Source: Armatimonadota bacterium
Lineage (GTDB): Bacteria; Armatimonadota; Fimbriimonadia; Fimbriimonadales; Fimbriimonadaceae
Reading direction: 5' to 3'
NCBI GenBank assembly: GCA_020161505.1
Contig: JAIUNY010000002.1
Coordinates: 124,001 to 188,000, forward strand
DNA: 64,000 nucleotides
Translations under genes and position numbers: made by a program
The notes under the pieces: model-generated
The model's input: only the letters and a program-made list of their open reading frames with translations
What the model was told of the DNA's origin: nothing
Databases searched by the model: none
Shown here: piece by piece, positions 1 to 64,000 of the stretch
How the letters are laid out: every line of letters starts with the position of its first letter
Numbering within the stretch: the stretch's first letter is position 1

Positions 1-51
1 AGAACTGACCCTTCAACACTCACGCTGTACTGATTTCCGGCAATGACGCGG

Positions 52-57
52 CATAAT
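52..57 (+). promoter_or_regulatory. -10-like box before first GT2 gene
   Basis: CATAAT lies 12 nt before the ATG at 70. A transcript started from it would have almost no leader. It is one of many boxes in this window placed just upstream of a start codon. No clear -35 is seen. Confidence 0.4.
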
Positions 58-69
58 GGATGAGCTTCC

Positions 70-1002
70 ATGCCGCGTGTTTCGATTCTCCTGACCTGTT
101 ACAACCACATCGCCTACCTCGAAGAAGCGGTGCGGAGCATCGAGGCGCAGACCTTCGCCGACTACGAAGTGATCGCGCTCGACGACGGATCCACCGATGG
201 CACGCGCGAATGGCTTTCCGACTATTCGGTCAAGAATCCCGGGAAGATGCACCTGATCTTCAACGAGAAGAATCTGGGGACGTACGGCGCCCTCAACGTC
301 GGGTTGAAAGCGGCAACCGGAGAATTCGTCGCCGTCTTCAACGATGACGACCTGTGGGAGCCCACCAAACTCGAAAAACAAGTCGCGATGATGGACCATC
401 AGCCCAAAATCGGGCTCGTCCACACCGACGGATTCTTCATCGACGGCGCAGGAAAACGACGCACCGATTCCCCCCTGGGATTTGATTTTCCGCGTACCGA
501 AACCGGCGACGTCCTTGCTGCGCTCATCTATGCGAACAGTATCATCGCCAGCGCGGTACTCGCCCGAAAGGTCTGCTTCGACCAGCTGGGCGGATTCAAC
601 GAGCGATACTTTGGCAGCGGCGATTGGGAGATGTGGTACCGCGTTGCCGAGAAATGGCAGGTTGGCTATGTCGCCGAACCCCTCACGATGTACCGTGTGC
701 ACGGAGAGAACGCCAGCCATAAGCTCGAACGCATCTGGCGCGACGACGAGATGCTCCGAACCTGGATCGCCGAGCGCATTGGCACGTATCGAGAGATCAC
801 TCGGCTTCCCGAGGCTGTGCTCAAGAAGGCAGAGAGCCACAACTGGGCATGCCTCGGCACCGTCCGCACCCTCAATGGTCGCCCCTGCGAAGGCCGTCAG
901 GCGTATTTAAGATCGTTCAGTATTGATCCCTCACGATGGAAGAGCCTGATCCGTTACGCTGCAACCTTCCTGCCCGCCAAGTCGTTCCGCAAGCTGCTAT
1001 GA
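70..1002 (+). CDS. Family 2 glycosyltransferase
   Basis: This 310-aa protein has the GT-A fold signature of family 2 glycosyltransferases. The N-terminal strand MPRVSILLTCYN is followed by a DDGSTDGT nucleotide-sugar loop (about residues 38-45) and a metal-binding NDDD motif (about 92-95). GT2 enzymes transfer a sugar from a nucleotide sugar, typically onto polysaccharide or lipid-linked glycans in the cytoplasm. There is no membrane domain, so it is not a processive synthase. Its stop overlaps the next GT2 gene as ATGA, so the two are probably translated together. Donor and acceptor cannot be read from the sequence. Confidence 0.9.
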   Translation: MPRVSILLTCYNHIAYLEEAVRSIEAQTFADYEVIALDDGSTDGTREWLSDYSVKNPGKMHLIFNEKNLGTYGALNVGLKAATGEFVAVFNDDDLWEPTKLEKQVAMMDHQPKIGLVHTDGFFIDGAGKRRTDSPLGFDFPRTETGDVLAALIYANSIIASAVLARKVCFDQLGGFNERYFGSGDWEMWYRVAEKWQVGYVAEPLTMYRVHGENASHKLERIWRDDEMLRTWIAERIGTYREITRLPEAVLKKAESHNWACLGTVRTLNGRPCEGRQAYLRSFSIDPSRWKSLIRYAATFLPAKSFRKLL

Positions 1003-1862
1003 CGCCGCGCGTCGAATTCCTGATCCCGGCTTACAATCCAGGCGAGTTCTTGGAGCCATGTCTCGAGAGCCTGATCGCCCAAACCGAGTCAGATTGGCGA
1101 GCGGTTGTCCTAGATGACGGGAGTATCGAGTGGCCTTCCTGCCCGAGCCTCGATGATCCCCGAGTCACGGTGATCCGTACGGAAAACCGTGGAGTCAGCG
1201 CGGCCCGCAATCGCGCGTTCGCGGAGTCCTCAGCCGACTTAGTTTGCTTTCTCGATGCCGACGACCTCCTTGCTCCGACCTTTTCCCAGTCTCTGCTCGC
1301 GCCTTTGGACGACCCAAGGCTCGCCGGATCCTACTGCGATGGGCAGCTTCTCTGGATGTTCGACTCCCCCGAAGGCCATCAGACAGCCATGGTGTACGGC
1401 CCGACCGATGACCTCTTCGATACCCTCGCCACTCGACCGATGAATCTCGGCGCCATGGTCATTCGGCGACAAGTGGTGGAGCGAGCCTTGCCGTTTAGCA
1501 TCGAGATGTCGAGCGCGAGCGAAGACTGGGATTTCTTGCTCCGCGCCGCCTGGCAAACGCGCTGGCACTACGTCGCCGAGCCCCTATACACCTACCGACT
1601 CACCTCCGGAAGCTGGAGCCGCAACTACGAGAAGCTCTATGCGAAGAGCGCCGAGATGGTCGATCTGTATGCCAAGGCCACCGACGGCCCTCGGTTCTCT
1701 CCCGATCAATCGGCAAGGGCCAAACACCATCTGCGCAACTGGGCTGCCAGGGAGATGCGGAACCAAGCAAAATCCAACGGATCCTGGGGCAAAGCCATGC
1801 GCACCGTGGCGAAACACCCCGAACTCGCCTTTTGGTTTGCCCTCCGGCTCGTGAGGCGCTAG
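999..1862 (+). CDS. Family 2 glycosyltransferase (second copy)
   Basis: This is a 287-aa GT2 enzyme, divergent from its upstream neighbour. It begins MTPRVEFLIPAYN, has the LDDGS loop near residue 38 and a DxD motif (DAD, about 86-88). The ATG at 999 is chosen because it forms an ATGA overlap with the preceding stop; an earlier in-frame start at 936 would overlap the neighbour by 67 nt. The pair probably adds successive sugars to an envelope glycan, but the substrate is unknown. It converges on the SpoIIM-family gene with a 4-nt overlap at the 3' ends. Confidence 0.87.
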   Translation: MTPRVEFLIPAYNPGEFLEPCLESLIAQTESDWRAVVLDDGSIEWPSCPSLDDPRVTVIRTENRGVSAARNRAFAESSADLVCFLDADDLLAPTFSQSLLAPLDDPRLAGSYCDGQLLWMFDSPEGHQTAMVYGPTDDLFDTLATRPMNLGAMVIRRQVVERALPFSIEMSSASEDWDFLLRAAWQTRWHYVAEPLYTYRLTSGSWSRNYEKLYAKSAEMVDLYAKATDGPRFSPDQSARAKHHLRNWAAREMRNQAKSNGSWGKAMRTVAKHPELAFWFALRLVRR

Positions 1863-2836
1863 TCGCGGATCTCGGGCTTGTCGCGGCCGTAACCGATGAA
1901 GAACGCCATCCAGGCGACAAACGCGATCAACGCAAACGCCGCTTTCGCCGCTTGGGGAACGGCGGGGTTGAAGCTGAAGAACCCCTCAATCGGCGCGGCG
2001 AGAAAGATCATGATGATCGCAATCACCGACATCTGAAAGGCGTCTTTGCCCGCGTGCTTCAAACTGTCGAGAAGAGTGCGTCGGCCCGGGCGGATGAATG
2101 CCATCCCGAGGACGAGCCCCGCGCCGCCTGCAATCAAGATTCCTCCGATTTCGCTGATGCCATGGGGCGCGATGGAGGAATAGAGGAAGCCCAGCTTCCC
2201 GACGCTCGCCATTTCATGCGAGAGGGCTCCAATCAGCAGACCATTGCTCCACAAGATATAAACCGAGCCGATTCCGCCGGTCGCCGCAGCCAGACCCACC
2301 GTTCGCAAAGCCACGCTCGGGTTGTTGGCGGCATAAAACCCCGCCATGGCAAGATTCTCATCCGCTGAGCGGCGTTCAAATTCACCCTTCTTCCAATGGT
2401 CAAACAGCTCCTCCATCCCCGGCTGAATGAAGTAAGCCCGGCTCGGCGGATCGAAAGTCATCATGCCCGCGGCCCAGAATCCCGCGCCAAAAAAGAGCAG
2501 CGTCGCGACCAAAACCGACCATGCTTGGCGACGAACCGTCTGCGCCCATGCCGTCAGCCCTTCGTTCACCCATGCACCGAACTTCTTTGGACGGCTCTTG
2601 TAGAGGCAGGCATAGGCTCGGCTCACCACGGTGTTGAGAAAATCAACGACATCCTGATTGCTGCTGTGAGTGATCAGAAAGGCCAAATCACCCGAGGCTT
2701 GGCGATAAAGCCGCACAAACTCCACAATCTCAGCCCCACTGAGGTCACGAAAAGACCGCTCGGCGCGGATCGTCAGTTCTTGAAGCCGACGCCACCCGTT
2801 GATGCGCTTGTCGAGATAGATTTCTTCGTGGAGCAC
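1859..2836 (-). CDS. SpoIIM-family (DUF95) integral membrane protein
   Basis: About 325 aa if it starts at the GTG at 2836 (MLHEEIYLDKR). The soluble N-terminal part has the LVRLYRQASGDLAFL-type helix typical of stage II sporulation M/DUF95 proteins. About five hydrophobic segments follow, then a short charged tail. In non-sporulating bacteria the family is of unknown function and often sits near RDD or MoxR-type genes, neither of which is here. The GTG is preferred because a TAGAAT box (2847-2852, minus strand) lies 10 nt upstream. The longer frame to 3091 would run across the divergent sigma gene's promoter region. Confidence 0.78.
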   Translation of the reverse strand: MLHEEIYLDKRINGWRRLQELTIRAERSFRDLSGAEIVEFVRLYRQASGDLAFLITHSSNQDVVDFLNTVVSRAYACLYKSRPKKFGAWVNEGLTAWAQTVRRQAWSVLVATLLFFGAGFWAAGMMTFDPPSRAYFIQPGMEELFDHWKKGEFERRSADENLAMAGFYAANNPSVALRTVGLAAATGGIGSVYILWSNGLLIGALSHEMASVGKLGFLYSSIAPHGISEIGGILIAGGAGLVLGMAFIRPGRRTLLDSLKHAGKDAFQMSVIAIIMIFLAAPIEGFFSFNPAVPQAAKAAFALIAFVAWMAFFIGYGRDKPEIRD

Positions 2837-2846
2837 GCTTGTTTCT

Positions 2847-2852
2847 ATTCTA
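2847..2852 (-). promoter_or_regulatory. -10-like box for SpoIIM-family gene
   Basis: TAGAAT on the minus strand, 10 nt before the proposed GTG start at 2836. It supports the short start and a very short leader. Confidence 0.35.
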
Positions 2853-3089
2853 ACACGCCGACCAACGTTCCCCGTTGCCAGCACGCGGACAGGTCGTATC
2901 TCACCCGTTATGGGGAGAATCCCTGCAAAAACGTAGATAAAGAATGAGAACCTCAAGCCAATACAGGCGTCAAAGAAGTGAAATGTCGTGGCGCAATCGA
3001 TGCCTTGGCACAGAGATTGCCACCTGAGTACCATCGACCTCTGCAACCCACTAACGCAGAATTCGTGAAAGATTTCATCGAGGTTCATC

Positions 3090-3935
3090 ATGAAAGGAGA
3101 TGCTTTGAAGCAGGACGAAGGGATTCCTAGCTACCTTCAGCGCTTGACTCAAGCTCCTTTGCTGTCCGCAGAGGAGGAGCGAATCCTCACGTCTGCGGCC
3201 AAAACAGGCTCCCTCGAAGCCCGCGAGCGGTTGATCGAGTCCAATATCCGGCTCGTGATCAACATTGCTCGCACATACCAAAGCCGCTCGGTGCCTCTCG
3301 AGGATCTCATCCAAGAGGGAGTGATTGGTCTGATGACGGCCATCGATCGATTTGATCCCGAAAAAGGATTCCGATTCTCGACCTACGCCACTCACTGGAT
3401 CAAACAGTCGATTGGCCGGGCCATTGATTGTAAGGCGAAAGCGATTCGTCTCCCCGCCCACGTGAGCCAGGCTCTTCGCAAGGTAGAGCGAGCCAAGGCG
3501 GATTTGATGCGCCGACTGGGGTGTGAACCCACCGCCGAGCAAATCGCCGACGAAATGGGGATCTCGCTCCGCAAGCTCCAGACGTTGAATCAGGCCGCTC
3601 AGGAACTCGTCAGTCTCGATATCAAAGTCGGAGATGGCGACGCCACGACCCTCGGCTCCCTGATCGAAGACGACCATGCCGGTGACCCAGAAAAGCTAAT
3701 CCTCGATAGCGAGGCCATGCAGGAACTGGAAGAAGTTCTGAGCGAACTCTCCGAACGTGAGCGACGCATCATGACCAGTCGCCTTCGCAGCGAAGATGGC
3801 TCAACTCGATTCCGCGATGACCTCAGCGAAGAACTGCACATCACCCGCGAGCGCGTTCGCCAAATCGAAATCCAGGCCATCAAGAAGCTCCGGCAAATCG
3901 CCGCCCGGCGACGCCTGAAAGAGTATCTTTCGTGA
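3090..3935 (+). CDS. RNA polymerase sigma-70 factor, SigA/RpoD-like (group 1/2)
   Basis: This is a 281-aa sigma factor with a short region 1.2 (GIPSYLQRL), region 2 (about 50-120, including DLIQEGVIGLMTAIDRFDPEKGFRFSTYA), region 3 (about 125-200) and region 4 ending in a TRERVRQIE helix-turn-helix. It lacks region 1.1 and the long non-conserved insert, so it is smaller than a typical housekeeping RpoD and could be a group 2 factor. Two starts are plausible. ATG 3090 has no clear ribosome site, whereas TTG 3105 lies 5 nt after a perfect AAGGAG (3094-3099). It diverges from the SpoIIM-family gene. Confidence 0.88.
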   Translation: MKGDALKQDEGIPSYLQRLTQAPLLSAEEERILTSAAKTGSLEARERLIESNIRLVINIARTYQSRSVPLEDLIQEGVIGLMTAIDRFDPEKGFRFSTYATHWIKQSIGRAIDCKAKAIRLPAHVSQALRKVERAKADLMRRLGCEPTAEQIADEMGISLRKLQTLNQAAQELVSLDIKVGDGDATTLGSLIEDDHAGDPEKLILDSEAMQELEEVLSELSERERRIMTSRLRSEDGSTRFRDDLSEELHITRERVRQIEIQAIKKLRQIAARRRLKEYLS

Positions 3936-3965
3936 CCCCGGCGGGCCGCTCGATGTCCGAGAGAC

Positions 3966-3971
3966 TACAAT
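3966..3971 (+). promoter_or_regulatory. -10-like box before dedA
   Basis: TACAAT, 14 nt before the ATG at 3986. An AGGGG at 3972-3976 sits too close to this box to be fully inside the transcript, so a short leader is likely. Confidence 0.35.
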
Positions 3972-3985
3972 AGGGGAAGTTTCTG

Positions 3986-4636
3986 ATGGGTGGCTTTCTT
4001 GACCTGATTCTTCATATCGACGAGCACCTCGTCTCGCTCATCAACCAATACGGATTCGCCGTTCACTTTCTCCTCTTCGCGGTGATCTTCTGCGAAACCG
4101 GGCTCGTGGTCATGCCATTCCTGCCCGGGGATTCTCTGCTCTTCGCGGCTGGCCTCTTCGCTCACCCCGGCAAAGGATTTAGTCTGCCGTTGCTCCTGTT
4201 TGGGCTTCCGATCGCCTCGATCCTCGGCGACACGGTGAACTTCCACCTCGGCAAATGGGTCGGGGCCAAGTTTCTCTACAAGGCGCGCTTCTTCAAGCCT
4301 GAATGGCTGGACAAAACGCGCTCGTTCTATGAGAAGCACGGCACCAAAACGATTGTCCTTGGCCGATTCGTCCCGATTGTCCGAACCGTTGCTCCATTTG
4401 TGGCCGGGATGGATGCCATGCCCTTCTCCAAGTACCTTCCTTGGTGCGCTTTTGGCAGCTTCCTCTGGGTGTGGATCTGCGTCGGGGCGGGATACCTCCT
4501 CGGCGACATCCCCTGGGTGCGCGACAACTTCGAGATCGTCATCCTCGGCGTCATTGCTCTCTCGGTGGTCGGCATTCTGAGGGAGATCATCAAGGAACGC
4601 AAAGCCCACAAGAAAGCGGCCGCGAACGCGGAATAG
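3986..4636 (+). CDS. DedA-family membrane protein
   Basis: This 216-aa protein has the DedA/VTT architecture. Hydrophobic N-terminal helices carry the re-entrant signature E-T-G-L-x5-PG-D-S-LLF (about residues 33-50). A GRF-x-P-x-VR segment near residue 125 and a C-terminal membrane helix precede a basic tail (KERKAHKKAA). DedA proteins are inner-membrane proteins; several act as scramblases or transporters for lipid carriers such as undecaprenyl phosphate. The membrane-proximal location next to fabZ and lpxA fits an envelope role, but the substrate is not shown. Confidence 0.88.
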   Translation: MGGFLDLILHIDEHLVSLINQYGFAVHFLLFAVIFCETGLVVMPFLPGDSLLFAAGLFAHPGKGFSLPLLLFGLPIASILGDTVNFHLGKWVGAKFLYKARFFKPEWLDKTRSFYEKHGTKTIVLGRFVPIVRTVAPFVAGMDAMPFSKYLPWCAFGSFLWVWICVGAGYLLGDIPWVRDNFEIVILGVIALSVVGILREIIKERKAHKKAAANAE

Positions 4637-4696
4637 CGATTCACTTTCCCGCAGAAAGCAGGACTCGGGGCAAAAGGTGTTCATAATCAAGGCGTT

Positions 4697-5137
4697 TTGC
4701 AGCCAATCCCCGTTGAACAAGTCATGTCCTACCTGCCGCATCGCTACCCGATGCTGCTGGTGGATCGCATTCTGGAGTTCGAACCGCGCAAGACCTGTGT
4801 TGGCCTGAAGAACGTCACGATCAACGAGCCGTTCTTTGTGGGTCACTATCCGGGCAAACCGATCATGCCGGGCGTGTTGATCATCGAAGCCTTGGCCCAA
4901 GCCGGCGCGGTGATCCTCCTCAGCGACGAAGAGTTCCAAGGCATGATCCCCGTGATTGGTGGCATTGATGGCGTGAAGTTCCGGCGACAAGTGGTTCCGG
5001 GGGACCAGTTGATGCTCCACTGCGAGCTGCAGAAGCTCAAGGGCACCATCGGACGTCTACGGGGAGAAGCGCGCGTGGATGGGGAACTCGCTGCGGAAAT
5101 GGAAATGATGTTCAAGCTCATTCCGGGAGCCCTCTAA
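4697..5137 (+). CDS. fabZ: 3-hydroxyacyl-ACP dehydratase FabZ
   Basis: This 146-aa hotdog-fold enzyme dehydrates (3R)-hydroxyacyl-ACP in type II fatty acid synthesis. The FabZ signature LPHRYPMLLVDR, the catalytic His (H50 in VGHYPGKPIMPGV) and the paired acidic residue (E64 in LIIEALAQAG) are all present. TTG at 4697 is used as start; a CATAAT box ends 9 nt upstream, and the next in-frame ATG (4724) would cut into the conserved N-terminus. lpxA follows after 1 nt. The fabZ-lpxA order is typical of diderms and couples hydroxyacyl supply to lipid A synthesis. Confidence 0.95.
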   Translation: MQPIPVEQVMSYLPHRYPMLLVDRILEFEPRKTCVGLKNVTINEPFFVGHYPGKPIMPGVLIIEALAQAGAVILLSDEEFQGMIPVIGGIDGVKFRRQVVPGDQLMLHCELQKLKGTIGRLRGEARVDGELAAEMEMMFKLIPGAL

Positions 5138-5138
5138 G

Positions 5139-5927
5139 TTGGCGACCATTCACCCGACCTCGGTGGTGGAACCTTCGGCGCAAATCGCCGAGGGCGTGGT
5201 GATTGGCCCCTACTGCTACATCGAAAACGGCGCGGTCATCGGGCAAGACACCCGGCTGGAGAGCCATGTCACGGTGCGCAAAGACACAACCATCGGTGAG
5301 CGCAACGTCATCGCGCAGGGCGCGATCCTGGGTGGCGACCCCCAAGACCGCAAGTACGCCGGACAGCAAACCTTTCTGGAGATCGGCAACGACAACGTGA
5401 TCCGGGAATACGTGACCATTCACCGGTCGAGCAAAGAGGGCGAATTCACCCGGGTTGGTGACCGGAACTACCTGATGGCCTTTGTCCACCTCGGACACGA
5501 TGTCACCGTCACCAACGACGTGACGATCACCAACAACGTGGGCATCGCCGGGCACGCCACCATCGAAGAGATGGTCACGATCGGTGGCATGGCGGGAGTC
5601 CACCAGTTCGCCCGAATCGGCAAGCTCGCGATGGTCGGCGGCATGACCCGCGTGGTGCGCGATGTACCCCCGTTTATGATTGTCGAGGGCCACGACCAAG
5701 ATGTCCGCGACATCAACGCGGTGGGTCTCAGGCGGATTGGGGTGAAGCCCGAAGCCCGGATGGCTCTGCACAAGGCCTGCAAGCTGCTGTTCCGCTCCCA
5801 GCTCGCTTTGGGCAACGCGATGGAGATCGTGCAGCGTGAAGTCATGGTCACGCCCGAGATTGAGTATCTCCTCGCCTTCCTGGAACGACTCTACAAGGGC
5901 AAGAACGGTCGGGGCGATCAGCGCTGA
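5139..5927 (+). CDS. lpxA: UDP-N-acetylglucosamine O-acyltransferase LpxA
   Basis: This 262-aa left-handed beta-helix protein performs the first step of lipid A synthesis, moving a 3-hydroxyacyl chain from ACP to UDP-GlcNAc. Hexapeptide repeats fill residues 1-190, with the catalytic His at about 120 (FVHLGHDVT). The C-terminal helical domain begins around VGLRRIGVKPEARMALHKA. The start is TTG 5139, one base after the fabZ stop. lpxC, lpxD and lpxB are not in the window. The gene is direct evidence for an LPS-type outer membrane. Confidence 0.95.
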   Translation: MATIHPTSVVEPSAQIAEGVVIGPYCYIENGAVIGQDTRLESHVTVRKDTTIGERNVIAQGAILGGDPQDRKYAGQQTFLEIGNDNVIREYVTIHRSSKEGEFTRVGDRNYLMAFVHLGHDVTVTNDVTITNNVGIAGHATIEEMVTIGGMAGVHQFARIGKLAMVGGMTRVVRDVPPFMIVEGHDQDVRDINAVGLRRIGVKPEARMALHKACKLLFRSQLALGNAMEIVQREVMVTPEIEYLLAFLERLYKGKNGRGDQR

Positions 5928-5933
5928 CCTTGG

Positions 5934-5939
5934 TACACT
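5934..5939 (+). promoter_or_regulatory. -10-like box before 110-aa hypothetical gene
   Basis: TACACT, 9 nt before the ATG at 5949. No Shine-Dalgarno sequence lies between them, which fits a leaderless or near-leaderless message. Confidence 0.4.
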
Positions 5940-5948
5940 AGGATTCAC

Positions 5949-6281
5949 ATGGCGAAGCTGAAAGAAGGCGATCAAGTCCGCGTGGTCACGCGACCGGTCA
6001 ACGAAACCGACCGCACCGTGCACATGTTTTTCGAACACATGCAGGGACTCACCGGCGTGGTATCGAACTACTACACCAAGGAAGAAGTCGCCGTCACCGT
6101 CGATCTCAGCTCGCTCGTCGACATTCCGAAGGATGTCCACAACGCCGCCACCGACCGCATGCGCGGGCGATTTGCCGGAGAAGCCTCTGAGGAGCTTAAA
6201 AAGCTGATCGGAAAAGAGGGCTTGAATTTCACGCCGAACTACGTTCTGCTCGTTCGCGAAGAAGATCTCGAGAAGATTTGA
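5949..6281 (+). CDS. Hypothetical protein, KOW/SH3-like N-terminus
   Basis: A soluble 110-aa protein that I do not recognise as a named family. The opening KEGDQVRVVTRPV, followed by GLTGVVSNYYTKEEVAVTVDLS, resembles the small beta-barrel of KOW/SH3-like or L21e-like folds: charged turn, GxV and strand alternation. The second half is helical (EEASEELKKLIGKEG). There is no signal peptide and no cysteine. It starts right after a TACACT box and lies between lpxA and a zinc-ribbon membrane protein on the same strand. The coding assignment is safe; the function is unknown. Confidence 0.7.
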   Translation: MAKLKEGDQVRVVTRPVNETDRTVHMFFEHMQGLTGVVSNYYTKEEVAVTVDLSSLVDIPKDVHNAATDRMRGRFAGEASEELKKLIGKEGLNFTPNYVLLVREEDLEKI

Positions 6282-6340
6282 GGCTTGTTCACGGTCTCTT
6301 TGCGTAGAATGCAAAGAACCATGAATCGGCGGGAGACATC

Positions 6341-7171
6341 ATGTTAGGCGAAACGCTCTCGATGGTCATTTCCATCGTCTTTATTGCGCCGATCTACGCG
6401 TTTTGCATTTTCAAGGTTCTCGGCATGACCATCATGAAGGAGATTGATGGATTCGCCGGATTCATCGCTTTGTTCCTCCTCTTTGTGGGGCTGGTTGGCG
6501 CGCTCATTACTCGCGATCCGGTGGTTCAGGCCGCGATGGTGGTGTGCACGCTCTCGCTCGTGATCTTCTTCCCGTTTGCGGATGACTTTTTGGCGCGCAG
6601 CGATGTCGCGGACCTCAACGCCGAGCAGATCGACCGGGGCCACTTGGAACTCTCGCTTCGGCCCGACAACTTTCCCGCATGGTTCAAGCTCGCCGCGAAT
6701 CTCTACGATCACGGCTTTCGGGGCCACGCGATTGCTCTGGCGGATATGACCCTGGAGCGCATCCCCGCCGAGACGGATCCTTTCCACAATCGCTCGCTGC
6801 GCGACATGTTCCGCCACGAAGAGCGCCAGATCGCGATGTGGAAGCGCGACACCACCGACCCCAAACACTTTGCTCCCATTGCTTGCCCAAAGTGCAAGGC
6901 CAAAAACCCGCCCGGTACGGTGAACTGCGTGCGATGCCAGGCACCCTTTTTGCTCCTGCTCAGTCGGCGCGGACGAGGCCGAGGTCGAACCTACGCCCGG
7001 CTTGTGCTGGGTTGGTGTCTCATCTCGATTCTCATCCCCATGGCCGCTTGGCTTGGTCTGCTGGGCCTCGGGTGGGCGTTTGTCCTGCTCCTGGCCGGCG
7101 TGGGGGGCACCCTGTTTTGGGTGTTCCGAGCGCGAAACCCGATCTCCGATGTTTCGCGACCGTTTAGCTGA
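6341..7171 (+). CDS. Membrane protein with internal zinc ribbon, unknown function
   Basis: This 276-aa protein starts with three hydrophobic segments (about residues 5-90). A soluble helical stretch with TPR-like character follows (LELSLRPDNFPAWFKLAANLYDHG). A four-cysteine zinc ribbon, CPKC-x11-CVRC, sits near residue 185, after which there is a basic stretch and two closing membrane helices. The layout resembles bacterial zinc-ribbon membrane proteins of unknown role. A large TPR protein at 44552 in this window has the same parts (TPR-like, ribbon, membrane helices). A TAGAAT box lies at 6305-6310, with an alternative ATG at 6321 out of frame. Confidence 0.72.
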   Translation: MLGETLSMVISIVFIAPIYAFCIFKVLGMTIMKEIDGFAGFIALFLLFVGLVGALITRDPVVQAAMVVCTLSLVIFFPFADDFLARSDVADLNAEQIDRGHLELSLRPDNFPAWFKLAANLYDHGFRGHAIALADMTLERIPAETDPFHNRSLRDMFRHEERQIAMWKRDTTDPKHFAPIACPKCKAKNPPGTVNCVRCQAPFLLLLSRRGRGRGRTYARLVLGWCLISILIPMAAWLGLLGLGWAFVLLLAGVGGTLFWVFRARNPISDVSRPFS

Positions 7172-7177
7172 GCAGCG

Positions 7178-7516
7178 TTACTCTTCGACCCCAAAGTGTC
7201 CGAGAGGCGCGCCTCCAAGGAGATGCGCATGCAGGTGAAAAACGGTTTGTCCGGCATCTGCGCCCTGGTTGATGACCACGCGGTATCCCCCGGTGAGGCC
7301 GAGTTGCTCCGCAATCACCTTCGCCGCGTTAAGCAGATATTTGTGATCTCCCTCATCCGGAAGCTCCGCGAGGCCCGTAATCTCTTGGCGAGGAACGATC
7401 AGAACATGCACCGGAGCCTGCGGCTGGATATCCCGAAAGGCCACCACGTGGTCGTCCTCATACACAATGTCAGCCGGAATCTCGCGCTGGATGATCTTGG
7501 TGAACAGGGTCGCCAT
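7178..7516 (-). CDS. HIT-family protein (HinT-like)
   Basis: This 112-aa protein is full length for the HinT branch of the histidine triad superfamily, which hydrolyses purine nucleoside phosphoramidates and related AMP conjugates. The triad motif HLHAHLL is at about 94-100, and the N-terminal TIFTKII-like strand (TLFTKIIQREIPADIVYE) matches. GGGAGG lies just upstream of the ATG. It converges with the zinc-ribbon membrane protein and shares no operon. The physiological substrate in bacteria is not settled. Confidence 0.92.
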   Translation of the reverse strand: MATLFTKIIQREIPADIVYEDDHVVAFRDIQPQAPVHVLIVPRQEITGLAELPDEGDHKYLLNAAKVIAEQLGLTGGYRVVINQGADAGQTVFHLHAHLLGGAPLGHFGVEE

Positions 7517-7851
7517 GCCTCCCAGTTTGGCTCAATTTGTTGCCTGCTTTGAGCCGGAAAAACGCGTAGCCCTAGCCAACGGCACCGAGAATCGCGCATC
7601 ATGCAGGCACGATGATTCTGTTCTCCTGATCCGTGAGTCCGTTTGACAACGCCCCTCAAAAGGGACGATGTCGACCATGCTCCACCACTCCTTTCTCCTT
7701 CAACCATCGAAGGATCTCTGTAAAGGAGGGGATACCGATCAGAAGCGAACCACGCTCCCGCGCCCCATCAAGGGGCGATTCTGGTGCCTCTCCTTCCCGA
7801 TTTTCGCTATGCTATGCATAGCAAGGCAACGCCCGTGCCCCGGACGGTGCG
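7517..7851. other. Intergenic region between HIT gene and hflX, with hairpins
   Basis: 335 nt without a convincing gene. A branched hairpin spans 7688-7728: outer arms CTCCTTT/AAAGGAG, inner arms CCTTC/GAAGG. A small CGCCCC/GGGGCG hairpin is at 7761-7777, and a perfect 14-bp palindrome (TGCTATGCATAGCA) at 7810-7823. Two short open frames here read as low-complexity Ser/Arg/Pro and are not believed. The region is the leader or promoter of hflX, and the palindrome could be an operator. Confidence 0.5.
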
Positions 7852-9153
7852 ATGAACAGCAGAATGCCTGGAGAAAAACTTAAGAAAACTCAAGAAGATA
7901 GCCGCGAGAAATTCCTCCTCGTCTTCGTCAACGAAGATCAGAACGAGGATGATGTCGTGGAGGGCGAGCTCGAAGGGCTCGTGGATGCGGCGGGCGGAGT
8001 CGTCGTCGGATCAGCGCGCCAGCGGGTGGATCGCCCGTACAAAGGAACCTACATCGGCTCCGGCAAGGTCGAAGAAGTCCGGGATGCCTGCGCCGAAGTC
8101 CAAGCCGATGGCGTGATCTTCGACTGTGAGCTCAGCGGAATCCAGATTCGAAACCTGGAAGAGATCATCGGGAAGCGCGTGCTTGATCGCACCCAGCTCA
8201 TCCTCGATATCTTCGCCGCCCGCGCCCGCACCCGAGAAGGCCAGCTCCAAGTCGAACTCGCGCAATACACCTACCGACTGCCTCGATTGATGAGCGTCTA
8301 CACCAAATTCGAGCGGCAGCGTGGTGGTATTGGCATGCGCGGTCCGGGTGAAACCAAACTCGAAAGCGACCGCCGGATGGTTCGCGACCGCATTGCGCGG
8401 CTCAAGCAGGATATCGAAGGGGTCAAGCGGCACCGAGATGTCCAACGTGAGGGCCGCAAGGATCAGCCCTATCCCGTGGTGGCGATTGTCGGATACACGA
8501 GTGCCGGAAAAAGCACCTTGATGAACCGACTCGCGGCCACTGACGTGCTCGTGGACGCGATGCCCTTCGCGACCCTCGACCCGACCACTCGATTGATCGA
8601 TCTGCCCGACGGCGACCGGTTCTTCCTCAGTGACACGGTCGGATTCATCCGAAAGCTTCCGACTCTGCTGGTGGCTGCCTTCCGCGCGACGTTGGAGGAG
8701 TTGATCTACTCGGATCTTCTTCTCCACGTTGTGGATGTCAGCACTCCGGAATGGGAAATGCAACTGGATGCCGTGCTCGAGACGATTGAATCGCTCAAGG
8801 CCGGGGATATCCCTGTTCTGACCGTATTTAACAAGATCGACGCGGCGGAGAATCCGGCGGAAGTTCGGCGACTCGTCAGCGAGTGGCAGGATTCAGTCGC
8901 GATCAGCGCCCTCACAGGAGAAGGGATCCCTGATCTCATGGCGAGAATTCAGGGGATGCTGAGCGGTCGACTGGGCCGAGTCAAGGTGCTCGTCCCTTAC
9001 GACAAAGCCCAGCTGGTCGAGCGCGCCTACGACTACGGTCGCGTCATTACCAAGGACTACCGCGAGGACGGCATCTACTTAGAAGCCGATGTGGTCGCCG
9101 AGCTGAGAGGCAAACTCGAACCCTACCGAATCGCGGAGGCGTCCTCCGGATAA
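7852..9153 (+). CDS. hflX: GTPase HflX
   Basis: This 433-aa ribosome-associated GTPase splits or rescues stalled 70S ribosomes in characterised bacteria. The N-terminal HflX domain holds the typical GTYIGSGKVEE and GPGETKLESDRR motifs. The G domain starts near residue 208 with G1 GYTSAGKST (about 214-222), then DTVGFIRKLP (G3) and NKID (G4). It is slightly longer than E. coli HflX at the C-terminus. The ATG at 7852 lies just after the palindromic leader. prmC follows 8 nt downstream, so the two may share a transcript. Confidence 0.95.
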   Translation: MNSRMPGEKLKKTQEDSREKFLLVFVNEDQNEDDVVEGELEGLVDAAGGVVVGSARQRVDRPYKGTYIGSGKVEEVRDACAEVQADGVIFDCELSGIQIRNLEEIIGKRVLDRTQLILDIFAARARTREGQLQVELAQYTYRLPRLMSVYTKFERQRGGIGMRGPGETKLESDRRMVRDRIARLKQDIEGVKRHRDVQREGRKDQPYPVVAIVGYTSAGKSTLMNRLAATDVLVDAMPFATLDPTTRLIDLPDGDRFFLSDTVGFIRKLPTLLVAAFRATLEELIYSDLLLHVVDVSTPEWEMQLDAVLETIESLKAGDIPVLTVFNKIDAAENPAEVRRLVSEWQDSVAISALTGEGIPDLMARIQGMLSGRLGRVKVLVPYDKAQLVERAYDYGRVITKDYREDGIYLEADVVAELRGKLEPYRIAEASSG

Positions 9154-9161
9154 CAAACGCG

Positions 9162-10019
9162 ATGAACGAAGCGGCAACGATGATCCTGGGCGACTGGGTG
9201 CAGCAAGCGACCACCCGGCTCGAAAGAGCCGGAGTCGACTCGCCGCGCTTGGATGCCCAGGTTCTCGCCGCCCATGCCCTGGGTAAAGATCGCACGTACG
9301 TGCTCACTCACCCGGAACACGAGGTTCTCTTGGGGGTTCTGGAGCCGATGCTGATCCGCCGGGAAGCCCGCGAGCCTCTGGCCTACATTGTCGGTCAGCG
9401 CGAGTTCTACGGGCGGATGTTTCAAGTCTCCCCCGACGTGCTGGTGCCGCGCCCGGACACCGAAATCCTCGTCGAGCGGGCCCTGCTGGCGGTCAGCCAC
9501 AACCGTCAGTGGACGGGATCGATTCTTGATATCGGCACAGGAAGCGGGGCGATCGCCGTGACCCTGGCCTGCGAACTCCCGATGGCTGATGTCACGGCGG
9601 TGGACATTTCGGGTCGAGCCCTGAGAATCGCGATGTCGAATGCCGCCAGGCACGAGGCTCACATCAACTTCGTGCGCTCTGATCTCTACGAACATCTGCC
9701 CGCGAACTACTTCGACCTTGTCGTGAGCAACCCGCCGTACGTCTCCCACGCCGATGATCTTGAGCCGGATGTTCGTGAATACGAACCCAGCTTGGCTCTC
9801 TACGCCGATGCGAACGGCCTGGCTTTCTACCGAAGGCTCGCCGCCGAAACTCCCCAGGTTCTCGTCTGCCGCGCCCTCATGGTGGAGATCGGACTGGGGC
9901 AACGGGATGACGTCATCGGGATCTTCAGCGAATACGGCTGGCGATGCCTTGATTGCGTCTCCGACCTCAGCGGAATCCCGCGGGTTCTCACCTTCGAGAC
10001 CGACACTGACCTGAGCTGA
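9162..10019 (+). CDS. prmC: Release factor glutamine methyltransferase PrmC
   Basis: This 285-aa SAM-dependent enzyme N5-methylates the Gln of the GGQ motif in peptide release factors. The N-terminal helical domain (about 1-95) contains REPLAYIVGQREFYG. The Rossmann domain has the SAM-binding DIGTGSGAIAV and the catalytic NPPYVS motif. prfA, its usual neighbour, is absent. Here it follows hflX, so two translation-quality genes sit together. Def and Fmt come next after a new -10-like box. Confidence 0.95.
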   Translation: MNEAATMILGDWVQQATTRLERAGVDSPRLDAQVLAAHALGKDRTYVLTHPEHEVLLGVLEPMLIRREAREPLAYIVGQREFYGRMFQVSPDVLVPRPDTEILVERALLAVSHNRQWTGSILDIGTGSGAIAVTLACELPMADVTAVDISGRALRIAMSNAARHEAHINFVRSDLYEHLPANYFDLVVSNPPYVSHADDLEPDVREYEPSLALYADANGLAFYRRLAAETPQVLVCRALMVEIGLGQRDDVIGIFSEYGWRCLDCVSDLSGIPRVLTFETDTDLS

Positions 10020-10054
10020 TCACGCTTTCCCAGTGATGCGACCTCAAGATTGGG

Positions 10055-10060
10055 CATAAT
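10055..10060 (+). promoter_or_regulatory. -10-like box before def
   Basis: CATAAT, 10 nt before the ATG at 10071. It supports that start over the in-frame TTG at 10050, which lies upstream of the box. Confidence 0.4.
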
Positions 10061-10070
10061 CGGATTCGAA

Positions 10071-10598
10071 ATGGACGTGGTTGTCCCGGCAGAATTCGAG
10101 CACCTTTACGTTCACGACGAGGATCATCCGGTTGTGAAGATCCCGTCACAGGTTCTGCGCAAGACGGCCACCGAGATCACCAAGCTCTCCAACCGCCACA
10201 AACTTCTTGCTGAGAACATGGTTCGGATCATGAACAAAGCCAACGGAGTCGGCATCGCGGCTCCGCAGGTGGGAGTCAGCGAACGGATCATCGTGATTGC
10301 CCCAGAACGCCGTCCGATCGTTCTCGTCAACCCCGTGATCGTCAAGCACGAAGGCTCTCAAGTCGGGGAAGAAGGGTGCCTCAGCATCCCCGGTCTGTAT
10401 GGCGATGTCGAGCGATTTGACACAGTGGAAGTAGAAGCCTACGACATCAAGGGCCGCCCGCTGAACTACGAAATGTCCGGCTACGCCGCCCGGATTGTCC
10501 AGCACGAAATTGACCACCTCGACGGAATTCTCTTCATCGACAAAGTGGATGAGAAGACCGTTCACTGGCAAGATCCGAACCGGGAGCGCGACGAGTGA
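10071..10598 (+). CDS. def: Peptide deformylase
   Basis: This 175-aa metalloenzyme removes the N-formyl group from nascent proteins. All three family motifs are present: GIAAPQVG (about 61-68), EGCLSIPG with metal ligand C103, and QHEIDHLDG with ligands H145 and H149 and catalytic E146. ATG 10071 is chosen over TTG 10050. The stop overlaps the fmt GTG start (GTGA), giving the classic def-fmt pair that removes and adds formyl groups. Confidence 0.96.
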   Translation: MDVVVPAEFEHLYVHDEDHPVVKIPSQVLRKTATEITKLSNRHKLLAENMVRIMNKANGVGIAAPQVGVSERIIVIAPERRPIVLVNPVIVKHEGSQVGEEGCLSIPGLYGDVERFDTVEVEAYDIKGRPLNYEMSGYAARIVQHEIDHLDGILFIDKVDEKTVHWQDPNRERDE

Positions 10599-11512
10599 AG
10601 CTGGTTTACTTCGGCACCGCCCCCTTCGCCGTTCCTGCCCTGGAACGATTGGCTCCCTGCGTGAGTCTGGTCGTCACCCAGCCGGATCGACCCTCGGGCC
10701 GCGGGATGAAGCTCCAACCGAGCCCGGTGAAGGCAAAAGCCATCGAACTGGGGCTCCGTGTCGAGACTCCGGAGAAGTGCCGCGAACCCGGCTTTCTCGA
10801 TCTCTTGCGCGCGGAAGAGGCGGACGTCTTTGTTGTGGCCGCCTATGGCCAAATCGTGCCTCAAGCCCTCCTCGATATTCCGAAGCACGGCTGCGTGAAT
10901 CTGCACGGATCGATTCTTCCCCGCTGGCGAGGCGCCGCTCCAATCCAACGAGCGATTGAAGCCGGTGATGTCGAAACCGGGGTCACTCTGATGCAAATGG
11001 ACGCCGGGATGGACACCGGAGACATCATTGCCATCGAACGCACCTCCATCGGCAAGCACGAACTCGCGGGTGCGGTCTACGAACGTCTTTCCGACATGGC
11101 GGCCGAGATGGCGGAGAGCTGGCTTCCTGTGATTGCCCAAGGAAAGCATCCAAGGGTGCCTCAGCAAGTTGAACTCTCGTGCCACGCCCCCAAGGTCAAA
11201 AAGGCAGACGCTGAACTCAGATCCACCATGACCCTGGTCGAGGCGTACGACAAGTTCCGCGCGTTTTCTCCGGCACCAGGAGCATGGCTTTCCGCACCGA
11301 TGGGCGCGATCAAGGTGTTGAGTTGCCGCCCCGTTCCTGGTGTGGTGGGCGCAGCGGGCGAGGTGTTGATGACCAAGCCCAATCTGGTCGTTGGGTTCAC
11401 GACCGGAGCGCTCAATCTCATCGACGTTCAACCCCAGGGCCGTGGAAAGATGTCCGGGGTAGATTTCGCCAACGGGGCACGACTCCAGGTCGGAGATCGT
11501 TTGATGGAATAG
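10595..11512 (+). CDS. fmt: Methionyl-tRNA formyltransferase
   Basis: This 305-aa enzyme formylates Met-tRNAi using 10-formyl-THF. The hydrolase-type formyltransferase domain has FGTAPFAVPAL at the N-terminus and the catalytic HGSILPRWRGAAPIQRAI motif (about 107-124). The C-terminal tRNA-binding OB-like domain follows (about 205-305). The GTG start at 10595 overlaps the def stop. Length is normal for the family. Confidence 0.96.
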   Translation: MKLVYFGTAPFAVPALERLAPCVSLVVTQPDRPSGRGMKLQPSPVKAKAIELGLRVETPEKCREPGFLDLLRAEEADVFVVAAYGQIVPQALLDIPKHGCVNLHGSILPRWRGAAPIQRAIEAGDVETGVTLMQMDAGMDTGDIIAIERTSIGKHELAGAVYERLSDMAAEMAESWLPVIAQGKHPRVPQQVELSCHAPKVKKADAELRSTMTLVEAYDKFRAFSPAPGAWLSAPMGAIKVLSCRPVPGVVGAAGEVLMTKPNLVVGFTTGALNLIDVQPQGRGKMSGVDFANGARLQVGDRLME

Positions 11513-11545
11513 GCCCCGCCTGTTCGCCCTTTCAGGAAGAGACTT

Positions 11546-12802
11546 ATGCAGAAAAAGATCGCCCTTCGGTTCATTCTTGGCATCTTGACCATCGTCGCCC
11601 TCTTCGGCGGCTATCGACTCTTCCATGAGTTCGCCAAGGATCCTGATCTGGGCGAGTTTGCGTCCGTTGGCATGGTGGCGGCCATTGAATACACGCCAGA
11701 AGGCGGCCGCGTCGTGGTGATCGACGAGCAGGGCAAGGAGATCACGCCACCTGCCCCCGAGAAATCGTTTGATGACCTCGATGTGACCTGGTCGGTCGAT
11801 GGAAATCGACTCTTCTTCTCCAGCACGCGAGAGTCCGAGGCCTACACGATCCACCGGTGGAACCCGGGCAAGAATGTGGTCGAGCGCCGTACAGCGGGGA
11901 GTCGGAGCCAGAGCCTGCCGTGGTTCGGCCCCAACAGCGATCCCCGGGCCAAGCAATACGGTTTGATCCTCTCCGGCGGAAATGTGCTCGAAGTCGATGC
12001 GCGGACCGGAGCAACCACCACGGTTCTCCCGCCCACCACCCGCGATCTTGTCACGGGAGGCGGCGAGGAATCAGGTGCGCAAAGCCCGATGGAATCAACC
12101 TACCGTGACCTCGGCGATAGCTTCAAATTCGCACGATGGGGCCCCGGGCGCGAATCGCTCTTTGCCATCATGCGCAAGGAAGAAAACAACGTGGCCATCC
12201 ACCAAAGCCTCGGCCTTGACGCTCAAGGCCAACAGCAGCGACCGGTCGAAATCTTCCGAGGGCGCAATGTGATCCTCGATGTGGATGACCAAGGCGTCGC
12301 GGCGGTCAGTGTTCAAGGGTTCTTCTTCCGAGACCCCGCCGCCGTGCCGGAGCAATTCATCCAAAACGGCAAGATCGTCAAACCGTTTGAATCAGGTGTC
12401 TTTAAGGTCTCGATCGGGCCAGAAGGCCAGCCGAACGCAGCCCCTGTCGCCCTGGTTCCCGCAGATTCGCCGCAGAGCTTTGGCGATGTTTCCATCTCCC
12501 CGGACGGCACCAAGGTCGCCGTTGTCGTGGGCAGCGTGGACAAGAATGGCAACTTCATTCCGGCTGGAATCGCGGTGATGCCCTTTGAAGAAGGCGGTGC
12601 GGGGAACGGAACCCTGCTTGTTCAGGGAGCGGTCAGCAGCGTGTCTTGGAGTCCAGATGGCTCGAAGCTCGTGTATCTGATGACCGAAGGCTCCAACACG
12701 GATATCTACACAATTGGATCCGATGGATCGGGCACCCGAAAGGTGACAAGTGGCGGACGCTTCGCGTTCCCCCGAATCAGCCCGCAGATGACGTCGGAGT
12801 GA
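11546..12802 (+). CDS. Membrane-anchored TolB-like beta-propeller protein
   Basis: 418 aa. One N-terminal hydrophobic helix (about 7-25) follows a KK pair, then a large extracytoplasmic domain. PD40/TolB-type repeats are visible as WSVDGNRLFFSS, ISPDGTKVAVVV and WSPDGSKLVYLM, ending with DIYTIGSDGSGTRKVT. Such propellers usually mediate protein contacts in the periplasm. No Pal or Tol genes are nearby, so this is not called TolB itself. Its last 26 nt overlap the 3' end of the convergent GT9 gene. Confidence 0.8.
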   Translation: MQKKIALRFILGILTIVALFGGYRLFHEFAKDPDLGEFASVGMVAAIEYTPEGGRVVVIDEQGKEITPPAPEKSFDDLDVTWSVDGNRLFFSSTRESEAYTIHRWNPGKNVVERRTAGSRSQSLPWFGPNSDPRAKQYGLILSGGNVLEVDARTGATTTVLPPTTRDLVTGGGEESGAQSPMESTYRDLGDSFKFARWGPGRESLFAIMRKEENNVAIHQSLGLDAQGQQQRPVEIFRGRNVILDVDDQGVAAVSVQGFFFRDPAAVPEQFIQNGKIVKPFESGVFKVSIGPEGQPNAAPVALVPADSPQSFGDVSISPDGTKVAVVVGSVDKNGNFIPAGIAVMPFEEGGAGNGTLLVQGAVSSVSWSPDGSKLVYLMTEGSNTDIYTIGSDGSGTRKVTSGGRFAFPRISPQMTSE

Positions 12803-13736
12803 GATTCAGGGTTTCCTGAGCAAGCTGGAGTACGTCTGCATAGGCAATCGAGACTGATCGGTCGTATTGTCCATAGGGGCAGCATCGCTCTGGCCTCGTG
12901 AGGGTGTAAAGTCCGATGCACGGTCGGCCAAGTGCCGCCGCGATGTGGGTGCTTCCGGTGTCTCCCGCCACATGAAGGTCGCACAGACTGATGAGGGCCA
13001 CGAGTTGCTTGACGTTCGTCTTTCCAAGCATGTCCTTGGGCGCGCCGAGTCCTTTCGGGTCGGGGCTTCCCCACGCCGCCACGACTTCCTTGAAAGCCAC
13101 TCGATCCGCCTCGGTTCCGAGAAAGGCAAACGTGACACCAGGGCCAAGATCGCGAACCAGGCGCGCATAGAGTTCCGGCGGCCACCTCTTCGTGCCCCAA
13201 CCGGCTCCGGCATTGGCCAGAACCAACTGCTTGCCCTCCTCGCGCCCGAGATCCCGCAGCAGTTCCTGAACATGGGCCACATCGTCGGGGTTGGGCACAA
13301 GATTAAAGACCGCTCGGTCTGCAACACCTCCGACGGCCCGGGCCACATCCACATACTGATCGACCACGTGAATCGAACTCGGATCTGGTCTTACCGCCGA
13401 AGTGAAAAGCCAGGAACCTTCGCGTTGCCAGTGGTATCCCACCCGTTGCTGACAACGCGCGTAGCTGATCGGAAGCGCCGATTTCATCAAGCCCTGCAGG
13501 TCAATCCCCACCTCAAATTTCCCCAGCGCTTGCATCTGAGCTTTCCACTTCTTCGGATCTTTCTCCAGCACCTCCACGTGATCGATATCGGGACAGAGCT
13601 GAGGAATCCCCGCGAACCGGCGATCGCAGAGCCACACGACCTCGCATCCCGGATGGCCTTGCTTGAGGGCGGTCGCGACAGGCAACCCGCAGGCCACATC
13701 GCCGAGTGCGCTCAGGCGGGAGACGAGAAATCTCAT
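12777..13736 (-). CDS. Family 9 glycosyltransferase (heptosyltransferase-like)
   Basis: This 319-aa GT-B enzyme resembles ADP-heptose:LPS heptosyltransferases. It has the N-terminal RLSALGDVACGLPVATAL motif, a DLQGLMKSAL segment, and the C-terminal nucleotide-sugar motif VAGDTGSTHIAAALG followed by GLYTLTRPERC. It is the last gene of the lpxK-lpxL-GT9-GT9 run, and its ATG overlaps the stop of the upstream GT9 (ATGA). This context supports addition of an LPS core sugar. Whether the donor is ADP-heptose is not shown, because no heptose-synthesis gene is in the window. Confidence 0.88.
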   Translation of the reverse strand: MRFLVSRLSALGDVACGLPVATALKQGHPGCEVVWLCDRRFAGIPQLCPDIDHVEVLEKDPKKWKAQMQALGKFEVGIDLQGLMKSALPISYARCQQRVGYHWQREGSWLFTSAVRPDPSSIHVVDQYVDVARAVGGVADRAVFNLVPNPDDVAHVQELLRDLGREEGKQLVLANAGAGWGTKRWPPELYARLVRDLGPGVTFAFLGTEADRVAFKEVVAAWGSPDPKGLGAPKDMLGKTNVKQLVALISLCDLHVAGDTGSTHIAAALGRPCIGLYTLTRPERCCPYGQYDRSVSIAYADVLQLAQETLNLTPTSSAG

Positions 13737-14662
13737 GCGTCCTCCTGGATCATCTGCTTGACTTTGGCCACGACTTCTGCGGGATCTACCGCGCTTGGGC
13801 CACCCTCAGGACGAAACACGATTGCTCGGTCAAAATTGGGTTTGTATCGCACGGGATCCGTCCATCCAAAGACGGTGAGAGTGGGAACGCCATAGGCGGC
13901 GGCGATATGCGCCGAACCGGTATCCGCACTCAAGTGAACCTGCGAAGAGGCAATTTCTTTCATCGAGCCAACCAAATCGCGCTGCCCCACCAGATTCGTG
14001 CTCCCCGGAAGATCTAGTATGGGATCCCCAGGCGCACCGATGACGGTGACTGGAACCCCGTCAGCAAGCAACCTCCGTCCGATCTCCGTCCAGACCTCGG
14101 GGGCGACCGCCTTCTTCCAGTGCCCGCTCCCGGTCTGGATCGTCACTCCCTGACGTGCCGTGGGAGCGACATCCGGCATGATGGGGAGCACGGGGTTTTC
14201 AAAGGCCACCACCTTTTGAAGCAGCCGTCTCGCCGTCTCGGCCTCATGAACCTGAGTCACGCCGCACTCGACGAAGGTGTTCAGCCGCTTGGCCAGAGCA
14301 TCGGTTCCGCGGTTCGTGAACCTCTGTTTCGCCCCCGAGAGCTTGAGGCAAAGCGCGGTCTTCGAATGCCCTTGGAGGTCAAATCCGAACTCGAAAGTGT
14401 GCTTTCGCAGAGCGGAAAACGCCTTGAGCTGCGCGATCCACGTTCGAGGATCGCTGCGCCGCTTTTTCCAGACCGTTCGATCAACAATAGCAACTTCACT
14501 GACCAGATCCGGAGTCGCAATCACATCCGCACACCGATCCTGCACCGCCCACACGATGTGAGCTTCCGGTGCGGCCTGCCTCAACCCCGAAACCGCCCAG
14601 GCCGCCATCACACAATCGCCAATCGCGGAAAACCGCACGATGAGTACCCGGGGCGCGCTCAA
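13733..14662 (-). CDS. Family 9 glycosyltransferase (heptosyltransferase-like)
   Basis: About 309 aa from a TTG at 14662 that overlaps the upstream stop as TTGA; an ATG at 14692 is the alternative. The N-terminal VLIVRFSAIGDCVMA motif and C-terminal SADTGSAHIAAAYGVPTLTVFGWTDP are the GT9 hallmarks. It is a paralogue of the downstream GT9 but clearly diverged, so the two probably add consecutive inner-core sugars, as WaaC and WaaF do. It is flanked on both sides by 4-nt overlaps. Confidence 0.87.
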   Translation of the reverse strand: MSAPRVLIVRFSAIGDCVMAAWAVSGLRQAAPEAHIVWAVQDRCADVIATPDLVSEVAIVDRTVWKKRRSDPRTWIAQLKAFSALRKHTFEFGFDLQGHSKTALCLKLSGAKQRFTNRGTDALAKRLNTFVECGVTQVHEAETARRLLQKVVAFENPVLPIMPDVAPTARQGVTIQTGSGHWKKAVAPEVWTEIGRRLLADGVPVTVIGAPGDPILDLPGSTNLVGQRDLVGSMKEIASSQVHLSADTGSAHIAAAYGVPTLTVFGWTDPVRYKPNFDRAIVFRPEGGPSAVDPAEVVAKVKQMIQEDA

Positions 14663-15555
14663 AGCAGACCCTTCCGCCGAGCGTTGCGCCATCGGTCGTG
14701 CATCCAAAGCCACTGATCCGGGGTCTCCCGAATGCGATCCTCCAACCACTTGTTGATCGCCCGCATCATCCCTTCACCCTTCACCTCGCAGTCCGGCACC
14801 GAGTTAAGAGCGGGATAGAAGGTCAAGCGATACCGCTCGTCTCCCTCGTACACACACACAACGGGAATCACCGCCGCCCCAGTTCGCTCGGCGAGAACCC
14901 CCGGCCCCAAGACGGTACCGGCGGGAAACCCGAAGAACGGCAGGAAGATATCGTCGGCGTTCTGATCCGGGAGAATCCCCACGATTTCGCCTGCCTTCAG
15001 CTTTTCCATGATCGCCCGCGCCGCATTTCCGCGCGCCAGAACCGAGGTTCCCGGCCCTTCGCGGATCTCGTTGACGATCCGATTGACCCCGTCCTGATCC
15101 GCGTTCCGGGCCACGACATGCACCGGATATCCCACCTTGGACATCCAGGCCGAGCACCGCTCCCAATTCCCAAGATGCCCCGTAATCAGCAACACTCCCT
15201 TGCCCTGGGCGAGACCCGCGTCGAGATGCTCGCGCCCTTCGATTCTCATGCGGCTTTCCAGCTCGGCAAGAGTTCGATTCGCCCCAATCAGGAAGTCCAC
15301 GCTCGACCGCCCGAAGTTCTCGAAGACCTTCTTGGCATTCTCGTGAACTTGGCTCTCCGGCCAGTCGGGAAAGACCATGCGCAAATTGGCTTGCGTCCTC
15401 TCGCGATGCTTGGCATCGAGCCGGTAGATGAGCCGGCCAAATCCCTCGCCCTCTCGATACGCCTGGGCGAGCGACTTGCCACTGAGCCGCCGCTTGATCC
15501 CTCGGAGGAGCTTGATCGCGACTTTGCCGAGCACTTGCTTCTTGCGAGATTTCAT
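14659..15555 (-). CDS. Lipid A biosynthesis acyltransferase, LpxL/HtrB family
   Basis: This 298-aa protein belongs to the family that adds secondary acyl chains to lipid A at the inner membrane. The catalytic H-x4-E motif is GHLGNWE (H127, E132), preceded by the NLRMVFPDWPE segment and followed by the conserved ILPDQNADD and FFGFPAGT. The hydrophobic N-terminal anchor is weak, with a very basic start (MKSRKKQVLGK). It overlaps lpxK by 4 nt upstream and the GT9 gene downstream. Confidence 0.9.
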   Translation of the reverse strand: MKSRKKQVLGKVAIKLLRGIKRRLSGKSLAQAYREGEGFGRLIYRLDAKHRERTQANLRMVFPDWPESQVHENAKKVFENFGRSSVDFLIGANRTLAELESRMRIEGREHLDAGLAQGKGVLLITGHLGNWERCSAWMSKVGYPVHVVARNADQDGVNRIVNEIREGPGTSVLARGNAARAIMEKLKAGEIVGILPDQNADDIFLPFFGFPAGTVLGPGVLAERTGAAVIPVVCVYEGDERYRLTFYPALNSVPDCEVKGEGMMRAINKWLEDRIRETPDQWLWMHDRWRNARRKGLL

Positions 15556-16523
15556 GAGTGTGAGGGGCCGGCGGCAGCCAGAAGTTGATCCATCAAGGCG
15601 TCAAGGCTATCAATGCGGACGGAAAGCCGAGCGACGACCAGTTCCCGGACTCCCAGATCGGGCCGGGCGCGAAGTTTGACAAAATCCTTCTCCGTCACCA
15701 CGACTGGCAATCCTGCGGGGAGTGTATCCCACAAGCCCGCGTGACTCAGAGGGTCGTGATCGGTGTAGATCGCCTCATGGCGAATCGCAACGCCCGCGTT
15801 CCGCAAGCTGGCGAGAAACCGCGAGGGATGAGCAATCGCGCAGAGCGCAATGGCCTCGCTGGGTGCATTGACGGGCCGCCCATCGATGCCCACAAAGCTC
15901 AAGGGCTGGCGGTGGACATCTTTCCCGTACCGAATGATTGCCGTGGCCCGTGGGTGTCCTAAACTCTTCGGCTCACGATAGGGGCCTGCGGGGAAACAGA
16001 AGTCATTCGGCAGATCAGGCTCGATCAGCAAGCTGGCCCCTAGCTTGAGCCTCAGATGCTGGAACCCATCATCCATGAGCAAGAGATGGTCGGGAAAGTG
16101 CGCCTCGGCGAGCTTCGCAGCAGCGACTCGATCCCGGCCGACGATCATCGGTGCCGCAGGAAGGCGATGGCGCAAGAGGGTCGGCTCATCACCCCAGTCA
16201 AAGGCGTTCAGCGGCCCTTCCGGAGCGACTTGGGCCTCGTGCTGAGCCGGAGACCCATACCCCGATGCCCCTAGAACCACGTTGACACCGCGCGCCTCCA
16301 AACCCTCCGCCAGAGCAATCACCACCGGCGTCTTCCCCGATCCTCCCGCCGTCAGATTTCCGACCACCACCACCGGAACTGTCGGCACATACGCCTTCTT
16401 GAGGCCGAGTTTGTAGATGCCCAGATAAGTTGTCCAACCGAGTCGATACAACCCAGCGAGCGGGCTCAGGAGCCAGGCTCCGAGCCCCTTGCTTGTCCAA
16501 AGGGATTCGATGGCGGTGCGCAT
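15552..16523 (-). CDS. lpxK: Tetraacyldisaccharide 4'-kinase LpxK
   Basis: This 323-aa enzyme phosphorylates the disaccharide 1-phosphate precursor to make lipid IVA. The Walker A-like motif GNLTAGGSGKTP is at about 55-66, followed by SGYGSPAQ (the usual SRGYG variant), GDEP and the LLMDDGFQH signature. The ATG at 16523 is preferred; a longer frame reaches 16700 but would run through the divergent mtaB start. It is the first gene of the minus-strand LPS operon. Confidence 0.93.
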   Translation of the reverse strand: MRTAIESLWTSKGLGAWLLSPLAGLYRLGWTTYLGIYKLGLKKAYVPTVPVVVVGNLTAGGSGKTPVVIALAEGLEARGVNVVLGASGYGSPAQHEAQVAPEGPLNAFDWGDEPTLLRHRLPAAPMIVGRDRVAAAKLAEAHFPDHLLLMDDGFQHLRLKLGASLLIEPDLPNDFCFPAGPYREPKSLGHPRATAIIRYGKDVHRQPLSFVGIDGRPVNAPSEAIALCAIAHPSRFLASLRNAGVAIRHEAIYTDHDPLSHAGLWDTLPAGLPVVVTEKDFVKLRARPDLGVRELVVARLSVRIDSLDALMDQLLAAAGPSHS

Positions 16524-16605
16524 TGGGCGGGTTTTATTCTGGCATGGTGCTTCGCCCTGCGTCCGACCGAAGAAATCCAGCAAGCGAGTACCATAGAACC
16601 TCCAG

Positions 16606-17931
16606 ATGCCGTCCGCCGCCTTCACCACGCTTGGCTGCAAGGTCAACCAATACGAAACCCAAAAGATCCTCGAAAGCTTTTCCGAGGCGGGATTCCGCAT
16701 TGTGCCGTTCGATGCCGAGGCGGATGTTTATGTCATCAACACCTGCAGCGTCACCAGTCAGGCGGAGAGCAAGAGTCGATACACGATCCGAAAAGCCCAG
16801 CGGACGAATCCGCTTGCCAAGGTGGTCGTCACGGGTTGCGCCGCCCAAATGAGTCTGAATCGATCCGACGAGGGCGACCTCGGCGACGTCGTGGTGCCGA
16901 ATCCCGAAAAGCTCAACGCCTTGAAGTATCTTTTTCAAGCTGAGCCGAGCCTCGAGAACTGGGTAAAGGCCGAGCCCGCACCCAACTCCGACGAGGTACC
17001 GAAGGGGCGCACGAGAGCCACGCTCAAAATCCAAGATGGCTGCAGCGTGATGTGCAGCTATTGCAGCATCCCCTACACGAGGCCTGGAATGGTCAGCAGG
17101 CCGTGGTTCGAGGTTCTCGAAGAAGCGCAACGACTCGCCGCCGTGGGCTATCACGAGGCGATCTTGACGGGAGTCCTGATCGGAGCCTATGGCCCGGAAT
17201 CGGGGAGTCAGGGCAAAAGCTTCGAAGAGCTCGTCACGATCCTTTCCGAGCAGAGTGGACTCGCCCGGCTCCGGATCAGCAGCATCGAGATGCACCAAGT
17301 CACCGATCCGATCCTCGATCTCGCGAAGAGCGGATGCGTGGTGCCGCACTTCCACATTCCCTTGCAAAGCGGGGATTCTAGGGTGCTCAAAGACATGAAT
17401 CGTCGCTACGACCAAGCGATGTATCTCGACCTTTGCGCCAAAGTCCGCCGCGAACTCCCAGAGGGAACGATCACCACAGACATCATGGTCGGCTTTCCCA
17501 CCGAAACCGAGGAGCGATTTGAGAGTTCCGTGCACGTCTGCCGAGAGGTCGGCTATCTGAAGGCTCACGTCTTTCGGTTCAGCCCCCGCTTCGGCACGCC
17601 CGCCGACCAGTGGGGAGACCCGGTTTCGCCGCAAGAAAAGCAAGCCCGTGCGCTCCGGCTCACCGAGATCACCCAGGAAACCGCCCGCGCGGAAGTCCGG
17701 CGATTCATCGGCAAGACGGTTCGAGTTTTGGTTGAGGGTAAGGAGCGCGGTGGCCTTCTGGAAGGCAACTCCGATCAGTGGCTCACCGTTCGATTCGCCG
17801 GAGCGCCTGAACTCAGCAAGACCCTCCAATGGGTTCGAATCGAGGACGAGCGGGACGGGATCGCTTTCGGAGAACTGGTCGCGGCTCCGACGGAGCGACC
17901 TGGTTTGGCCCCCTTGAGCGTTCTGTCCTAG
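16606..17931 (+). CDS. mtaB: tRNA (t6A37) methylthiotransferase MtaB
   Basis: This 441-aa radical SAM enzyme makes ms2t6A at position 37 of ANN-decoding tRNAs. The UPF0004 domain has TLGCKVNQYET, NTCSVT and VVTGCAAQ, whose cysteines bind the auxiliary 4Fe-4S cluster. The radical SAM CxxxCxxC is CSVMCSYC in the IQDGCSVMCSYCSIPYTRP segment (about 145-160). A C-terminal TRAM-like domain starts near residue 365. The LGCKVNQ motif favours MtaB over MiaB or RimO. It is divergent from lpxK with an 82-nt gap. Confidence 0.94.
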   Translation: MPSAAFTTLGCKVNQYETQKILESFSEAGFRIVPFDAEADVYVINTCSVTSQAESKSRYTIRKAQRTNPLAKVVVTGCAAQMSLNRSDEGDLGDVVVPNPEKLNALKYLFQAEPSLENWVKAEPAPNSDEVPKGRTRATLKIQDGCSVMCSYCSIPYTRPGMVSRPWFEVLEEAQRLAAVGYHEAILTGVLIGAYGPESGSQGKSFEELVTILSEQSGLARLRISSIEMHQVTDPILDLAKSGCVVPHFHIPLQSGDSRVLKDMNRRYDQAMYLDLCAKVRRELPEGTITTDIMVGFPTETEERFESSVHVCREVGYLKAHVFRFSPRFGTPADQWGDPVSPQEKQARALRLTEITQETARAEVRRFIGKTVRVLVEGKERGGLLEGNSDQWLTVRFAGAPELSKTLQWVRIEDERDGIAFGELVAAPTERPGLAPLSVLS

Positions 17932-18000
17932 CGAGCTTCAACCCTGAGGAGACCTGTTTCGTACTCCCATTAGACGAGATCGCTCGTCTTTGAGAAAACA

Positions 18001-18900
18001 ATGGGATTGGTAGTCATTGGAATCATTATCTTGGCTGCGGGATTCGCACTCCGAGCGAACGCCAAGCAACAGCCTCAGGTAAAGCCGATCGCGAGCCTGA
18101 TGATGGTCGGAGGGCCGCTTGTGGCGGTTTTCGGGTTCATCAGTGCCTCGGTGGTCATTGTCGAATCGGGTTATACCGGGATCAAACTGCGGCTTGGTGC
18201 GGCGGTCGATCAAGTCCCCGAAGGGATGCACTTCCTTGCTCCGGGGGTTGAGAAAATTGCTCTCATGGAAGTCCGCACGCAGAAGGAGGAGAGCATGGCC
18301 ACCGCGGCGTCGCGCGATCTTCAGCCTGTGACCGCCTCACTTGCCCTCAACTTCCGGCTTGATCCCAGCAAGGCCTCGGATCTCTACAAGGAAGTCGGCA
18401 CCGACTTCAAGAACCGAATCATCGCGCCCTCGGTGCAGGAAGCGATCAAGGTCGTGACCGCCCAATACACCGCCGAGGACTTGATCCGTCAGCGCCAGAA
18501 GGTGAAGAACGAAGTCGAGCAACAAATCGCCGCGCGACTCGCCAAGTACTACCTCATCGTCGATCCGGGCGGACTTTCGATCACCAACTTTGAGTTCTCG
18601 GAGGAGTTCAACAAGGCGATTGAGCAAAAAACCATCGCCCAACAGGAAGCGGAAAAGCAGCGGTTCGTGCTCGCCCGCGCGGAGCTGGAAAAACAGACCA
18701 AAGTTGCCCAAGCTCAGGGCGAGGCCGAAGCGGCCAAGCTGAATGCTCAGGCCCTGCAAGCCAACGGCGGTGAACTGGTCATCGCCCGCGAGTGGATCGA
18801 GAAGTGGGATGGCAAGATGCCGACGGTGGCCGGTGGCAACTCCGGCTACATGCTCGACCTTCGGCAGATCCTCAGCGACGCGCAAAAGTCGAATCCGTAA
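18001..18900 (+). CDS. Prohibitin/SPFH-domain membrane protein
   Basis: 299 aa. Two N-terminal hydrophobic segments (about 3-20 and 33-55) precede an SPFH/Band 7 domain (about 55-220, with GYTGIKLRLGAAVDQVPEGMHFLAPGVE). A long EKQRFVLARAELEKQTKVAQAQGEAEAAKL coiled-coil helix and a short tail follow. Bacterial prohibitin-like proteins form membrane rings or microdomain scaffolds, some tied to FtsH; no ftsH is nearby. A strong bidirectional terminator directly follows. Confidence 0.9.
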   Translation: MGLVVIGIIILAAGFALRANAKQQPQVKPIASLMMVGGPLVAVFGFISASVVIVESGYTGIKLRLGAAVDQVPEGMHFLAPGVEKIALMEVRTQKEESMATAASRDLQPVTASLALNFRLDPSKASDLYKEVGTDFKNRIIAPSVQEAIKVVTAQYTAEDLIRQRQKVKNEVEQQIAARLAKYYLIVDPGGLSITNFEFSEEFNKAIEQKTIAQQEAEKQRFVLARAELEKQTKVAQAQGEAEAAKLNAQALQANGGELVIAREWIEKWDGKMPTVAGGNSGYMLDLRQILSDAQKSNP

Positions 18901-18908
18901 GCGCACCC

Positions 18909-18959
18909 CCTGAACAACTGAGCCCCCGAGATGCTCTCTCGGGGGCTCAGTTGTTCAGG
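18909..18959. terminator. Strong bidirectional terminator between SPFH gene and rsr
   Basis: A perfect inverted repeat with 23-nt arms (18909-18931 and 18937-18959) and a 5-nt loop. It sits between two convergent genes and can end both. It has no long T-run, but the stem is unusually stable. Confidence 0.85.
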
Positions 18960-18967
18960 CGACTCGG

Positions 18968-20542
18968 CTAGAACTCCCCACGGATGAAGTGCTCCATCAC
19001 TTTCGGCACCGAAGGATCGAATCCGACTACATCCAGCATCCCGGGATCCCTCGGATCCGCGATGGTGAACTGGTTCGCCGTCATCGCCACGATGATCAGC
19101 CGAGCATCGATCCCCGACTGGTGACGATACTCACCCAGGGCCTCGCTCGGATGACGCACCCCACACCAGGTTTCGTTGTCGGTCAAAATGACAAACGCAT
19201 CGACCTCCTGCCGATTCTCGGTCGCCCAAATCATCGGCAGAGCACAGTCGGTTGCGCCGAAGTTCGCCCGATCTGCCCGCGCCATCACCTCGGTGATCGT
19301 CATTCCACCGTGGAGACCGAGCGGAACAAGCCGGTCAGAGAACCCGAGCACCTGAGCACTTTCTTCCCGCGCCAGGGTGACCAGGCTCAGAGCCACCGCC
19401 GCCTTTGCTGCACTCAAACCAGACCCGGGGATCAAAGCCGACTTCATCGAGCCGGAAATGTCCAGTCCGATGAGGATGCGCTTTCCCGTCGGAACCACGG
19501 ACTCGAAAGCCAGGTGGAATGCCTCGTTCAGAGCCTGAAGAATCGCCGGAACAGGCATCCATTCCTGTCCCCGACGACCCGTACCTCGTTCGTAGGTCGC
19601 CAGAGCGAGCAAGATCGCCACCGGGTGAATCCTCGCCGCCCGAAGCCGAACCGGATCAGTCAGTGAGGACACCACGTGACGCGTTGCTTCCGCACCCGGC
19701 GTCAGCAACCCGTACCGGGTCATGTTCGCCAGATTCCGAAGCATCGCCGTCAGAGGCATCTTGTCCAGCAAGGCCTCCCACACCATCGGGTGAGTCGCTA
19801 GCTCCTTCGGCACCGCCTCTCGGGGCAGATCAAACGCCCGGATCAGCTTCGCGGCTTCTGACGGTTCGCGCTCGGATTGCAGACGAACAAACGCCTCGAG
19901 CCGAGGGATCGGCACAGCCATCTCGCCGTTGATCAGCCAACGATATACCGCTCCGTGCTCCGCGCTCGCGGGCTTGGGGTGAGCCAGGCGCACGAGGTCA
20001 GCGTGCGTCCACTTCTCCCGATTCCGGTACTTCGTGACCTGGTAAACCAGATCGTCGACTTCCCGCGCGTTGTACCAATCGCTCACCGCTCGCCGAAGTC
20101 CTCGACCCCATCCGCGCAACTCTTCCGATTCCGAAATGAATTGGAAAAGGTGGGTTCCCGTTCGCGCCACCACGGGGAGAGCAGCATAGGCAGCTTGCCG
20201 CGTGTCATCGTTGCCGATGCTCGATGCGAGCGCCAGAGCGAAGAGAGCCGGGCCATTCTTCGGCGCGCGACCTTGACGAGAAATCTTGGCGATCGTGTCC
20301 ACGGCACGCGGACCATCCTCCACCAGAAGCTCGCTGAGATTCTCGGCGCTCTCCTTCGTCGCTCGCTCTTCCGTCGCGTAATAGGTTCCGCCCTCGGTTC
20401 CTAGAATCAGGAACCGTTCGAGCAATGCCCACCGGTCAACGGCCCATACATGGCCGCCCGCGTCGTTCCGCACCTGACCCGCTCCGATGATCGGTGCGGA
20501 TTGCGGGGTCTTCTTTCGCATCAAATGCTTGCTGAACCTCAT
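18968..20542 (-). CDS. rsr: Ro60-like TROVE-domain RNA-binding protein (Rsr)
   Basis: This 524-aa protein is a bacterial orthologue of the Ro60/SS-A autoantigen. The TROVE HEAT-repeat ring covers about residues 30-345 (AVDRWALLERFLILGTEGGTYY at its start, KMPLTAMLRNLANMTRYG near the end). The von Willebrand A domain follows, with the MIDAS motif DISGS at 361-365. In Deinococcus and Salmonella, Ro60 binds noncoding Y RNAs and works with PNPase in RNA decay and stress survival. The ATG at 20542 has AAGGAG 11 nt upstream. The 0.8-kb noncoding stretch upstream holds a duplicated structured element. Confidence 0.95.
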   Translation of the reverse strand: MRFSKHLMRKKTPQSAPIIGAGQVRNDAGGHVWAVDRWALLERFLILGTEGGTYYATEERATKESAENLSELLVEDGPRAVDTIAKISRQGRAPKNGPALFALALASSIGNDDTRQAAYAALPVVARTGTHLFQFISESEELRGWGRGLRRAVSDWYNAREVDDLVYQVTKYRNREKWTHADLVRLAHPKPASAEHGAVYRWLINGEMAVPIPRLEAFVRLQSEREPSEAAKLIRAFDLPREAVPKELATHPMVWEALLDKMPLTAMLRNLANMTRYGLLTPGAEATRHVVSSLTDPVRLRAARIHPVAILLALATYERGTGRRGQEWMPVPAILQALNEAFHLAFESVVPTGKRILIGLDISGSMKSALIPGSGLSAAKAAVALSLVTLAREESAQVLGFSDRLVPLGLHGGMTITEVMARADRANFGATDCALPMIWATENRQEVDAFVILTDNETWCGVRHPSEALGEYRHQSGIDARLIIVAMTANQFTIADPRDPGMLDVVGFDPSVPKVMEHFIRGEF

Positions 20543-20603
20543 GGCTCTGTTTTCTCCTTGGGAATGTCCGGCCCGTCGCTCTTTGCACGGGCGAGTGTCG
20601 AAG

Positions 20604-20637
20604 GGATCCGACCTCCTCCCCTTGCGAGGTCGAATCC
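20604..20637 (-). other. Hairpin in the rsr leader
   Basis: A 12-bp stem (20604-20615 with 20626-20637) and 10-nt loop. On the minus strand the one mismatch becomes a G-U pair, so the structure favours the rsr-sense transcript. No T-run follows, so it is not an obvious terminator. The loop sequence (GCAAGGGGAG) recurs once just upstream. Confidence 0.5.
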
Positions 20638-20739
20638 GAGAGGGTGGCCCCTCCCCTTGCTCTGCCGATCCAGCCACGTGCTTGCGGTCACGAGGCATGG
20701 GGCGGCAGGGCAAGAGGCCAAAGCAACCTCCGCGATTGG

Positions 20740-21000
20740 GGTCACGTGCGGACGAAGGGCGATCTCGGGCAAGTTCCCGAGGGAACCATCGAGGGTTTGA
20801 ACCTCGTCGCCGTGTGGCTTACCGATAACCCGAGCTCAACGGCCCGCACATTTCAACTGGTCGGCACTGGACTGCGGTCCCATCCCGAAGACAAGCCTGA
20901 AAACCGGGTGTGCGGACAAAAATTTGCCCTGACTGGGGTTCGAGTTTCGATCGATAACGCCAGAACAGCGGCCCGCACGGGCCCAAATTGTCAACAGCTT
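20740..21000 (-). ncRNA. Candidate Y RNA region: two related structured units upstream of rsr
   Basis: Two diverged copies of one element, about 129 nt apart. Each is closed by GTGCGG/CCGCAC (20746-20751 with 20844-20849; 20910-20915 with 20973-20978) and each contains GTTATCG on the minus strand (rc of 20823-20829 and 20952-20958). The first also carries a perfect tRNA T-arm-like hairpin on the minus strand (20806 to 20790: CGAGG-TTCAAAC-CCTCG). Bacterial Y RNAs lie next to rsr and have a tRNA-like domain, so this is a reasonable candidate. Strand and exact ends are inferred, and the Ro60-binding stem is not identified with certainty. Confidence 0.38.
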
Positions 21001-21310
21001 GCCGGAACGGCCAGTGCTGGTGGGGTCAAGGGGAAGTTGGGGATGGAGTTCATCCGAAGCGTCCCACGCTCACGTCGAGAGTCTTTCTCGAGAGCGCGGC
21101 TTCGGAGAGCGGCGCTCAGGAAAGGCTAAAAGGGCCAGGGTGGTCACCGGCGTTGCCGGGATCTGAGCTGCGATTCATTGTCTGTCACATGTCCGTTGCG
21201 GTCGGGTGCAAACCTCCGCGTCGAACGGTTGAGCATTGTCACACGCCGACCCTGGGGTCTGTCAAGTGGGATAGGACTCTTCCGCAATTTTGAGAGAGTC
21301 CAAATCAAAA

Positions 21311-21331
21311 CACCTCCCCGTAGGGGAGGTG
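21311..21331 (-). terminator. Terminator downstream of fabH
   Basis: A 9-bp perfect stem (CACCTCCCC at 21311-21319, GGGGAGGTG at 21323-21331) with a 3-nt loop. On the minus strand TTTTG follows. On the plus strand a run of seven T follows after a short gap, so it may act both ways. Confidence 0.8.
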
Positions 21332-21359
21332 AATCATTTTTTTGGAACAGGGGCGAGTC

Positions 21360-22343
21360 CTACCAGCGGATCAGATTCGCGCCCCAGACAAGACCAGCCC
21401 CGAATCCGACGGTCATCACGAGGTCGCCTTTCTTCAACCGCCCGAACTTCTCTGCCTCGTAGAGACCAAGCGGAATTGAGCCAGCAGAAGTGTTTCCGTA
21501 TTTTTCGATATTCAGAAACACCTTGCTCTCGTCGAGGCCAATGCGCTTGGCAGAACTCTCGATGATTCGAATGTTTGCCTGGTGGGGAACAAAGAGGTCC
21601 ACATCGGCGGCGGTCAGACCATTTTCGGCCAAAACTTTGTCGCAGGCATCGCCGAGCGCGTTCACCGCGAACCGGTAGGTCTCCGCACCATTCATGTAGA
21701 TCGAATCGCCTCGACCGAACGAGTGCGGGCTATCGACAGGGAATCGACTCTTGCCTTGCTCCAAGATGATGTGGTGTCCGCCCCCACCATCGGAAAACAG
21801 AACAGTTTTCATCACGCCACGATCGGTGTTCTCTTCCCCTTTCAAAATCACGGCGCCAGCGGCGTCGCCAAACAGCACGCACGTCGTGCGATCCGTCCAG
21901 TCGAGGAACTTGGACAACGTGTCCACACCGATGACCAGAACCGTATTGTGATGCCCCGCTTCGATCATCGCCGAGCCGGTCGAAACCCCATAGATGAACC
22001 CGGCGCAAGCCGCACCGAGATCGAAAGCCGCCGCCCGGCGCGCGCCAATCCGATCTTGAACAAGACACGCCGTACTCGGGAAGTAAAAGTCGTTGGAGAC
22101 CGTGCAGAGGATCACCATGTCGATCTCATCCGCCGTCATGCCCGCGTTCTTCAGGGCCTCCTCAGCGGCCCACACGCTCAGATCGCTCGCCGCTTCTTCG
22201 TCAAGACAGATTCGCCGCTCGCGAATCCCCGTGCGCTGCATGATCCACTCGTCGCTCGTATCGACGATTTTTTCGAGATCAAAGTTGGTGAGAATTTTCT
22301 CCGGAACACCGTGGCCGGTTCCCTGGATGACAGCTCGCTTCAT
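21360..22343 (-). CDS. fabH: 3-oxoacyl-ACP synthase III FabH
   Basis: This 327-aa thiolase-fold enzyme starts fatty acid synthesis by condensing an acyl-CoA with malonyl-ACP. The catalytic Cys is C113 in the AACAGF motif. The His and Asn come from VPHQANIR and the KYGNTSAGSIP segment. Length and motifs are canonical. The ATG overlaps the plsX stop as ATGA, and a terminator follows the gene. Confidence 0.96.
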   Translation of the reverse strand: MKRAVIQGTGHGVPEKILTNFDLEKIVDTSDEWIMQRTGIRERRICLDEEAASDLSVWAAEEALKNAGMTADEIDMVILCTVSNDFYFPSTACLVQDRIGARRAAAFDLGAACAGFIYGVSTGSAMIEAGHHNTVLVIGVDTLSKFLDWTDRTTCVLFGDAAGAVILKGEENTDRGVMKTVLFSDGGGGHHIILEQGKSRFPVDSPHSFGRGDSIYMNGAETYRFAVNALGDACDKVLAENGLTAADVDLFVPHQANIRIIESSAKRIGLDESKVFLNIEKYGNTSAGSIPLGLYEAEKFGRLKKGDLVMTVGFGAGLVWGANLIRW

Positions 22344-23353
22344 GGTGAAACAGGTTCCTTTCCTGACTGTGGCAGATCGCGGGCAATTGCTGCTCGAATC
22401 GTCTCCACAAGGTCAGCTTCAACGGCTCGCGCCGCATTCAAAATCGCATTTTCTATCGCCCGGGCATTGCTCCGTCCGTGACCGATCACACAGATCCCAT
22501 TCACTCCCAGCAAGGGTGACCCGCCATATTCCGCATAGTCGATTTTGGCCTTAACGGGACGCATCGCGGTGCGCATCGGCAAGAAGAGAGCCTTGGTCGG
22601 CCAGCCAGGAACCGCGCCTCTGATTTCATCCATGATGAATTCCGCCACGCCTTCGCAAGCCTTGAGCATGATGTTTCCGGTGAAGGCATCGCACACCACG
22701 ACATCGACTTCCTTGCGGAACACATCTTTGCTTTCGATGTTGCCGGCAAACCACGCGTGCTGACTCATGAGGTCATACGCCGACTTGGCAAACTGGTTGC
22801 CCTTGCCTGGCTCTTCGCCAATGTTGAGGAGGTGGATCTTGGGATTCTTGCGACCCATCACCTTTTCAGCAAACGAGCGGCCCATCAGCGCGAACTCCAC
22901 CAGATGCTCGGGATCGACATCGGGGGAAGCCCCGGCATCAAGGAGCAGGAATCGTCCGTGCTTGTTCGGAAAAACTTGGGCGATCGCGGGGCGATGAACG
23001 CCGCCAATCTGTCGCCAACTCAGCAAAGCCGCCGCTGAACAAGCTCCCGTGTTGCCAGCAGAAACGAACGCCTGCGCCTCACCGGCTTTCACCATCTGAG
23101 CGCAAACCGAGATCGACGAGTCTTTCTTGGTGCGCAAAGCCGTCGTCGGCTTCTCGTCCATCCCAACCACCTGGCTTGCGTGGCGAAGGGTCACGTTTTT
23201 CGGCAGACCCGAAGCGGGAATGAACGTCTTCATCCGCTCGATATCGCCGACGAGGATGATCTCACCTCGAATCTGTGAGGCGACGTTTAGCACCCCATGC
23301 ACGACGGGCTCGGGCGCGTAATCGCCCCCCATTCCATCAACCGCAATCTTCAT
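22340..23353 (-). CDS. plsX: Phosphate acyltransferase PlsX
   Basis: This 337-aa enzyme makes acyl-phosphate from acyl-ACP for phospholipid synthesis. The N-terminal MKIAVDGMGGDYAP and the central SAGNTGACSAAALLSW motif are diagnostic. ATG 23353 is chosen because the family begins at MKIAVDGMGG and because it overlaps the yceD stop (ATGA). A longer frame to 23467 lies inside yceD. The yceD-plsX-fabH order is the conserved fatty-acid/phospholipid operon, but rpmF is missing from its usual place. Confidence 0.95.
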   Translation of the reverse strand: MKIAVDGMGGDYAPEPVVHGVLNVASQIRGEIILVGDIERMKTFIPASGLPKNVTLRHASQVVGMDEKPTTALRTKKDSSISVCAQMVKAGEAQAFVSAGNTGACSAAALLSWRQIGGVHRPAIAQVFPNKHGRFLLLDAGASPDVDPEHLVEFALMGRSFAEKVMGRKNPKIHLLNIGEEPGKGNQFAKSAYDLMSQHAWFAGNIESKDVFRKEVDVVVCDAFTGNIMLKACEGVAEFIMDEIRGAVPGWPTKALFLPMRTAMRPVKAKIDYAEYGGSPLLGVNGICVIGHGRSNARAIENAILNAARAVEADLVETIRAAIARDLPQSGKEPVSP

Positions 23354-23886
23354 TCCTTGCCTTCTTCCGCTCTCCGGAATTGCTCCAACTTGAGCATCTC
23401 GGGGCGGCCATGCGGTTCTTCCACTTCGAGATTGGCCTGCTTGGCGTTCGGGCAGGCTCCATCCCATCCGAAACTGCAGATCGGTTGTAGCGGCAGACTC
23501 ACGATCAATCCCTGCCGGATGTAGGTGTCCTGGTGCAGAGCGTTCTTGTCGAACAATTGATATAGCTCGTCACAGACAACCTGCGCATAGCTGTCGGAGG
23601 CATAGCTGCTGGGGATCCCCTCCACCTCAAATTCGTCCTCCATCGTAAAAGGAAGATCAACGGTGAGAGGCTCGGTGCATCTTGCGCATTCCAGGACAAT
23701 TTTTGCCTTGAACTGCCCCTTGATCAACAGGGCATTTCCCGTGCTCACAGCCTCCAACGTCCCGGAAACGGCCTCGACCAAGTCGAGGTCTTCCTCGCTG
23801 GCAAGGGCCGTGTTGACTTCAAATTGAAGTCGTTTCCCTGGGTTTTGGACTGCTTCATTGAGGTCAAGCAGCCCGGTGCGTCTCAT
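23350..23886 (-). CDS. YceD/DUF177 family protein
   Basis: A 178-aa DUF177 protein. The typical CxRCL-like motif appears as LECARCTEPLTVDL near residue 65, then the acidic strand EDEFEVEG and the C-terminal PICSFGWDGACPNAK, whose cysteines are common in the family. YceD is linked to ribosome (23S rRNA) metabolism in some organisms. It heads the plsX-fabH operon. Its ATG is 8 nt from a TACACT box, so the message is probably leaderless or nearly so. Confidence 0.87.
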   Translation of the reverse strand: MRRTGLLDLNEAVQNPGKRLQFEVNTALASEEDLDLVEAVSGTLEAVSTGNALLIKGQFKAKIVLECARCTEPLTVDLPFTMEDEFEVEGIPSSYASDSYAQVVCDELYQLFDKNALHQDTYIRQGLIVSLPLQPICSFGWDGACPNAKQANLEVEEPHGRPEMLKLEQFRRAEEGKE

Positions 23887-23894
23887 AAGGAGTC

Positions 23895-23900
23895 AGTGTA
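23895..23900 (-). promoter_or_regulatory. -10-like box for yceD-plsX-fabH
   Basis: TACACT on the minus strand, 8 nt before the yceD ATG at 23886. No separate Shine-Dalgarno fits in the gap except part of AAGGAG rc-type sequence. Confidence 0.42.
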
Positions 23901-24010
23901 CCGAACCATCTGATTTTCCCCTAGACCCCGCGAAACCCGATGGATGTTTCGATTCACTCGTGCCGACAATCAAATTACGATCGCTTTGTCGGTCGTGATA
24001 CGGGGAAACT

Positions 24011-24874
24011 ATGGTTCATCGCGATACGCGAGCAGGGGAAAACGCTCTTCGTGGCGTGGTTCTGAAAGGGCTCGAGAATAAGGTGATCGGCTCCATCGCG
24101 AGCAAGGTCACCACGATCATGCTGAACGAGCAAATCTCGCCCGCCATGCTCTCGCGCCTCGTCGTGCCCTCACCCGAACTCAGTCGGATCATCGAAAACG
24201 GCCTCCAAACCGGCCTCTACACCGGCGAACCCGTGACCTTCCCGACACTACGCGATGCCTTCGACGCTATGGGATCGCCGCTTTCGTGGGAGATCTGCAT
24301 GATGGGGGCCCTCGATTGCATGTCCCGAGCCCTCCTGCGAGGGTCGGACATGAGCCACAAGGAATTTCTTCGCCACAGCATGGCCACGGCAGCAGGAGCC
24401 AGGAGCATTGCGCGGCACCACGGCATGCCCGAACTCACCTTTTATCTTGCGGGACTCTTCCACGATATCGGGATTCCTCTCCTCGCCCACGCCAAACCGG
24501 ACGACTACAACCAGTTTCCGACGATGCTCATGGGGAGCTCCATGTCTTTGGAGCATTTAGAGCAGCGGCAGTTCGGCTTCGACCATCAAGAAGTCGGCTC
24601 AACGTTCCTGATGACCCTCACCGCTCCCGATGCGGTGTGGCAAACCGCAGCCCAGCACCATTTCGACGGTTTTATCTCGCACCCGGTGATCTCGGCGGTG
24701 CGGATTTCCGCCAACGTCAGCCATCAAGTGGGATGCACGCTCGGGATCGCGAATGCTCCGCCAGCAATGCCGCCGCACTGTCTCACGGATGTCGGCCTGG
24801 ATGAAACTGCCCTCGTGAGCTTGGCGGGTGAACTGGCCACGGCGGCCGGATTGGCCGACCGCTACGCGGCCTGA
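24011..24874 (+). CDS. HDOD-domain protein
   Basis: 287 aa. The central domain matches HDOD/HD-related output domains: VPSPELSRIIENGLQTG near residue 55, the HSMATAAGARSIARHHG helix, and LAGLFHDIGIPLLAH with an intact HD pair (about residue 155). HDOD proteins usually act in signalling and often lack phosphodiesterase activity; this one keeps HD but not the whole HD-GYP set. It stands alone, between divergent yceD and the proteasome operon, with no receiver domain fused. The function is inferred only at the family level. Confidence 0.8.
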   Translation: MVHRDTRAGENALRGVVLKGLENKVIGSIASKVTTIMLNEQISPAMLSRLVVPSPELSRIIENGLQTGLYTGEPVTFPTLRDAFDAMGSPLSWEICMMGALDCMSRALLRGSDMSHKEFLRHSMATAAGARSIARHHGMPELTFYLAGLFHDIGIPLLAHAKPDDYNQFPTMLMGSSMSLEHLEQRQFGFDHQEVGSTFLMTLTAPDAVWQTAAQHHFDGFISHPVISAVRISANVSHQVGCTLGIANAPPAMPPHCLTDVGLDETALVSLAGELATAAGLADRYAA

Positions 24875-25013
24875 CGCCACTGAGATGCCGCTCCGACACC
24901 GAAACGCCGGAAAACATCCAGGAATCTTACGATTTCGACCGCTTCCTTGAACGAAGGCGCGACATTCGGGCGTCCATTGGTGTAGTCTATGACCCGATTG
25001 CAACGTGGGTAAC

Positions 25014-25028
25014 GTGTGCCTGGCACAC
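25014..25028. promoter_or_regulatory. Palindrome upstream of lipoprotein-dop-ubact-prcB operon
   Basis: GTGTGCC-T-GGCACAC, a perfect 7-bp dyad with one central base, ends 38 nt before the TTG start of the first operon gene. Size and position fit a repressor or activator site. No regulator gene is adjacent. Confidence 0.4.
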
Positions 25029-25066
25029 TCTGTGCTCACCCTGCACTCGCGAGACAGGAGTTTGAC

Positions 25067-26356
25067 TTGAGGAAGTGGTGGATTTTCTTTGCCGCCGGTG
25101 CGGTAGTCGTCGGATGCGCAGGCGGTAGCGGACTGGGAACAGGAACAACCGGAAGCGGCGCAACAACAGGCGGTGCAACAACGGGCGGAACAACGGGCGC
25201 TGTGCGTTCGGTGCCCCGTGTTGAATTGCCGGGCGATGCCTCCGACGTTCGTGTCGTTTATCTCTCTGGCCAACAGCGACGCGCTGCTGGCTCCCAATAC
25301 GCCAAGCTGAACAACATTCGACTGGCCACGGGCGACGTCGACCAGATCCCTGGATCCGTGCAAGGCACACTCGATGGCGTCAACGTGAAGTTGGATGGCT
25401 ACACGGTGAACAAATATGCTTTTGGTCACACGTTGCCGACCGGTATCCAAGCCGCTCGCTACACCCAGCTTCGCTCCGAAGTCTGGCGACTGGTGGAAGA
25501 ACTCCCGAGCGGTGCCTTTGACACTCTGTTCACTGGCTCCTTCACCCTGCCGAATATCCCTGTTTCGGTTCCCCTCGCCCGCGGACGACAGTCCACCGTC
25601 CAGGTCTTCCTGAACGATGCCGCTCTCTTCCACGATGGCAACAATCTCATTTTCGATGAGACGCTCTTCAACGAAGACAACTTCCTTGATGTCGAGCCCG
25701 CCATCAACGGCTACTTCAGCGATATGGTCAGTTTCGACCTGAGCGGAGTCCCCGCTGGCGAGCGACCGCAAATGCAAAGCGGCGGAAACGCCACCAAGCT
25801 CATGCTGACGGGCGATGCCTGGGGCGTGGCGAATGGCGTCGGCACCGTCGGCTCCTTCGACATCATCAATCCTGGCTTCATCGAGTCGGGCGTTCTCACC
25901 AACCCAGTCGTCCTTCCGGACGGCACGGCTCCTGGAACCTACACGGTTCTCGAACCGGATCCGTCGGTGATCCCACCGACTGTCGTGCAAATCAGCGCCC
26001 TCCAAGGCCTGTGGCGCGACAGCAACGAAGTGCTGAAGAACCTGAGCGCGAACAACATGGTCATCTTCCCGACCACCCGCGCCAATGGTCAACACCAAGT
26101 CGTTGCCTGGAAGCGAAGCGGATCCTCGATCACCAAGATTTGGATCGGCCGAGCCACCCTCACCGGAACCACCAGTGGAACCGTGGAGCTGTGGAGCGCA
26201 GACCAACTTGACAACGGAACCGAGACCGGCAAGGTCACCGGAACCCTCACCAACTTCACCGTCGTCGGTGGAGTGATCAAGGATGGCGACTTCACCTTCA
26301 CCACACCGCCGACCGGCTTTGTGGGCTCGGGTAGTTTCGCTGTCTTCGCGAAGTAA
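25067..26356 (+). CDS. Predicted lipoprotein, first gene of the UBact/proteasome operon
   Basis: 429 aa from TTG 25067, which has AGGAG 6 nt upstream. A basic N-terminus (MRKWW) and hydrophobic stretch end in a lipobox, VVGC, near residue 17. A Gly/Thr-rich linker (about 20-45) then leads to a large domain that looks beta-rich. I do not recognise the domain. The C-terminal third alternates strands and Gly/Thr turns (SKVTGTLTNFTVVGG-like). The stop overlaps the dop start by one base (TAATG), so it is co-translated with dop although exported. This location is unusual for an envelope protein. Confidence 0.72.
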   Translation: MRKWWIFFAAGAVVVGCAGGSGLGTGTTGSGATTGGATTGGTTGAVRSVPRVELPGDASDVRVVYLSGQQRRAAGSQYAKLNNIRLATGDVDQIPGSVQGTLDGVNVKLDGYTVNKYAFGHTLPTGIQAARYTQLRSEVWRLVEELPSGAFDTLFTGSFTLPNIPVSVPLARGRQSTVQVFLNDAALFHDGNNLIFDETLFNEDNFLDVEPAINGYFSDMVSFDLSGVPAGERPQMQSGGNATKLMLTGDAWGVANGVGTVGSFDIINPGFIESGVLTNPVVLPDGTAPGTYTVLEPDPSVIPPTVVQISALQGLWRDSNEVLKNLSANNMVIFPTTRANGQHQVVAWKRSGSSITKIWIGRATLTGTTSGTVELWSADQLDNGTETGKVTGTLTNFTVVGGVIKDGDFTFTTPPTGFVGSGSFAVFAK

Positions 26357-27849
26357 TGCGGCCGATCCTCGCCGGAATTGAAACCGAGTACGGTTTCACC
26401 GTCGAGGGTCGATCCGTCCACGATCAAATAGACGACTCCATGGCCTTCGTCCGGGCATTCCCGGGCGGAGGCCTCTCGCTTTGGGACTACCGTTACGAAT
26501 CGCCTCGCCACGACTTGCGAGGATTTGATGTCAAGGCTCTCGCTTACGATGCCATCGACGCCCGATTCGACCAAGGCCGTGCCCGGCCTCCTGCCGCCGA
26601 AGAGCGCAGCGACCGAGTTCTCACCAATGGAGCCCGGTTCTACAACGACCACGGGCACCCAGAATATGCAACCCCCGAGTGTTTTTCGCTCCGGGAACTC
26701 ATGCTCCACGATCTCGCCGGAGAACGAGTGGTTCTTCAAGCCGCTCGCGCCTTTTCCGAGAAAATCGGGCGCGATGTGCGGGTCTACAAGAACAATACCG
26801 ACTATCACGGCGCCAGCTACGGTACCCACGAGAGCTACCTGGTTCCGCGCCGACACAGTTTCGCCGCACTGTATGAGGCTGTCACCCCACTCTTGATTGC
26901 CCGCCAGGTGGTCTGCGGAGTCGGAAAGGTTGGTGCAGAGGCTAAGGGGCCGGTTCGGTATCAACTCAGCGCGCGGGCCGATTTCATGCAAGAGGCATAC
27001 AACCTCGAAACCCTTGCCCGACGTCCCGTGTTTAACACCCGCGATGAGCCCCACGCTGATCCTGACCAGTGGATTCGGCTCCACGTGATCTGTGGTGATG
27101 CCAATCTGATCCCCTCGGCGACTCGACGCAAAGTCGGGCTCGTCAAGATCGCCTTGCATCTGCTGGATGCGGGGCTGGCTCCCACCTGGCGCATTCCCGA
27201 TCCCGCCGAATCCTTCCAACTCACGAGCCGGGATGCGGACGGAGAGGGTCGAATCGTGCTCGAAGGCATGAACTGGACCACTCCTCGTCAGGTTCTGGAG
27301 AGCTATCTGGACACCTTTGACGGGCTCAATTCGGGAGACGAGGAGCTGAAGAGCGTCGCGCGTGAGACCCGCCAGCTCCTCGAAGATCGAGTCACCCGAC
27401 CAGATGAGTTCCGTCGCCACGTAGACTGGGCCGCCAAGCGGTGGCTTCTCGATCAGTTCCGCGAGGCTGAGGGTCTCAGCTGGTTCGATCCATCCCTGCA
27501 ATCGCTCGATCTGGCGTACCACCTGCTCGACCGCGAAGAAGGACTCTTTTTCGGCTTGGTGGAGGCGGGCGAAGTGGAAGCAGAGATCCCCCTAGAGGAC
27601 GTGATCGAACGCGAAACCCAGGCATTTGAATGGGGTCGTGCGCATGTGCGCGGCCTCGCCGTCGAGAAGTTTGCCCCGCAGATCCGAACACTCACCTGGT
27701 CGAACATCACGTTTTCGGTGGGGGATGATCTTGTCACCGTGCCCTTGTTGCCTGACCTCCGCTACGATCCAGCAAGCCTCGGCGTAGAATCAGTCACAGA
27801 CTTCATTGCCGCAATTCGGTCTGCGAATGCGGCCCACGAAACCTCATGA
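26356..27849 (+). CDS. dop: Deamidase/depupylase Dop, UBact type
   Basis: This 497-aa protein belongs to the Dop/PafA family of carboxylate-amine ligase-like enzymes. It has the metal/ATP-binding GIETEYG (E9, E11), the Dop-type insert WDYRYESPRHDLRGFD (about 43-58), NGARFYNDHGHPEY with the catalytic Asp (D98), YKNNTDYHGASYGTHESYL and NTRDEPHAD. The insert and its context favour Dop over the ligase PafA. Dop turns a C-terminal Gln of the modifier into Glu and removes it from substrates. The next gene encodes a modifier ending in Gln, which fits. Its stop overlaps that gene as ATGA. Confidence 0.92.
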   Translation: MRPILAGIETEYGFTVEGRSVHDQIDDSMAFVRAFPGGGLSLWDYRYESPRHDLRGFDVKALAYDAIDARFDQGRARPPAAEERSDRVLTNGARFYNDHGHPEYATPECFSLRELMLHDLAGERVVLQAARAFSEKIGRDVRVYKNNTDYHGASYGTHESYLVPRRHSFAALYEAVTPLLIARQVVCGVGKVGAEAKGPVRYQLSARADFMQEAYNLETLARRPVFNTRDEPHADPDQWIRLHVICGDANLIPSATRRKVGLVKIALHLLDAGLAPTWRIPDPAESFQLTSRDADGEGRIVLEGMNWTTPRQVLESYLDTFDGLNSGDEELKSVARETRQLLEDRVTRPDEFRRHVDWAAKRWLLDQFREAEGLSWFDPSLQSLDLAYHLLDREEGLFFGLVEAGEVEAEIPLEDVIERETQAFEWGRAHVRGLAVEKFAPQIRTLTWSNITFSVGDDLVTVPLLPDLRYDPASLGVESVTDFIAAIRSANAAHETS

Positions 27850-28028
27850 TCAGTGCCGACCGACAAACTCAACGCGAGCCGGAATCTCCCGAGCGCAAGC
27901 TCGGCGATGGCGATGGCCCCAGCAAACCCGACATCACCCGCCCGACTGTGCCGAACGAGCTCCTGAAGCGGATGAAGAATGTCGACCCCGACCAGGCGAA
28001 GAAGTACCGCCAGCGATCTGGTCAATGA
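27846..28028 (+). CDS. ubact: UBact: Pup-like ubiquitin-analogous protein modifier
   Basis: A 60-aa, highly charged, Pro-rich and probably disordered protein with no cysteine. It ends KNVDPDQAKKYRQRSGQ. The pattern LLKRMKNVDPDQAKKYRQR-[TS]-G-[QE] is the one reported for UBact, the Pup-like modifier of Nitrospirae, Armatimonadetes and related phyla. The C-terminal Gln would need deamidation by the adjacent Dop before ligation to lysines. ATGA overlaps with dop and prcB on both sides make its place in the operon certain. Such genes are easily missed because they are short. Confidence 0.9.
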   Translation: MISADRQTQREPESPERKLGDGDGPSKPDITRPTVPNELLKRMKNVDPDQAKKYRQRSGQ

Positions 28029-28792
28029 GCGACCAGCGCTTGATTGGCGTCCGCCCTCCCGAGGATTTCGCGGAGTTGGTCGGATTTGACCTCGGCTCCG
28101 TGCCCTCGCCCGACGAGCATGTCCACGGCACCACCGTGATGGCATTGCTGTTCGATGGCGGTGCCGTCGTGGTCGCCGACCGACGGGCCACGATGGGGAA
28201 CCTCATCATGTACGAGGCCGCCGAGAAGATTGAAATCCTTGACGACCAAACCGTCGTGGCAATCAGTGGAGCCTACGCCCGGTCGATCGAGGTTTGCCGG
28301 TATCTGAAGCACGCCTTCAAGTATTACGAGCGGCTGAATCAGTTCGAAATTTCGATGGAAGGCAAGCTGATGGAGATTTCTCGGGCGCTTGCCGGGAATC
28401 TGCCGATGGCGATGCAAGGGGGCGTCTTCTTGCCAATCGCCGCGGCATACGACAAGAAGTCAGGAGACTTTGGCGTCTATTTCTTCGACACCGCCGGTGC
28501 CCGATTCATGGGCGCGGATTACGCCACCGCTGGCTCTGGCTCGGAACGTATTCGCGGCGTCTTTGAATACATCGCCCGAGTGAAAGGCCCCTGGCGCACC
28601 CGTCCTCAGGAGGACGTGCTGGTCGATGCCCTCACCATGCTCGATCTTGCTGCCGAGATGGACTCCGCCACCGGAGGCTCCCGCCGAGCCACTCCCAGCG
28701 TGTGCATCCTCACCGCCGAAGGAGCCACCGTTCTCTCCGAAGCCCAGGTCAAAGAAACCCTCGCCAAGCTCCCGGATTCGATGCGGGTTTAG
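28025..28792 (+). CDS. prcB: Proteasome beta subunit PrcB
   Basis: A 255-aa Ntn-hydrolase. A 35-residue propeptide ends in HVHG, and T36 would be the mature N-terminal nucleophile (TTVMALLFDGG). Relative to that Thr1, D17 (ADRRAT) and K33 (EKIEI) are in place, as is the SGS motif. A longer reading to 27806 is rejected because ATG 28025 overlaps the ubact stop (ATGA). The subunit should form the proteolytic beta rings of a 20S-type proteasome. No prcA follows: a terminator and the convergent rpsI gene end the locus. Confidence 0.95.
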   Translation: MSDQRLIGVRPPEDFAELVGFDLGSVPSPDEHVHGTTVMALLFDGGAVVVADRRATMGNLIMYEAAEKIEILDDQTVVAISGAYARSIEVCRYLKHAFKYYERLNQFEISMEGKLMEISRALAGNLPMAMQGGVFLPIAAAYDKKSGDFGVYFFDTAGARFMGADYATAGSGSERIRGVFEYIARVKGPWRTRPQEDVLVDALTMLDLAAEMDSATGGSRRATPSVCILTAEGATVLSEAQVKETLAKLPDSMRV

Positions 28793-28812
28793 CACCTTGG
28801 CGAGGTTTGCTA

Positions 28813-28857
28813 AGCAAATCACCCCTGGCTCGAAGTGAGACCAGGGGTGAATTGTTT
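28813..28857. terminator. Terminator after prcB
   Basis: A stem of TCACCCCTGG (28819-28828) with CCAGGGGTGA (28841-28850), extendable by A/T pairs on both sides, then ATTGTTT. It separates prcB from the convergent ribosomal operon and may serve both. Confidence 0.8.
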
Positions 28858-28913
28858 CGGGAAGACCGGTTTCCCATCTATCCCAGACAGGAAACCGAAC
28901 CGAACCAGGCGCC

Positions 28914-29315
28914 TTAGCGCTTGACGAACTGGAAGCCGCGACGGGCCTTCTTTCGACCGTACTTCTTGCGTTCCTTCACACGAGCGTCTCGCGTCAGGAA
29001 TCCACCGGCTCGAAGCTCCTTGCGGAGATTCTCGTCGCGGGCCACGAGGGCGCGAGAGATGCCGAGCTTGACGGCACCGGCTTGGCCGACAACACCGCCG
29101 CCCTTGACTTTGGCGCGGACGTTGAACTTGCCATCAATCGCCAGGGCCACGAGCGGGCTCTTGACGAGGATCTCGAGGACGGGACGGCAGAGATAAGCCT
29201 TGAAGTCGCGATCGTTGATCGTGATCAGGCCTTCACCTGGCTCGATCCACACGCGGGCAACCGCGCTCTTGCGGCGGCCAGTTCCGTAATTCTGATTCGG
29301 GTTAGAAGGTCGCAT
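28914..29315 (-). CDS. rpsI: 30S ribosomal protein S9
   Basis: 133 aa, full length. The conserved [18 protein letters not shown]-terminus and the basic C-terminal tail ending FQFVKR, which reaches the P-site tRNA, are both present. It follows rplM by 6 nt and is the last gene of the rpmJ-to-rpsI run. Confidence 0.97.
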
Positions 29316-29321
29316 AACGTT

Positions 29322-29756
29322 TTACTTGGTCACCTTGAGGGGTTGGGGGTTCTGGGCGGCGTGCGGATGATCCGGGCCGGAATACACTTTGAGCTTCTTG
29401 ATGCTCTGTCGACCGAGTCGGCCCTTGGGCGACATGCCCCAGACCGTCTTTTCGATCAAGCGAACCGGATTGGTCTCCAGCATATCTTGGCGGCTGATGT
29501 TGCGGAGTCCGCCCGGCCAGCCAGTGTGCCAGTAGATGAGTTCCTTACCCTTGGAGCCGGTGAGGATGGCCTTATCCGCGTTAATGACAATGACGAAGTC
29601 GCCGTTGTCGACGTGGTAAGTGAAGTCTGCTTTGTGCTTGCCCCGCAGAATCTGCGCGACCTGCGCGGCCAAGCGACCGACGGGGATGCCGGTTGCATCC
29701 ACGACGTGCCACTTGTGAACCACCGTTTCCGGCTTGGCTGTTGTCGTTCTATTCAT
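29322..29756 (-). CDS. rplM: 50S ribosomal protein L13
   Basis: 144 aa from ATG 29756. KWHVVDATGIPVGRLAAQVAQILRGKHK and GMSPKGRLGRQSIKKLKVYSGPDHPH are family hallmarks. The start lies 8 nt inside the end of truA, so the two are translationally linked. A longer frame to 29807 is not needed. Confidence 0.97.
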   Translation of the reverse strand: MNRTTTAKPETVVHKWHVVDATGIPVGRLAAQVAQILRGKHKADFTYHVDNGDFVIVINADKAILTGSKGKELIYWHTGWPGGLRNISRQDMLETNPVRLIEKTVWGMSPKGRLGRQSIKKLKVYSGPDHPHAAQNPQPLKVTK

Positions 29757-30588
29757 CGTTATCTTCCCGTATCCCCTCCGCAAGCGAAGGGAAAATTCTA
29801 TGGTCACGAGGGTGCCTGCCGTACTTGATTTTCATCAAAGTCAACCCGCAGGCGGGGAGCAAGGTGGGCCACTTAATCTGCGCGCGATCGCGCTGGGCCA
29901 GGAGATCATCAATCCAATCTGGCGCGTACTTTCCGCGCCCGATCTCCCATAAACTTCCACTTATCCGTCGCATCATGCCTCGAACGAATGCCGTACCGAC
30001 CACATCAATCCAGACTTCATCCCGCACGTGGCGGACATCCACTTTGTACAAAGTGCGCACAGAGGTTTGATGGGGCTCAAGCAACTGGCTGAAGGCCAAG
30101 AAGTTGTGTTCCCCCACCAGACGAGCGGCTCCGGCTTGCATGGCGGCAATATCAAGATTCTTCCCATAGAACCATGTGTAGCGCATGCGGTGCGGATCCC
30201 GATCGCCCATCATAATGCGGAAGCGATAGAACCGATTTTGGGCCGAAAACCGACTGTGAAAGTCGTTCGGCACTTCATCTGCTCCCAGAACCGTGAGGTC
30301 GCGGGGCAGAACCTGGTTGATCGCACGAGGCCATCGCTCGGCGGGGAGGTCGATCTTCTGGTCGAAGTGACACACCTGTCCGCGTGCATGGGCTCCGCTA
30401 TCTGTGCGGCTGGCACCTGTGATCTCAACATCCTCGCCCGAGACCTGGCGAACTCCCTCTGTCAATGTGCGGTGGACAGTTCTCTGTCCGGCCTGCGGCG
30501 CCCAGCCGCAGAAGTCAGTGCCGTCGTAAGCGACGACGAATCGAATTCGTTTAGTCGACAAGCTCAAGAACAGCCGTCGGAGCCGCAT
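29749..30588 (-). CDS. truA: tRNA pseudouridine(38-40) synthase TruA
   Basis: About 279 aa. The catalytic Asp sits in GASRTDSGAHARGQ (D63 from this start). The YDGTDFCGW N-terminal motif and C-terminal FVRGMMRRISGSLWEIGRG are typical. ATG 30588 overlaps the end of rplQ by 38 nt; TTG 30561 (MSTKRIRFVVAYDG) would give a more typical N-terminus, so the start is uncertain. It lies between rplQ and rplM, as in many Gram-positive bacteria. Confidence 0.94.
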   Translation of the reverse strand: MRLRRLFLSLSTKRIRFVVAYDGTDFCGWAPQAGQRTVHRTLTEGVRQVSGEDVEITGASRTDSGAHARGQVCHFDQKIDLPAERWPRAINQVLPRDLTVLGADEVPNDFHSRFSAQNRFYRFRIMMGDRDPHRMRYTWFYGKNLDIAAMQAGAARLVGEHNFLAFSQLLEPHQTSVRTLYKVDVRHVRDEVWIDVVGTAFVRGMMRRISGSLWEIGRGKYAPDWIDDLLAQRDRAQIKWPTLLPACGLTLMKIKYGRHPRDHRIFPSLAEGIREDNDE

Positions 30589-31000
30589 CGCCTCGGCGAA
30601 CGCCGGTGCGAGTGAGGCGGGTGTAACCGCCGTTGCGATCCTTGAACCGAGGAGCCACGTTGTCGAACAAGTGAGCCACCAGGTCTTCGCCGTTGATCAG
30701 GCTGCGATCTTGCAGGATTTGGAGCTTTTCCGCATCCGTCTTGCCCGCCAGGGCCTTGAGCGGCTTCGGTGTGCTCTTGCTGTGACCCACGAGGATCTTG
30801 CGAGCCTCTCGGCGCGCCGTCAAGGTGTCGGCCTTACCCAAGGTGATGAGCTGCTCAACAATTCTGCGGAGTTCCTTGCTTCGCCCCACCGTGGTGTGAA
30901 CATAGCCGTGCCGCACAAACTGGCGAGCCAGGTTGGTGAGCAGAGCTCGCCGCTGATCGCTCGGCAAGCCTAGTTTTCGTCGGTCGATCTTGTGTCGCAT
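30551..31000 (-). CDS. rplQ: 50S ribosomal protein L17
   Basis: 149 aa. The MRHKIDRRKLGLPSDQRRALLTNLARQ opening is diagnostic. The C-terminal GYTRLTRTGVRRGDAAPTAVLELV fits full-length bacterial L17. It follows rpoA by 42 nt. Confidence 0.97.
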   Translation of the reverse strand: MRHKIDRRKLGLPSDQRRALLTNLARQFVRHGYVHTTVGRSKELRRIVEQLITLGKADTLTARREARKILVGHSKSTPKPLKALAGKTDAEKLQILQDRSLINGEDLVAHLFDNVAPRFKDRNGGYTRLTRTGVRRGDAAPTAVLELVD

Positions 31001-31042
31001 ACTGGTTCCTTAAATCGTTATCGTGGGCAGAGCTTGCCGAAC

Positions 31043-32026
31043 TTAGAAGTCGTCGTCCTCCAGGGAGTCGATGCTGATGTAGCCACCCTTGCTTGGCTTC
31101 AGCTCGATACCGTGCTCTTCGAGCTTGTCGCGCACCTCGGTAAGAGACTTCTTACCAAAACCGCGGATGCCGTTCAGGTCGGCTTCCGTCACCAGGGCGA
31201 GTTGCCGCAGATTCAGGATGCCCGCACGTCGGAGGCAGTTAAAGGTTCGCTGGCTCAAGTCCAGCTCTTCAATCTTGATGTCGGGGACGTTGGTCAGCTC
31301 TTCGGCCGCATCGCTGGTGTCGATGAAGACGTCCTCCATGCTCGGTCGACCCAGGTCGAAGAACATGCGGAAGTAGCGGTCCAGAATTTGAGCTGCTTGG
31401 GTCACCGCGTCGTTCGGCGGCAGAGCTCCGTTCGTCCAGACTTCGAGCACCAAGCGCTCGTAGTCAATCCGTTGGCCAACACGAGTCGCTTCGACCGTGT
31501 AGTTGACCTTCTTGACTGGGGTGTACTGGCTTCCCATGGTCAGGATGCCGATCATGCCCTTGTACTTCTCTTGCTTCTCCGGCAGAACGTAGCCCGTGCC
31601 AATGCTCGCGTAGAGTTCAGCGGTCAGGGTGGCGCCCTTTTCGCTGATCGTCGCGAGGTACATCTCGGGATTCACGATCTCGACACCCTCCGGGCAGACG
31701 ATGTCCGCACCTGTCACCCGACCGGGGCCGGTGACATCAATCTTGAGAATGATCTCCTCCGGAAGCTCCAGATCCGGATCCACCGCAATCGCGATGTCCT
31801 TGAGGTTGAGCAGAAACTCGGTCGTATCTTCCTTCAGACCAGGAATCGCCGCGAACTCATGGAAAACCTTCTCGATGCGCACCGCGTTGACGGCGGCGCC
31901 AGCAATCGAGCTCAGCAGCACTCGGCGAAGAGCGTTGCCAATGGTTTGGCCGTAACCACGCTCAAGCGGCTCCAGCACAAACTTTGCGTAATCGTGTTCC
32001 AGTTCGAGGGTCTGAATATGGGGCAT
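31043..32026 (-). CDS. rpoA: RNA polymerase alpha subunit
   Basis: 327 aa. The N-terminal dimerisation domain (about 1-230) includes FVLEPLERGYGQTIGNALRRVLLSS. The C-terminal alpha-CTD with its HhH fold contains LDLSQRTFNCLRRAGI and IRGFGKKSLTEVRDKL, used for UP-element and activator contacts. rpsK ends only 30 nt upstream, so rpsD, which usually lies between them, is absent here. Confidence 0.97.
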   Translation of the reverse strand: MPHIQTLELEHDYAKFVLEPLERGYGQTIGNALRRVLLSSIAGAAVNAVRIEKVFHEFAAIPGLKEDTTEFLLNLKDIAIAVDPDLELPEEIILKIDVTGPGRVTGADIVCPEGVEIVNPEMYLATISEKGATLTAELYASIGTGYVLPEKQEKYKGMIGILTMGSQYTPVKKVNYTVEATRVGQRIDYERLVLEVWTNGALPPNDAVTQAAQILDRYFRMFFDLGRPSMEDVFIDTSDAAEELTNVPDIKIEELDLSQRTFNCLRRAGILNLRQLALVTEADLNGIRGFGKKSLTEVRDKLEEHGIELKPSKGGYISIDSLEDDDF

Positions 32027-32056
32027 CGTAATCCTTGTCGAGAGGGGGTCGGGCGT

Positions 32057-32449
32057 TTAGACGCGGCGCTTCTTGGGAGGGCGGCAACCGTTGTGCGGAA
32101 CCGGGGTGACGTCGCGGAGCGACTTCACTTCCAGACCGTTCGCATGGAGCGAGCGGATTGCCGTTTCGCGTCCACCACCGGGGCCGGAGACGTACACGTC
32201 TACCGACTTCATCTGGTGAGCGCCCGCCTTCTTGGCAGCGTTCTCAGCGGCGAGCTGAGCCGCGAACGGGGTGCCCTTTCGGCTTCCCTTGAAGCCCACG
32301 TGTCCGGCACTTGCCCAGCAGAGCGCATTGCCCTGAGGATCGGTGATCGTGACGATCGTGTTGTTAAACGTCGAGTGAATGTAGGCGTTGCCGTGAGCGA
32401 CGGGACGCTTCTCTTTTGCCTTACCGCGAGTAGTTTGCTTGCGTGCCAT
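32057..32449 (-). CDS. rpsK: 30S ribosomal protein S11
   Basis: 130 aa with a basic N-terminus ([15 protein letters not shown]). It has [20 protein letters not shown], the [24 protein letters not shown] helix and the C-terminal [15 protein letters not shown]. Canonical length. Confidence 0.97.
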
Positions 32450-32459
32450 GTCTCAGTCC

Positions 32460-32837
32460 TTACTTCTTCGCCTTCTTCTTGCCGGCAACCGTCTTGGCCT
32501 TGCCCTTGCGCGTTCGAGCATTGCTTCGCGTGCGCTGACCATGAACCGGGAGACCGCGGCGATGGCGCAGGCCACGGTAACAACCGATTTCCATCAGTCG
32601 GCGAATGTTGCTGAAAACTTCGCGGCGAAGATCACCCTCCACCTGGTAGTCGGCATCAATGATGTTTCGGAGCTTTGCCACATCGTCTTCGCTCAACTCA
32701 CGAACCTTCGTTCGCGGGTCAAGCCCTGACTTCTCAACAATCTCCGTGGCCTTCTTCGGGCCAATCCCATAGATGCTTTGAAGACCGTAATAAAGGCCTT
32801 TGTCTCGGGGAAGGTCTACACCTGCAATACGCGCCAT
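32460..32837 (-). CDS. rpsM: 30S ribosomal protein S13
   Basis: 125 aa. [14 protein letters not shown], the helix-two-turn-helix [11 protein letters not shown] and the [24 protein letters not shown] tail identify S13. It sits between rpmJ and rpsK in the conserved order. Confidence 0.97.
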
Positions 32838-32855
32838 CGCTGAATTCTTCCTGTC

Positions 32856-32969
32856 TTATCCTTGTCGCTGCTTATGCTTCGGGTTGATGCAGATCACACG
32901 CACTACACCGGATCTTTTGATGATCTTGCACTTATCGCACATCTTCTTAACACTGGCCCGAACTTTCAT
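32856..32969 (-). CDS. rpmJ: 50S ribosomal protein L36
   Basis: 37 aa. It begins [19 protein letters not shown] and ends NPKHKQRQG, with the C-x2-C pair, later Cys and His that bind zinc. GGAGG lies 7 nt before the ATG. It is the first gene of the minus-strand block down to rpsI; infA, its normal upstream partner, is 5 kb away. Confidence 0.96.
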
Positions 32970-33072
32970 TGCGTTTCCTCCCAGATCCCGCGACTTTCGC
33001 CCACAAAGAGGCGTCTGACTTACCAGGGGAACTGGAAACCGCCAGGGACAAAGAGCCCCGACGCAAGGGAGA

Positions 33073-33078
33073 ATTATA
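33073..33078 (-). promoter_or_regulatory. -10 box of the rpmJ-rpsM-rpsK-rpoA-rplQ operon
   Basis: A perfect TATAAT on the minus strand, 103 nt before the rpmJ ATG. The break in the ribosomal cluster would need a new promoter here. The -35 is not clear. Confidence 0.5.
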
Positions 33079-33144
33079 CCGATGAACCTGCCGCGATGCT
33101 TGGTTCACCAGAAGATCGGGAGGAAGGACCCGATTGCCGCCCTA

Positions 33145-34068
33145 TCATTCGTCTCTCCCTAGCCCAAGGGCCTCGCGCAAGGTGTCAATCAAGGTGCCTG
33201 CTACCGTATCCTGGCTCAGTTCCCACACCATGATGCCGGCCAGTTTCTGCTCTTTCGCATAGGCGACTTTCTCCCTCAACGTCGGTTGATCGTTGAAAAA
33301 GAAGTCTCCGGCTCGATTTCCTTGGCGAGTGGTGTCGCCCAGGAGATCCCGAGCCGACTTAGCCTCGTCGAACTTTTCGATGTTTCGACCATAAAACGGC
33401 ACGCCCAGCGCGATCTTATCTTTCGGCACGCCCTTGAACGAGACTGCCTCGACATCCCGCACCGCTTGCTCTTTTGTCGAATGCTCGCGCGGATGATCGT
33501 AACTCATCAGGTGGAGCCGATCGAGGGCGAATACCAGCTCGGGTGGAAATTCCTGCCAGGCTGCCATCGCCGCCGTCACCAGCTTCTCTTTGCCAATCGC
33601 CCGCTTGATCGACCGAGCCAGCGCCGCATAGTCACGGGCTTCCTTGGCATCCTTAGGGTGCTCCCAGTCCAGATCGATTCCGTCGAGCTGGTACTTCTCT
33701 ACCCACCCCTTCACTTCACGGGCAAACTTCTCGCGCTTGCCCACATCCGCGCTCACGCTCGCAAAACCGGAACTCCGCTCCCAGCCACCAATCGCGAGGA
33801 GAAGCCGGAAGCCATGCACCTTGCGCTTTTCGACAAGATGATTCATCACGGGCTCGGGCAGATCCTTGGACTCAATCCGGCCCTCCCTGGTCGGTTCGAC
33901 CGAAAAGGCGATCACATCTGTGACGCTGGCATACGCCTTCTCGGGCACCTGCTCATACGACCAAGCCGGAACATATCCGACCAACACCGGGGAATCCGCC
34001 GCCGGGCCCGCTCCGAGCAGAGCCAAACCAGCCGCCAAAGAGGCCAACATGGCCCCATTTTTCCACAA
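33145..34068 (-). CDS. Secreted GH18 family glycoside hydrolase (chitinase-like)
   Basis: 307 aa. A signal peptide is seen at about 1-24 (hydrophobic LASLAAGLALLGAGPAA). The GH18 TIM-barrel catalytic motif is intact: DGIDLDWE at about 129-136, with E136 as the acid. YDHPREHS and the final MVWELSQD match the later strands. Related small GH18 enzymes act on chitin or peptidoglycan-derived GlcNAc polymers, and spore-cortex relatives exist; there is no chitin-binding module here. It is the first gene of the segment splitting the ribosomal cluster. A start at 34050 is also possible. Confidence 0.87.
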   Translation of the reverse strand: MWKNGAMLASLAAGLALLGAGPAADSPVLVGYVPAWSYEQVPEKAYASVTDVIAFSVEPTREGRIESKDLPEPVMNHLVEKRKVHGFRLLLAIGGWERSSGFASVSADVGKREKFAREVKGWVEKYQLDGIDLDWEHPKDAKEARDYAALARSIKRAIGKEKLVTAAMAAWQEFPPELVFALDRLHLMSYDHPREHSTKEQAVRDVEAVSFKGVPKDKIALGVPFYGRNIEKFDEAKSARDLLGDTTRQGNRAGDFFFNDQPTLREKVAYAKEQKLAGIMVWELSQDTVAGTLIDTLREALGLGRDE

Positions 34069-34225
34069 TCAATCCCCAACCGTTGATAAACCAACTCTTT
34101 CGCGCAAGAAATTGTCTTGGCCTTACTCATATCATCATGTAGGATGTTCGCAGGTCAAAAGTCCCTGGTAGCTTTGCGGGCACGCCCCCGCAACGCACGG
34201 GCCGCGACCGGGAGGATTTTTTATC

Positions 34226-34699
34226 ATGGACTCCACCTTGGTGGCTCTTTTTGTTCTCGGTGTTGGATCGGGTATCGCGCTTGGCGCGGCACTCGCCTGG
34301 CTGATTGCGCGAAGCTCGCAGAAGAAACAAGCGACCTCGCCGATCCGAGCGCAACCAGACCCTCTTCTCATTGCCCTACGCGACGAAAACCGACGACTCT
34401 CCGACCTCATCCTTCAAGCCCAAACGCAGATTGCTGCGCTTGAGAAGCCTAAGGCACCCTCTCTGGCTGATGACTTCACCCAGATCACCGGGATTGGGCC
34501 GGTCTTCGCCAGAAGGCTTCGTGAGCAGGGAATCCGCACCTTCGCCGATTTGGCACGAATGGAGGAATCTCAAATCGAACAAATTGTGAAGCCCGTTTCT
34601 TGGAAGCCCGTTGATCTCACCCAGTGGCGACGCGACGCCGCCCACCTTGCCGCAACTGAGAATCAACCCTCACCCCAACTCACCCTGCTTACCTCCTGA
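34226..34699 (+). CDS. Membrane-anchored helix-hairpin-helix protein
   Basis: 157 aa. One N-terminal membrane helix (about 5-28) is followed by a short coiled-coil-prone region (RDENRRLSDLILQAQTQIAALE). A helix-hairpin-helix domain comes next (about 85-135: DDFTQITGIGPVFARRLREQGIRTFADLARM). The domain resembles those appended to ribosomal L21/L17-type or DUF4332 proteins and may bind nucleic acid or another protein. The membrane anchor with a cytoplasmic HhH is common in uncharacterised bacterial proteins. A terminator follows. Confidence 0.75.
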   Translation: MDSTLVALFVLGVGSGIALGAALAWLIARSSQKKQATSPIRAQPDPLLIALRDENRRLSDLILQAQTQIAALEKPKAPSLADDFTQITGIGPVFARRLREQGIRTFADLARMEESQIEQIVKPVSWKPVDLTQWRRDAAHLAATENQPSPQLTLLTS

Positions 34700-34760
34700 C
34701 CTTCATTCACTCATCCCAGCCCGCCTGGCCCGTGCTCCTCGGGTTGGAGAGGCACAAAGA

Positions 34761-34810
34761 AACCGCCCCACGGCTCGGATCTCCCAGCCATCGGGGCGGT
34801 TCTTGTTTTT
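34761..34810 (+). terminator. Rho-independent terminator after HhH gene
   Basis: Arms AACCGCCCC (34761-34769) and GGGGCGGTT (34793-34801), with an inner GGCT/AGCC helix, followed by CTTGTTTTT. It lies between convergent genes. Confidence 0.8.
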
Positions 34811-34820
34811 GAAGTCGCGT

Positions 34821-36254
34821 TCAGACGCGGGCGGGAACCTTGGCCGTCAGAATGCGGATCACGTCTTCGGCCGAGTAGCGTTCCTGACCCTTCGGGCAGA
34901 ACTCCTCCAGATCCACCAGCCGATCGCCCGCCGTGACGAGCACAGGCTCAACATAGCCATCTTTGCGGACCTGAGGGATGCTGACCGTGGACATCAGACC
35001 GTTGCAGACGCACTTGCGCCCACATGTCTCCTTGAGGTCGCCACCCTTTCTGACGAAGTCATCTATCGGCTCACTCGCGCATCGGTAGCCGATCTTGCCG
35101 TCTTCCATCTTATAGGCCGACCTAAGGTAGCCCAGATCGCAAATCCGGTTTCGCTTTTCGTAAACGGCATCATTGGACATCGACTCACCCAGCTGAACGA
35201 CTTTGAACGGGAATCCGGTCGGGCTGGCCAGGGGATCGGTGAAGACTTCGAGCTCCTTGTTTTGAGCTGCTTTGATGATGCGATCCTTGAGGTCGCGGTT
35301 GATGCCGCTCTCGTTGCAGAAAGCGAAAGCTGTCCCGACTTGGATGCCAGCGGCACCTTCGCTGAGGGCTTCCTCCAGCTTGCCCGGCTGACCCCAGGAA
35401 CCGGCAAGCCAAAATGGCACGCCCAGTTCACGGAAGGCAGCAAGATCGGCCTCATCGCGCGGGCCGTAAATCGGCTCACCCTTTTCGCTCAGAGTCATCG
35501 CACCACGCGGTGGAGCGTTGTGACCGCCCGCCGTCCAGCCCTCAATTATGAAACCATCGACCTTGCCGCTTGCCTTTTTCGCCAAATTGAGGGCGAGGCT
35601 GGCACTGCTGACGATCGCGAGAAACTTCGGGCGGATGAGTTCGCTGAGACCCTTTGGCAGATAGCGCGAAGGATCGAATACGTTTTCGTAAACCTCACCC
35701 GAATCAGCGCCTTCGACGTCGATTCGCAGGTTGGTGACTTCCAGCTTAGAAAGCTTATCGAGCGCACCGGGGATGGCCCGGGGAATGCCGGCGCCCATGA
35801 GCACATAGTCGACACCCGCCAGCATCGCGCCGAAGAGTGACGGCAACGTGGGAAGTTGAATCTTGGTGAGAAGATTCACCCCCACCACGCCCTGGTGACC
35901 GCGCTTGGCCAGCCAGACTTCGCAGAAATTGCCGACCACGGTGAGATCCAAAATCGGCGTGCCGGGATCAATTGCGTGGAGAGGCTTGCTGATGTAGGGC
36001 TTATCCGCCGGCTTCCCGCCGGGGACAAAGTAGCGATCCAATATCTTTTGAGCGATTTCTTGGATCGGAAAAGCGGCAAGGGCTTCTCGAACCGAGCCAC
36101 ACGGATCGCCATCCTGCAAGCGGCGTACGAGCACCGTGTCGACCCCGGTTCCGGAGACAACACCCATCTGTCCTAGCTGCGAAACGGTGCGAGCCAGGTT
36201 CCAATCGGACACAGCGACACCCATGCCGCCCTGAATAATGCGCGGAAGATTCAT
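34821..36254 (-). CDS. Nitronate monooxygenase-like FMN-dependent enzyme
   Basis: This 477-aa TIM-barrel protein belongs to the 2-nitropropane dioxygenase/FabK superfamily. It starts PRIIQGGMGVAVSDWNLA and has GVNLLTK, VDYVLMGAGIP and EGWTAGGHNAPPRG, then GIQVGTAFAFC for the FMN phosphate. It is longer than typical nitronate monooxygenases because of a Cys-containing C-terminal domain (CGRKCVCNG and EEFCPKGQERY). The substrate cannot be fixed; PfaD-like or enoyl reductase roles are alternatives. It lies in the segment inserted in the ribosomal cluster. Confidence 0.82.
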   Translation of the reverse strand: MNLPRIIQGGMGVAVSDWNLARTVSQLGQMGVVSGTGVDTVLVRRLQDGDPCGSVREALAAFPIQEIAQKILDRYFVPGGKPADKPYISKPLHAIDPGTPILDLTVVGNFCEVWLAKRGHQGVVGVNLLTKIQLPTLPSLFGAMLAGVDYVLMGAGIPRAIPGALDKLSKLEVTNLRIDVEGADSGEVYENVFDPSRYLPKGLSELIRPKFLAIVSSASLALNLAKKASGKVDGFIIEGWTAGGHNAPPRGAMTLSEKGEPIYGPRDEADLAAFRELGVPFWLAGSWGQPGKLEEALSEGAAGIQVGTAFAFCNESGINRDLKDRIIKAAQNKELEVFTDPLASPTGFPFKVVQLGESMSNDAVYEKRNRICDLGYLRSAYKMEDGKIGYRCASEPIDDFVRKGGDLKETCGRKCVCNGLMSTVSIPQVRKDGYVEPVLVTAGDRLVDLEEFCPKGQERYSAEDVIRILTAKVPARV

Positions 36255-36427
36255 TGTCGGTTCTCTTCTCTTCCTCCATCATGACGTATTCCGGCCCGCC
36301 GATGCGCCCGATTCATGAGGCTCTGAAGCGAAAGAACAAGGATTCCTGGGGAAAGTTGCTGAGAATGAACCGAAATACCTGTCTTGGGCACTCCCATTGG
36401 GTTCGTCTACATTTTTTTCGTTTTTAG

Positions 36428-36457
36428 TAGACATCTCTACATGTACGTGCGTATACT
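36428..36457 (+). promoter_or_regulatory. Promoter of the radical-SAM-like gene
   Basis: TAGACA (36428-36433) and TATACT (36452-36457) with 18-nt spacing. The -10 ends only 6 nt before ATG 36464, so transcription should begin at or next to the start codon. Confidence 0.6.
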
Positions 36458-36463
36458 ATTTTC

Positions 36464-37126
36464 ATGCAGTTCGCTCTCGACTTTGGAAATACGCCGTTCC
36501 GCCCGGCTCCACGGGCCAGAGTTGCACCCAGTTCATCTCGGCCGGCCGCCGGGCTCCCGGTCGCCGGGGTCACCCCGACCACCCGTATCCGGACAGTCCC
36601 CGCTCATCGGGCCCGCAAGGAGTTTGCTCCTCGTGCTGAGGGCACCTTCTTCCTATCCTTGCGTGAATCCAACGCCGGTGAGCGTTATCTGCCTCGGCTC
36701 TCGGTCGATGGATGCGAGAAGGCCCTTCAAGAGCTTGCCCAGGCATCCCGAGATACCGACATCCACATCGTGACCAAGGATGCGCAAGTCAGTCAGCTGA
36801 TTTCTGGGCTGGGTCGATTTGAGTCCGCCGAAGTCACGATGCAGATTGCCAGCGATGATGAGTCCGCTCTGGCCGAGTTTGAGCCTGGCCATTCGCGATA
36901 TGCTCAGAGGGTCGAAGCGGTTCGACGGCTCGTCGACGCCGGAATCAAGGTGACCGTGGAAGTGGATTCTCGGGTGAAGTGGCGCGATGCCGAGTCATTC
37001 GCGCGGGCCCTCGTACGTGCGGGAGCAGGTGCCTACTGTATCAATGGGCCGGAAAATCCTCTGACTTCTGTGTTCGAGGTGGCCTGGCGCGAGGTCAAGT
37101 TTGCCGGACGTCGGTACTTGGCGTAG
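36464..37126 (+). CDS. Hypothetical protein resembling the C-terminal half of SplB-like radical SAM proteins
   Basis: 220 aa. The first 60 residues are Pro/Arg/Ala-rich and look disordered. The rest reads like half a radical SAM TIM barrel: IHIVTKDAQVSQLISGL, VTMQIASDDESALAEFEPGHSRYAQRVEAVRRLVDAGIKVTVEVDS. The E-P-x5-R-x3-R-LxxAGI run is typical of SplB/photolyase-like radical SAM proteins. The CxxxCxxC cluster motif is missing entirely, so it cannot be a standard radical SAM enzyme. It may be a truncated relic or a repurposed fold. Expression seems likely given the good promoter. Confidence 0.6.
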   Translation: MQFALDFGNTPFRPAPRARVAPSSSRPAAGLPVAGVTPTTRIRTVPAHRARKEFAPRAEGTFFLSLRESNAGERYLPRLSVDGCEKALQELAQASRDTDIHIVTKDAQVSQLISGLGRFESAEVTMQIASDDESALAEFEPGHSRYAQRVEAVRRLVDAGIKVTVEVDSRVKWRDAESFARALVRAGAGAYCINGPENPLTSVFEVAWREVKFAGRRYLA

Positions 37127-37140
37127 GGGAATCCGTGCGT

Positions 37141-37431
37141 TCAGTCTGAACCGATTTCAAATCGGAACGAGATGATTTCGATTGAGTCCTCTTCTCGATT
37201 GACGAGATAGAACAAGTGCCCGTAAAATTGGCCCTCGTTTAAGAGGTGCGAGATCGGTCTTCGATAGGATCCCGATGGCTTCTCGGCGAGAATCGCCAGA
37301 ACAATTCCGTTCGGCTTTTCGAAAACTTCGATGAGTTTTTGCAGCGCCCGAAACTCATCCTGACGCCACGTACTGTTGGACAGGATGTTGTATTGAATGC
37401 GAAACTCCGCTCCAAACTTCACGGTTGCCAT
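37141..37431 (-). CDS. Small protein downstream of Panacea antitoxin, candidate toxin
   Basis: A 96-aa protein I do not recognise as a named family. It follows the Panacea-domain gene by 39 nt on the same strand, the usual position for a PanT toxin. The C-terminal FYGHLFYLVNREEDSIEIISFRFE has the hydrophobic strand pattern often seen in small RelE/ParE-type toxins, but catalytic residues cannot be assigned. Local base composition is more AT-rich than neighbouring ribosomal genes, which suggests acquisition. The toxin role is inferred from context. Confidence 0.55.
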   Translation of the reverse strand: MATVKFGAEFRIQYNILSNSTWRQDEFRALQKLIEVFEKPNGIVLAILAEKPSGSYRRPISHLLNEGQFYGHLFYLVNREEDSIEIISFRFEIGSD

Positions 37432-37470
37432 AAACTATGCCCGGATCCTTATTCGCTCGGCGATGACGAG

Positions 37471-37950
37471 CTAGCTGAGCAACTCTGGTCGACCGAAGCG
37501 ATAAGGGTACCTTAACAATTCTGGCTGAATCAGATTTCCGCGCTCAGTCAGTAACCAGGCCGGAAGTTCATGCGTAATCTCGCTGAGCTCTCTCCAACTC
37601 GCAATTCCGAAACGATGAATCGTCTGCTTGACGACCATCTCCCGGCTCTCATTGAGATCGAGATTCGGTGATCTGTCATCACTTGGTGTGAAGACAATAT
37701 ATTCGCCGTCGCGACTAAAATCCCCTGCGGATGCAAAGCCTTGAAGCAGTTCCTCAATTCCAGATGGAACGGGCCCATTCTCTTCTGCAAGATAGCTCAG
37801 GCCAGTGAGCGTCTCACCTTCCCCAACTAAGTCATGACTGCATGCGGCGACGTCGATCAGGAACAGCAACTTCACCAGCTTCTGCCAATGCAGCCGCTTA
37901 TCCTCGGACTTAGAGAGGACATATGCCGATATCGATCGTGCCGTATTCAT
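37471..37950 (-). CDS. Panacea-domain (DUF4065-like) antitoxin
   Basis: 159 aa. The N-terminal helices MNTARSISAYVLSK, LHWQKLVKLLFLIDVAACSHDL and the SYLAEENGPVPSGIEELLQGF segment match the Panacea/SocA-like fold, where the K-L-x-K-L-x-Y/F and GPV motifs are most conserved. Panacea proteins neutralise many unrelated toxins by direct binding. A small ORF lies just downstream and would be the toxin. The gene lies between infA and the GH18/NMO segment, inside the broken ribosomal cluster. Confidence 0.72.
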   Translation of the reverse strand: MNTARSISAYVLSKSEDKRLHWQKLVKLLFLIDVAACSHDLVGEGETLTGLSYLAEENGPVPSGIEELLQGFASAGDFSRDGEYIVFTPSDDRSPNLDLNESREMVVKQTIHRFGIASWRELSEITHELPAWLLTERGNLIQPELLRYPYRFGRPELLS

Positions 37951-38025
37951 CGCAGATTCTTCTTAGTATTGGTAGTGAAACAGTGAAGAGGATCCTCGCG
38001 TGCTCCGGGTGAACAAGAATGAGCC

Positions 38026-38313
38026 TTAATTCCGGTGCCGATAGACAATACGGCATCGCTCAAGATCGTACGGAGAAAACTCCACGCGAACCTTGTCGCC
38101 AGTCAGGATCTTGATCCAGTGCTTGCGCATCTTGCCGCTGACGTAGGCCAGGACTTCGTCGCCGGTGTCATCCAGCTTCACGCGAAAGAGTGCGTTCGGC
38201 AGGTTCTCAACGACCGTGCCTTCGAGTTCAATGCCCTCTTCCTTCGTGGGTTCGGCTGTCTTCTTCTTGAAGTTGCCGCCTCGTCCGCCGCTGTATCCGC
38301 CTCGTCTCGCCAT
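38026..38313 (-). CDS. infA: Translation initiation factor IF-1 with N-terminal extension
   Basis: 95 aa. The S1/OB fold starts near residue 27 ([20 protein letters not shown]) and ends [16 protein letters not shown]. Ordinary IF-1 is about 72 aa; here about 22 extra residues rich in Gly, Arg and Lys ([18 protein letters not shown]) precede it. ATG 38313 is used; TTG 38328 would add five residues. It ends the rpsN-to-infA block, whereas rpmJ normally follows directly. Confidence 0.92.
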
Positions 38314-38336
38314 AATTTGCTCGTCCAAGCCTGGGC

Positions 38337-39110
38337 TTAGTCTTCTTCCGTGGTGAGAATCACCGGGCCAGAAGCCGTTACTGCCACTGTGTGCTCGAAA
38401 TGTGCGCTTAGTTTACCGTCTGCAGTGACAACCGTCCAGTCATCGTCCAGAGTAGCCACCCGGTGGGTGCCCTCGTTCACCATCGGTTCAATACAAAAAG
38501 TCATCCCAGCCTTGAGCATTGGCCCCTGCTTGGCCTTGCCGAAGTTGGGCACGCTGGGTGCCTCGTGCAGGTTCTGACCGATCCCGTGACCGACCAATTC
38601 CCGCACAACTCCATAACCGTTGCGTTCGACGTAGGCCTGAATGGTTGCTGAAATGTCCCCGATCCGATTCCCTGGTCGAGCTTTGGCAATCCCCTGCATC
38701 AAGGATTCTCGGGTCACGTTCATCAGCCTCTGCGCCGCCGCCGAGACCTCGCCCGCGCCAAATGTCCAAGCCGAATCGGCATGCCAGCCATCGAGAATCA
38801 CGCCAAAATCGAGCTTCACCAAGTCCCCTGGCTGCACCACTTCGTCACCAGGAATCCCGTGAACCACGACTTCGTTCAACCCGATGCAGGCCGATGCGGG
38901 AAATGCAGGACGCCCAGGAGCCGCGCCGTAGCCCAGGAAGCTCGGAATCCCGCCTTTCTCGCGGATCGCTTTTTCGGCGATCGTATCGAGTTCGCGCAAC
39001 GTCGTCTTGCCCGGCTCGATCGCACCACTCGTGATGCGCATCGCCCGAGCCAACACTCGCCCCGCCTCGCGCATTTTCGCGATTTCAGAATCTTTCTTGA
39101 GAACAATCAT
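38337..39110 (-). CDS. map: Type I methionine aminopeptidase
   Basis: 257 aa. This di-metal enzyme removes initiator Met after deformylation. Family motifs are [20 protein letters not shown] with the two metal Asp, [18 protein letters not shown] with a metal His, [12 protein letters not shown], and a final FEHTVAVT. It overlaps adk by 4 nt. Position between adk and infA is the standard spc order. Confidence 0.97.
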
Positions 39111-39760
39111 CGACCCAGGTGCTCCATGATCTGTCGGTAAACATCCTCGGGATCCTTGCTGGCATCCACGTGGAGGGCGAGTCGCTTGGACTCATAGTGA
39201 TCGACCACTGGCTTCGTGTTTTCCCAAAACACCCGCAGTCGCTCGCGAATCGTGTCTGGATTGTCATCCTCACGCACCAGGAGAGGACTGTTGCACTTGT
39301 CGCAGAAGCCTTCTCGCTTCGGTGGCTTATTGAAGCGATGGTAGATCTCCCCGCAGCGGGTGCAGCCGATTCGTCCGCTGAGTCGGTGAACGACAATTTC
39401 TTCGTCCACCTCAAGCGAAACCACCACGTCGAGGTGAATCTCTTCCTTTTCGAGCTCTTCGTCCAAGGCCTCGGCCTGTCGAACCGTTCGGGGGAATCCA
39501 TCGAGAATGAAGCCTTTGCGTCGCACCTCATCGCTCCGCAGCCGCTTCAGCATCATCTGAATCGTGACGCCGTTCGGGACGAGTTCGCCGCGATCAATGT
39601 AGCTTTTGGCCAACTGACCAAGATCGGTCTCCGCGTCGATTTCCGCGCGGAAAATCACGCCGGAAGCAAGCGGATGGGCACCCGTTCGCGTCTCAATGAG
39701 CTGCGATTGGGTGCCCTTTCCCACTCCGGGCGGACCAACCAGAATCAGTCGGACCGACAC
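39107..39760 (-). CDS. adk: Adenylate kinase, zinc-LID type
   Basis: 217 aa. The P-loop is GPPGVGKGTQ (about 9-18). LID residues include RIGCTRCGEIYHRF and EGFCDKCNSP, giving four cysteines (C-x2-C, C-x2-C) that bind structural zinc. DGFPRTVRQAEAL is the AMP-site motif. It catalyses ATP + AMP to 2 ADP. It lies between secY and map. Confidence 0.97.
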   Translation of the reverse strand: MSVRLILVGPPGVGKGTQSQLIETRTGAHPLASGVIFRAEIDAETDLGQLAKSYIDRGELVPNGVTIQMMLKRLRSDEVRRKGFILDGFPRTVRQAEALDEELEKEEIHLDVVVSLEVDEEIVVHRLSGRIGCTRCGEIYHRFNKPPKREGFCDKCNSPLLVREDDNPDTIRERLRVFWENTKPVVDHYESKRLALHVDASKDPEDVYRQIMEHLGR

Positions 39761-39765
39761 CAGAG

Positions 39766-41121
39766 TTATCCTTCGTATTGCTTCGTGATCAGGTTCGCCT
39801 CGATCTGGCGCATTGTCTCAAGGGCAACGCTGACCATGATGAGAAGCGACGTGCCGGCAATCAAGCCAATGCTCGTGATGTTCGCAATCAACGGCATGAT
39901 GAACTGTGTCATTGCCGCCAGAGCCAAGAAGACGGAACCAATGAACGTCACCCGCGAAATCACTCCGTTGAGGAAGTCCCGCGTTTGGCGTCCCGGTCGA
40001 ATGCCTTGGATGTAGCTTCCACCTCGTTTCAGGTTGTCGGCGATGTCATCCACGTTGTAGGTGAGCGCCGTCCAAAAGTAGGTGAAGAAGAAGATCATGC
40101 CGGTGTAAACCAGCAGGCCAACATATCCTTCCCAACGAGTGAAGTTCGGCGACAAGAATCGCTCGATCGTCATCAGAGTCTGGTGGATTGCGCTTCCCGG
40201 AGGGAACGCTGCCGCAAACTGGCTCGGAAGATAGATCAGAGTGATTGCGAAGATGATGGGAATCACGCCCGCCATCGAGACCGCAATCGGCAAGTAGCTG
40301 ACTTGGCCACCCACTTGCCGTGTGCCGAAGTTCCGCCTCATGTGCTGAATCGGAATCCGGCGCTGAGCCACCGTGAAGAGCACGATGAGCCAGGTAGTCG
40401 CAAAGAACATCACGCCAAGCAGCGCGGCGCGCCACCAAGCAATGGTTCCGTTCGCCACTGACTTACCAACGACGTCGAGCACGCCAGGCAGCGCGATGAC
40501 GATACCAGCGAAGATCAGCATGGAGATTCCGTTGCCGATCCCTCGTTCGCTGACTTGTTCGCCCAGCCACAGGAGCATCATCGAACCGGAAAGCCAGAAA
40601 AGGACAATCCACGTTCGGTCGAACATGTCGAGGCTACCCGTGACTTGCGGGCCCATCAGGTTCAGCAAACCAACGCCTTGGAAGAGGCCAATCGCAATCG
40701 TCAAGAAGCGCGTGCGCTTGTTCTGCTGACGCTTGGCATATTCGCCACCTTCTTTCATCTCCTCCTTCCACTTGGGGTTACCCAGAGTGAGAACCTGGAG
40801 GATGATGCTGGAAACAATGTAGGGTCCAAGACCAAGCGCAAAGATGGAGACGCGCTTAAACGCGCCTCCACCAATGGCATTGATCATGGAGAAGAATTGG
40901 TTGCCTTCGAGCAACTTGGTCAAAGCGGATGGGTTGATGCCATGGATCGGAACCGGGACATGAACACCGATGACGTAGACGAGGAAGATCGCGAGGATGA
41001 ACTGGAGTCGTCCTCGGAGATCAGAATCCGCCCACGCGAGGCGCAAGGTATCGAACAGGTTCATCCGGAGACCTTTGTCGCCGGCGCCACTGCGCTTCGC
41101 CGCTTGACCGGGGAAGCTCAC
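39766..41121 (-). CDS. secY: Preprotein translocase subunit SecY
   Basis: 451 aa from a GTG that overlaps the rplO stop (GTGA). A start at ATG 41064 ([19 protein letters not shown]) would match the usual SecY N-terminus better. Ten membrane helices are apparent, with the plug-proximal [27 protein letters not shown] and [14 protein letters not shown] motifs. It forms the SecYEG channel. Confidence 0.96.
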
Positions 41122-41558
41122 AGCGTGACGACCTCTCCGCCAGCCGCCGAGATCTTCTCAGCTGCTTGCTTGCTGAACTTGTGTGCCTTCACCGTCAGCT
41201 TCTTCGAGACTTCACCAAAGGCAAGCACCTTCACGCCATCCTTCAGCTGGCTGATGATGCCAGATTCCAGAAGCTTCTCCGGAGTGACTTCGTCGCCTGC
41301 TTTGAACAGGTTCTCGAGGTCATCCAGGTTGATGATGCTGTATTCCTTGTGGTTGATGTTTCGGAAGCCGCGCTTCACCGGGAGTCGGCGGTGGATAGGG
41401 GTTTGGCCACCTTCGAACCATGCCGGGATTTGGCGTCGAGCCTTTTGGCCCTTGGTTCCACGAGTGGCAGTTTTGCCCTTTCCGCTACCGATACCACGGG
41501 CGACACGTCGCTTGCGCTTGGTCGAACCAGGATTCGGGGTCAGATCGTTCAGATTCAT
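41118..41558 (-). CDS. rplO: 50S ribosomal protein L15
   Basis: 146 aa. [41 protein letters not shown] is the canonical N-terminal extension of L15, followed by [18 protein letters not shown]. It overlaps rpmD upstream by 4 nt and secY downstream. Confidence 0.97.
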
Positions 41559-41986
41559 TCAGAAGCCTCCTCGGCTTTCTTCTTGCGGGTGGCCTTCGGC
41601 TTGGCCGGGGCCTCCTCGGTCGTGGCCTTGGCGGCCTTGGTCGCCTTCGGAGCCTTCTCGGCCTTCGGCTTGGCTTCCTTCACGGTTTCCGTCTTCTTCG
41701 AAGCAACCTTCACAGCTGCCTTCGGTTTCTCCGGAGCCGCGCCGGATGCCTTGGCCGCGCGCTTCTCAGCCGCAGCCTTGCCATCTTGGCGACGTCGAAC
41801 CTTCTCCACACCATCGACTTCTTCCACCTTCAGCACGTGCTTGATCGCATGGATCATGCCGCGCGTGGAGGCCGTGTCTTCGAAGATGTTGGATTGGCCG
41901 ATCTTGCGCAGTCCGAGAGCCGCCGCAGTGCGTCGGTTCTTCGGAACGTTGCCGATCAGACTCTTGACCAGAGTGACTTTAAGCAT
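41555..41986 (-). CDS. rpmD: 50S ribosomal protein L30 with long Lys/Ala-rich tail
   Basis: 143 aa from ATG 41986 ([30 protein letters not shown]). The first 60 or so residues are ordinary L30. About 80 residues of low-complexity Lys/Ala/Glu/Pro follow (repeats of KAAK, KPKA and similar), unlike standard L30 at about 60 aa. The start overlaps the end of rpsE by 8 nt. The tail resembles histone-like basic tails and is likely disordered. Confidence 0.93.
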
Positions 41987-42554
41987 GGTCAGCTTCCTCC
42001 TTGCGAGCCTTGGCAAGCCAGGGCACGAGTTCGTTGACGTCGGAGCCTCGGCGAGTCGCGGCCTTCTCAGGTGCGCTCAGTTGATTGAAGGCATCCAGAG
42101 TGGCGTAAGCGATGTTCAGCGGGTTGCGGCTACCGAGACACTTGGCGAGCACGGAGTGAACTCCGGCTGCTTCCAAGCATTGACGGACAGCCGAACCGGC
42201 CTTGACACCGGTACCGGGCGAAGCCGGTCGAAGAACGACCTGAGCGGAGCCGTGGCGACCCACCACTTCGTGGGGAATCGTCTCACCGATCATCTCGATC
42301 TTGAACATGGCCTTGCGAGCGGCTTCTTCGCCCTTGCGGATGGCGTCGGGAATACCCCGAGCCTTGCCCATGCCCACACCGAGCGAACCTTTGTTGTCAC
42401 CCACGACGACAAGAATCGACCAGGAAGCCGTCTTACCGCCCTTGTGGGTCTTGAAAACCTTGTTCGATCGGATGACCCGAACGTCGAGCTGGGGCCCGTC
42501 AGTGTTGCGAAGTGCCGACTGTCGTCGGCCTACAATGCGTGGTCCTCGTGCCAT
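41979..42554 (-). CDS. rpsE: 30S ribosomal protein S5
   Basis: 191 aa. It has VIRSNKVFKTHKGGKTASWSILVVVGDNKGSLGVGMGKA and LRPASPGTGVKAGSAVRQCLEAAGV, with the double-stranded-RNA-binding S5 fold. The N-terminus is somewhat long. It follows rplR by 2 nt. Confidence 0.97.
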   Translation of the reverse strand: MARGPRIVGRRQSALRNTDGPQLDVRVIRSNKVFKTHKGGKTASWSILVVVGDNKGSLGVGMGKARGIPDAIRKGEEAARKAMFKIEMIGETIPHEVVGRHGSAQVVLRPASPGTGVKAGSAVRQCLEAAGVHSVLAKCLGSRNPLNIAYATLDAFNQLSAPEKAATRRGSDVNELVPWLAKARKEEADHA

Positions 42555-42556
42555 TC

Positions 42557-42910
42557 TTAAAACTCCAGACCCGCGCTGCGGGCTCCGTCGGCGAGACTGG
42601 CGACCATGCCGTGGTAGCGGAAGCCACCTCGGTCGAAGACAACAGCCTTAACTCCTTTCTCGGTGGCACGCTTGGCCAAAGCCTCGCCCACCTTCTTTGC
42701 ACCGTCTACCGTGTCGGTTGCACCCAGAGCCTTCTCCGCCGTGCTCGCTGCAGCCAGGGTGTGGCCCGTCGAGTCATCGATCAGTTGAGCATAGATGTGC
42801 TTTTGACTTCGGAAAACCGCCAAGCGAGGTCGCTCAGCCGTGCCCTTCAGATGCTTTCGGATGCGCTTGTGACGCACAACCCGCATTTCGCTACGTGTTT
42901 TAACCGCCAT
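42557..42910 (-). CDS. rplR: 50S ribosomal protein L18
   Basis: 117 aa. [46 protein letters not shown] and [22 protein letters not shown] are diagnostic. It binds 5S rRNA. Standard position between rplF and rpsE. Confidence 0.97.
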
Positions 42911-42926
42911 TTCTTATGCGCTCCTA

Positions 42927-43481
42927 TTACTTACCGGCCCTCTTGCCCGGTCGAGTCTTCACGATTTCGCCTTGGTAGCGAACGCCCTTGCCCTTGTACG
43001 GGTCAGGCTTTCGAACCTTGCGAATGTCAGCAGCGAGCTGGCCCACCAGAGCCTTGTCGATTCCGCTGACGATGATCGTGGCGTTCTTGCCCTTTTCAGG
43101 GGCAGGAACTTCAAATGAGATTCCGTTCGGAGCATCAATCTCCACCGGGTGGGAATAGCCCAGACTCAGGGTCAGCTTGCTGCCCTGAACCGAAGCCCTG
43201 TAACCCACACCAACAATCTCCAGCACCTTTTTGTGACCGTCCGTCACGCCCACCACCATGTTGTTGATGAGGGTGCGAGCCAGGCCATGCTGAGATCGAT
43301 TGTGGCGATCATTGTCCGGGCGAGCGATCGTTAGGGTGTTTCCTTCTTGCGCAACGGTCAGCTTCTCAGAGATCGGCTGAACCAGTTCGCCCTTCGGGCC
43401 CTTTACGTTCACCACGGAATTTTCAACTGTCACGGAGACCTTCTCAGGCACCGTGATCGGTTTCAAACCAATTCGTGACAT
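42927..43481 (-). CDS. rplF: 50S ribosomal protein L6
   Basis: 184 aa. MSRIGLKPITVPEKVSVT, GVGYRASVQGSKLTLSLGYSHPVE and RKPDPYKGKGVRYQGE are typical of the two-domain L6. Follows rpsH by 17 nt. Confidence 0.97.
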   Translation of the reverse strand: MSRIGLKPITVPEKVSVTVENSVVNVKGPKGELVQPISEKLTVAQEGNTLTIARPDNDRHNRSQHGLARTLINNMVVGVTDGHKKVLEIVGVGYRASVQGSKLTLSLGYSHPVEIDAPNGISFEVPAPEKGKNATIIVSGIDKALVGQLAADIRKVRKPDPYKGKGVRYQGEIVKTRPGKRAGK

Positions 43482-43498
43482 CTTTCTTCAAGTCTCCA

Positions 43499-43894
43499 TC
43501 AATAGACCAGGCACAGCACTTCGCCACCGATGCGTCGGCGACGGGCTTCCCGGTCGGTCATGACTCCTTGGCTAGTCGTCACCACGATGGTGGCGAGACC
43601 ACTGCGCACAGGACGCAGATCAGCCGAGCCCTTGTAAACGCGCAGACCCGGAGTGCTCACGCGGTTGATCTTCGTGATCACCGGCTTGCGGCGGGAGTCG
43701 TACTTCAAATGAACACGGATCATCGGGAACTTGCCTTCCGTCGTGATCTCGTGACCGGTGATGAACCCTTCTTGCTCAAGGATCTTGAGAATATCAACCT
43801 TGATCTTGCTGTGGGGGACATCGACGTGCAGTTGGTGCGCGCGCAAAGCGTTGCGAACGCGCGTCAACAGGTCAGCAATAGGATCGCTATGCAT
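43499..43894 (-). CDS. rpsH: 30S ribosomal protein S8
   Basis: 131 aa. It starts MHSDPIADLLTRVRNALRA and ends TSQGVMTDREARRRRIGGEVLCLVY, the S8 signature. It is the usual translational repressor of spc operons in other bacteria; no target site was identified here. Confidence 0.97.
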   Translation of the reverse strand: MHSDPIADLLTRVRNALRAHQLHVDVPHSKIKVDILKILEQEGFITGHEITTEGKFPMIRVHLKYDSRRKPVITKINRVSTPGLRVYKGSADLRPVRSGLATIVVTTSQGVMTDREARRRRIGGEVLCLVY

Positions 43895-43912
43895 AATGTG
43901 CTCCTGTCGGCC

Positions 43913-44215
43913 TTACCAGCTCGACTTCTTCACTCCCGGAAGCAATCCCCAGTGAGCCATCTCGCGAAGAGATTGGCGGCACACGCCGAAGTAGCGGTAA
44001 TAGCCCTTCGAGCGACCCGTGATGCTGCACCGGTTGTACCGGCGAGACTTGTAGAGACGATTCTTCAGGCGGCGCTCTTCCAGCTCTTGGAGCTTTTCTT
44101 CGCGCTTCGCCTTGCTCAGGCTTGAGTCAGAAAGAATGCCGCTCAGTTCCTTTTCGTACTGAGCCCACTTTTCCTCAAGCTGCTGATGCTTGACAATCAG
44201 ACTTTGTTTGGCCAT
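43913..44215 (-). CDS. rpsN: 30S ribosomal protein S14, long zinc-free type
   Basis: 100 aa, the long form, with [29 protein letters not shown] at the C-terminus and no CxxC pair, so it is the C-minus (zinc-independent) paralogue. It heads this block; rplE, which normally precedes it, is not here, so the spc operon is also broken at its 5' end. Confidence 0.96.
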
Positions 44216-44514
44216 ATGTTTTCACCGTTGCCGAGTCGGTTTGCTTTGGTGGCCCTCAGCGAGCATCCGCCGAAAATCCATCGCACCTCACTCGTGGCTT
44301 GGTTGGTTTACGCCTGCTACCCCTCATTCGATCTGATCCCCGAGCACGTCACGTGCGCCAGGCTAAGTCCGAACGAAACAGCATTGGGCCAGAGCCCAAG
44401 ACAGACGAAGGCAAAGGATACCAGCTTCAATCTCGGTCCCGGCACTCGGGGCCGGATGACTAGGGATCACGTCCCTTCACTCCCTTCAAAGGAATCCGCA
44501 CCAATTATTACGTT
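44216..44514. other. Intergenic region between rpsN and TPR gene
   Basis: About 300 nt between divergent genes. No believable gene, repeat or tRNA was seen. It must contain the promoter for the minus-strand rpsN-infA block, but no strong candidate box stands out. The plus-strand promoter lies just beyond it at 44515. Confidence 0.5.
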
Positions 44515-44542
44515 TTGACTGGACACTCTTATCCATTACAAT
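44515..44542 (+). promoter_or_regulatory. Promoter of the large TPR gene
   Basis: TTGACT (44515-44520) and TACAAT (44537-44542), spacing 16, ending 9 nt before ATG 44552. This is one of the clearest sigma-70-type promoters in the window, and the transcript would start within a few nt of the ATG. Confidence 0.65.
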
Positions 44543-44551
44543 GGAGAAAGC

Positions 44552-46945
44552 ATGCACACAGTCGATGCCCTCATCGAAGACGGCCTCGGTGCGCTCGATC
44601 AGGGGGATCATGCGCAGGCCATCGAGAGGCTGACCGACGCCCTTGCCCAAAATGGAGAAAAGTGGCAAGCCTGGCGCGCTTTGGGTCAAGCCTACTTGGC
44701 AACCGATCAGGCCGAGAAAGCCCTCGAGGCTTTCCGAAAAGCCACTCTCATTCGTCCCGACGACGCAGACTCCCAGTTCGGGCTCGGACAAGCTTTCGCC
44801 GCCACCAACCAAACCGGACCCGCCATCCACGCGATGGAGGAAGCCCTGCGACGAGACCACCACCACGCCGCCGCCAAGTCGGCGATCGCGGTGCTCATGG
44901 TCAAGCAGAGCGAGCACATGCAGAACATCGGCAACCTGCTCGCCGTCGAGGAATATCTGGAGAAGAGCCACCACTACGATCCAACCAACATGGATACGGC
45001 GGCCCGGCTTCTGCGCTACTACCGGCAGACTTCCCAAGGCCTGAAAATCGAGCAGCTCAGCCGAGAACTCGGACGCCACGGCCTGGCTTTGCCCGAGATT
45101 GAAGCCGTTTCCACCGAACGAGCCGTCGCTGCCGCTGATGTCTTGCAAGATCTGCCCAAGACCTCGCCCGAGATCCGCGAAGTCATCGCCAAGAATGGCG
45201 AGAACTGGCAAGCATGGCGCGCCCTCGGATTTGCCCTGATCGAAGAAGATAAGGCCCACGAAGCCGTCGATGCTTTCAAGCACGCCACCGTCATCCGACC
45301 CGATGACCCCGACAGCCAATACGGCCTCGGCCTCGCCCACCAAATGCTGGGCGACCATGCCCACGCGATTCATCCGCTCGAAGAAGCGCTGAACAAGAAC
45401 AAAGATCACGCGGAGGCCAAGAAGGTTCTCGAAGTCTCGTTGCTCGCTTACTACGAGCACATGAACGAGATCAAAAACCTCCTAGCGGTTGAGCAGTATT
45501 TGGAAAAGGCTCACCAACTGAACCCTGCCAACGAGAGCACTGCCCGACTCCTGCTGACCTACTACAAGGACACCGGGCAATCCGGCAAATCCGCCAAGAT
45601 GATCCGCGACCTTGAGGTCGGCGGCCATCCAGTCCCGGTGATTGATCACGAAGCTCACCTGGTGACCGGTTCTGGCCCCGTGCAAGACCACGGATCGACT
45701 ACAGCCGCCGACCCCACGACAGCAGAGGGATGGCGCGCCCGCACGGAGGCCAACGGTGAAGACTGGAAGGCTTGGCGGGGGCTCGGATTTTCTCTGATCG
45801 ACGAAAACAAGCCGGAGGAGGCCGCCGCCGCCTTCAAACGCGCGACCGTCGTGCGGTTTGATGATGCTGAAAGTCAGTACGGATTCGGTCTGGCCCAGCA
45901 GATGATGGGCGACCACGCCCACGCGATCCATCCGCTCGAAGACGCCCTGAAGCTCGATTCCGGGCATGAAAAAGCACGCGCAGCGCTCAAGAAGTCGCTT
46001 CTCGCTTACAGCGAGCACATGCACGGCATTGGCAACCTACTCGCGGTCGAGCAGTTCCTTGAGAGTGCCTACCGCTGTGACACCAGCGACATGGAAGTCG
46101 CGGACAAGCTGATTGCTTACTACAATGAGACCGGTCAGTCTTTTAAGTCCGCGAAAATGCTCCAAGAACTCGGACGCGGCGGCACGCCGGTCGTGGACAC
46201 TGCCGGGCCGGTGGGAAGTGACATCGTTCACGGGAAAACCGATGACGTCCTGCTGGCCGGCGAGACAAGCTACGATGCTGATCCGGCCCGAGTGAAACCG
46301 GCGGATCCTGTGGTCGCAGCTACCGGAATGGCCGGTTCCGTCGCGCCGGTAGCGAATCAGGCCCCGCGTCTCGATCAAACCCAGGTGCTTCCCACCCAGC
46401 CGAGCGCAGCCCTGCAAGCCGCTCCGCCCAACATGATGCCCCAGCAACCGGCGCGGCCCGCCATGGTCAACTGCCCGGCTTGCAAGCAACTCATGCCCGG
46501 TGGATCACGACTTTGCCCGCACTGCGCAACCATGGTCGATCCCGCCACCGGGGCGATTCTGAGCGGCAAAGCCAATCTCATCAAGGACACCCGAGAGGAG
46601 AAGGCTTACAAGGTGATGAGCTGGATCCGCCTTGCCTTTGGCTTGTTTGTCGGCGTAGCCGGTGTCTTCGCCGGAAACTTCGCCGGAAATCCCGGCGTGG
46701 CCATGCTCTTCGGTCTTTACGGTGCTTGGCTCGTGCTGAGCGGCCTCGGCATGATCTTTGAGGTGGGCTGGATCCAGTTCATCACCTATTGGTCGTGCTT
46801 TGTGACCATCCTCGCGAACTTCTACCTAGGCGCGATGTCCATGATGGCCAACGCCTGGGTCGTGTTTGCGATCCACGCGGTCTCTGTCATTGCCGACGGG
46901 ATCACGATGTGGTCGATCAGCAAAACATCCGATTCTGGAGCCTGA
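44552..46945 (+). CDS. TPR protein with three tandem ~150-residue modules, zinc ribbon and membrane helices
   Basis: 797 aa. Three related TPR modules begin with NGE-[KN/D]-W-[QK]-AW at about 34, 215 and 401. Each continues through A-x-FKxAT-x-R-x-DD-x-x-SQ-x-G-x-G and NLLAVEQ-[YF]-LE to an ExGxxxKxxKM-type end. Linkers separate them. A Pro/Gln-rich region follows, then a zinc ribbon (CPAC-x11-CPHC) and a C-terminal set of four hydrophobic segments. The function is unknown, probably a membrane-tethered scaffold. A single-module relative lies at 47085. Confidence 0.8.
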   Translation: MHTVDALIEDGLGALDQGDHAQAIERLTDALAQNGEKWQAWRALGQAYLATDQAEKALEAFRKATLIRPDDADSQFGLGQAFAATNQTGPAIHAMEEALRRDHHHAAAKSAIAVLMVKQSEHMQNIGNLLAVEEYLEKSHHYDPTNMDTAARLLRYYRQTSQGLKIEQLSRELGRHGLALPEIEAVSTERAVAAADVLQDLPKTSPEIREVIAKNGENWQAWRALGFALIEEDKAHEAVDAFKHATVIRPDDPDSQYGLGLAHQMLGDHAHAIHPLEEALNKNKDHAEAKKVLEVSLLAYYEHMNEIKNLLAVEQYLEKAHQLNPANESTARLLLTYYKDTGQSGKSAKMIRDLEVGGHPVPVIDHEAHLVTGSGPVQDHGSTTAADPTTAEGWRARTEANGEDWKAWRGLGFSLIDENKPEEAAAAFKRATVVRFDDAESQYGFGLAQQMMGDHAHAIHPLEDALKLDSGHEKARAALKKSLLAYSEHMHGIGNLLAVEQFLESAYRCDTSDMEVADKLIAYYNETGQSFKSAKMLQELGRGGTPVVDTAGPVGSDIVHGKTDDVLLAGETSYDADPARVKPADPVVAATGMAGSVAPVANQAPRLDQTQVLPTQPSAALQAAPPNMMPQQPARPAMVNCPACKQLMPGGSRLCPHCATMVDPATGAILSGKANLIKDTREEKAYKVMSWIRLAFGLFVGVAGVFAGNFAGNPGVAMLFGLYGAWLVLSGLGMIFEVGWIQFITYWSCFVTILANFYLGAMSMMANAWVVFAIHAVSVIADGITMWSISKTSDSGA

Positions 46946-46970
46946 TCTCAGGCTCCAGACCCCTCTTTTT
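46935..46970 (+). terminator. Terminator at the 3' end of the TPR gene
   Basis: An 11-bp perfect stem (46935-46945 with 46948-46958), 2-nt loop, then ACCCCTCTTTTT. The stem includes the stop codon of the TPR gene. Confidence 0.85.
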
Positions 46971-47084
46971 CTCACGGAAATTTGGGGTTTTGGTGCAAAA
47001 ACATTAAAATATTGGCAGGGTCACTCAACGCGGAACAAACTTACGCGTCTCTACCGTTAAGGAAGAAATCTCCGGGAGAAAGAA

Positions 47085-47696
47085 ATGGTGAACGAGGGAC
47101 TGAAAAACTATCTCGTGGAAGGGCAAGCGGCATTCAGCCGCCACGACTATGCGGTCGCTAGCCAAGCATTTGAGCAGGCAACCACGGCCGACCCCCGCAA
47201 CACAATTGCATGGAAGGGCTTGGGGTTTGCCCTGACCGCGCAGCAACGCGCGGAAGATGCCGTCGAGGCCCTGACAAAGGCCACCCAGTTGGATCAGCAG
47301 GATGCCGACACCCATTACGGCCTCGCGCTTGCCTTCCAGCACCTGGGCGATGACACCCGCGTGATTCGCGAACTCGAAACATGCCTCGCGCTGCGAGAAG
47401 ATCATCCCGCCGCCCGGCCCATGCTCAAGCAAACCCTCAAGCGGCAGGCCGAAAAAGCGCAGCTTCTCGGGAATGTGGAATGGGCAGAGCGTCACCTGCG
47501 TCGGCTCTTTGAGGTGGACAAAAAGTGCCCGGAGAGCTATCTGGAACTCGTCAAGTTCTTCCACGCGCAAGCTCGCCATGCGGAAGCCATCGCGTGGTTC
47601 CAAAAACTCGAAGAACTTGCCCCGAGCTTCCCGAGTCTCGGCGATTGGGCGGTCAAGCTCGGACTCGCCAAGCAAAAGCAGGTGGGTTGGTACTAA
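47085..47696 (+). CDS. TPR-repeat protein, single-module paralogue
   Basis: 203 aa, all TPR-like helices (AFSRHDYAVASQAFEQATTADPRNTIAWKGLGFAL, TKATQLDQQDADTHYGLALAFQHLGD). It corresponds to one module of the upstream 797-aa protein, including the ExAER-x-LxxLFEVD region, without ribbon or membrane helices. It probably arose by duplication. There is no signal peptide, so it should be cytoplasmic. Function unknown. Confidence 0.78.
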   Translation: MVNEGLKNYLVEGQAAFSRHDYAVASQAFEQATTADPRNTIAWKGLGFALTAQQRAEDAVEALTKATQLDQQDADTHYGLALAFQHLGDDTRVIRELETCLALREDHPAARPMLKQTLKRQAEKAQLLGNVEWAERHLRRLFEVDKKCPESYLELVKFFHAQARHAEAIAWFQKLEELAPSFPSLGDWAVKLGLAKQKQVGWY

Positions 47697-47704
47697 GCCC
47701 GCAC

Positions 47705-49171
47705 TCAGAGCGCGAGAGAATCGGGCGGCTCGGTCGCTTCCTGGGCCGGATACGCGATTCTCTCGTGCCTCAACCCAGCGAGTGAACGTGTGAACGAGCG
47801 GGCGATCACCTGCAAGTCATGGAACGTCAGCTCCGATTCATCAAGCTGCCCATCGGCCCGCGAACCCTCAATCAGCCGCGCGACGAACTTCTCCGTGGAC
47901 TCATCACTTGGCATCACCCGACTCGCTGCCTCCACGATGTCCGCGAGGTGGAGAATCGCAATCTCTCGCTTCTGAGGTTTCGGCCCGTTGTAGCGGAACC
48001 GCTCCTCGGTGACGGAATCGAGGTGAATCACGCCCTGTTCCACGGCTCGATGATAGAAATAGCTGATGAGCGTCGTCCCGTGGTGCTGCTCAATTGAATC
48101 CACGATGATCTGCGGGAGTTTGTGCTGCCGCGCCAGCTTCACTCCGTCATCCACATGGGCCGCGATGATCTGCGCGCTCAGAGTCGGCGTCAGATCGTCG
48201 TGCAGATTGCCCGACATCTGGTTTTCAACAAAGTAGTTCGGACGAACCGTCTTGCCGATGTCGTGGTAGTACGCCATCGTCCGGCAGAGCAACGGGTTCG
48301 CGCCGATCGCCCGCGCGGCTTCCTCCGCCAGATTCCCGACCCCGACCGAGTGGGCGTAGGTGCCCGGGGCATGAAGAACGAGTTCGCGGAGCAAAGGTTG
48401 CTCGGGCGAGCAAAGCTCCAGAAGCGACCAGTCGCTGACGATCCCGAAGAGCTTCTCCAGAATCGCCACCCCCAGCCAGAAGATCGCTGTCGCGCCAATT
48501 GCTGCGACGCTTCCCCACAGCGCGGCCTCCCAGACCGGGACGGTGGTCTCGCGGGTCACAAGAACCATCGAAGCGGCAATCCCTGCCATCGCCACCACTT
48601 GCACCGAAAGGGCCCGAATCAGGTCACTGCGCTGCTTCAGAGGGTTCACGACGTGGGCGGCGACCGCTCCGCTCAGCCATCCGCCAACCAGAACATCCAT
48701 CGGGATGACCCCAGGGATTCCCAGCAGGAGGACACTGGTGGAGAGCGCCACGAGGGCGATTCCCGGCGTCAGCAGCGCCGCGCCGAGCATTGACTGAGCC
48801 ACCAGTGGGGCAACCAAGATAAACGCCGCTCGATAGGCCGAATCTTGACTCAAGCTCAGATTGGCGACTTGCGCCCCCACCACGCCCAGGAGACACGTCA
48901 GCCAGACCAGGCGCTCATTCTTGCGCCGCACTTCCAAGACGGGGAATTGCGAGGCCAGGTGGGCCCGCATCATCAAGCCCGCCATCAGGCTGAGCAGGGT
49001 CACGCCGACGAAGAACCAAGGATCCAGCGGCCAGGCTTGATTGAGCGAGAGAAGCCCCGCCATCACAAGGGCACCGAGGAGTCGAACGCCGCCTCGGGAT
49101 ACAAAATGACCGAGCTGTTCGCGCTTGGTGCCGAACAACTCGGTCAGTGGTTTCAGGCTGAGATCCGCCAT
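47705..49171 (-). CDS. 7TM-HD phosphohydrolase, PgpH-like
   Basis: 488 aa from ATG 49171 (GGAG 7 nt upstream). Seven or so membrane helices (about 30-230) precede a cytoplasmic HD domain: ELVLHAPGTYAHSVGVGNLAEEAA, YYHDIGKTVRPNYFVENQ, IIAAHVDDGVKLA, IEQHHGTT and ILHLADIVEAASR. These match PgpH, a c-di-AMP phosphodiesterase. The large extracellular N-terminal domain of Listeria PgpH is missing. It lies downstream of rpsU, a context shared with PgpH in many bacteria, which supports the call. c-di-AMP specificity is inferred. Confidence 0.82.
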   Translation of the reverse strand: MADLSLKPLTELFGTKREQLGHFVSRGGVRLLGALVMAGLLSLNQAWPLDPWFFVGVTLLSLMAGLMMRAHLASQFPVLEVRRKNERLVWLTCLLGVVGAQVANLSLSQDSAYRAAFILVAPLVAQSMLGAALLTPGIALVALSTSVLLLGIPGVIPMDVLVGGWLSGAVAAHVVNPLKQRSDLIRALSVQVVAMAGIAASMVLVTRETTVPVWEAALWGSVAAIGATAIFWLGVAILEKLFGIVSDWSLLELCSPEQPLLRELVLHAPGTYAHSVGVGNLAEEAARAIGANPLLCRTMAYYHDIGKTVRPNYFVENQMSGNLHDDLTPTLSAQIIAAHVDDGVKLARQHKLPQIIVDSIEQHHGTTLISYFYHRAVEQGVIHLDSVTEERFRYNGPKPQKREIAILHLADIVEAASRVMPSDESTEKFVARLIEGSRADGQLDESELTFHDLQVIARSFTRSLAGLRHERIAYPAQEATEPPDSLAL

Positions 49172-49225
49172 AACAGGCTCCCTCAAATCTGGCCGGGAGC
49201 AGTGCCGGAAAACCGAAAAACGACC

Positions 49226-49396
49226 TTACGGGCGGGAGACGCGGCGGCGGCTGGCGCGGCGGCGCTTCTCGCTCGGCTTCTCGTAGTAAGCGTGATCCTT
49301 CAGCTCGCGGAGCAGACCGCTTTGCTGGATCTTCATGTTGAACCGCTTCATCGCTTGGTCGATCGATTCGTTCTGGTGCACGGAAACGTAAATCAT
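49226..49396 (-). CDS. rpsU: 30S ribosomal protein S21
   Basis: 56 aa. MIYVSVHQNESIDQAMKRFN and the very basic C-terminus KRRRASRRRVSRP identify S21. LRELKDHAYYEKPSEKRRR matches the family core. It lies 54 nt upstream of the PgpH-like gene on the same strand and is easy to miss because of its size. Confidence 0.95.
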   Translation of the reverse strand: MIYVSVHQNESIDQAMKRFNMKIQQSGLLRELKDHAYYEKPSEKRRRASRRRVSRP

Positions 49397-49463
49397 GGCC
49401 TTTGAAACCTTGGAGCAGGAAAGATACCCCGAAATCCATTCTCGGAGTGGGACGAGAGCCTGG

Positions 49464-50672
49464 TTAGGCCGTCACCGACTCTTGGCGCACCGGCTCTTCG
49501 ATCAATCCGAGCTTGCGGGAAAGCCACGGAATGGTTGTCCCTTGCAGCAAAGCAGAGAGCAGAACAACGAAAAAGACGAGGTTGAAAATCTCCTGCGAGC
49601 GCGGGATTCCCGCCAGAAGCGGGATCGTCGCAAGGATGATGGGAACCGCGCCCCGTAGTCCGGCCCAAGAGATCAAAGTGAGCTCGGGGGCTTTCATTCG
49701 GAAGGGCAGCAAGGCGACCACCGTCCCCACGGGACGGGCGACAAACATGAGAACTGCGCCCACCGCAAGGCCAGGCAGGATCACACTCGGGAGCTGAGAC
49801 GGGAACACGAGGAGACCAAGCACCAGAAACATGAGGATCTGCATGAGCCAGGCAATGCCATCGTGGAATCGGCGCAATCCCCGCTTTTGGCGGAACTCTC
49901 CTTGACCAAAAACCACGCCAGCGATGTAAACCGCCAGGAACCCGTTGCCCCCGAGCAGTGCCACGCCCCCATAGGAAACCAAGACGATCACGATGCTGAC
50001 GGCATGAAAGAGCCCTTCATGGTCGAGCCGAAGCGCACGCATGAGCAGCACGCCACCCCGGCCAACGAGATAGCCCCCCAACGCTCCGAGCAGCATCTGC
50101 CAAACGAACATGCCCAGAAGTCCGGCATGAAAACCCTGCCCCTTCGCCAACGCGTCCACAAAGGCAGTTGTGAGGAAGATCGCCGTTGGGTCGTTGCTTC
50201 CCGACTCAATCTCAATGGTCTGGCGCACATCCTGCCGGAGGGCATTGCCCGATTGAGTCAGCGTCGAAAACACTGCGGCGGCATCAGTGGACGAGATGAT
50301 TGCTCCCAGAAGCAACCCTTCCGCCCAGCCGAAGCCAAGAAACTGCGTCGCGAAAATCGCGACAACACCCGCCGTCAACGCCACTCCCACCGTTGCCAGA
50401 CTTAACGATCGGCCGACGTACGGCTTGGCGGCTTTCCAGTCCAGATCCATCCCGCCCGCGAATAGGATGAACACCAGCGCAACCACACCAATCTGCTGCG
50501 CCAAACGGGCATCCTCGAACCAAATCCCGCCGATCCCATCCGAGCCCGCGAGCATGCCGATGCCCACAAACAGCACCAAGACGGGCACCCCGAGTTTGGA
50601 AGCGAATTTGCTTGCCAGGACGCAGAGTCCAAGCAGCAAACCCACGCCCAGCAGAATCTGGTCGAAGTTCAT
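49464..50672 (-). CDS. Cation/proton antiporter, CPA1 (NhaP2/CvrA-like)
   Basis: 402 aa with 11-12 predicted membrane helices. SSTDAAAVFSTLTQSG and ESGSNDPTAIFLTTAFVDA hold the paired ion-binding acidic residues of CPA1 antiporters. GLRGAVPIILATIPLLAG is the conserved loop near the C-terminus. The soluble TrkA-C/regulatory domain found in E. coli NhaP2 is absent. Likely exchanges K+ or Na+ for H+; the ion cannot be assigned. Confidence 0.88.
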   Translation of the reverse strand: MNFDQILLGVGLLLGLCVLASKFASKLGVPVLVLFVGIGMLAGSDGIGGIWFEDARLAQQIGVVALVFILFAGGMDLDWKAAKPYVGRSLSLATVGVALTAGVVAIFATQFLGFGWAEGLLLGAIISSTDAAAVFSTLTQSGNALRQDVRQTIEIESGSNDPTAIFLTTAFVDALAKGQGFHAGLLGMFVWQMLLGALGGYLVGRGGVLLMRALRLDHEGLFHAVSIVIVLVSYGGVALLGGNGFLAVYIAGVVFGQGEFRQKRGLRRFHDGIAWLMQILMFLVLGLLVFPSQLPSVILPGLAVGAVLMFVARPVGTVVALLPFRMKAPELTLISWAGLRGAVPIILATIPLLAGIPRSQEIFNLVFFVVLLSALLQGTTIPWLSRKLGLIEEPVRQESVTA

Positions 50673-50732
50673 CTTTGTCCCCCTCTACGGGGCGATCCAG
50701 CAAATCACCCCCTAGCCGAAGCTCTTTCGGAC

Positions 50733-51605
50733 TTATTTGCCCATGAAAACGTACTCGGCGATCCCCCGGGTCACCTTGCCACTCGGGGCTTCCTGGATGC
50801 AGACCACGTTCAGCGAATCCATCCCGCTCATGCGCTGAACCCGGTAGTTGATGCCCTGGTCGTACATCACGTGCCCCGAGCCAGCGATGACCACCATCAC
50901 CCACTTCGAGTTCTCGCGGCCCTTCACCCACTCCAGAGCGGTCTGAGCCATGCCAGTGTCCCATGTCACCTGACCGGCGAGCATATTGCTCCCGCTTCCC
51001 TGGAGCGGATGCCCTCCCAGCAAGGCCGACACCACCATCTCGTGCTCCTTGTTGCCCAGATAGAGCTCCGGCACCCACTTCTTCTGGATGTCATTGAAGC
51101 TCTCGTACCCCTGCCGACTCGCCTGACGGATCCATTCGCGAGGCACATTGAGGGCGACCACGGGGAGCTTTTCGTCCTTGATCGCCTGGAGCACGGGTCG
51201 GTAAGCGGCAAAGTTGTGCCCCCATTGCCCCTTCCAATCACTGGTGACCTCAAACTGCTCGATCGTCTCGCCGCCAAAGCCGAGTCCGTTTACGTTCAGC
51301 TGATTCGGACGGGTGAACATCTCCATCCCCACCACCACATGGCGACCCTGCTTCACCAAGGCCCGAATAATGTCGGCTTGGGCTTGGTGATGACTCTGTG
51401 TGCCGTGATTCTCGCCGATCATCACGAACGAAACGCCCTTGGCGGCGGCGGCAATGTCATCGGCGGAGACGGATTTGCCCGTACTGGTGGAGGTGAAACC
51501 TTCCCGAGGAACAACGGTGCCCTGGGGGCCGATCGGGAGCATGTAGGGGTCGATGGCATCTTGCGAGAGGGCCGCGCCAACCGCGAGGAGGGTCATCAAA
51601 GACAT
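50733..51605 (-). CDS. ChaN/Tiki-superfamily exported protein (DUF399)
   Basis: 290 aa. A short hydrophobic N-terminus (LMTLLAVGAALSQDA) suggests export. VSFVMIGENHGTQSHHQAQADII carries the E-N-H motif of the EreA/ChaN/Tiki superfamily, and VVVGMEMFTRPNQ and VVIAGSGHVMYDQGI (second conserved His) follow. ChaN in Campylobacter binds heme; other members are proteases. The heme link is not supported by neighbours. The start is 6 nt from a TAGAAT box and is leaderless-like. It diverges from polA. Confidence 0.82.
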   Translation of the reverse strand: MSLMTLLAVGAALSQDAIDPYMLPIGPQGTVVPREGFTSTSTGKSVSADDIAAAAKGVSFVMIGENHGTQSHHQAQADIIRALVKQGRHVVVGMEMFTRPNQLNVNGLGFGGETIEQFEVTSDWKGQWGHNFAAYRPVLQAIKDEKLPVVALNVPREWIRQASRQGYESFNDIQKKWVPELYLGNKEHEMVVSALLGGHPLQGSGSNMLAGQVTWDTGMAQTALEWVKGRENSKWVMVVIAGSGHVMYDQGINYRVQRMSGMDSLNVVCIQEAPSGKVTRGIAEYVFMGK

Positions 51606-51611
51606 GCTTTG

Positions 51612-51617
51612 ATTCTA
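51612..51617 (-). promoter_or_regulatory. -10-like box for chaN-like gene
   Basis: TAGAAT on the minus strand, 6 nt before the ATG at 51605. It lies back to back with the polA box at 51646-51651. Confidence 0.45.
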
Positions 51618-51645
51618 CGAGATTTCATCCCTGGCGTGTCACCGG

Positions 51646-51651
51646 TACACT
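51646..51651 (+). promoter_or_regulatory. -10-like box before polA
   Basis: TACACT, 8 nt before ATG 51660. No ribosome-binding sequence lies between, so polA mRNA is likely leaderless. Confidence 0.5.
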
Positions 51652-51659
51652 GACCCCCT

Positions 51660-54260
51660 ATGTCCGACAAGCGCCTGGTGATCATCGACGGATACAGTCT
51701 GCTGTTCCGCGCCTTCTACGGCACCCGCTACCTCAGCACCAGCGATGGCAAGCCCACCAATGCCCTGTTTGGGTTCGTCGGAATGCTTTTCCAACTCTTC
51801 GACCAGATCAAACCGGATGCTTTGGTCGTCGCCCTCGACGCTCCCGGCAAAACCTTCCGCCACACCGAATACTCCGAATACAAAGGCACCCGGCGCGAGA
51901 CTCCGCAAGAACTGATCTCGCAGCTCGAAGGCTCCCGCGCGATGATCGAGGCGTTTAACCTCCCGGTCATCGAACTGACCGGCTTCGAGGCGGATGATGT
52001 CGTTGGCACAATCAGTCGGCTCGCCGAAGAGAATGGCTACAAAACCACCATCGTCACCGGAGACCTGGACTCTCTGCAGCTCGTGGACGACTGCGTCACC
52101 GTCATGACCACCAAGCGCGGTGTCACCGATGTGGTGATGTACGACCCCGCCGCCGTCGTCGAACGATACGGCTTCGGCCCGGAGTTTGTGCCGGACTACA
52201 AGGCTCTCGTCGGTGACACCAGCGACAACATCCCCGGCGTTCCGGGAATCGGCGAAAAGAGCGCCTCGATTCTCATCCAAGAGTTCGGCGGAATCGAGCA
52301 GATCATCGAACGCATGGCGGAAATCCCGGAGAAGTTTCGCAAGAAACTGGAGGGCAATGAAGATCGGATGCGTCGCAGCAAATGGCTCGCCACGATTGTT
52401 CGAGATGCGCCCCTTTCCTACAACTTTGAACCCTATCGGATCGACAATCAGCACCTGAGCACGGCACGCGAGATGCTCAACGCACTCGAATTCCGCAGCC
52501 AGAGCAAGAAGCTGGAGCAGGTGCTCGGCAGGTATCTCTCTGGCCCGATCGAGGCCATCGAGGTTGTGAGCGTCGATCTCGAATCGGATCTACTGACCGA
52601 ATCGGTGAACTTCGCCGACCTGATGCAGTGGGTCGGTACTCAGCCGTTTGGGGTCTTGCCGCCGCCTCCCGCCGCGCAAACGAGCCTGCTCGAGCTGGAC
52701 GATGAGCCGGAGAAGGCCTATGTCGCGGTTGGACGCCAGGTGCGGATGATTCCGTGGGCGGATGCCCAGCGGCTCGCCGAAGAACGCCCCCGACAACTCA
52801 TCGCCCACGAAACCAAGCCGCTCTACAAAGGTAAACGACCACCCCTCGTTCCGCCTCGATTCGATGTCACCTTGGCGTCGTACGTCCTGCAAAGTGGTCG
52901 CTCCAGCTTTGATTTGCAAGAGATCGCGGCCGGGTATCTCGATGTTTCTGGTGCCCTGAAACCGCAGGATCAAGCGGTCGCCTTGCTCCACTTAGAAACC
53001 GCCATGAGGGCCAGGCTTGACTTAGAAGGGCAGAGCCCGGTGCTTGACACCATCGAACTCCCCCTCGTCCCGATCCTCGCCGAGATGGAGCGCATCGGGA
53101 TTGCGTTGAACGGAGACACTCTCCGCGAGTTCAGTGGCGAACTCGGCGTGGCGATTGACCAAGCCCAAAAACAAGCGTGGGAGATTGCGGGAGAAGAGTT
53201 CAACCTGGGCTCCCCGAAGCAAATCGGCGAGGTGCTCTTCGAGAGGATGGCGCTTCCCGGAGGAAAAAAGACGAAGACGGGATGGGCCACCGGCGCGGAA
53301 ATTCTCCAAGAGCTGGAAGTCGAGCATGAGATCGCCCATGTGGTTCTCCAATACCGCGAGCTCACTAAGCTCAAGGGCACCTACGCCGACGCTCTGCCTC
53401 GCATGATTGGCTCGGACGGGCGCATCCACACGACATTCAACCAGGCCGTGGCCGCGACCGGGCGACTCAGCAGCAACGACCCGAATCTGCAGAACATCCC
53501 GATCCGCACGGAACTCGGTCGCACGATCCGCCGGGCGTTTGTGGCGGCTCCCGGGTTCACCCTCGGTTCGTTCGACTATTCGCAGATCGAACTCAGAATC
53601 CTCGCGAGCATGTGCGGCGATGAGGCGTTAGTGTCCGCGTTCCAGGATCGGGTGGATGTCCACACCGTCACCGCCTCGCTGATGTACGACATCCCGAGCG
53701 ACCAAGTGACGAAGGATCAGCGTCGCCTGGCCAAGCTCCTCAACTACGCCGTGCTTTACGGAGTGACGGGCTATGGTCTCGCCGCGCAGCTGGGACGAGG
53801 GTTCGGCGTGGATCACGCCAACGACTTGATTCGGCAGTACAACGAGCGATTCCCCCGAGTGAAGGCCTTCACCGAAGGCATGGTCGAGGAGGCTCGATCC
53901 AAGGGATTCACAACGACCCTCCGGGGCCGCAGGCGCTACTTCCCGGATATCCATGCCGGAAATCGCCAAACCCGAGCTTACGCGGAGCGCCAGGCGATGA
54001 ATGCCCCGATCCAAGGAACCGCCGCCGACATGATCAAGCTCGCCATGATCGACGTGGCCAAGATGCTCCGTGGTAAATCCACCCGGATGCTGCTTCAGGT
54101 TCACGACGAACTCGTGTTTGAGTGTGCCGCCGAGTTCGACGCCCTTCGCGAACCCGTGCGGGCAGCCATGGAAAACGCCCTCCCGCTCGAGGTTCCGGTC
54201 GAAGTCGACGCCAAGTTCGGCGCGAATTGGCAGGAGATGCAAGTGATCGATCGGGTCTAG
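51660..54260 (+). CDS. polA: DNA polymerase I
   Basis: 866 aa. The 5' nuclease/flap domain (about 1-290) has GYSLLFRAFYG, GFEADDVVGT and GIGEKSA. The middle domain (about 300-470) resembles the 3'-5' exonuclease fold but lacks the D-x-E motif, so proofreading is probably lost. The polymerase domain holds motif A DYSQIELRI, O-helix RRLAKLLNYAVLYG and motif C QVHDELVFE. Residue Y696 in the O-helix replaces the Phe of E. coli Pol I (F762). It fills gaps and removes RNA primers. Confidence 0.97.
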   Translation: MSDKRLVIIDGYSLLFRAFYGTRYLSTSDGKPTNALFGFVGMLFQLFDQIKPDALVVALDAPGKTFRHTEYSEYKGTRRETPQELISQLEGSRAMIEAFNLPVIELTGFEADDVVGTISRLAEENGYKTTIVTGDLDSLQLVDDCVTVMTTKRGVTDVVMYDPAAVVERYGFGPEFVPDYKALVGDTSDNIPGVPGIGEKSASILIQEFGGIEQIIERMAEIPEKFRKKLEGNEDRMRRSKWLATIVRDAPLSYNFEPYRIDNQHLSTAREMLNALEFRSQSKKLEQVLGRYLSGPIEAIEVVSVDLESDLLTESVNFADLMQWVGTQPFGVLPPPPAAQTSLLELDDEPEKAYVAVGRQVRMIPWADAQRLAEERPRQLIAHETKPLYKGKRPPLVPPRFDVTLASYVLQSGRSSFDLQEIAAGYLDVSGALKPQDQAVALLHLETAMRARLDLEGQSPVLDTIELPLVPILAEMERIGIALNGDTLREFSGELGVAIDQAQKQAWEIAGEEFNLGSPKQIGEVLFERMALPGGKKTKTGWATGAEILQELEVEHEIAHVVLQYRELTKLKGTYADALPRMIGSDGRIHTTFNQAVAATGRLSSNDPNLQNIPIRTELGRTIRRAFVAAPGFTLGSFDYSQIELRILASMCGDEALVSAFQDRVDVHTVTASLMYDIPSDQVTKDQRRLAKLLNYAVLYGVTGYGLAAQLGRGFGVDHANDLIRQYNERFPRVKAFTEGMVEEARSKGFTTTLRGRRRYFPDIHAGNRQTRAYAERQAMNAPIQGTAADMIKLAMIDVAKMLRGKSTRMLLQVHDELVFECAAEFDALREPVRAAMENALPLEVPVEVDAKFGANWQEMQVIDRV

Positions 54261-54273
54261 TTCGGGCGATCCC

Positions 54274-54321
54274 ACAATCAAACACCCCGACCTCATCGAG
54301 ATCGGGGTGTTTGATTGTTTT
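54274..54321. terminator. Bidirectional terminator between polA and rplT
   Basis: 17-bp perfect arms (54274-54290 and 54302-54318), an 11-nt loop and TTTT on the plus side, with A-rich sequence on the other. It ends both convergent transcripts. Confidence 0.9.
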
Positions 54322-54336
54322 GCGACGAGTGATCGC

Positions 54337-54684
54337 TTACGCGAAGACGGTCTTGACCAGCGCGGTGAACGCGGCGGGGTCGTGGATCGCGAGCTCGGAG
54401 AGCATCTTGCGGTTGACCACCATGCCCTTCTGCGACAGGCCGTGGATGAGATCACCGTACTTCACGCCGTTCTCGCGGCAGGCTGCCGAGATGCGGACAA
54501 TCCAGGTCTTGCGGAAATCGCGCTTCTTGGCACGTCGGTCACGAAAAGCGTATTGACCGCTCTTCATCACCTGTTCGTGCGCGTTCTTAAAGACGTTCTT
54601 CTTACGTCCGTAATAGCCCTTCGCCTTGCTCAGCAGCTTCTTGTGCCGCTTGTGGCGCATCAGGCCTCGTTTGATTCTTGCCAT
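54337..54684 (-). CDS. rplT: 50S ribosomal protein L20
   Basis: 115 aa. [62 protein letters not shown]-type sequence, the canonical L20 long basic helix then globular end. It is the last gene of infC-rpmI-rplT. Confidence 0.97.
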
Positions 54685-54766
54685 TTATGGTTCCTCGTTT
54701 CGTTTGTGTGTCAGTTACCGGTTCCCAGCCTCGAAGGGCGGTAGTGGTAGAGGGGTGAGTCTGGAT

Positions 54767-54964
54767 TTAGCTCAGAGCGAGCAGTCGCTTCACGCGGCTG
54801 CGCTCGGTCTTGCTGAGCTCGGTATCCAGATCCAGTCGGCGCTTTTGGCTTCCGCTCTTGTTGAAGAACATGTGGTTGTTGTACGACTTGCGCCGCATGA
54901 TCTTCCCAGAGCCGGAGATTTTAAACCTCTTCGCCGCTGTCTTGCTTGTCTTCAGCTTTGGCAT
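54767..54964 (-). CDS. rpmI: 50S ribosomal protein L35
   Basis: 65 aa. MPKLKTSKTAAKRFKISGSGKIMRRK and the basic middle are diagnostic. Its first 44 nt overlap the end of infC in another frame, an unusually large overlap for this pair. Confidence 0.96.
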   Translation of the reverse strand: MPKLKTSKTAAKRFKISGSGKIMRRKSYNNHMFFNKSGSQKRRLDLDTELSKTERSRVKRLLALS

Positions 54965-55517
54965 TCTTTTTGGTTCCTCCAGCGGGTTTGGGGTTGATCA
55001 CCATGACCATTTCGCGTCCGTTCAGCACCGGCTCTTTCTCCGGCTTGCCGAACTCCGCGACTTCGTTGGCGATCCACTCCAACTTGGCGCGCCCTACTTG
55101 AGGGTGTGCAAGTTCCCGTTGCTTAAAGCGGCACACGACCCTCACCTTGTCGCCATCTTCCAAGAATCCCTTGGCCTTCCGAGCGTTGGTGCGGAGGTCG
55201 TTTTCCGCGATATTCGGACTCACCTTTATACCCTTGACTTCTTGAACCTTGCGCTTTTGGTCCTTCTTCAGCTTGTCCGTATCGTACTTATGCTTGCCGT
55301 AATCGGTGATTTTGGCAACTGGCGGAACAGCATTGGGGGCAACAAGCACGAGGTCGAGCCCCTCGGCAATGGCGCGATCCAGAGCTTCCTTGGTGGGCAT
55401 GATTCCGAGCTGGGAGTTGTCGGAACCAATAATGCGCAACTCCTGGAATTTCAGGAGGCGCCGGTTGATCGGTGGGCCGGGTTCAGGACGTGGTCGGCCA
55501 CGGAATCGCTTGTTAAT
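54921..55517 (-). CDS. infC: Translation initiation factor IF-3, predicted AUU start
   Basis: 198 aa if it starts at ATT 55517 (MNKRFRGRPRPEP...). This yields the required N-terminal motif PPINRRLLKFQELRIIGSDNSQLGIM. Starts at conventional codons (TTG 55439) would delete the first 26 residues, including that motif. Non-AUG AUU is the classic infC autoregulatory start in E. coli, and GAGGTGG lies just upstream. The C-terminal domain (KGIKVSPNIAENDL, VRVVCRFKQRELAHPQVG) is normal and ends in a disordered tail that overlaps rpmI. Confidence 0.9.
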   Translation of the reverse strand: MNKRFRGRPRPEPGPPINRRLLKFQELRIIGSDNSQLGIMPTKEALDRAIAEGLDLVLVAPNAVPPVAKITDYGKHKYDTDKLKKDQKRKVQEVKGIKVSPNIAENDLRTNARKAKGFLEDGDKVRVVCRFKQRELAHPQVGRAKLEWIANEVAEFGKPEKEPVLNGREMVMVINPKPAGGTKKNAKAEDKQDSGEEV

Positions 55518-55641
55518 AGGTGGCCACCTCAGGCTGGACTGTCATTTTTGCCATGTTTCGGCTCATAAGTATATCGTCGGCAGGTTCAGCCTGTCAAACA
55601 GGGTCGCCGGATGGCGATCTGGGCCCCGCTCGAAGAATGCC

Positions 55642-57060
55642 TTATGGCGACAGCAACGGCTCGTCGTCCGGAGTCTCGTCCTCTTCCGACTTGCCCGCCG
55701 CCAACACCTGATCCGCCGCGACCTTGACCGCCGGAACCTGGACGTTCGACATCGGCCGAGCCACGTAGGCACCCGTCTGAGCTTTCTCCTTCACGCGCAG
55801 CATCTGAGCCCGCTGGGCCGCGCCTTCGTTGATCGGCCACAGAGTCCGCTCCGCCCAATAGGAGCCGAGGAATTCCTCCCACACTCGCTCATAAACCGCG
55901 ATGGTTTGATCGGCAATTCCGCCCCAATCAAAGTCGGTGACCAGACGCTCGGCCGCCGCTTCCTTCAGCTTTTCCGCCCGCTCGGGGTCGCGGATCACGT
56001 TGAGGATCGCCCAGCCCAAGCTCTGCGGATCGCCGGAGAAACAAGAGGTGCCCGTCTTATCGTGCAAAACCACCTCTCGCAGACCGCCCGCATCGCTCGC
56101 AATCACCGCCGCGCCCGCCGCCATGCCCTCCAACGCGACAATTCCGAACGGCTCATAAAGGCTCGGGAACACCGCCACGTCGGCACACCGATAGAGCTGG
56201 TGGAGCGACCGATTTGCCATGAACCCGGTGAAAAGCACCTTGTCCTTGAGCCCGTACCAGCGCACGAACTTCTCGAGCTGCTCCCGATTCCCGCCGCCAA
56301 CGATCACAAACTTCGTATCCGGCTCATTGGCCAGCACCACGCTCGCCGCATTCAGCAGCACATGGATGCCCTTTTCGCGGACAAATCGGCCCACGTACAT
56401 CACGATCTTCTCGTGAGGCAAGGCCAGCTTGCCGCGCCATGCGGCTCGCTCTTGCTCGCTCCATTCAAATTGGAACTTCGCCGCTTCCACCCCGTTGTAG
56501 ATCACATCCACCTTGTCGAGCGGGCAGTTGAAGTACCGATTCACCTCGCCCTTCATGAACTCGGCGCACACAATCACGCGCCAGGCTTCGTAGGTCAACC
56601 AGTATTCGCTCTCGTGGATGTACCGCTGGAGATCCGAGTAGATGCCGCCGTTGCGCCCGTGTTCCGTGGCGTGAACCGTCGCGATCATCGGGAGCTGGTA
56701 CTCGTACTTCAGACTCCGGGCCGAATCGAGGGAGAGCCAGTCGTGGGCGTGGAAGATCGTCGGCATTCCCTCTTCGCGCCATTCCTCAAGAAGCTGGCGA
56801 CACCGCAAATCGGTTGCTTTGTTGAGCAGCTGGATCTCGTGGACGAAGTTGTCTGGCTCCTTCGCCAAATGAACCCGGTGGACATGCACTCCGCTCGGCT
56901 CGACTTCTTCATCGGGGGCCAAAGGTGTGTGCTTCGTGATAACGTGAACCTCGATTCCTCGCTCCGCGAGGCGCTTGCTGAGGTCGTACACGTGAGGGCT
57001 GATCCCACCGACAATCCGGGGCGGATATTCCCAGCTCAGCATCACGATGCGCATCTTCAC
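55642..57060 (-). CDS. Family 4 glycosyltransferase (glycogen synthase-like)
   Basis: 472 aa from GTG 57060, or ATG 57054. The N-terminal WEYPPRIVGGISPHVYDLSKRLA and HAHDWLS are the GT4/GT5-like acceptor motifs. VGRFVREKGIHVLLNAA and FPSLYEPFGIVALEGMAAG with the E-x7-E signature bind the nucleotide sugar. A 60-aa Glu/Ala-rich tail follows. Similar proteins are annotated as glycogen or maltosyl synthases. The actual sugar is not known. Confidence 0.87.
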   Translation of the reverse strand: MKMRIVMLSWEYPPRIVGGISPHVYDLSKRLAERGIEVHVITKHTPLAPDEEVEPSGVHVHRVHLAKEPDNFVHEIQLLNKATDLRCRQLLEEWREEGMPTIFHAHDWLSLDSARSLKYEYQLPMIATVHATEHGRNGGIYSDLQRYIHESEYWLTYEAWRVIVCAEFMKGEVNRYFNCPLDKVDVIYNGVEAAKFQFEWSEQERAAWRGKLALPHEKIVMYVGRFVREKGIHVLLNAASVVLANEPDTKFVIVGGGNREQLEKFVRWYGLKDKVLFTGFMANRSLHQLYRCADVAVFPSLYEPFGIVALEGMAAGAAVIASDAGGLREVVLHDKTGTSCFSGDPQSLGWAILNVIRDPERAEKLKEAAAERLVTDFDWGGIADQTIAVYERVWEEFLGSYWAERTLWPINEGAAQRAQMLRVKEKAQTGAYVARPMSNVQVPAVKVAADQVLAAGKSEEDETPDDEPLLSP

Positions 57061-57123
57061 GTCTCATTGTGCTCGATTCTTGGTTGGAAGCGCATCGGGA
57101 TCGCCAATCGCCGAGATGTGCTG

Positions 57124-57129
57124 TATAGT
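57124..57129 (+). promoter_or_regulatory. -10-like box before DUF1579 gene
   Basis: TATAGT, 15 nt before the ATG at 57145. Confidence 0.4.
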
Positions 57130-57144
57130 GATTGCGACAACATC

Positions 57145-57684
57145 ATGAAAGGTATGCGTTTTCTCTCCACTTTCCTCGTTGCTTCTGCACTCTTCGCCGG
57201 AGTTCTTGCTCGCCCGGTTCAAGACATGGCACCGCCCGCCGAGCTCAAGAACATCGACTGGCTCCTTGGAACGTGGACAGGGGTTGGGAAAGGGATGGGC
57301 ATGTCAGGTGAGGCCAAGATCACCAGCGAAGCCAAGCTCGCCAAAGACCTCGACGGCCGGTGGATCAACTACACCGCCACCTACACCATGGAGGGCATGG
57401 GCAATCTCTCCGGCCGCATGATGCTGACCTACGACGAGAATCTCAAGAAGTACACCGGTTGGTGGTTCGACTCCATGAGTGCCACCGTTTTGGACCTGAA
57501 GGGGGATCTCAAAGATGGTGTTCTGACCCTGGAAGACAATGAGGTCAGTGACCCCATGATGGGCGACACCGCCTACAAAATCATCATGAAGAAGACCCCA
57601 ACCGGCATGGAACTCCAGGTGATGGTGAAGGCGGGCGATCAGTGGGTGGTCGCCGCAGAGCAGGCGTACACGGCGAAGAAGTAG
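57145..57684 (+). CDS. Exported DUF1579 family protein
   Basis: 179 aa. A signal peptide is clear (MRFLSTFLVASALFAGVLA, cut near residue 22). The mature part has the DUF1579 opening LKNIDWLLGTWTGVGKGMGMSGEA, then beta strands with TATYTMEGMGNLSGRMMLTYDENLKKYTGWWFDS. The family is a lipocalin-like barrel of unknown function. The same open frame extends far upstream, opposite the GT4 gene; that part is a chance antisense frame. A second start at 57154 is possible. Confidence 0.85.
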   Translation: MKGMRFLSTFLVASALFAGVLARPVQDMAPPAELKNIDWLLGTWTGVGKGMGMSGEAKITSEAKLAKDLDGRWINYTATYTMEGMGNLSGRMMLTYDENLKKYTGWWFDSMSATVLDLKGDLKDGVLTLEDNEVSDPMMGDTAYKIIMKKTPTGMELQVMVKAGDQWVVAAEQAYTAKK

Positions 57685-57729
57685 GGGAGCCAGCCGGGCA
57701 GGTGGCGGTCCGCGGGAGTCCACTTACCC

Positions 57730-57942
57730 TCACCTACCGCCGCCTGTCTGATTCCGCCGTCGCCGACACCGCTCCGAACAGTACTTCACCTCATCCCAAA
57801 CCGACTCCCACTTCTTTCGCCACGCAAACGGACGCCCGCAGACCGCGCACACTTTGGTCGGGAGAGGTTTGCGGGAACTCACGTCTCCCTCTACGAGCCG
57901 AAAACCAGCATCCGCACCTATCCGAATTTCCCGCGTGGGCAA
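57730..57942 (-). CDS. DUF2256 small zinc-finger protein
   Basis: Up to 70 aa from TTG 57942; GTG 57882 (about 50 aa, [11 protein letters not shown]) is nearer the family norm. The core is [34 protein letters not shown], the DUF2256 pattern: C-x2-C plus C-x3-C for zinc. Function unknown. It faces away from the GspE/PilB gene with only 9-27 nt between start regions, so promoters must overlap. Confidence 0.8.
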
Positions 57943-57969
57943 GTAAGATAGGTGACAGGATCAACAAGC

Positions 57970-59238
57970 ATGGATTTCAACCAGGAATCAGGCAACTGGG
58001 GCGCGGCGAAGCGGTTCCGCCTCATCATTCGCGAACAGGGACAAACCCGAGAGATGGGCGGAAGCGATATGTCGCTCGCCGTCGGCATTGTCGATAACAT
58101 CATGATGAACGCGCTGGAAACCCAAACCAGCGACATCCACCTGCAGCCCGAACGCGATCAGCTCCGCATTCGATTCCGCCAAGACGGTGTCCTCCACGAC
58201 AACGGGCAACTTCCGCCCGAACAAGCCACGAACGTGCTTGCGCGTCTCAAGCTCTCTGCGGGAATGCGGATCGACGAAATGCGCGAGCCGCAAGATGGCC
58301 GGATCGACATGGAGTTCAATGGCCGCAGGCTCAGCGCACGGGCTTCCTGCGTGCCCAGCCTCAACGGAGAGAAGTTCGTCATGCGACTTCTCGACCCTCA
58401 GGCGATGAAGGTGGATCTGGACTCCCTCGGGATGCAGCCGTCGACTCAAGCCAAGTGGCGTCAGGCGATTGCCGTCCCCTACGGTCTGATCCTCGTGACG
58501 GGCCCCACTGGTTCCGGAAAGACCTCGACCCTCTACGCCTCGCTCAACCAGCTCGACTCGAAAACGCGCAACATCGTGACGGTCGAAGATCCGATTGAAT
58601 ACGAGTTCGACCACAACATCGCCCAGGTTCAGGTGACGGAGAAGATGCCGTTCCCGCGCGTCATGCGATCCTTCCTCCGCCAAGACCCCGACGTCATGAT
58701 GGTGGGTGAAATCCGCGACCCGGATTCCCTTTCCATCGCGATCCAGGCCGGTCTCACCGGCCACCTTGTCCTCAGCACGCTCCACACCAACAACGCTCTC
58801 GAGGCCATTGGACGGATGGTCGATATGGATGCCGAGTGGTATCTCATCTCCGGTGTTGTCGTCGCAATCATGGCCCAGCGACTTGTCCGCAAGAACTGCC
58901 CGAAATGCTCCGAGCCCTTCCCGTATCCCCGAGAGGATCTGGAGATCATCGGCATCGGCCCCGACGACATGCCGGGTGCAAAGCTCCTGAAAGGCAAAGG
59001 CTGCAACGAGTGTCGAGGCTCCGGCACCAAGGGCCGCACCGGCATCTACGAACTCATCATTGGCAACCGCGACTTCAAGCAAGCGATCACCCACAAAGCC
59101 GACTATCCCGAGCTCATGCAAGTGGCGCGCAACCAAGGCTTCGCCACCATGCTTGAGGACGGCAAAGCCAAAGTGCTCGCCGGAATCACCACCCCCGACG
59201 AAGTCGCCAAGGCGGTTCTCACCCAGGCGATCGACTGA
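57970..59238 (+). CDS. Type II secretion/type IV pilus assembly ATPase (GspE/PilB family)
   Basis: 422 aa. Walker A GPTGSGKTSTLYASL, the Asp box (TVEDPIEYEF), Walker B EIRDPDS and the His box LSTLHTNNAL are all present. The CM subdomain has CPKC...CNECRGSG, a four-Cys zinc site typical of GspE/PilB rather than PilT. It lacks the usual N-terminal GspE-N domain and so is short. ATG 57970 is preferred to GTG 57952. The gene pairs with an inner-membrane GspF/PilC two genes on. The pilus or secretion role is inferred. Confidence 0.9.
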   Translation: MDFNQESGNWGAAKRFRLIIREQGQTREMGGSDMSLAVGIVDNIMMNALETQTSDIHLQPERDQLRIRFRQDGVLHDNGQLPPEQATNVLARLKLSAGMRIDEMREPQDGRIDMEFNGRRLSARASCVPSLNGEKFVMRLLDPQAMKVDLDSLGMQPSTQAKWRQAIAVPYGLILVTGPTGSGKTSTLYASLNQLDSKTRNIVTVEDPIEYEFDHNIAQVQVTEKMPFPRVMRSFLRQDPDVMMVGEIRDPDSLSIAIQAGLTGHLVLSTLHTNNALEAIGRMVDMDAEWYLISGVVVAIMAQRLVRKNCPKCSEPFPYPREDLEIIGIGPDDMPGAKLLKGKGCNECRGSGTKGRTGIYELIIGNRDFKQAITHKADYPELMQVARNQGFATMLEDGKAKVLAGITTPDEVAKAVLTQAID

Positions 59239-59456
59239 TGGAAACGTTTACTCTCTCCACCGAATTCATCACCCTCGGGCAGCTGATCAAGGCGACCGGG
59301 ATTGTCTTTACCGGTGGAGAGATCAAGGCCTATCTTGCCGAGTACACGCCCCTGGTCAACGGCGAACCCGACAACCGGCGAGGCCGCAAGCTCTACCCCG
59401 GGGATGTCGTCGAGTTCCCCGGCGGTGCAACCGTGACCCTCTCCCCCAAAAGCTGA
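59238..59456 (+). CDS. S4-domain RNA-binding protein (YaaA-like)
   Basis: 72 aa. FITLGQLIKATGIVFTGGEIKAYLAEYTPLVNGEPDNRRGRKLYPGDVVEF is an S4-like alpha-L motif close to YaaA/RlbA proteins, normally next to recF. It overlaps the ATPase stop by one base (TGATG), so it is co-translated. The unusual location between secretion ATPase and GspF suggests a link only by operon, not by function. Confidence 0.85.
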   Translation: METFTLSTEFITLGQLIKATGIVFTGGEIKAYLAEYTPLVNGEPDNRRGRKLYPGDVVEFPGGATVTLSPKS

Positions 59457-59601
59457 CCGCAAGACCCTGATCACTTCACCAGGTTTTCGCCTCAACCTCA
59501 AAAAGGTACAGGGAGCCTGAGGAAGTGAAAGATGGCATGCCGACAATGAACTTTGTATCCTGAATCCGGCGTGAACATGCCGGGCGGGAGGGTAGCGGCA
59601 C

Positions 59602-60804
59602 ATGCCTTACTTTGCGTATACAGCACTCGACTCAACCGGACGGCAGGTGAAGGCCGTCATGGAAGCGGATCACGAAGCACTCGTTCTCGGGCGACTGCGT
59701 GATCAGCAGCTCCAGGTTGTTGACATCAAAGAACTGAAGAAGAAGAAAGCAGCGACCATCGGCAAGCAGAAGCTCAAGATGAAGTCGCTCGTCGTCTTCT
59801 CCCGGCAGTTCGCGACGATGATCGACGCCGGTATTCCGATTCTTCGCTGCTTGGAGATCCTCTCCGGGCAGACTAAGGATCCCGTTCTCAAGCCAACTCT
59901 GGAAACCGTGACGATGGACGTGAAGGGCGGTATGACCCTGAACGAAGCCCTTGCCAAGCACCCCAACGTGTTCAGCAAGCTCTACGTCAACATGATCCGA
60001 GCCGCAGAGATCGGCGGTATTTTGGATATCATCCTCGACCGTCTCTCTGGATTCCTTGAGTACGAATCCGAAGTCAAGAGCAAGATCAAGAGCGCGATGA
60101 TGTACCCCGTGCTCGTCCTCTGCTTTAGCCAGGTGATGCTGTTTGTGCTGTTCAGCTTCGTCTTGCCGAAGTTCAAAGAGATCTTCGAGGGAATGGATGT
60201 CGAACTCCCCGCCGTTACCGCAGCTTTGTTCGCGGCTGGCGACTTCATGCAGAAGTCGTGGTGGATGATCCTCATCGCTCTTGGTGCCGCCTTCTTTGCT
60301 CTCAAGAGCTACTCCAAGACCCCGAAAGGTCGCTATCAAGCCGACTGGCTCAAGCTCAAGGTGCCCGTCATGGGTGAGCTTTCGCTCAAGATGAGCGTTG
60401 CTCGATTCTGCCGAACCTTGGGAACGCTCATCAACTCGGGTGTCCCCATGATGCGCAGCCTCGAAATCGTCGGTGAAACGCTGGGCAACCAGGTTCTCAC
60501 CGGTGCCGTCGATCAAACGCGACTCAGCATCCGTGAAGGTAACAAGCTGAGCGCACCTTTGGCCTCCTCGGGACTCTTCCCCAGCATGGTCACCCACATG
60601 ATCGACGTCGGTGAAGAAACCGGTCGTCTCTCGGAGATGCTCGTCAAGGTCGGCGACTTCTACGATAGCGAAGTCGAACAAACCGTGAAGGGCCTCACGT
60701 CGATGATCGAGCCGCTGCTCATCATCTTCCTCGGTCTCGTCGTTGGCTTCATCGCCATCTCGGTTATGACTCCCATCTTCAAGCTGGTCAACAGCGTTCG
60801 ATAA
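59602..60804 (+). CDS. Type II secretion/type IV pilus inner-membrane protein (GspF/PilC)
   Basis: 400 aa. Two repeated GspF domains: residues about 65-190 (VVFSRQFATMIDAGIPILRCLEIL) and 270-395 (ARFCRTLGTLINSGVPMMRSLEIV), each followed by a membrane helix, with a third near the C-terminus. Family length and arrangement are normal. It is the platform for the ATPase. No pilin, PilD, PilM-Q or secretin genes are in the window, so the apparatus is only partly seen. Confidence 0.93.
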   Translation: MPYFAYTALDSTGRQVKAVMEADHEALVLGRLRDQQLQVVDIKELKKKKAATIGKQKLKMKSLVVFSRQFATMIDAGIPILRCLEILSGQTKDPVLKPTLETVTMDVKGGMTLNEALAKHPNVFSKLYVNMIRAAEIGGILDIILDRLSGFLEYESEVKSKIKSAMMYPVLVLCFSQVMLFVLFSFVLPKFKEIFEGMDVELPAVTAALFAAGDFMQKSWWMILIALGAAFFALKSYSKTPKGRYQADWLKLKVPVMGELSLKMSVARFCRTLGTLINSGVPMMRSLEIVGETLGNQVLTGAVDQTRLSIREGNKLSAPLASSGLFPSMVTHMIDVGEETGRLSEMLVKVGDFYDSEVEQTVKGLTSMIEPLLIIFLGLVVGFIAISVMTPIFKLVNSVR

Positions 60805-60808
60805 ACTC

Positions 60809-60828
60809 GGTGCCCGGAAGCGGGCACC
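60809..60828 (+). terminator. Hairpin after gspF/pilC
   Basis: An 8-bp perfect stem GGTGCCCG/CGGGCACC with loop GAAG (60817-60820). No T-run follows, so termination strength is unclear. A second hairpin follows at 60878-60902. Confidence 0.5.
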
Positions 60829-60877
60829 CTCGACGAATCTCGCCGGATCGTGAGCCCGGCATGACAAAGGAATAGGT

Positions 60878-60902
60878 GGGAGCAGACAAGAGGTCTGCTC
60901 CC
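60878..60902 (+). other. Hairpin in the leader of the sigma-GGDEF gene
   Basis: A 10-bp perfect stem GGGAGCAGAC/GTCTGCTCCC with a 5-nt loop AAGAG, 97 nt before ATG 60999. No T-run follows. It is part of a 190-nt spacer without a gene. Confidence 0.55.
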
Positions 60903-60998
60903 TGCCAAAGCCAACAATTACCTGCGGTAGAGAACAGGAGGTTCGAAGCCAAGGGGTGCGGGAAAGGATTCCTGCATGAGCTTTTCAACGGAGTGAAC

Positions 60999-62279
60999 AT
61001 GTCAGAAGCATTGGCAAAGCAAGGCGGCGACGCGGCAGAAGCCCTCGTCCTGCGGTACCTGGAGAATCCACGGGCTGATCTCAAAGATCTCGTGATTGTC
61101 CACTACTCAGGGATGGTGGAGCGAATCGCGCGACGGTTTGCCGGAGTGGAACACGTCGACGATCTGGTGCAAGTCGGATTCATCGGCCTTCTCAACGCTC
61201 TCTCAAAGTTCGACAAGGATGCCGGCGTTCGGTTCAACACCTACGCTACTCACCTTGTCGCAGGGGAGATCAAGCACTATTTACGCGATCGTTCGCAGAC
61301 CATTCGTCACCCGGCCTGGCTCCAAGAGCTGCGCCACAAGGTGAACAAGGCCTCGAATATGCTGCAAGCCGAATCGGGCCGTGCCCCGAGCGAGCGAGAA
61401 ATCGCCGAGTACTGCGGCGTCAGCGAGTCGGCGGTTCGTGAAGTCATCGCCACTCAAGAAATGATCCGCGTGGCCTCGCTGGATGCCACCGCGGGCGATG
61501 ACGACGAGGGCGACAGCGATCTCGACCGACTCGACAGTGCCATGCTGAGCCCGGATCAGATGAGCGTCGAAGACCGCGTGCTCCTGGAAACCGCCATGCA
61601 GCAACTCCGCGATCTGGAGCGAGAAGTGCTCTGTCTCTTCCACTTCGATGCCCTGAACCAAACCGAAATTGCCAATCGACTCGGGATTTCCTGCAACTAC
61701 GTCAGCCACATCCTGCGCCAATCGCTCAACAAGCTCCGCAAGATCCTCACCGAGGAAGAAGCCCGCGACCGAGCTCTGCGACGCGATACGCCCGAAGAGC
61801 GCGGCGTGATTGATGAGGAAACCGGAATCTACAACGAGGACTACTTCCGGGCTCGCCTGAGCGAGGAAGCCCACCGGGCAACCTCCAGCGATGGAACCTG
61901 CAGCGTGCTTGTCGTCGAGATCGACGGCCTGGAATCGCTGAAGGGCTTCTATGGCGACACAACGGTGCGCGAATTCCTCACCGATGTCGCTGCCTTTCTC
62001 AAGGGAAGCGTCCGCGCGCTCGATATCGTGTGCCGCAATGGCAGCACGGGATTCGGCGTGATTCTCCCTGTCACCGGGCTCAGCGTGAGCAAGCTCGCCG
62101 AGCGCATTCAGGCCAAGTCCGATAAGTGGCTCATCACCCGAGCGAACGGAGCCGGAGCGCTCAAGATTCGTTACGGATACGGCACGGTGCCCGAAGATGC
62201 CAAATCAGTGAGTGATCTCCTCAAGATCGCCTACACACGAGCCCAAGGCCACGGCGACCAATCGCAGAAGGCCGCATAA
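60999..62279 (+). CDS. SigB/SigF-type sigma factor fused to a degenerate GGDEF domain
   Basis: 426 aa from ATG 60999 (GGAG 8 nt upstream). Residues about 30-108 are sigma region 2 (DDLVQVGFIGLLNALSKFDKDAGVRFNTYA). Region 3 is about 110-160, and region 4 about 197-250 (NQTEIANRLGISCNYVSHILRQSL). From 270 a GGDEF-like domain follows (DEETGIYNEDYF, VLVVEIDGLESLKGFYG). The catalytic GGDEF is replaced by GSTGF (348-352), so it should not make c-di-GMP but may bind a nucleotide. This is an unusual one-protein link between signalling and promoter choice. Confidence 0.9.
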   Translation: MSEALAKQGGDAAEALVLRYLENPRADLKDLVIVHYSGMVERIARRFAGVEHVDDLVQVGFIGLLNALSKFDKDAGVRFNTYATHLVAGEIKHYLRDRSQTIRHPAWLQELRHKVNKASNMLQAESGRAPSEREIAEYCGVSESAVREVIATQEMIRVASLDATAGDDDEGDSDLDRLDSAMLSPDQMSVEDRVLLETAMQQLRDLEREVLCLFHFDALNQTEIANRLGISCNYVSHILRQSLNKLRKILTEEEARDRALRRDTPEERGVIDEETGIYNEDYFRARLSEEAHRATSSDGTCSVLVVEIDGLESLKGFYGDTTVREFLTDVAAFLKGSVRALDIVCRNGSTGFGVILPVTGLSVSKLAERIQAKSDKWLITRANGAGALKIRYGYGTVPEDAKSVSDLLKIAYTRAQGHGDQSQKAA

Positions 62280-62308
62280 ATCCAACTTCTCCGACCGAAA
62301 AGCTCACA

Positions 62309-62342
62309 CGGGGTCCCTTTCTCCAGGGGGCCCTCTTTTTGT
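62309..62342 (+). terminator. Terminator after the sigma-GGDEF gene
   Basis: A G/C stem (GGGGTCCC with GGGGGCCC, one mismatch and one G-T pair) followed by CTCTTTTTG. A moderate rho-independent terminator. Confidence 0.6.
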
Positions 62343-62351
62343 TCAGTGAGT

Positions 62352-62357
62352 TAGAAT
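62352..62357 (+). promoter_or_regulatory. -10-like box before dsbA-like gene
   Basis: TAGAAT ends 6 nt before ATG 62364, which would put the transcript start at the start codon itself. Confidence 0.5.
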
Positions 62358-62363
62358 ATCGCT

Positions 62364-62954
62364 ATGACGATTGCCGTCGCTCACGACATCATCTGCCCTT
62401 GGTGCTGGATTGGAATGCACCAGGCGCATCGCCTCCACCGAGAGTTCGGCGTGACGTTCGATTGGCAAGCGTATGAGCTGATGCCCGAGAATCTGCCCTA
62501 CTCTCCCTCATCTCCTGACCCCGAGAAGCCGGCGGATCGTACCCCGACTCCCTCCCGTTTTCAACTCGCCTTGGCCGCCAGCTCCGTTCCCAAGCCGACC
62601 GGCGTTCGACCAGACGAACCTCGGTCGCACAACGTCCTGGAATCGCTGGAGTTCGCCAAAGAGGTCGGCACCCACGACGCTTGGATGGCCCGCCTTTACA
62701 CCGCCTACTGGATGGTCGGCGAAAACGTGAATGACCTTGGTGTCATGCGCAAGCTCGCCGAAGGGCAATTCAAAGAGGTTGATCGCATGATCCAAGCGGT
62801 CGAGAACCGCGAGTTCGATGCCCGCATCATCAAGTTCGATGACGACGCCTATGCCGCTGGGATTTACAATGTCCCAACGTTCATCATCAATGGCGAGAAG
62901 TTTGCCGAGCAACCCTACGTGGTGCTTGCCGACGCAGTTCGAGCCGCCCTGTGA
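62364..62954 (+). CDS. DsbA-family oxidoreductase (FrnE-like)
   Basis: 196 aa. It starts almost at the thioredoxin active site, CPWC (11-14), followed by the helical insertion and the VPTFIINGE cis-Pro loop (about 168-177). No signal peptide, so cytoplasmic, as for FrnE-type DsbA-like proteins (in Deinococcus FrnE contributes to oxidative stress tolerance). The TAGAAT box 6 nt before ATG indicates a leaderless message. Its stop overlaps the next gene as GTGA. Confidence 0.88.
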   Translation: MTIAVAHDIICPWCWIGMHQAHRLHREFGVTFDWQAYELMPENLPYSPSSPDPEKPADRTPTPSRFQLALAASSVPKPTGVRPDEPRSHNVLESLEFAKEVGTHDAWMARLYTAYWMVGENVNDLGVMRKLAEGQFKEVDRMIQAVENREFDARIIKFDDDAYAAGIYNVPTFIINGEKFAEQPYVVLADAVRAAL

Positions 62955-63625
62955 CCAGCGTCTATCCCGATCTGACTTTTCCTCCCGCACCGGAGGATCG
63001 GCCGACCGTGTTCATGAACATGGTTGCAACCATCGACGGCAAAATTCTTTCCGGCGAGCGGGACGAGACCGTCTATGATCTCGGCTCCGATCTTGACCAT
63101 GCGACGATGAAGCAAATCCAGGCAGAAGCGGATGCGGTTCTGATTGGAATGGGGTCGCTTCTCGCCACCCCGGGGCTGACCTACAATGCTCGACTGTGGC
63201 GATTCGTGGCCACTCGCACGGGTCGGGTGAACGCAACCGATCGATTCTGGAACGAACCAGATCCTGACCGAGCCTTTGCCATCACGCCGATTGAAACAGC
63301 GGCGGTCCTCCCTGAAGGGATTCAGTCGATTTCGATGGGGGAGGGGGACGTGGACTGGGCGATGGTCTTCCGCTCTTTTCGCGAGGATATGGGTATCGAA
63401 AGGCTGCTGGTTGAGGGAGGTTCTGATCTCAACGCGGCCTTGCTAAAGCTTGATCTTGTGGACGAGCTTTTCCTGACCCTGGCGCCCAAGATCAAGCTCG
63501 GACGCGACGTGCCCACCTACGCCGATGGTGAGCCTCTTGACCGGGCCGCCATCCAGAATTACGATCTTGTCACTTGTCTTCCCGTAGAAGGAGAAGTCTT
63601 CTTGCGCTACCGACGTCGCCGATGA
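62951..63625 (+). CDS. RibD C-terminal/dihydrofolate reductase-like protein
   Basis: 224 aa. VFMNMVATIDGKI at the N-terminus, EADAVLIGMGSLLATPGLT in the middle, and ERLLVEGGSDLNAALLKLDLVDELFLTLAPKI near the end match the RibD_C reductase fold that acts on riboflavin pyrimidine intermediates. No RibD deaminase domain or other rib genes are near. It may reduce another heterocycle. GTG start at 62951 overlaps the preceding stop by 4 nt. Confidence 0.85.
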   Translation: MTSVYPDLTFPPAPEDRPTVFMNMVATIDGKILSGERDETVYDLGSDLDHATMKQIQAEADAVLIGMGSLLATPGLTYNARLWRFVATRTGRVNATDRFWNEPDPDRAFAITPIETAAVLPEGIQSISMGEGDVDWAMVFRSFREDMGIERLLVEGGSDLNAALLKLDLVDELFLTLAPKIKLGRDVPTYADGEPLDRAAIQNYDLVTCLPVEGEVFLRYRRRR

Positions 63626-63662
63626 AAATCGGTTTCGTGCAGGGCGATTTCTGAGCACATCC

Positions 63663-64000
63663 ATGCCATCTCGACGCCGCACCCGCGATCCCCTGCGCCC
63701 GCTCGTCTATCTCTTGAGAAACCTCGGGAAAACCGGGCCGCTCATGGGCGTCATTGTTCTCGCGGTGATGCTGATCTCTGGCATCGTCAGCCTCATCAAC
63801 TCCATTCCGCTCAGCATCAAGACGATCTACAGCTACAGCCGCAATTACTTGGGCGTGACGCCTCGCGGCAATGCCGAGCAGACGCCGGTACTCAAGCAGG
63901 TCTTGGAATCAGAGGCACCCGTGCCCCTGGAGCGCGTGATGCTGGTGCGCGGCAGCGACATCGAAGTCAAAAGCATTGTTGGTAACTGGCCGTTTGTCGT
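63663..64000 (+). CDS. ABC-transporter-type permease, N-terminal part (cut by window end)
   Basis: The visible 112 residues start MPSRRRTRDPLRPLVYLLRN. A basic segment is followed by one strong membrane helix (GVIVLAVMLISGIVSLINSI, about 30-50) and then an extracytoplasmic domain with RGSDIEVKSIVGNWPF. This layout is that of FtsX/MacB-like permeases with a large periplasmic insert between TM1 and TM2. The frame is open at the window edge. The family call is tentative. Confidence 0.6.
   Translation, partial: MPSRRRTRDPLRPLVYLLRNLGKTGPLMGVIVLAVMLISGIVSLINSIPLSIKTIYSYSRNYLGVTPRGNAEQTPVLKQVLESEAPVPLERVMLVRGSDIEVKSIVGNWPFV

Follow-up and report, generated by a model that had tools for sequence, protein, structure and literature searches.

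The 64,000-nucleotide stretch of DNA analysed here, hereafter the window (G000:C11:124001-188000), belongs to the 3.14 Mb, 99.9% complete genome of a Fimbriimonadaceae bacterium of the phylum Armatimonadota. It carries three consecutive genes on the forward strand, dop (26356-27849, 497 aa), ubact (27846-28028, 60 aa) and prcB (28025-28792, 255 aa). As an earlier note on this DNA had reported, these are joined by ATGA overlaps at 27846-27849 and 28025-28028. The three-gene cluster of that note can be refined by a fourth forward-strand gene (25067-26356), encoding a predicted lipoprotein, whose stop codon overlaps the start of dop (TAATG). A consensus search found no promoter for the operon.

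The lipoprotein gene begins with TTG, and its beta-rich product has a VVGC lipobox in which G15 and C16 are invariant across 29 aligned homologues. It lies next to dop in 43 of the 80 named loci and in most genomes of the host's own family, and occupies the place that arc takes in other Armatimonadota families. The protein matches no Pfam or NCBIfam family, and its structure model (pLDDT 84.5) has no fold match in the PDB. Elsewhere in the window, a gene on the reverse strand (18968-20713) encodes a TROVE/Ro60-type RNA-binding protein (PF05731, PF25045); no Y RNA was matched by Rfam between window positions 14000 and 34000.

The ubact product, MISADRQTQREPESPERKLGDGDGPSKPDITRPTVPNELLKRMKNVDPDQAKKYRQRSGQ, is a small protein with the C-terminus KKYRQRSGQ. 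The earlier note read it as a charged modifier with a UBact-type end, and proposed a profile search for UBact, Dop, PafA and PrcB, which in the window matched UBact, Dop and PrcB. The 60-aa protein scores far above the cut-offs of both Pfam UBact (PF20513, 4.7e-23, 81 bits against a cut-off of 27.8) and NCBIfam UBact (NF033388, 7.4e-21, 74 bits against 35), while the Pup profile PF05639 gives no match at E-values up to 1. UBact is found above cut-off in 167 of 291 Armatimonadota genomes, so the frame is conserved in relatives, and this conservation and the profile scores together rule out a chance ORF. Among the 80 named loci the C-terminus is RSGQ in 51 and RSGE in 29; the window's RSGQ falls within the pattern R-[ST]-G-[EQ].

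Some genomes of the phylum hold more than one copy. In one Armatimonadota genus, tandem duplicated ubact genes lie between dop and prcB (L222:4103-4442 and L223:4077-4419), the second copy being divergent. We considered whether the extra copies in two genomes (G008 and G009) might be prophages, and rejected this, as the tandem copies are inside the dop-prcB operon. A third copy in another genome (G023) is surrounded by genes of ordinary appearance; it lies on a short contig, and the bin is 6% contaminated. A UBact cluster of the Fimbriimonadaceae type also occurs in a record titled Methanoregulaceae archaeon (L170), probably a mis-binned contig.

The gene upstream of ubact encodes Dop. The 497-aa protein matches PF03136 at 1e-123, scores 338 bits with the Dop model TIGR03688 versus 250 bits with the PafA model TIGR03686, and in a PDB search matches Dop at 3e-78 versus PafA at 3e-49. 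The earlier note had named a placement in PafA as the result that would count against its reading; in a 71-row tree the protein instead falls inside the Dop group, and its paralogue on contig C37 inside the phylum's PafA group, with a separating branch of 100/100. Both features that the note had picked out are present: a Dop-type insert, W-D-Y-x3-S-P-R-x-D-x-R-G-F, lies around residues 43-57 and is absent from 36/36 PafA sequences, and Asp98 aligns with Asp94 of the Acidothermus Dop, a residue thought to activate water (PMC8599861). The N-D-H motif of this catalytic Asp is kept in 100/100 Dop sequences and NTRDEPH in 95/100; within the latter, R229 of the window protein is equivalent to R227 of the Acidothermus enzyme.

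Dop and PafA are homologous, and in some Planctomycetes there are single homologues related to both (PMC7947786). It might therefore be asked whether the 497-aa protein is itself the ligase, or a bifunctional enzyme resembling the common ancestor, with no dedicated deamidase in the organism. We regard this as exceedingly improbable, since the second family member, on contig C37, is PafA-like, and the window protein has both the Dop-loop and a D-H-[GA]-H-P-E motif, besides clustering with Dop. A plain PafA identity is ruled out by the tree and the motifs.

The third gene encodes the proteasome beta subunit PrcB (PF00227, 5.6e-20; TIGR03690, 9.6e-37). The 35-residue propeptide that the earlier note had described is borne out by alignment, residue 36 corresponding to residue 1 of mature mycobacterial PrcB, and counting from there in the sequence gives Thr1, Asp17 and Lys33, as that note had stated.

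The remaining components are encoded elsewhere in the genome, one copy each: a PafA-type ligase (G000:C37:45849-47297, also L007:8850-10298), PrcA (C33:62643-63335) and an ARC/Mpa-type ATPase (C3:41824-43479). The presence of prcA on contig C33 leads us to reject a proteasome without an alpha subunit. The "complete core" of the earlier note thus stands for dop-ubact-prcB and fails for the pathway as a whole, which is complete in the genome and not in the window, since other contigs carry pafA, prcA and arc. The full set of UBact, Dop, PrcB, PafA, PrcA and ARC was found in 17/17 relatives tested. Other Armatimonadota families keep a single cluster in the order arc-dop-ubact-prcB-prcA-pafA (L054-L058; 11 named loci). 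In the Fimbriimonadaceae only dop-ubact-prcB is left clustered, usually preceded by the lipoprotein gene; since the same dispersal is seen in two closed single-contig genomes (G151 and G154), it is not an effect of assembly. The host's proteins score below the NCBI equivalog cut-offs (Dop 338 versus 492, PrcB 127 versus 192, PafA 286 versus 551, PrcA 76 versus 139, ARC 444 versus 505), and are thus divergent from their actinobacterial counterparts.

Taken together, the three genes very probably form the dop-ubact-prcB core of a UBact-proteasome pathway that is complete in this Fimbriimonadaceae bacterium. By homology with the Pup pathway, we infer the following course of events in the host. 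Dop would convert Gln60, the C-terminal residue of UBact, to Glu by deamidation, and could later remove the tag. The unlinked PafA-type ligase would activate the Glu form with ATP and join UBact to lysines of substrates. The ARC/Mpa-type ATPase would then recognise the tagged substrates and thread them into a proteasome built from the unlinked PrcA and the PrcB of the window, for degradation.

The C-terminal residue of UBact provides some evidence on the first of these steps. Of 100 loci, 56 have Gln at this position and 44 have Glu, and on the Dop tree parsimony places 23 changes between the two, at least 16 of them forced by well-supported branches; as all of these loci have dop, the count speaks to both forms coexisting with Dop, and not to loss of Dop after a change to Glu. 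Repeated swaps with Dop always kept are what one would expect of a Dop that deamidates the Gln form and so makes both ends equivalent. The same pattern would also agree with a retained depupylase role for Dop, as has been argued for C. glutamicum (PMC3511204).

The ligase step may differ from the actinobacterial one. Armatimonadota PafA proteins carry a D-x-V-G-[SD]-H motif and have no Dop-loop. At the place of N-T-R-D-E-P, a motif common to Dop and actinobacterial PafA, they have N-P-K, mostly N-P-K-W, in 36/36 distinct sequences (related by descent, so that the count is not one of independent events), and the distance from there to the RLH histidine is the same. The Arg of N-T-R-D-E-P is R227 in the Acidothermus Dop, where it holds the catalytic phosphate (PMC8599861). 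By alignment, then, Lys replaces the phosphate-holding Arg in the Armatimonadota ligases. A separate origin of the phylum's PafA, as drawn by a free tree, is not established: that tree sets a single, partial actinobacterial PafA with a long branch next to actinobacterial Dop, and a joint PafA clade is not rejected (p-AU 0.07). In the host genome pafA is divergent from hrcA (L002:2991-4025), which encodes the heat-shock repressor, and the two genes are also side by side in five of the relatives checked, a hint that the system may be connected with heat shock.

Docking of the ATPase on the core is a second point of difference. Mpa docks by a GQYL terminus, of which Tyr608 contacts PrcA Arg26 (or Glu119) and the carboxylate can contact Lys52 (PMC9599533). 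The C-termini of 37/37 distinct Armatimonadota ARC proteins (including L008:7825-9480) end in [IV][IVLM], with a penultimate Tyr in 0/37 and no GQYL or HbYX motif; the host's own ARC ends in KKSVI. On the side of the core, Lys52 is kept in 45/45 distinct PrcA sequences (Lys48 of the host protein corresponds to Mycobacterium tuberculosis Lys52) and an Arg26 equivalent is present in 0/45. In both proteins the sequences are related by descent, so that the counts do not stand for separate evolutionary events. Next to the ARC C-terminal pair, which is conserved, the linkers vary.

These losses could be taken to mean that ARC works independently of the 20S particle, with UBact conjugated for a non-degradative role such as signalling or storage. 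Pupylation has indeed been kept without a proteasome in some actinobacteria (PMC3511204), and both the Tyr of ARC and the Arg of PrcA have gone. We consider such an arrangement very improbable here, as the translation of prcB is coupled to that of ubact, each of the 17 relatives tested has prcA, and the ARC C-terminal pair is conserved along with an invariant pocket Lys52. The loss of both Tyr and Arg26 with retention of Lys52 suggests instead a dock that has been changed, not lost, and that is altered yet working. ARC would dock directly through its C-terminal aliphatic pair.

The modifier also turns up outside bacterial operons. A scan of IMG/VR revealed UBact-like ORFs that end in YRQRSGQ or YRQRSGE on four contigs, which fall into three kinds, and all three kinds of ORF score above the Pfam and NCBIfam UBact cut-offs. 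The first (L203:5938-6150, the same gene in L207) is flanked by portal and head-morphogenesis genes, and its stop codon overlaps the start of the gene that follows (TAATG). The major head protein of this kind is 80% identical to that of Pseudomonas phage Epa5; in the related phage Ab19, no gene separates portal from head-morphogenesis, and the two adjoin directly. The second (L204:5992-6156) is the same gene in L206, L208 and L209; in L208 and L209 it precedes a gene for a large lectin-domain protein, and terminase genes are present, with an endolysin in L208. The third (L205:2768-3079) follows a Mu-type portal gene. The three kinds of contig are unrelated, and in at least two of them (L203/L207 and L205) ubact is found among head and packaging genes (portal, head-morphogenesis, capsid). 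No dop, pafA, prc or arc was found in the flanking DNA examined. A search of 50,697 GenBank phages found neither Pup nor UBact. No prior report of a stand-alone phage ubact was found in the literature searched, which covered few subscription papers.

The UBact-proteasome system was reportedly first described by Lehmann et al. in 2017, and UBact with a proteasome is an already known kind of system; it is the comparison across the phylum and the phage genes that raise interest in the present case. The locus resembles the known system (PF20513, NF033388) in the R-S-G-Q/E end, the order dop-ubact-prcB and the presence of Dop, PafA, PrcA, PrcB and ARC, but in the Fimbriimonadaceae the cluster is split, with pafA, prcA and arc unlinked and a lipoprotein gene before dop. 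With the actinobacterial Pup-proteasome of Mycobacterium and Corynebacterium it shares homologous Dop, PafA, Mpa/ARC, PrcA and PrcB, the catalytic Asp and a small modifier ending in Gln or Glu. In contrast to that system, the host modifier is not Pup by profile and ends in RSGQ where Pup has GGQ, ARC has an aliphatic pair in place of GQYL, PrcA is without Arg26, and the N-T-R-D of PafA is replaced by N-P-K-W. The pupylation locus of Leptospirillum and the Nitrospirae (PMC3511204, PMC7947786) is likewise a Dop/PafA/proteasome locus of a Gram-negative lineage outside the Actinobacteria; however, it was reported as acquired from Actinobacteria, whereas the Armatimonadota genes are divergent and occur widely across their phylum.

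A bolder reading would tie these observations together, and we give it slightly less than an even chance. The Armatimonadota UBact proteasome would be a distinct branch, with a docking code x-[IV]-[IV]-COO- that is read by PrcA Lys52 after loss of the GQYL Tyr and of Arg26, and with a ligase that has Lys for the phosphate Arg. Phages would exploit this system through stand-alone ubact genes in virion-morphogenesis operons, perhaps tagging or protecting virion or host proteins with the enzymes of the host.

The divergence of the ligase motif, together with an ARC that is without HbYX or GQYL, means that the activities known in Mycobacterium cannot be carried over as they stand. Knowledge of UBact systems comes mostly from sequence, and the Armatimonadota loci offer a clean comparative set, in which the Gln/Glu swaps, the divergent ligase motif and the matched loss in ATPase and core lend themselves to direct tests of non-actinobacterial tagging and docking. 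If functional, the phage ubact genes would suggest that tagging matters in the conflict between phage and host.
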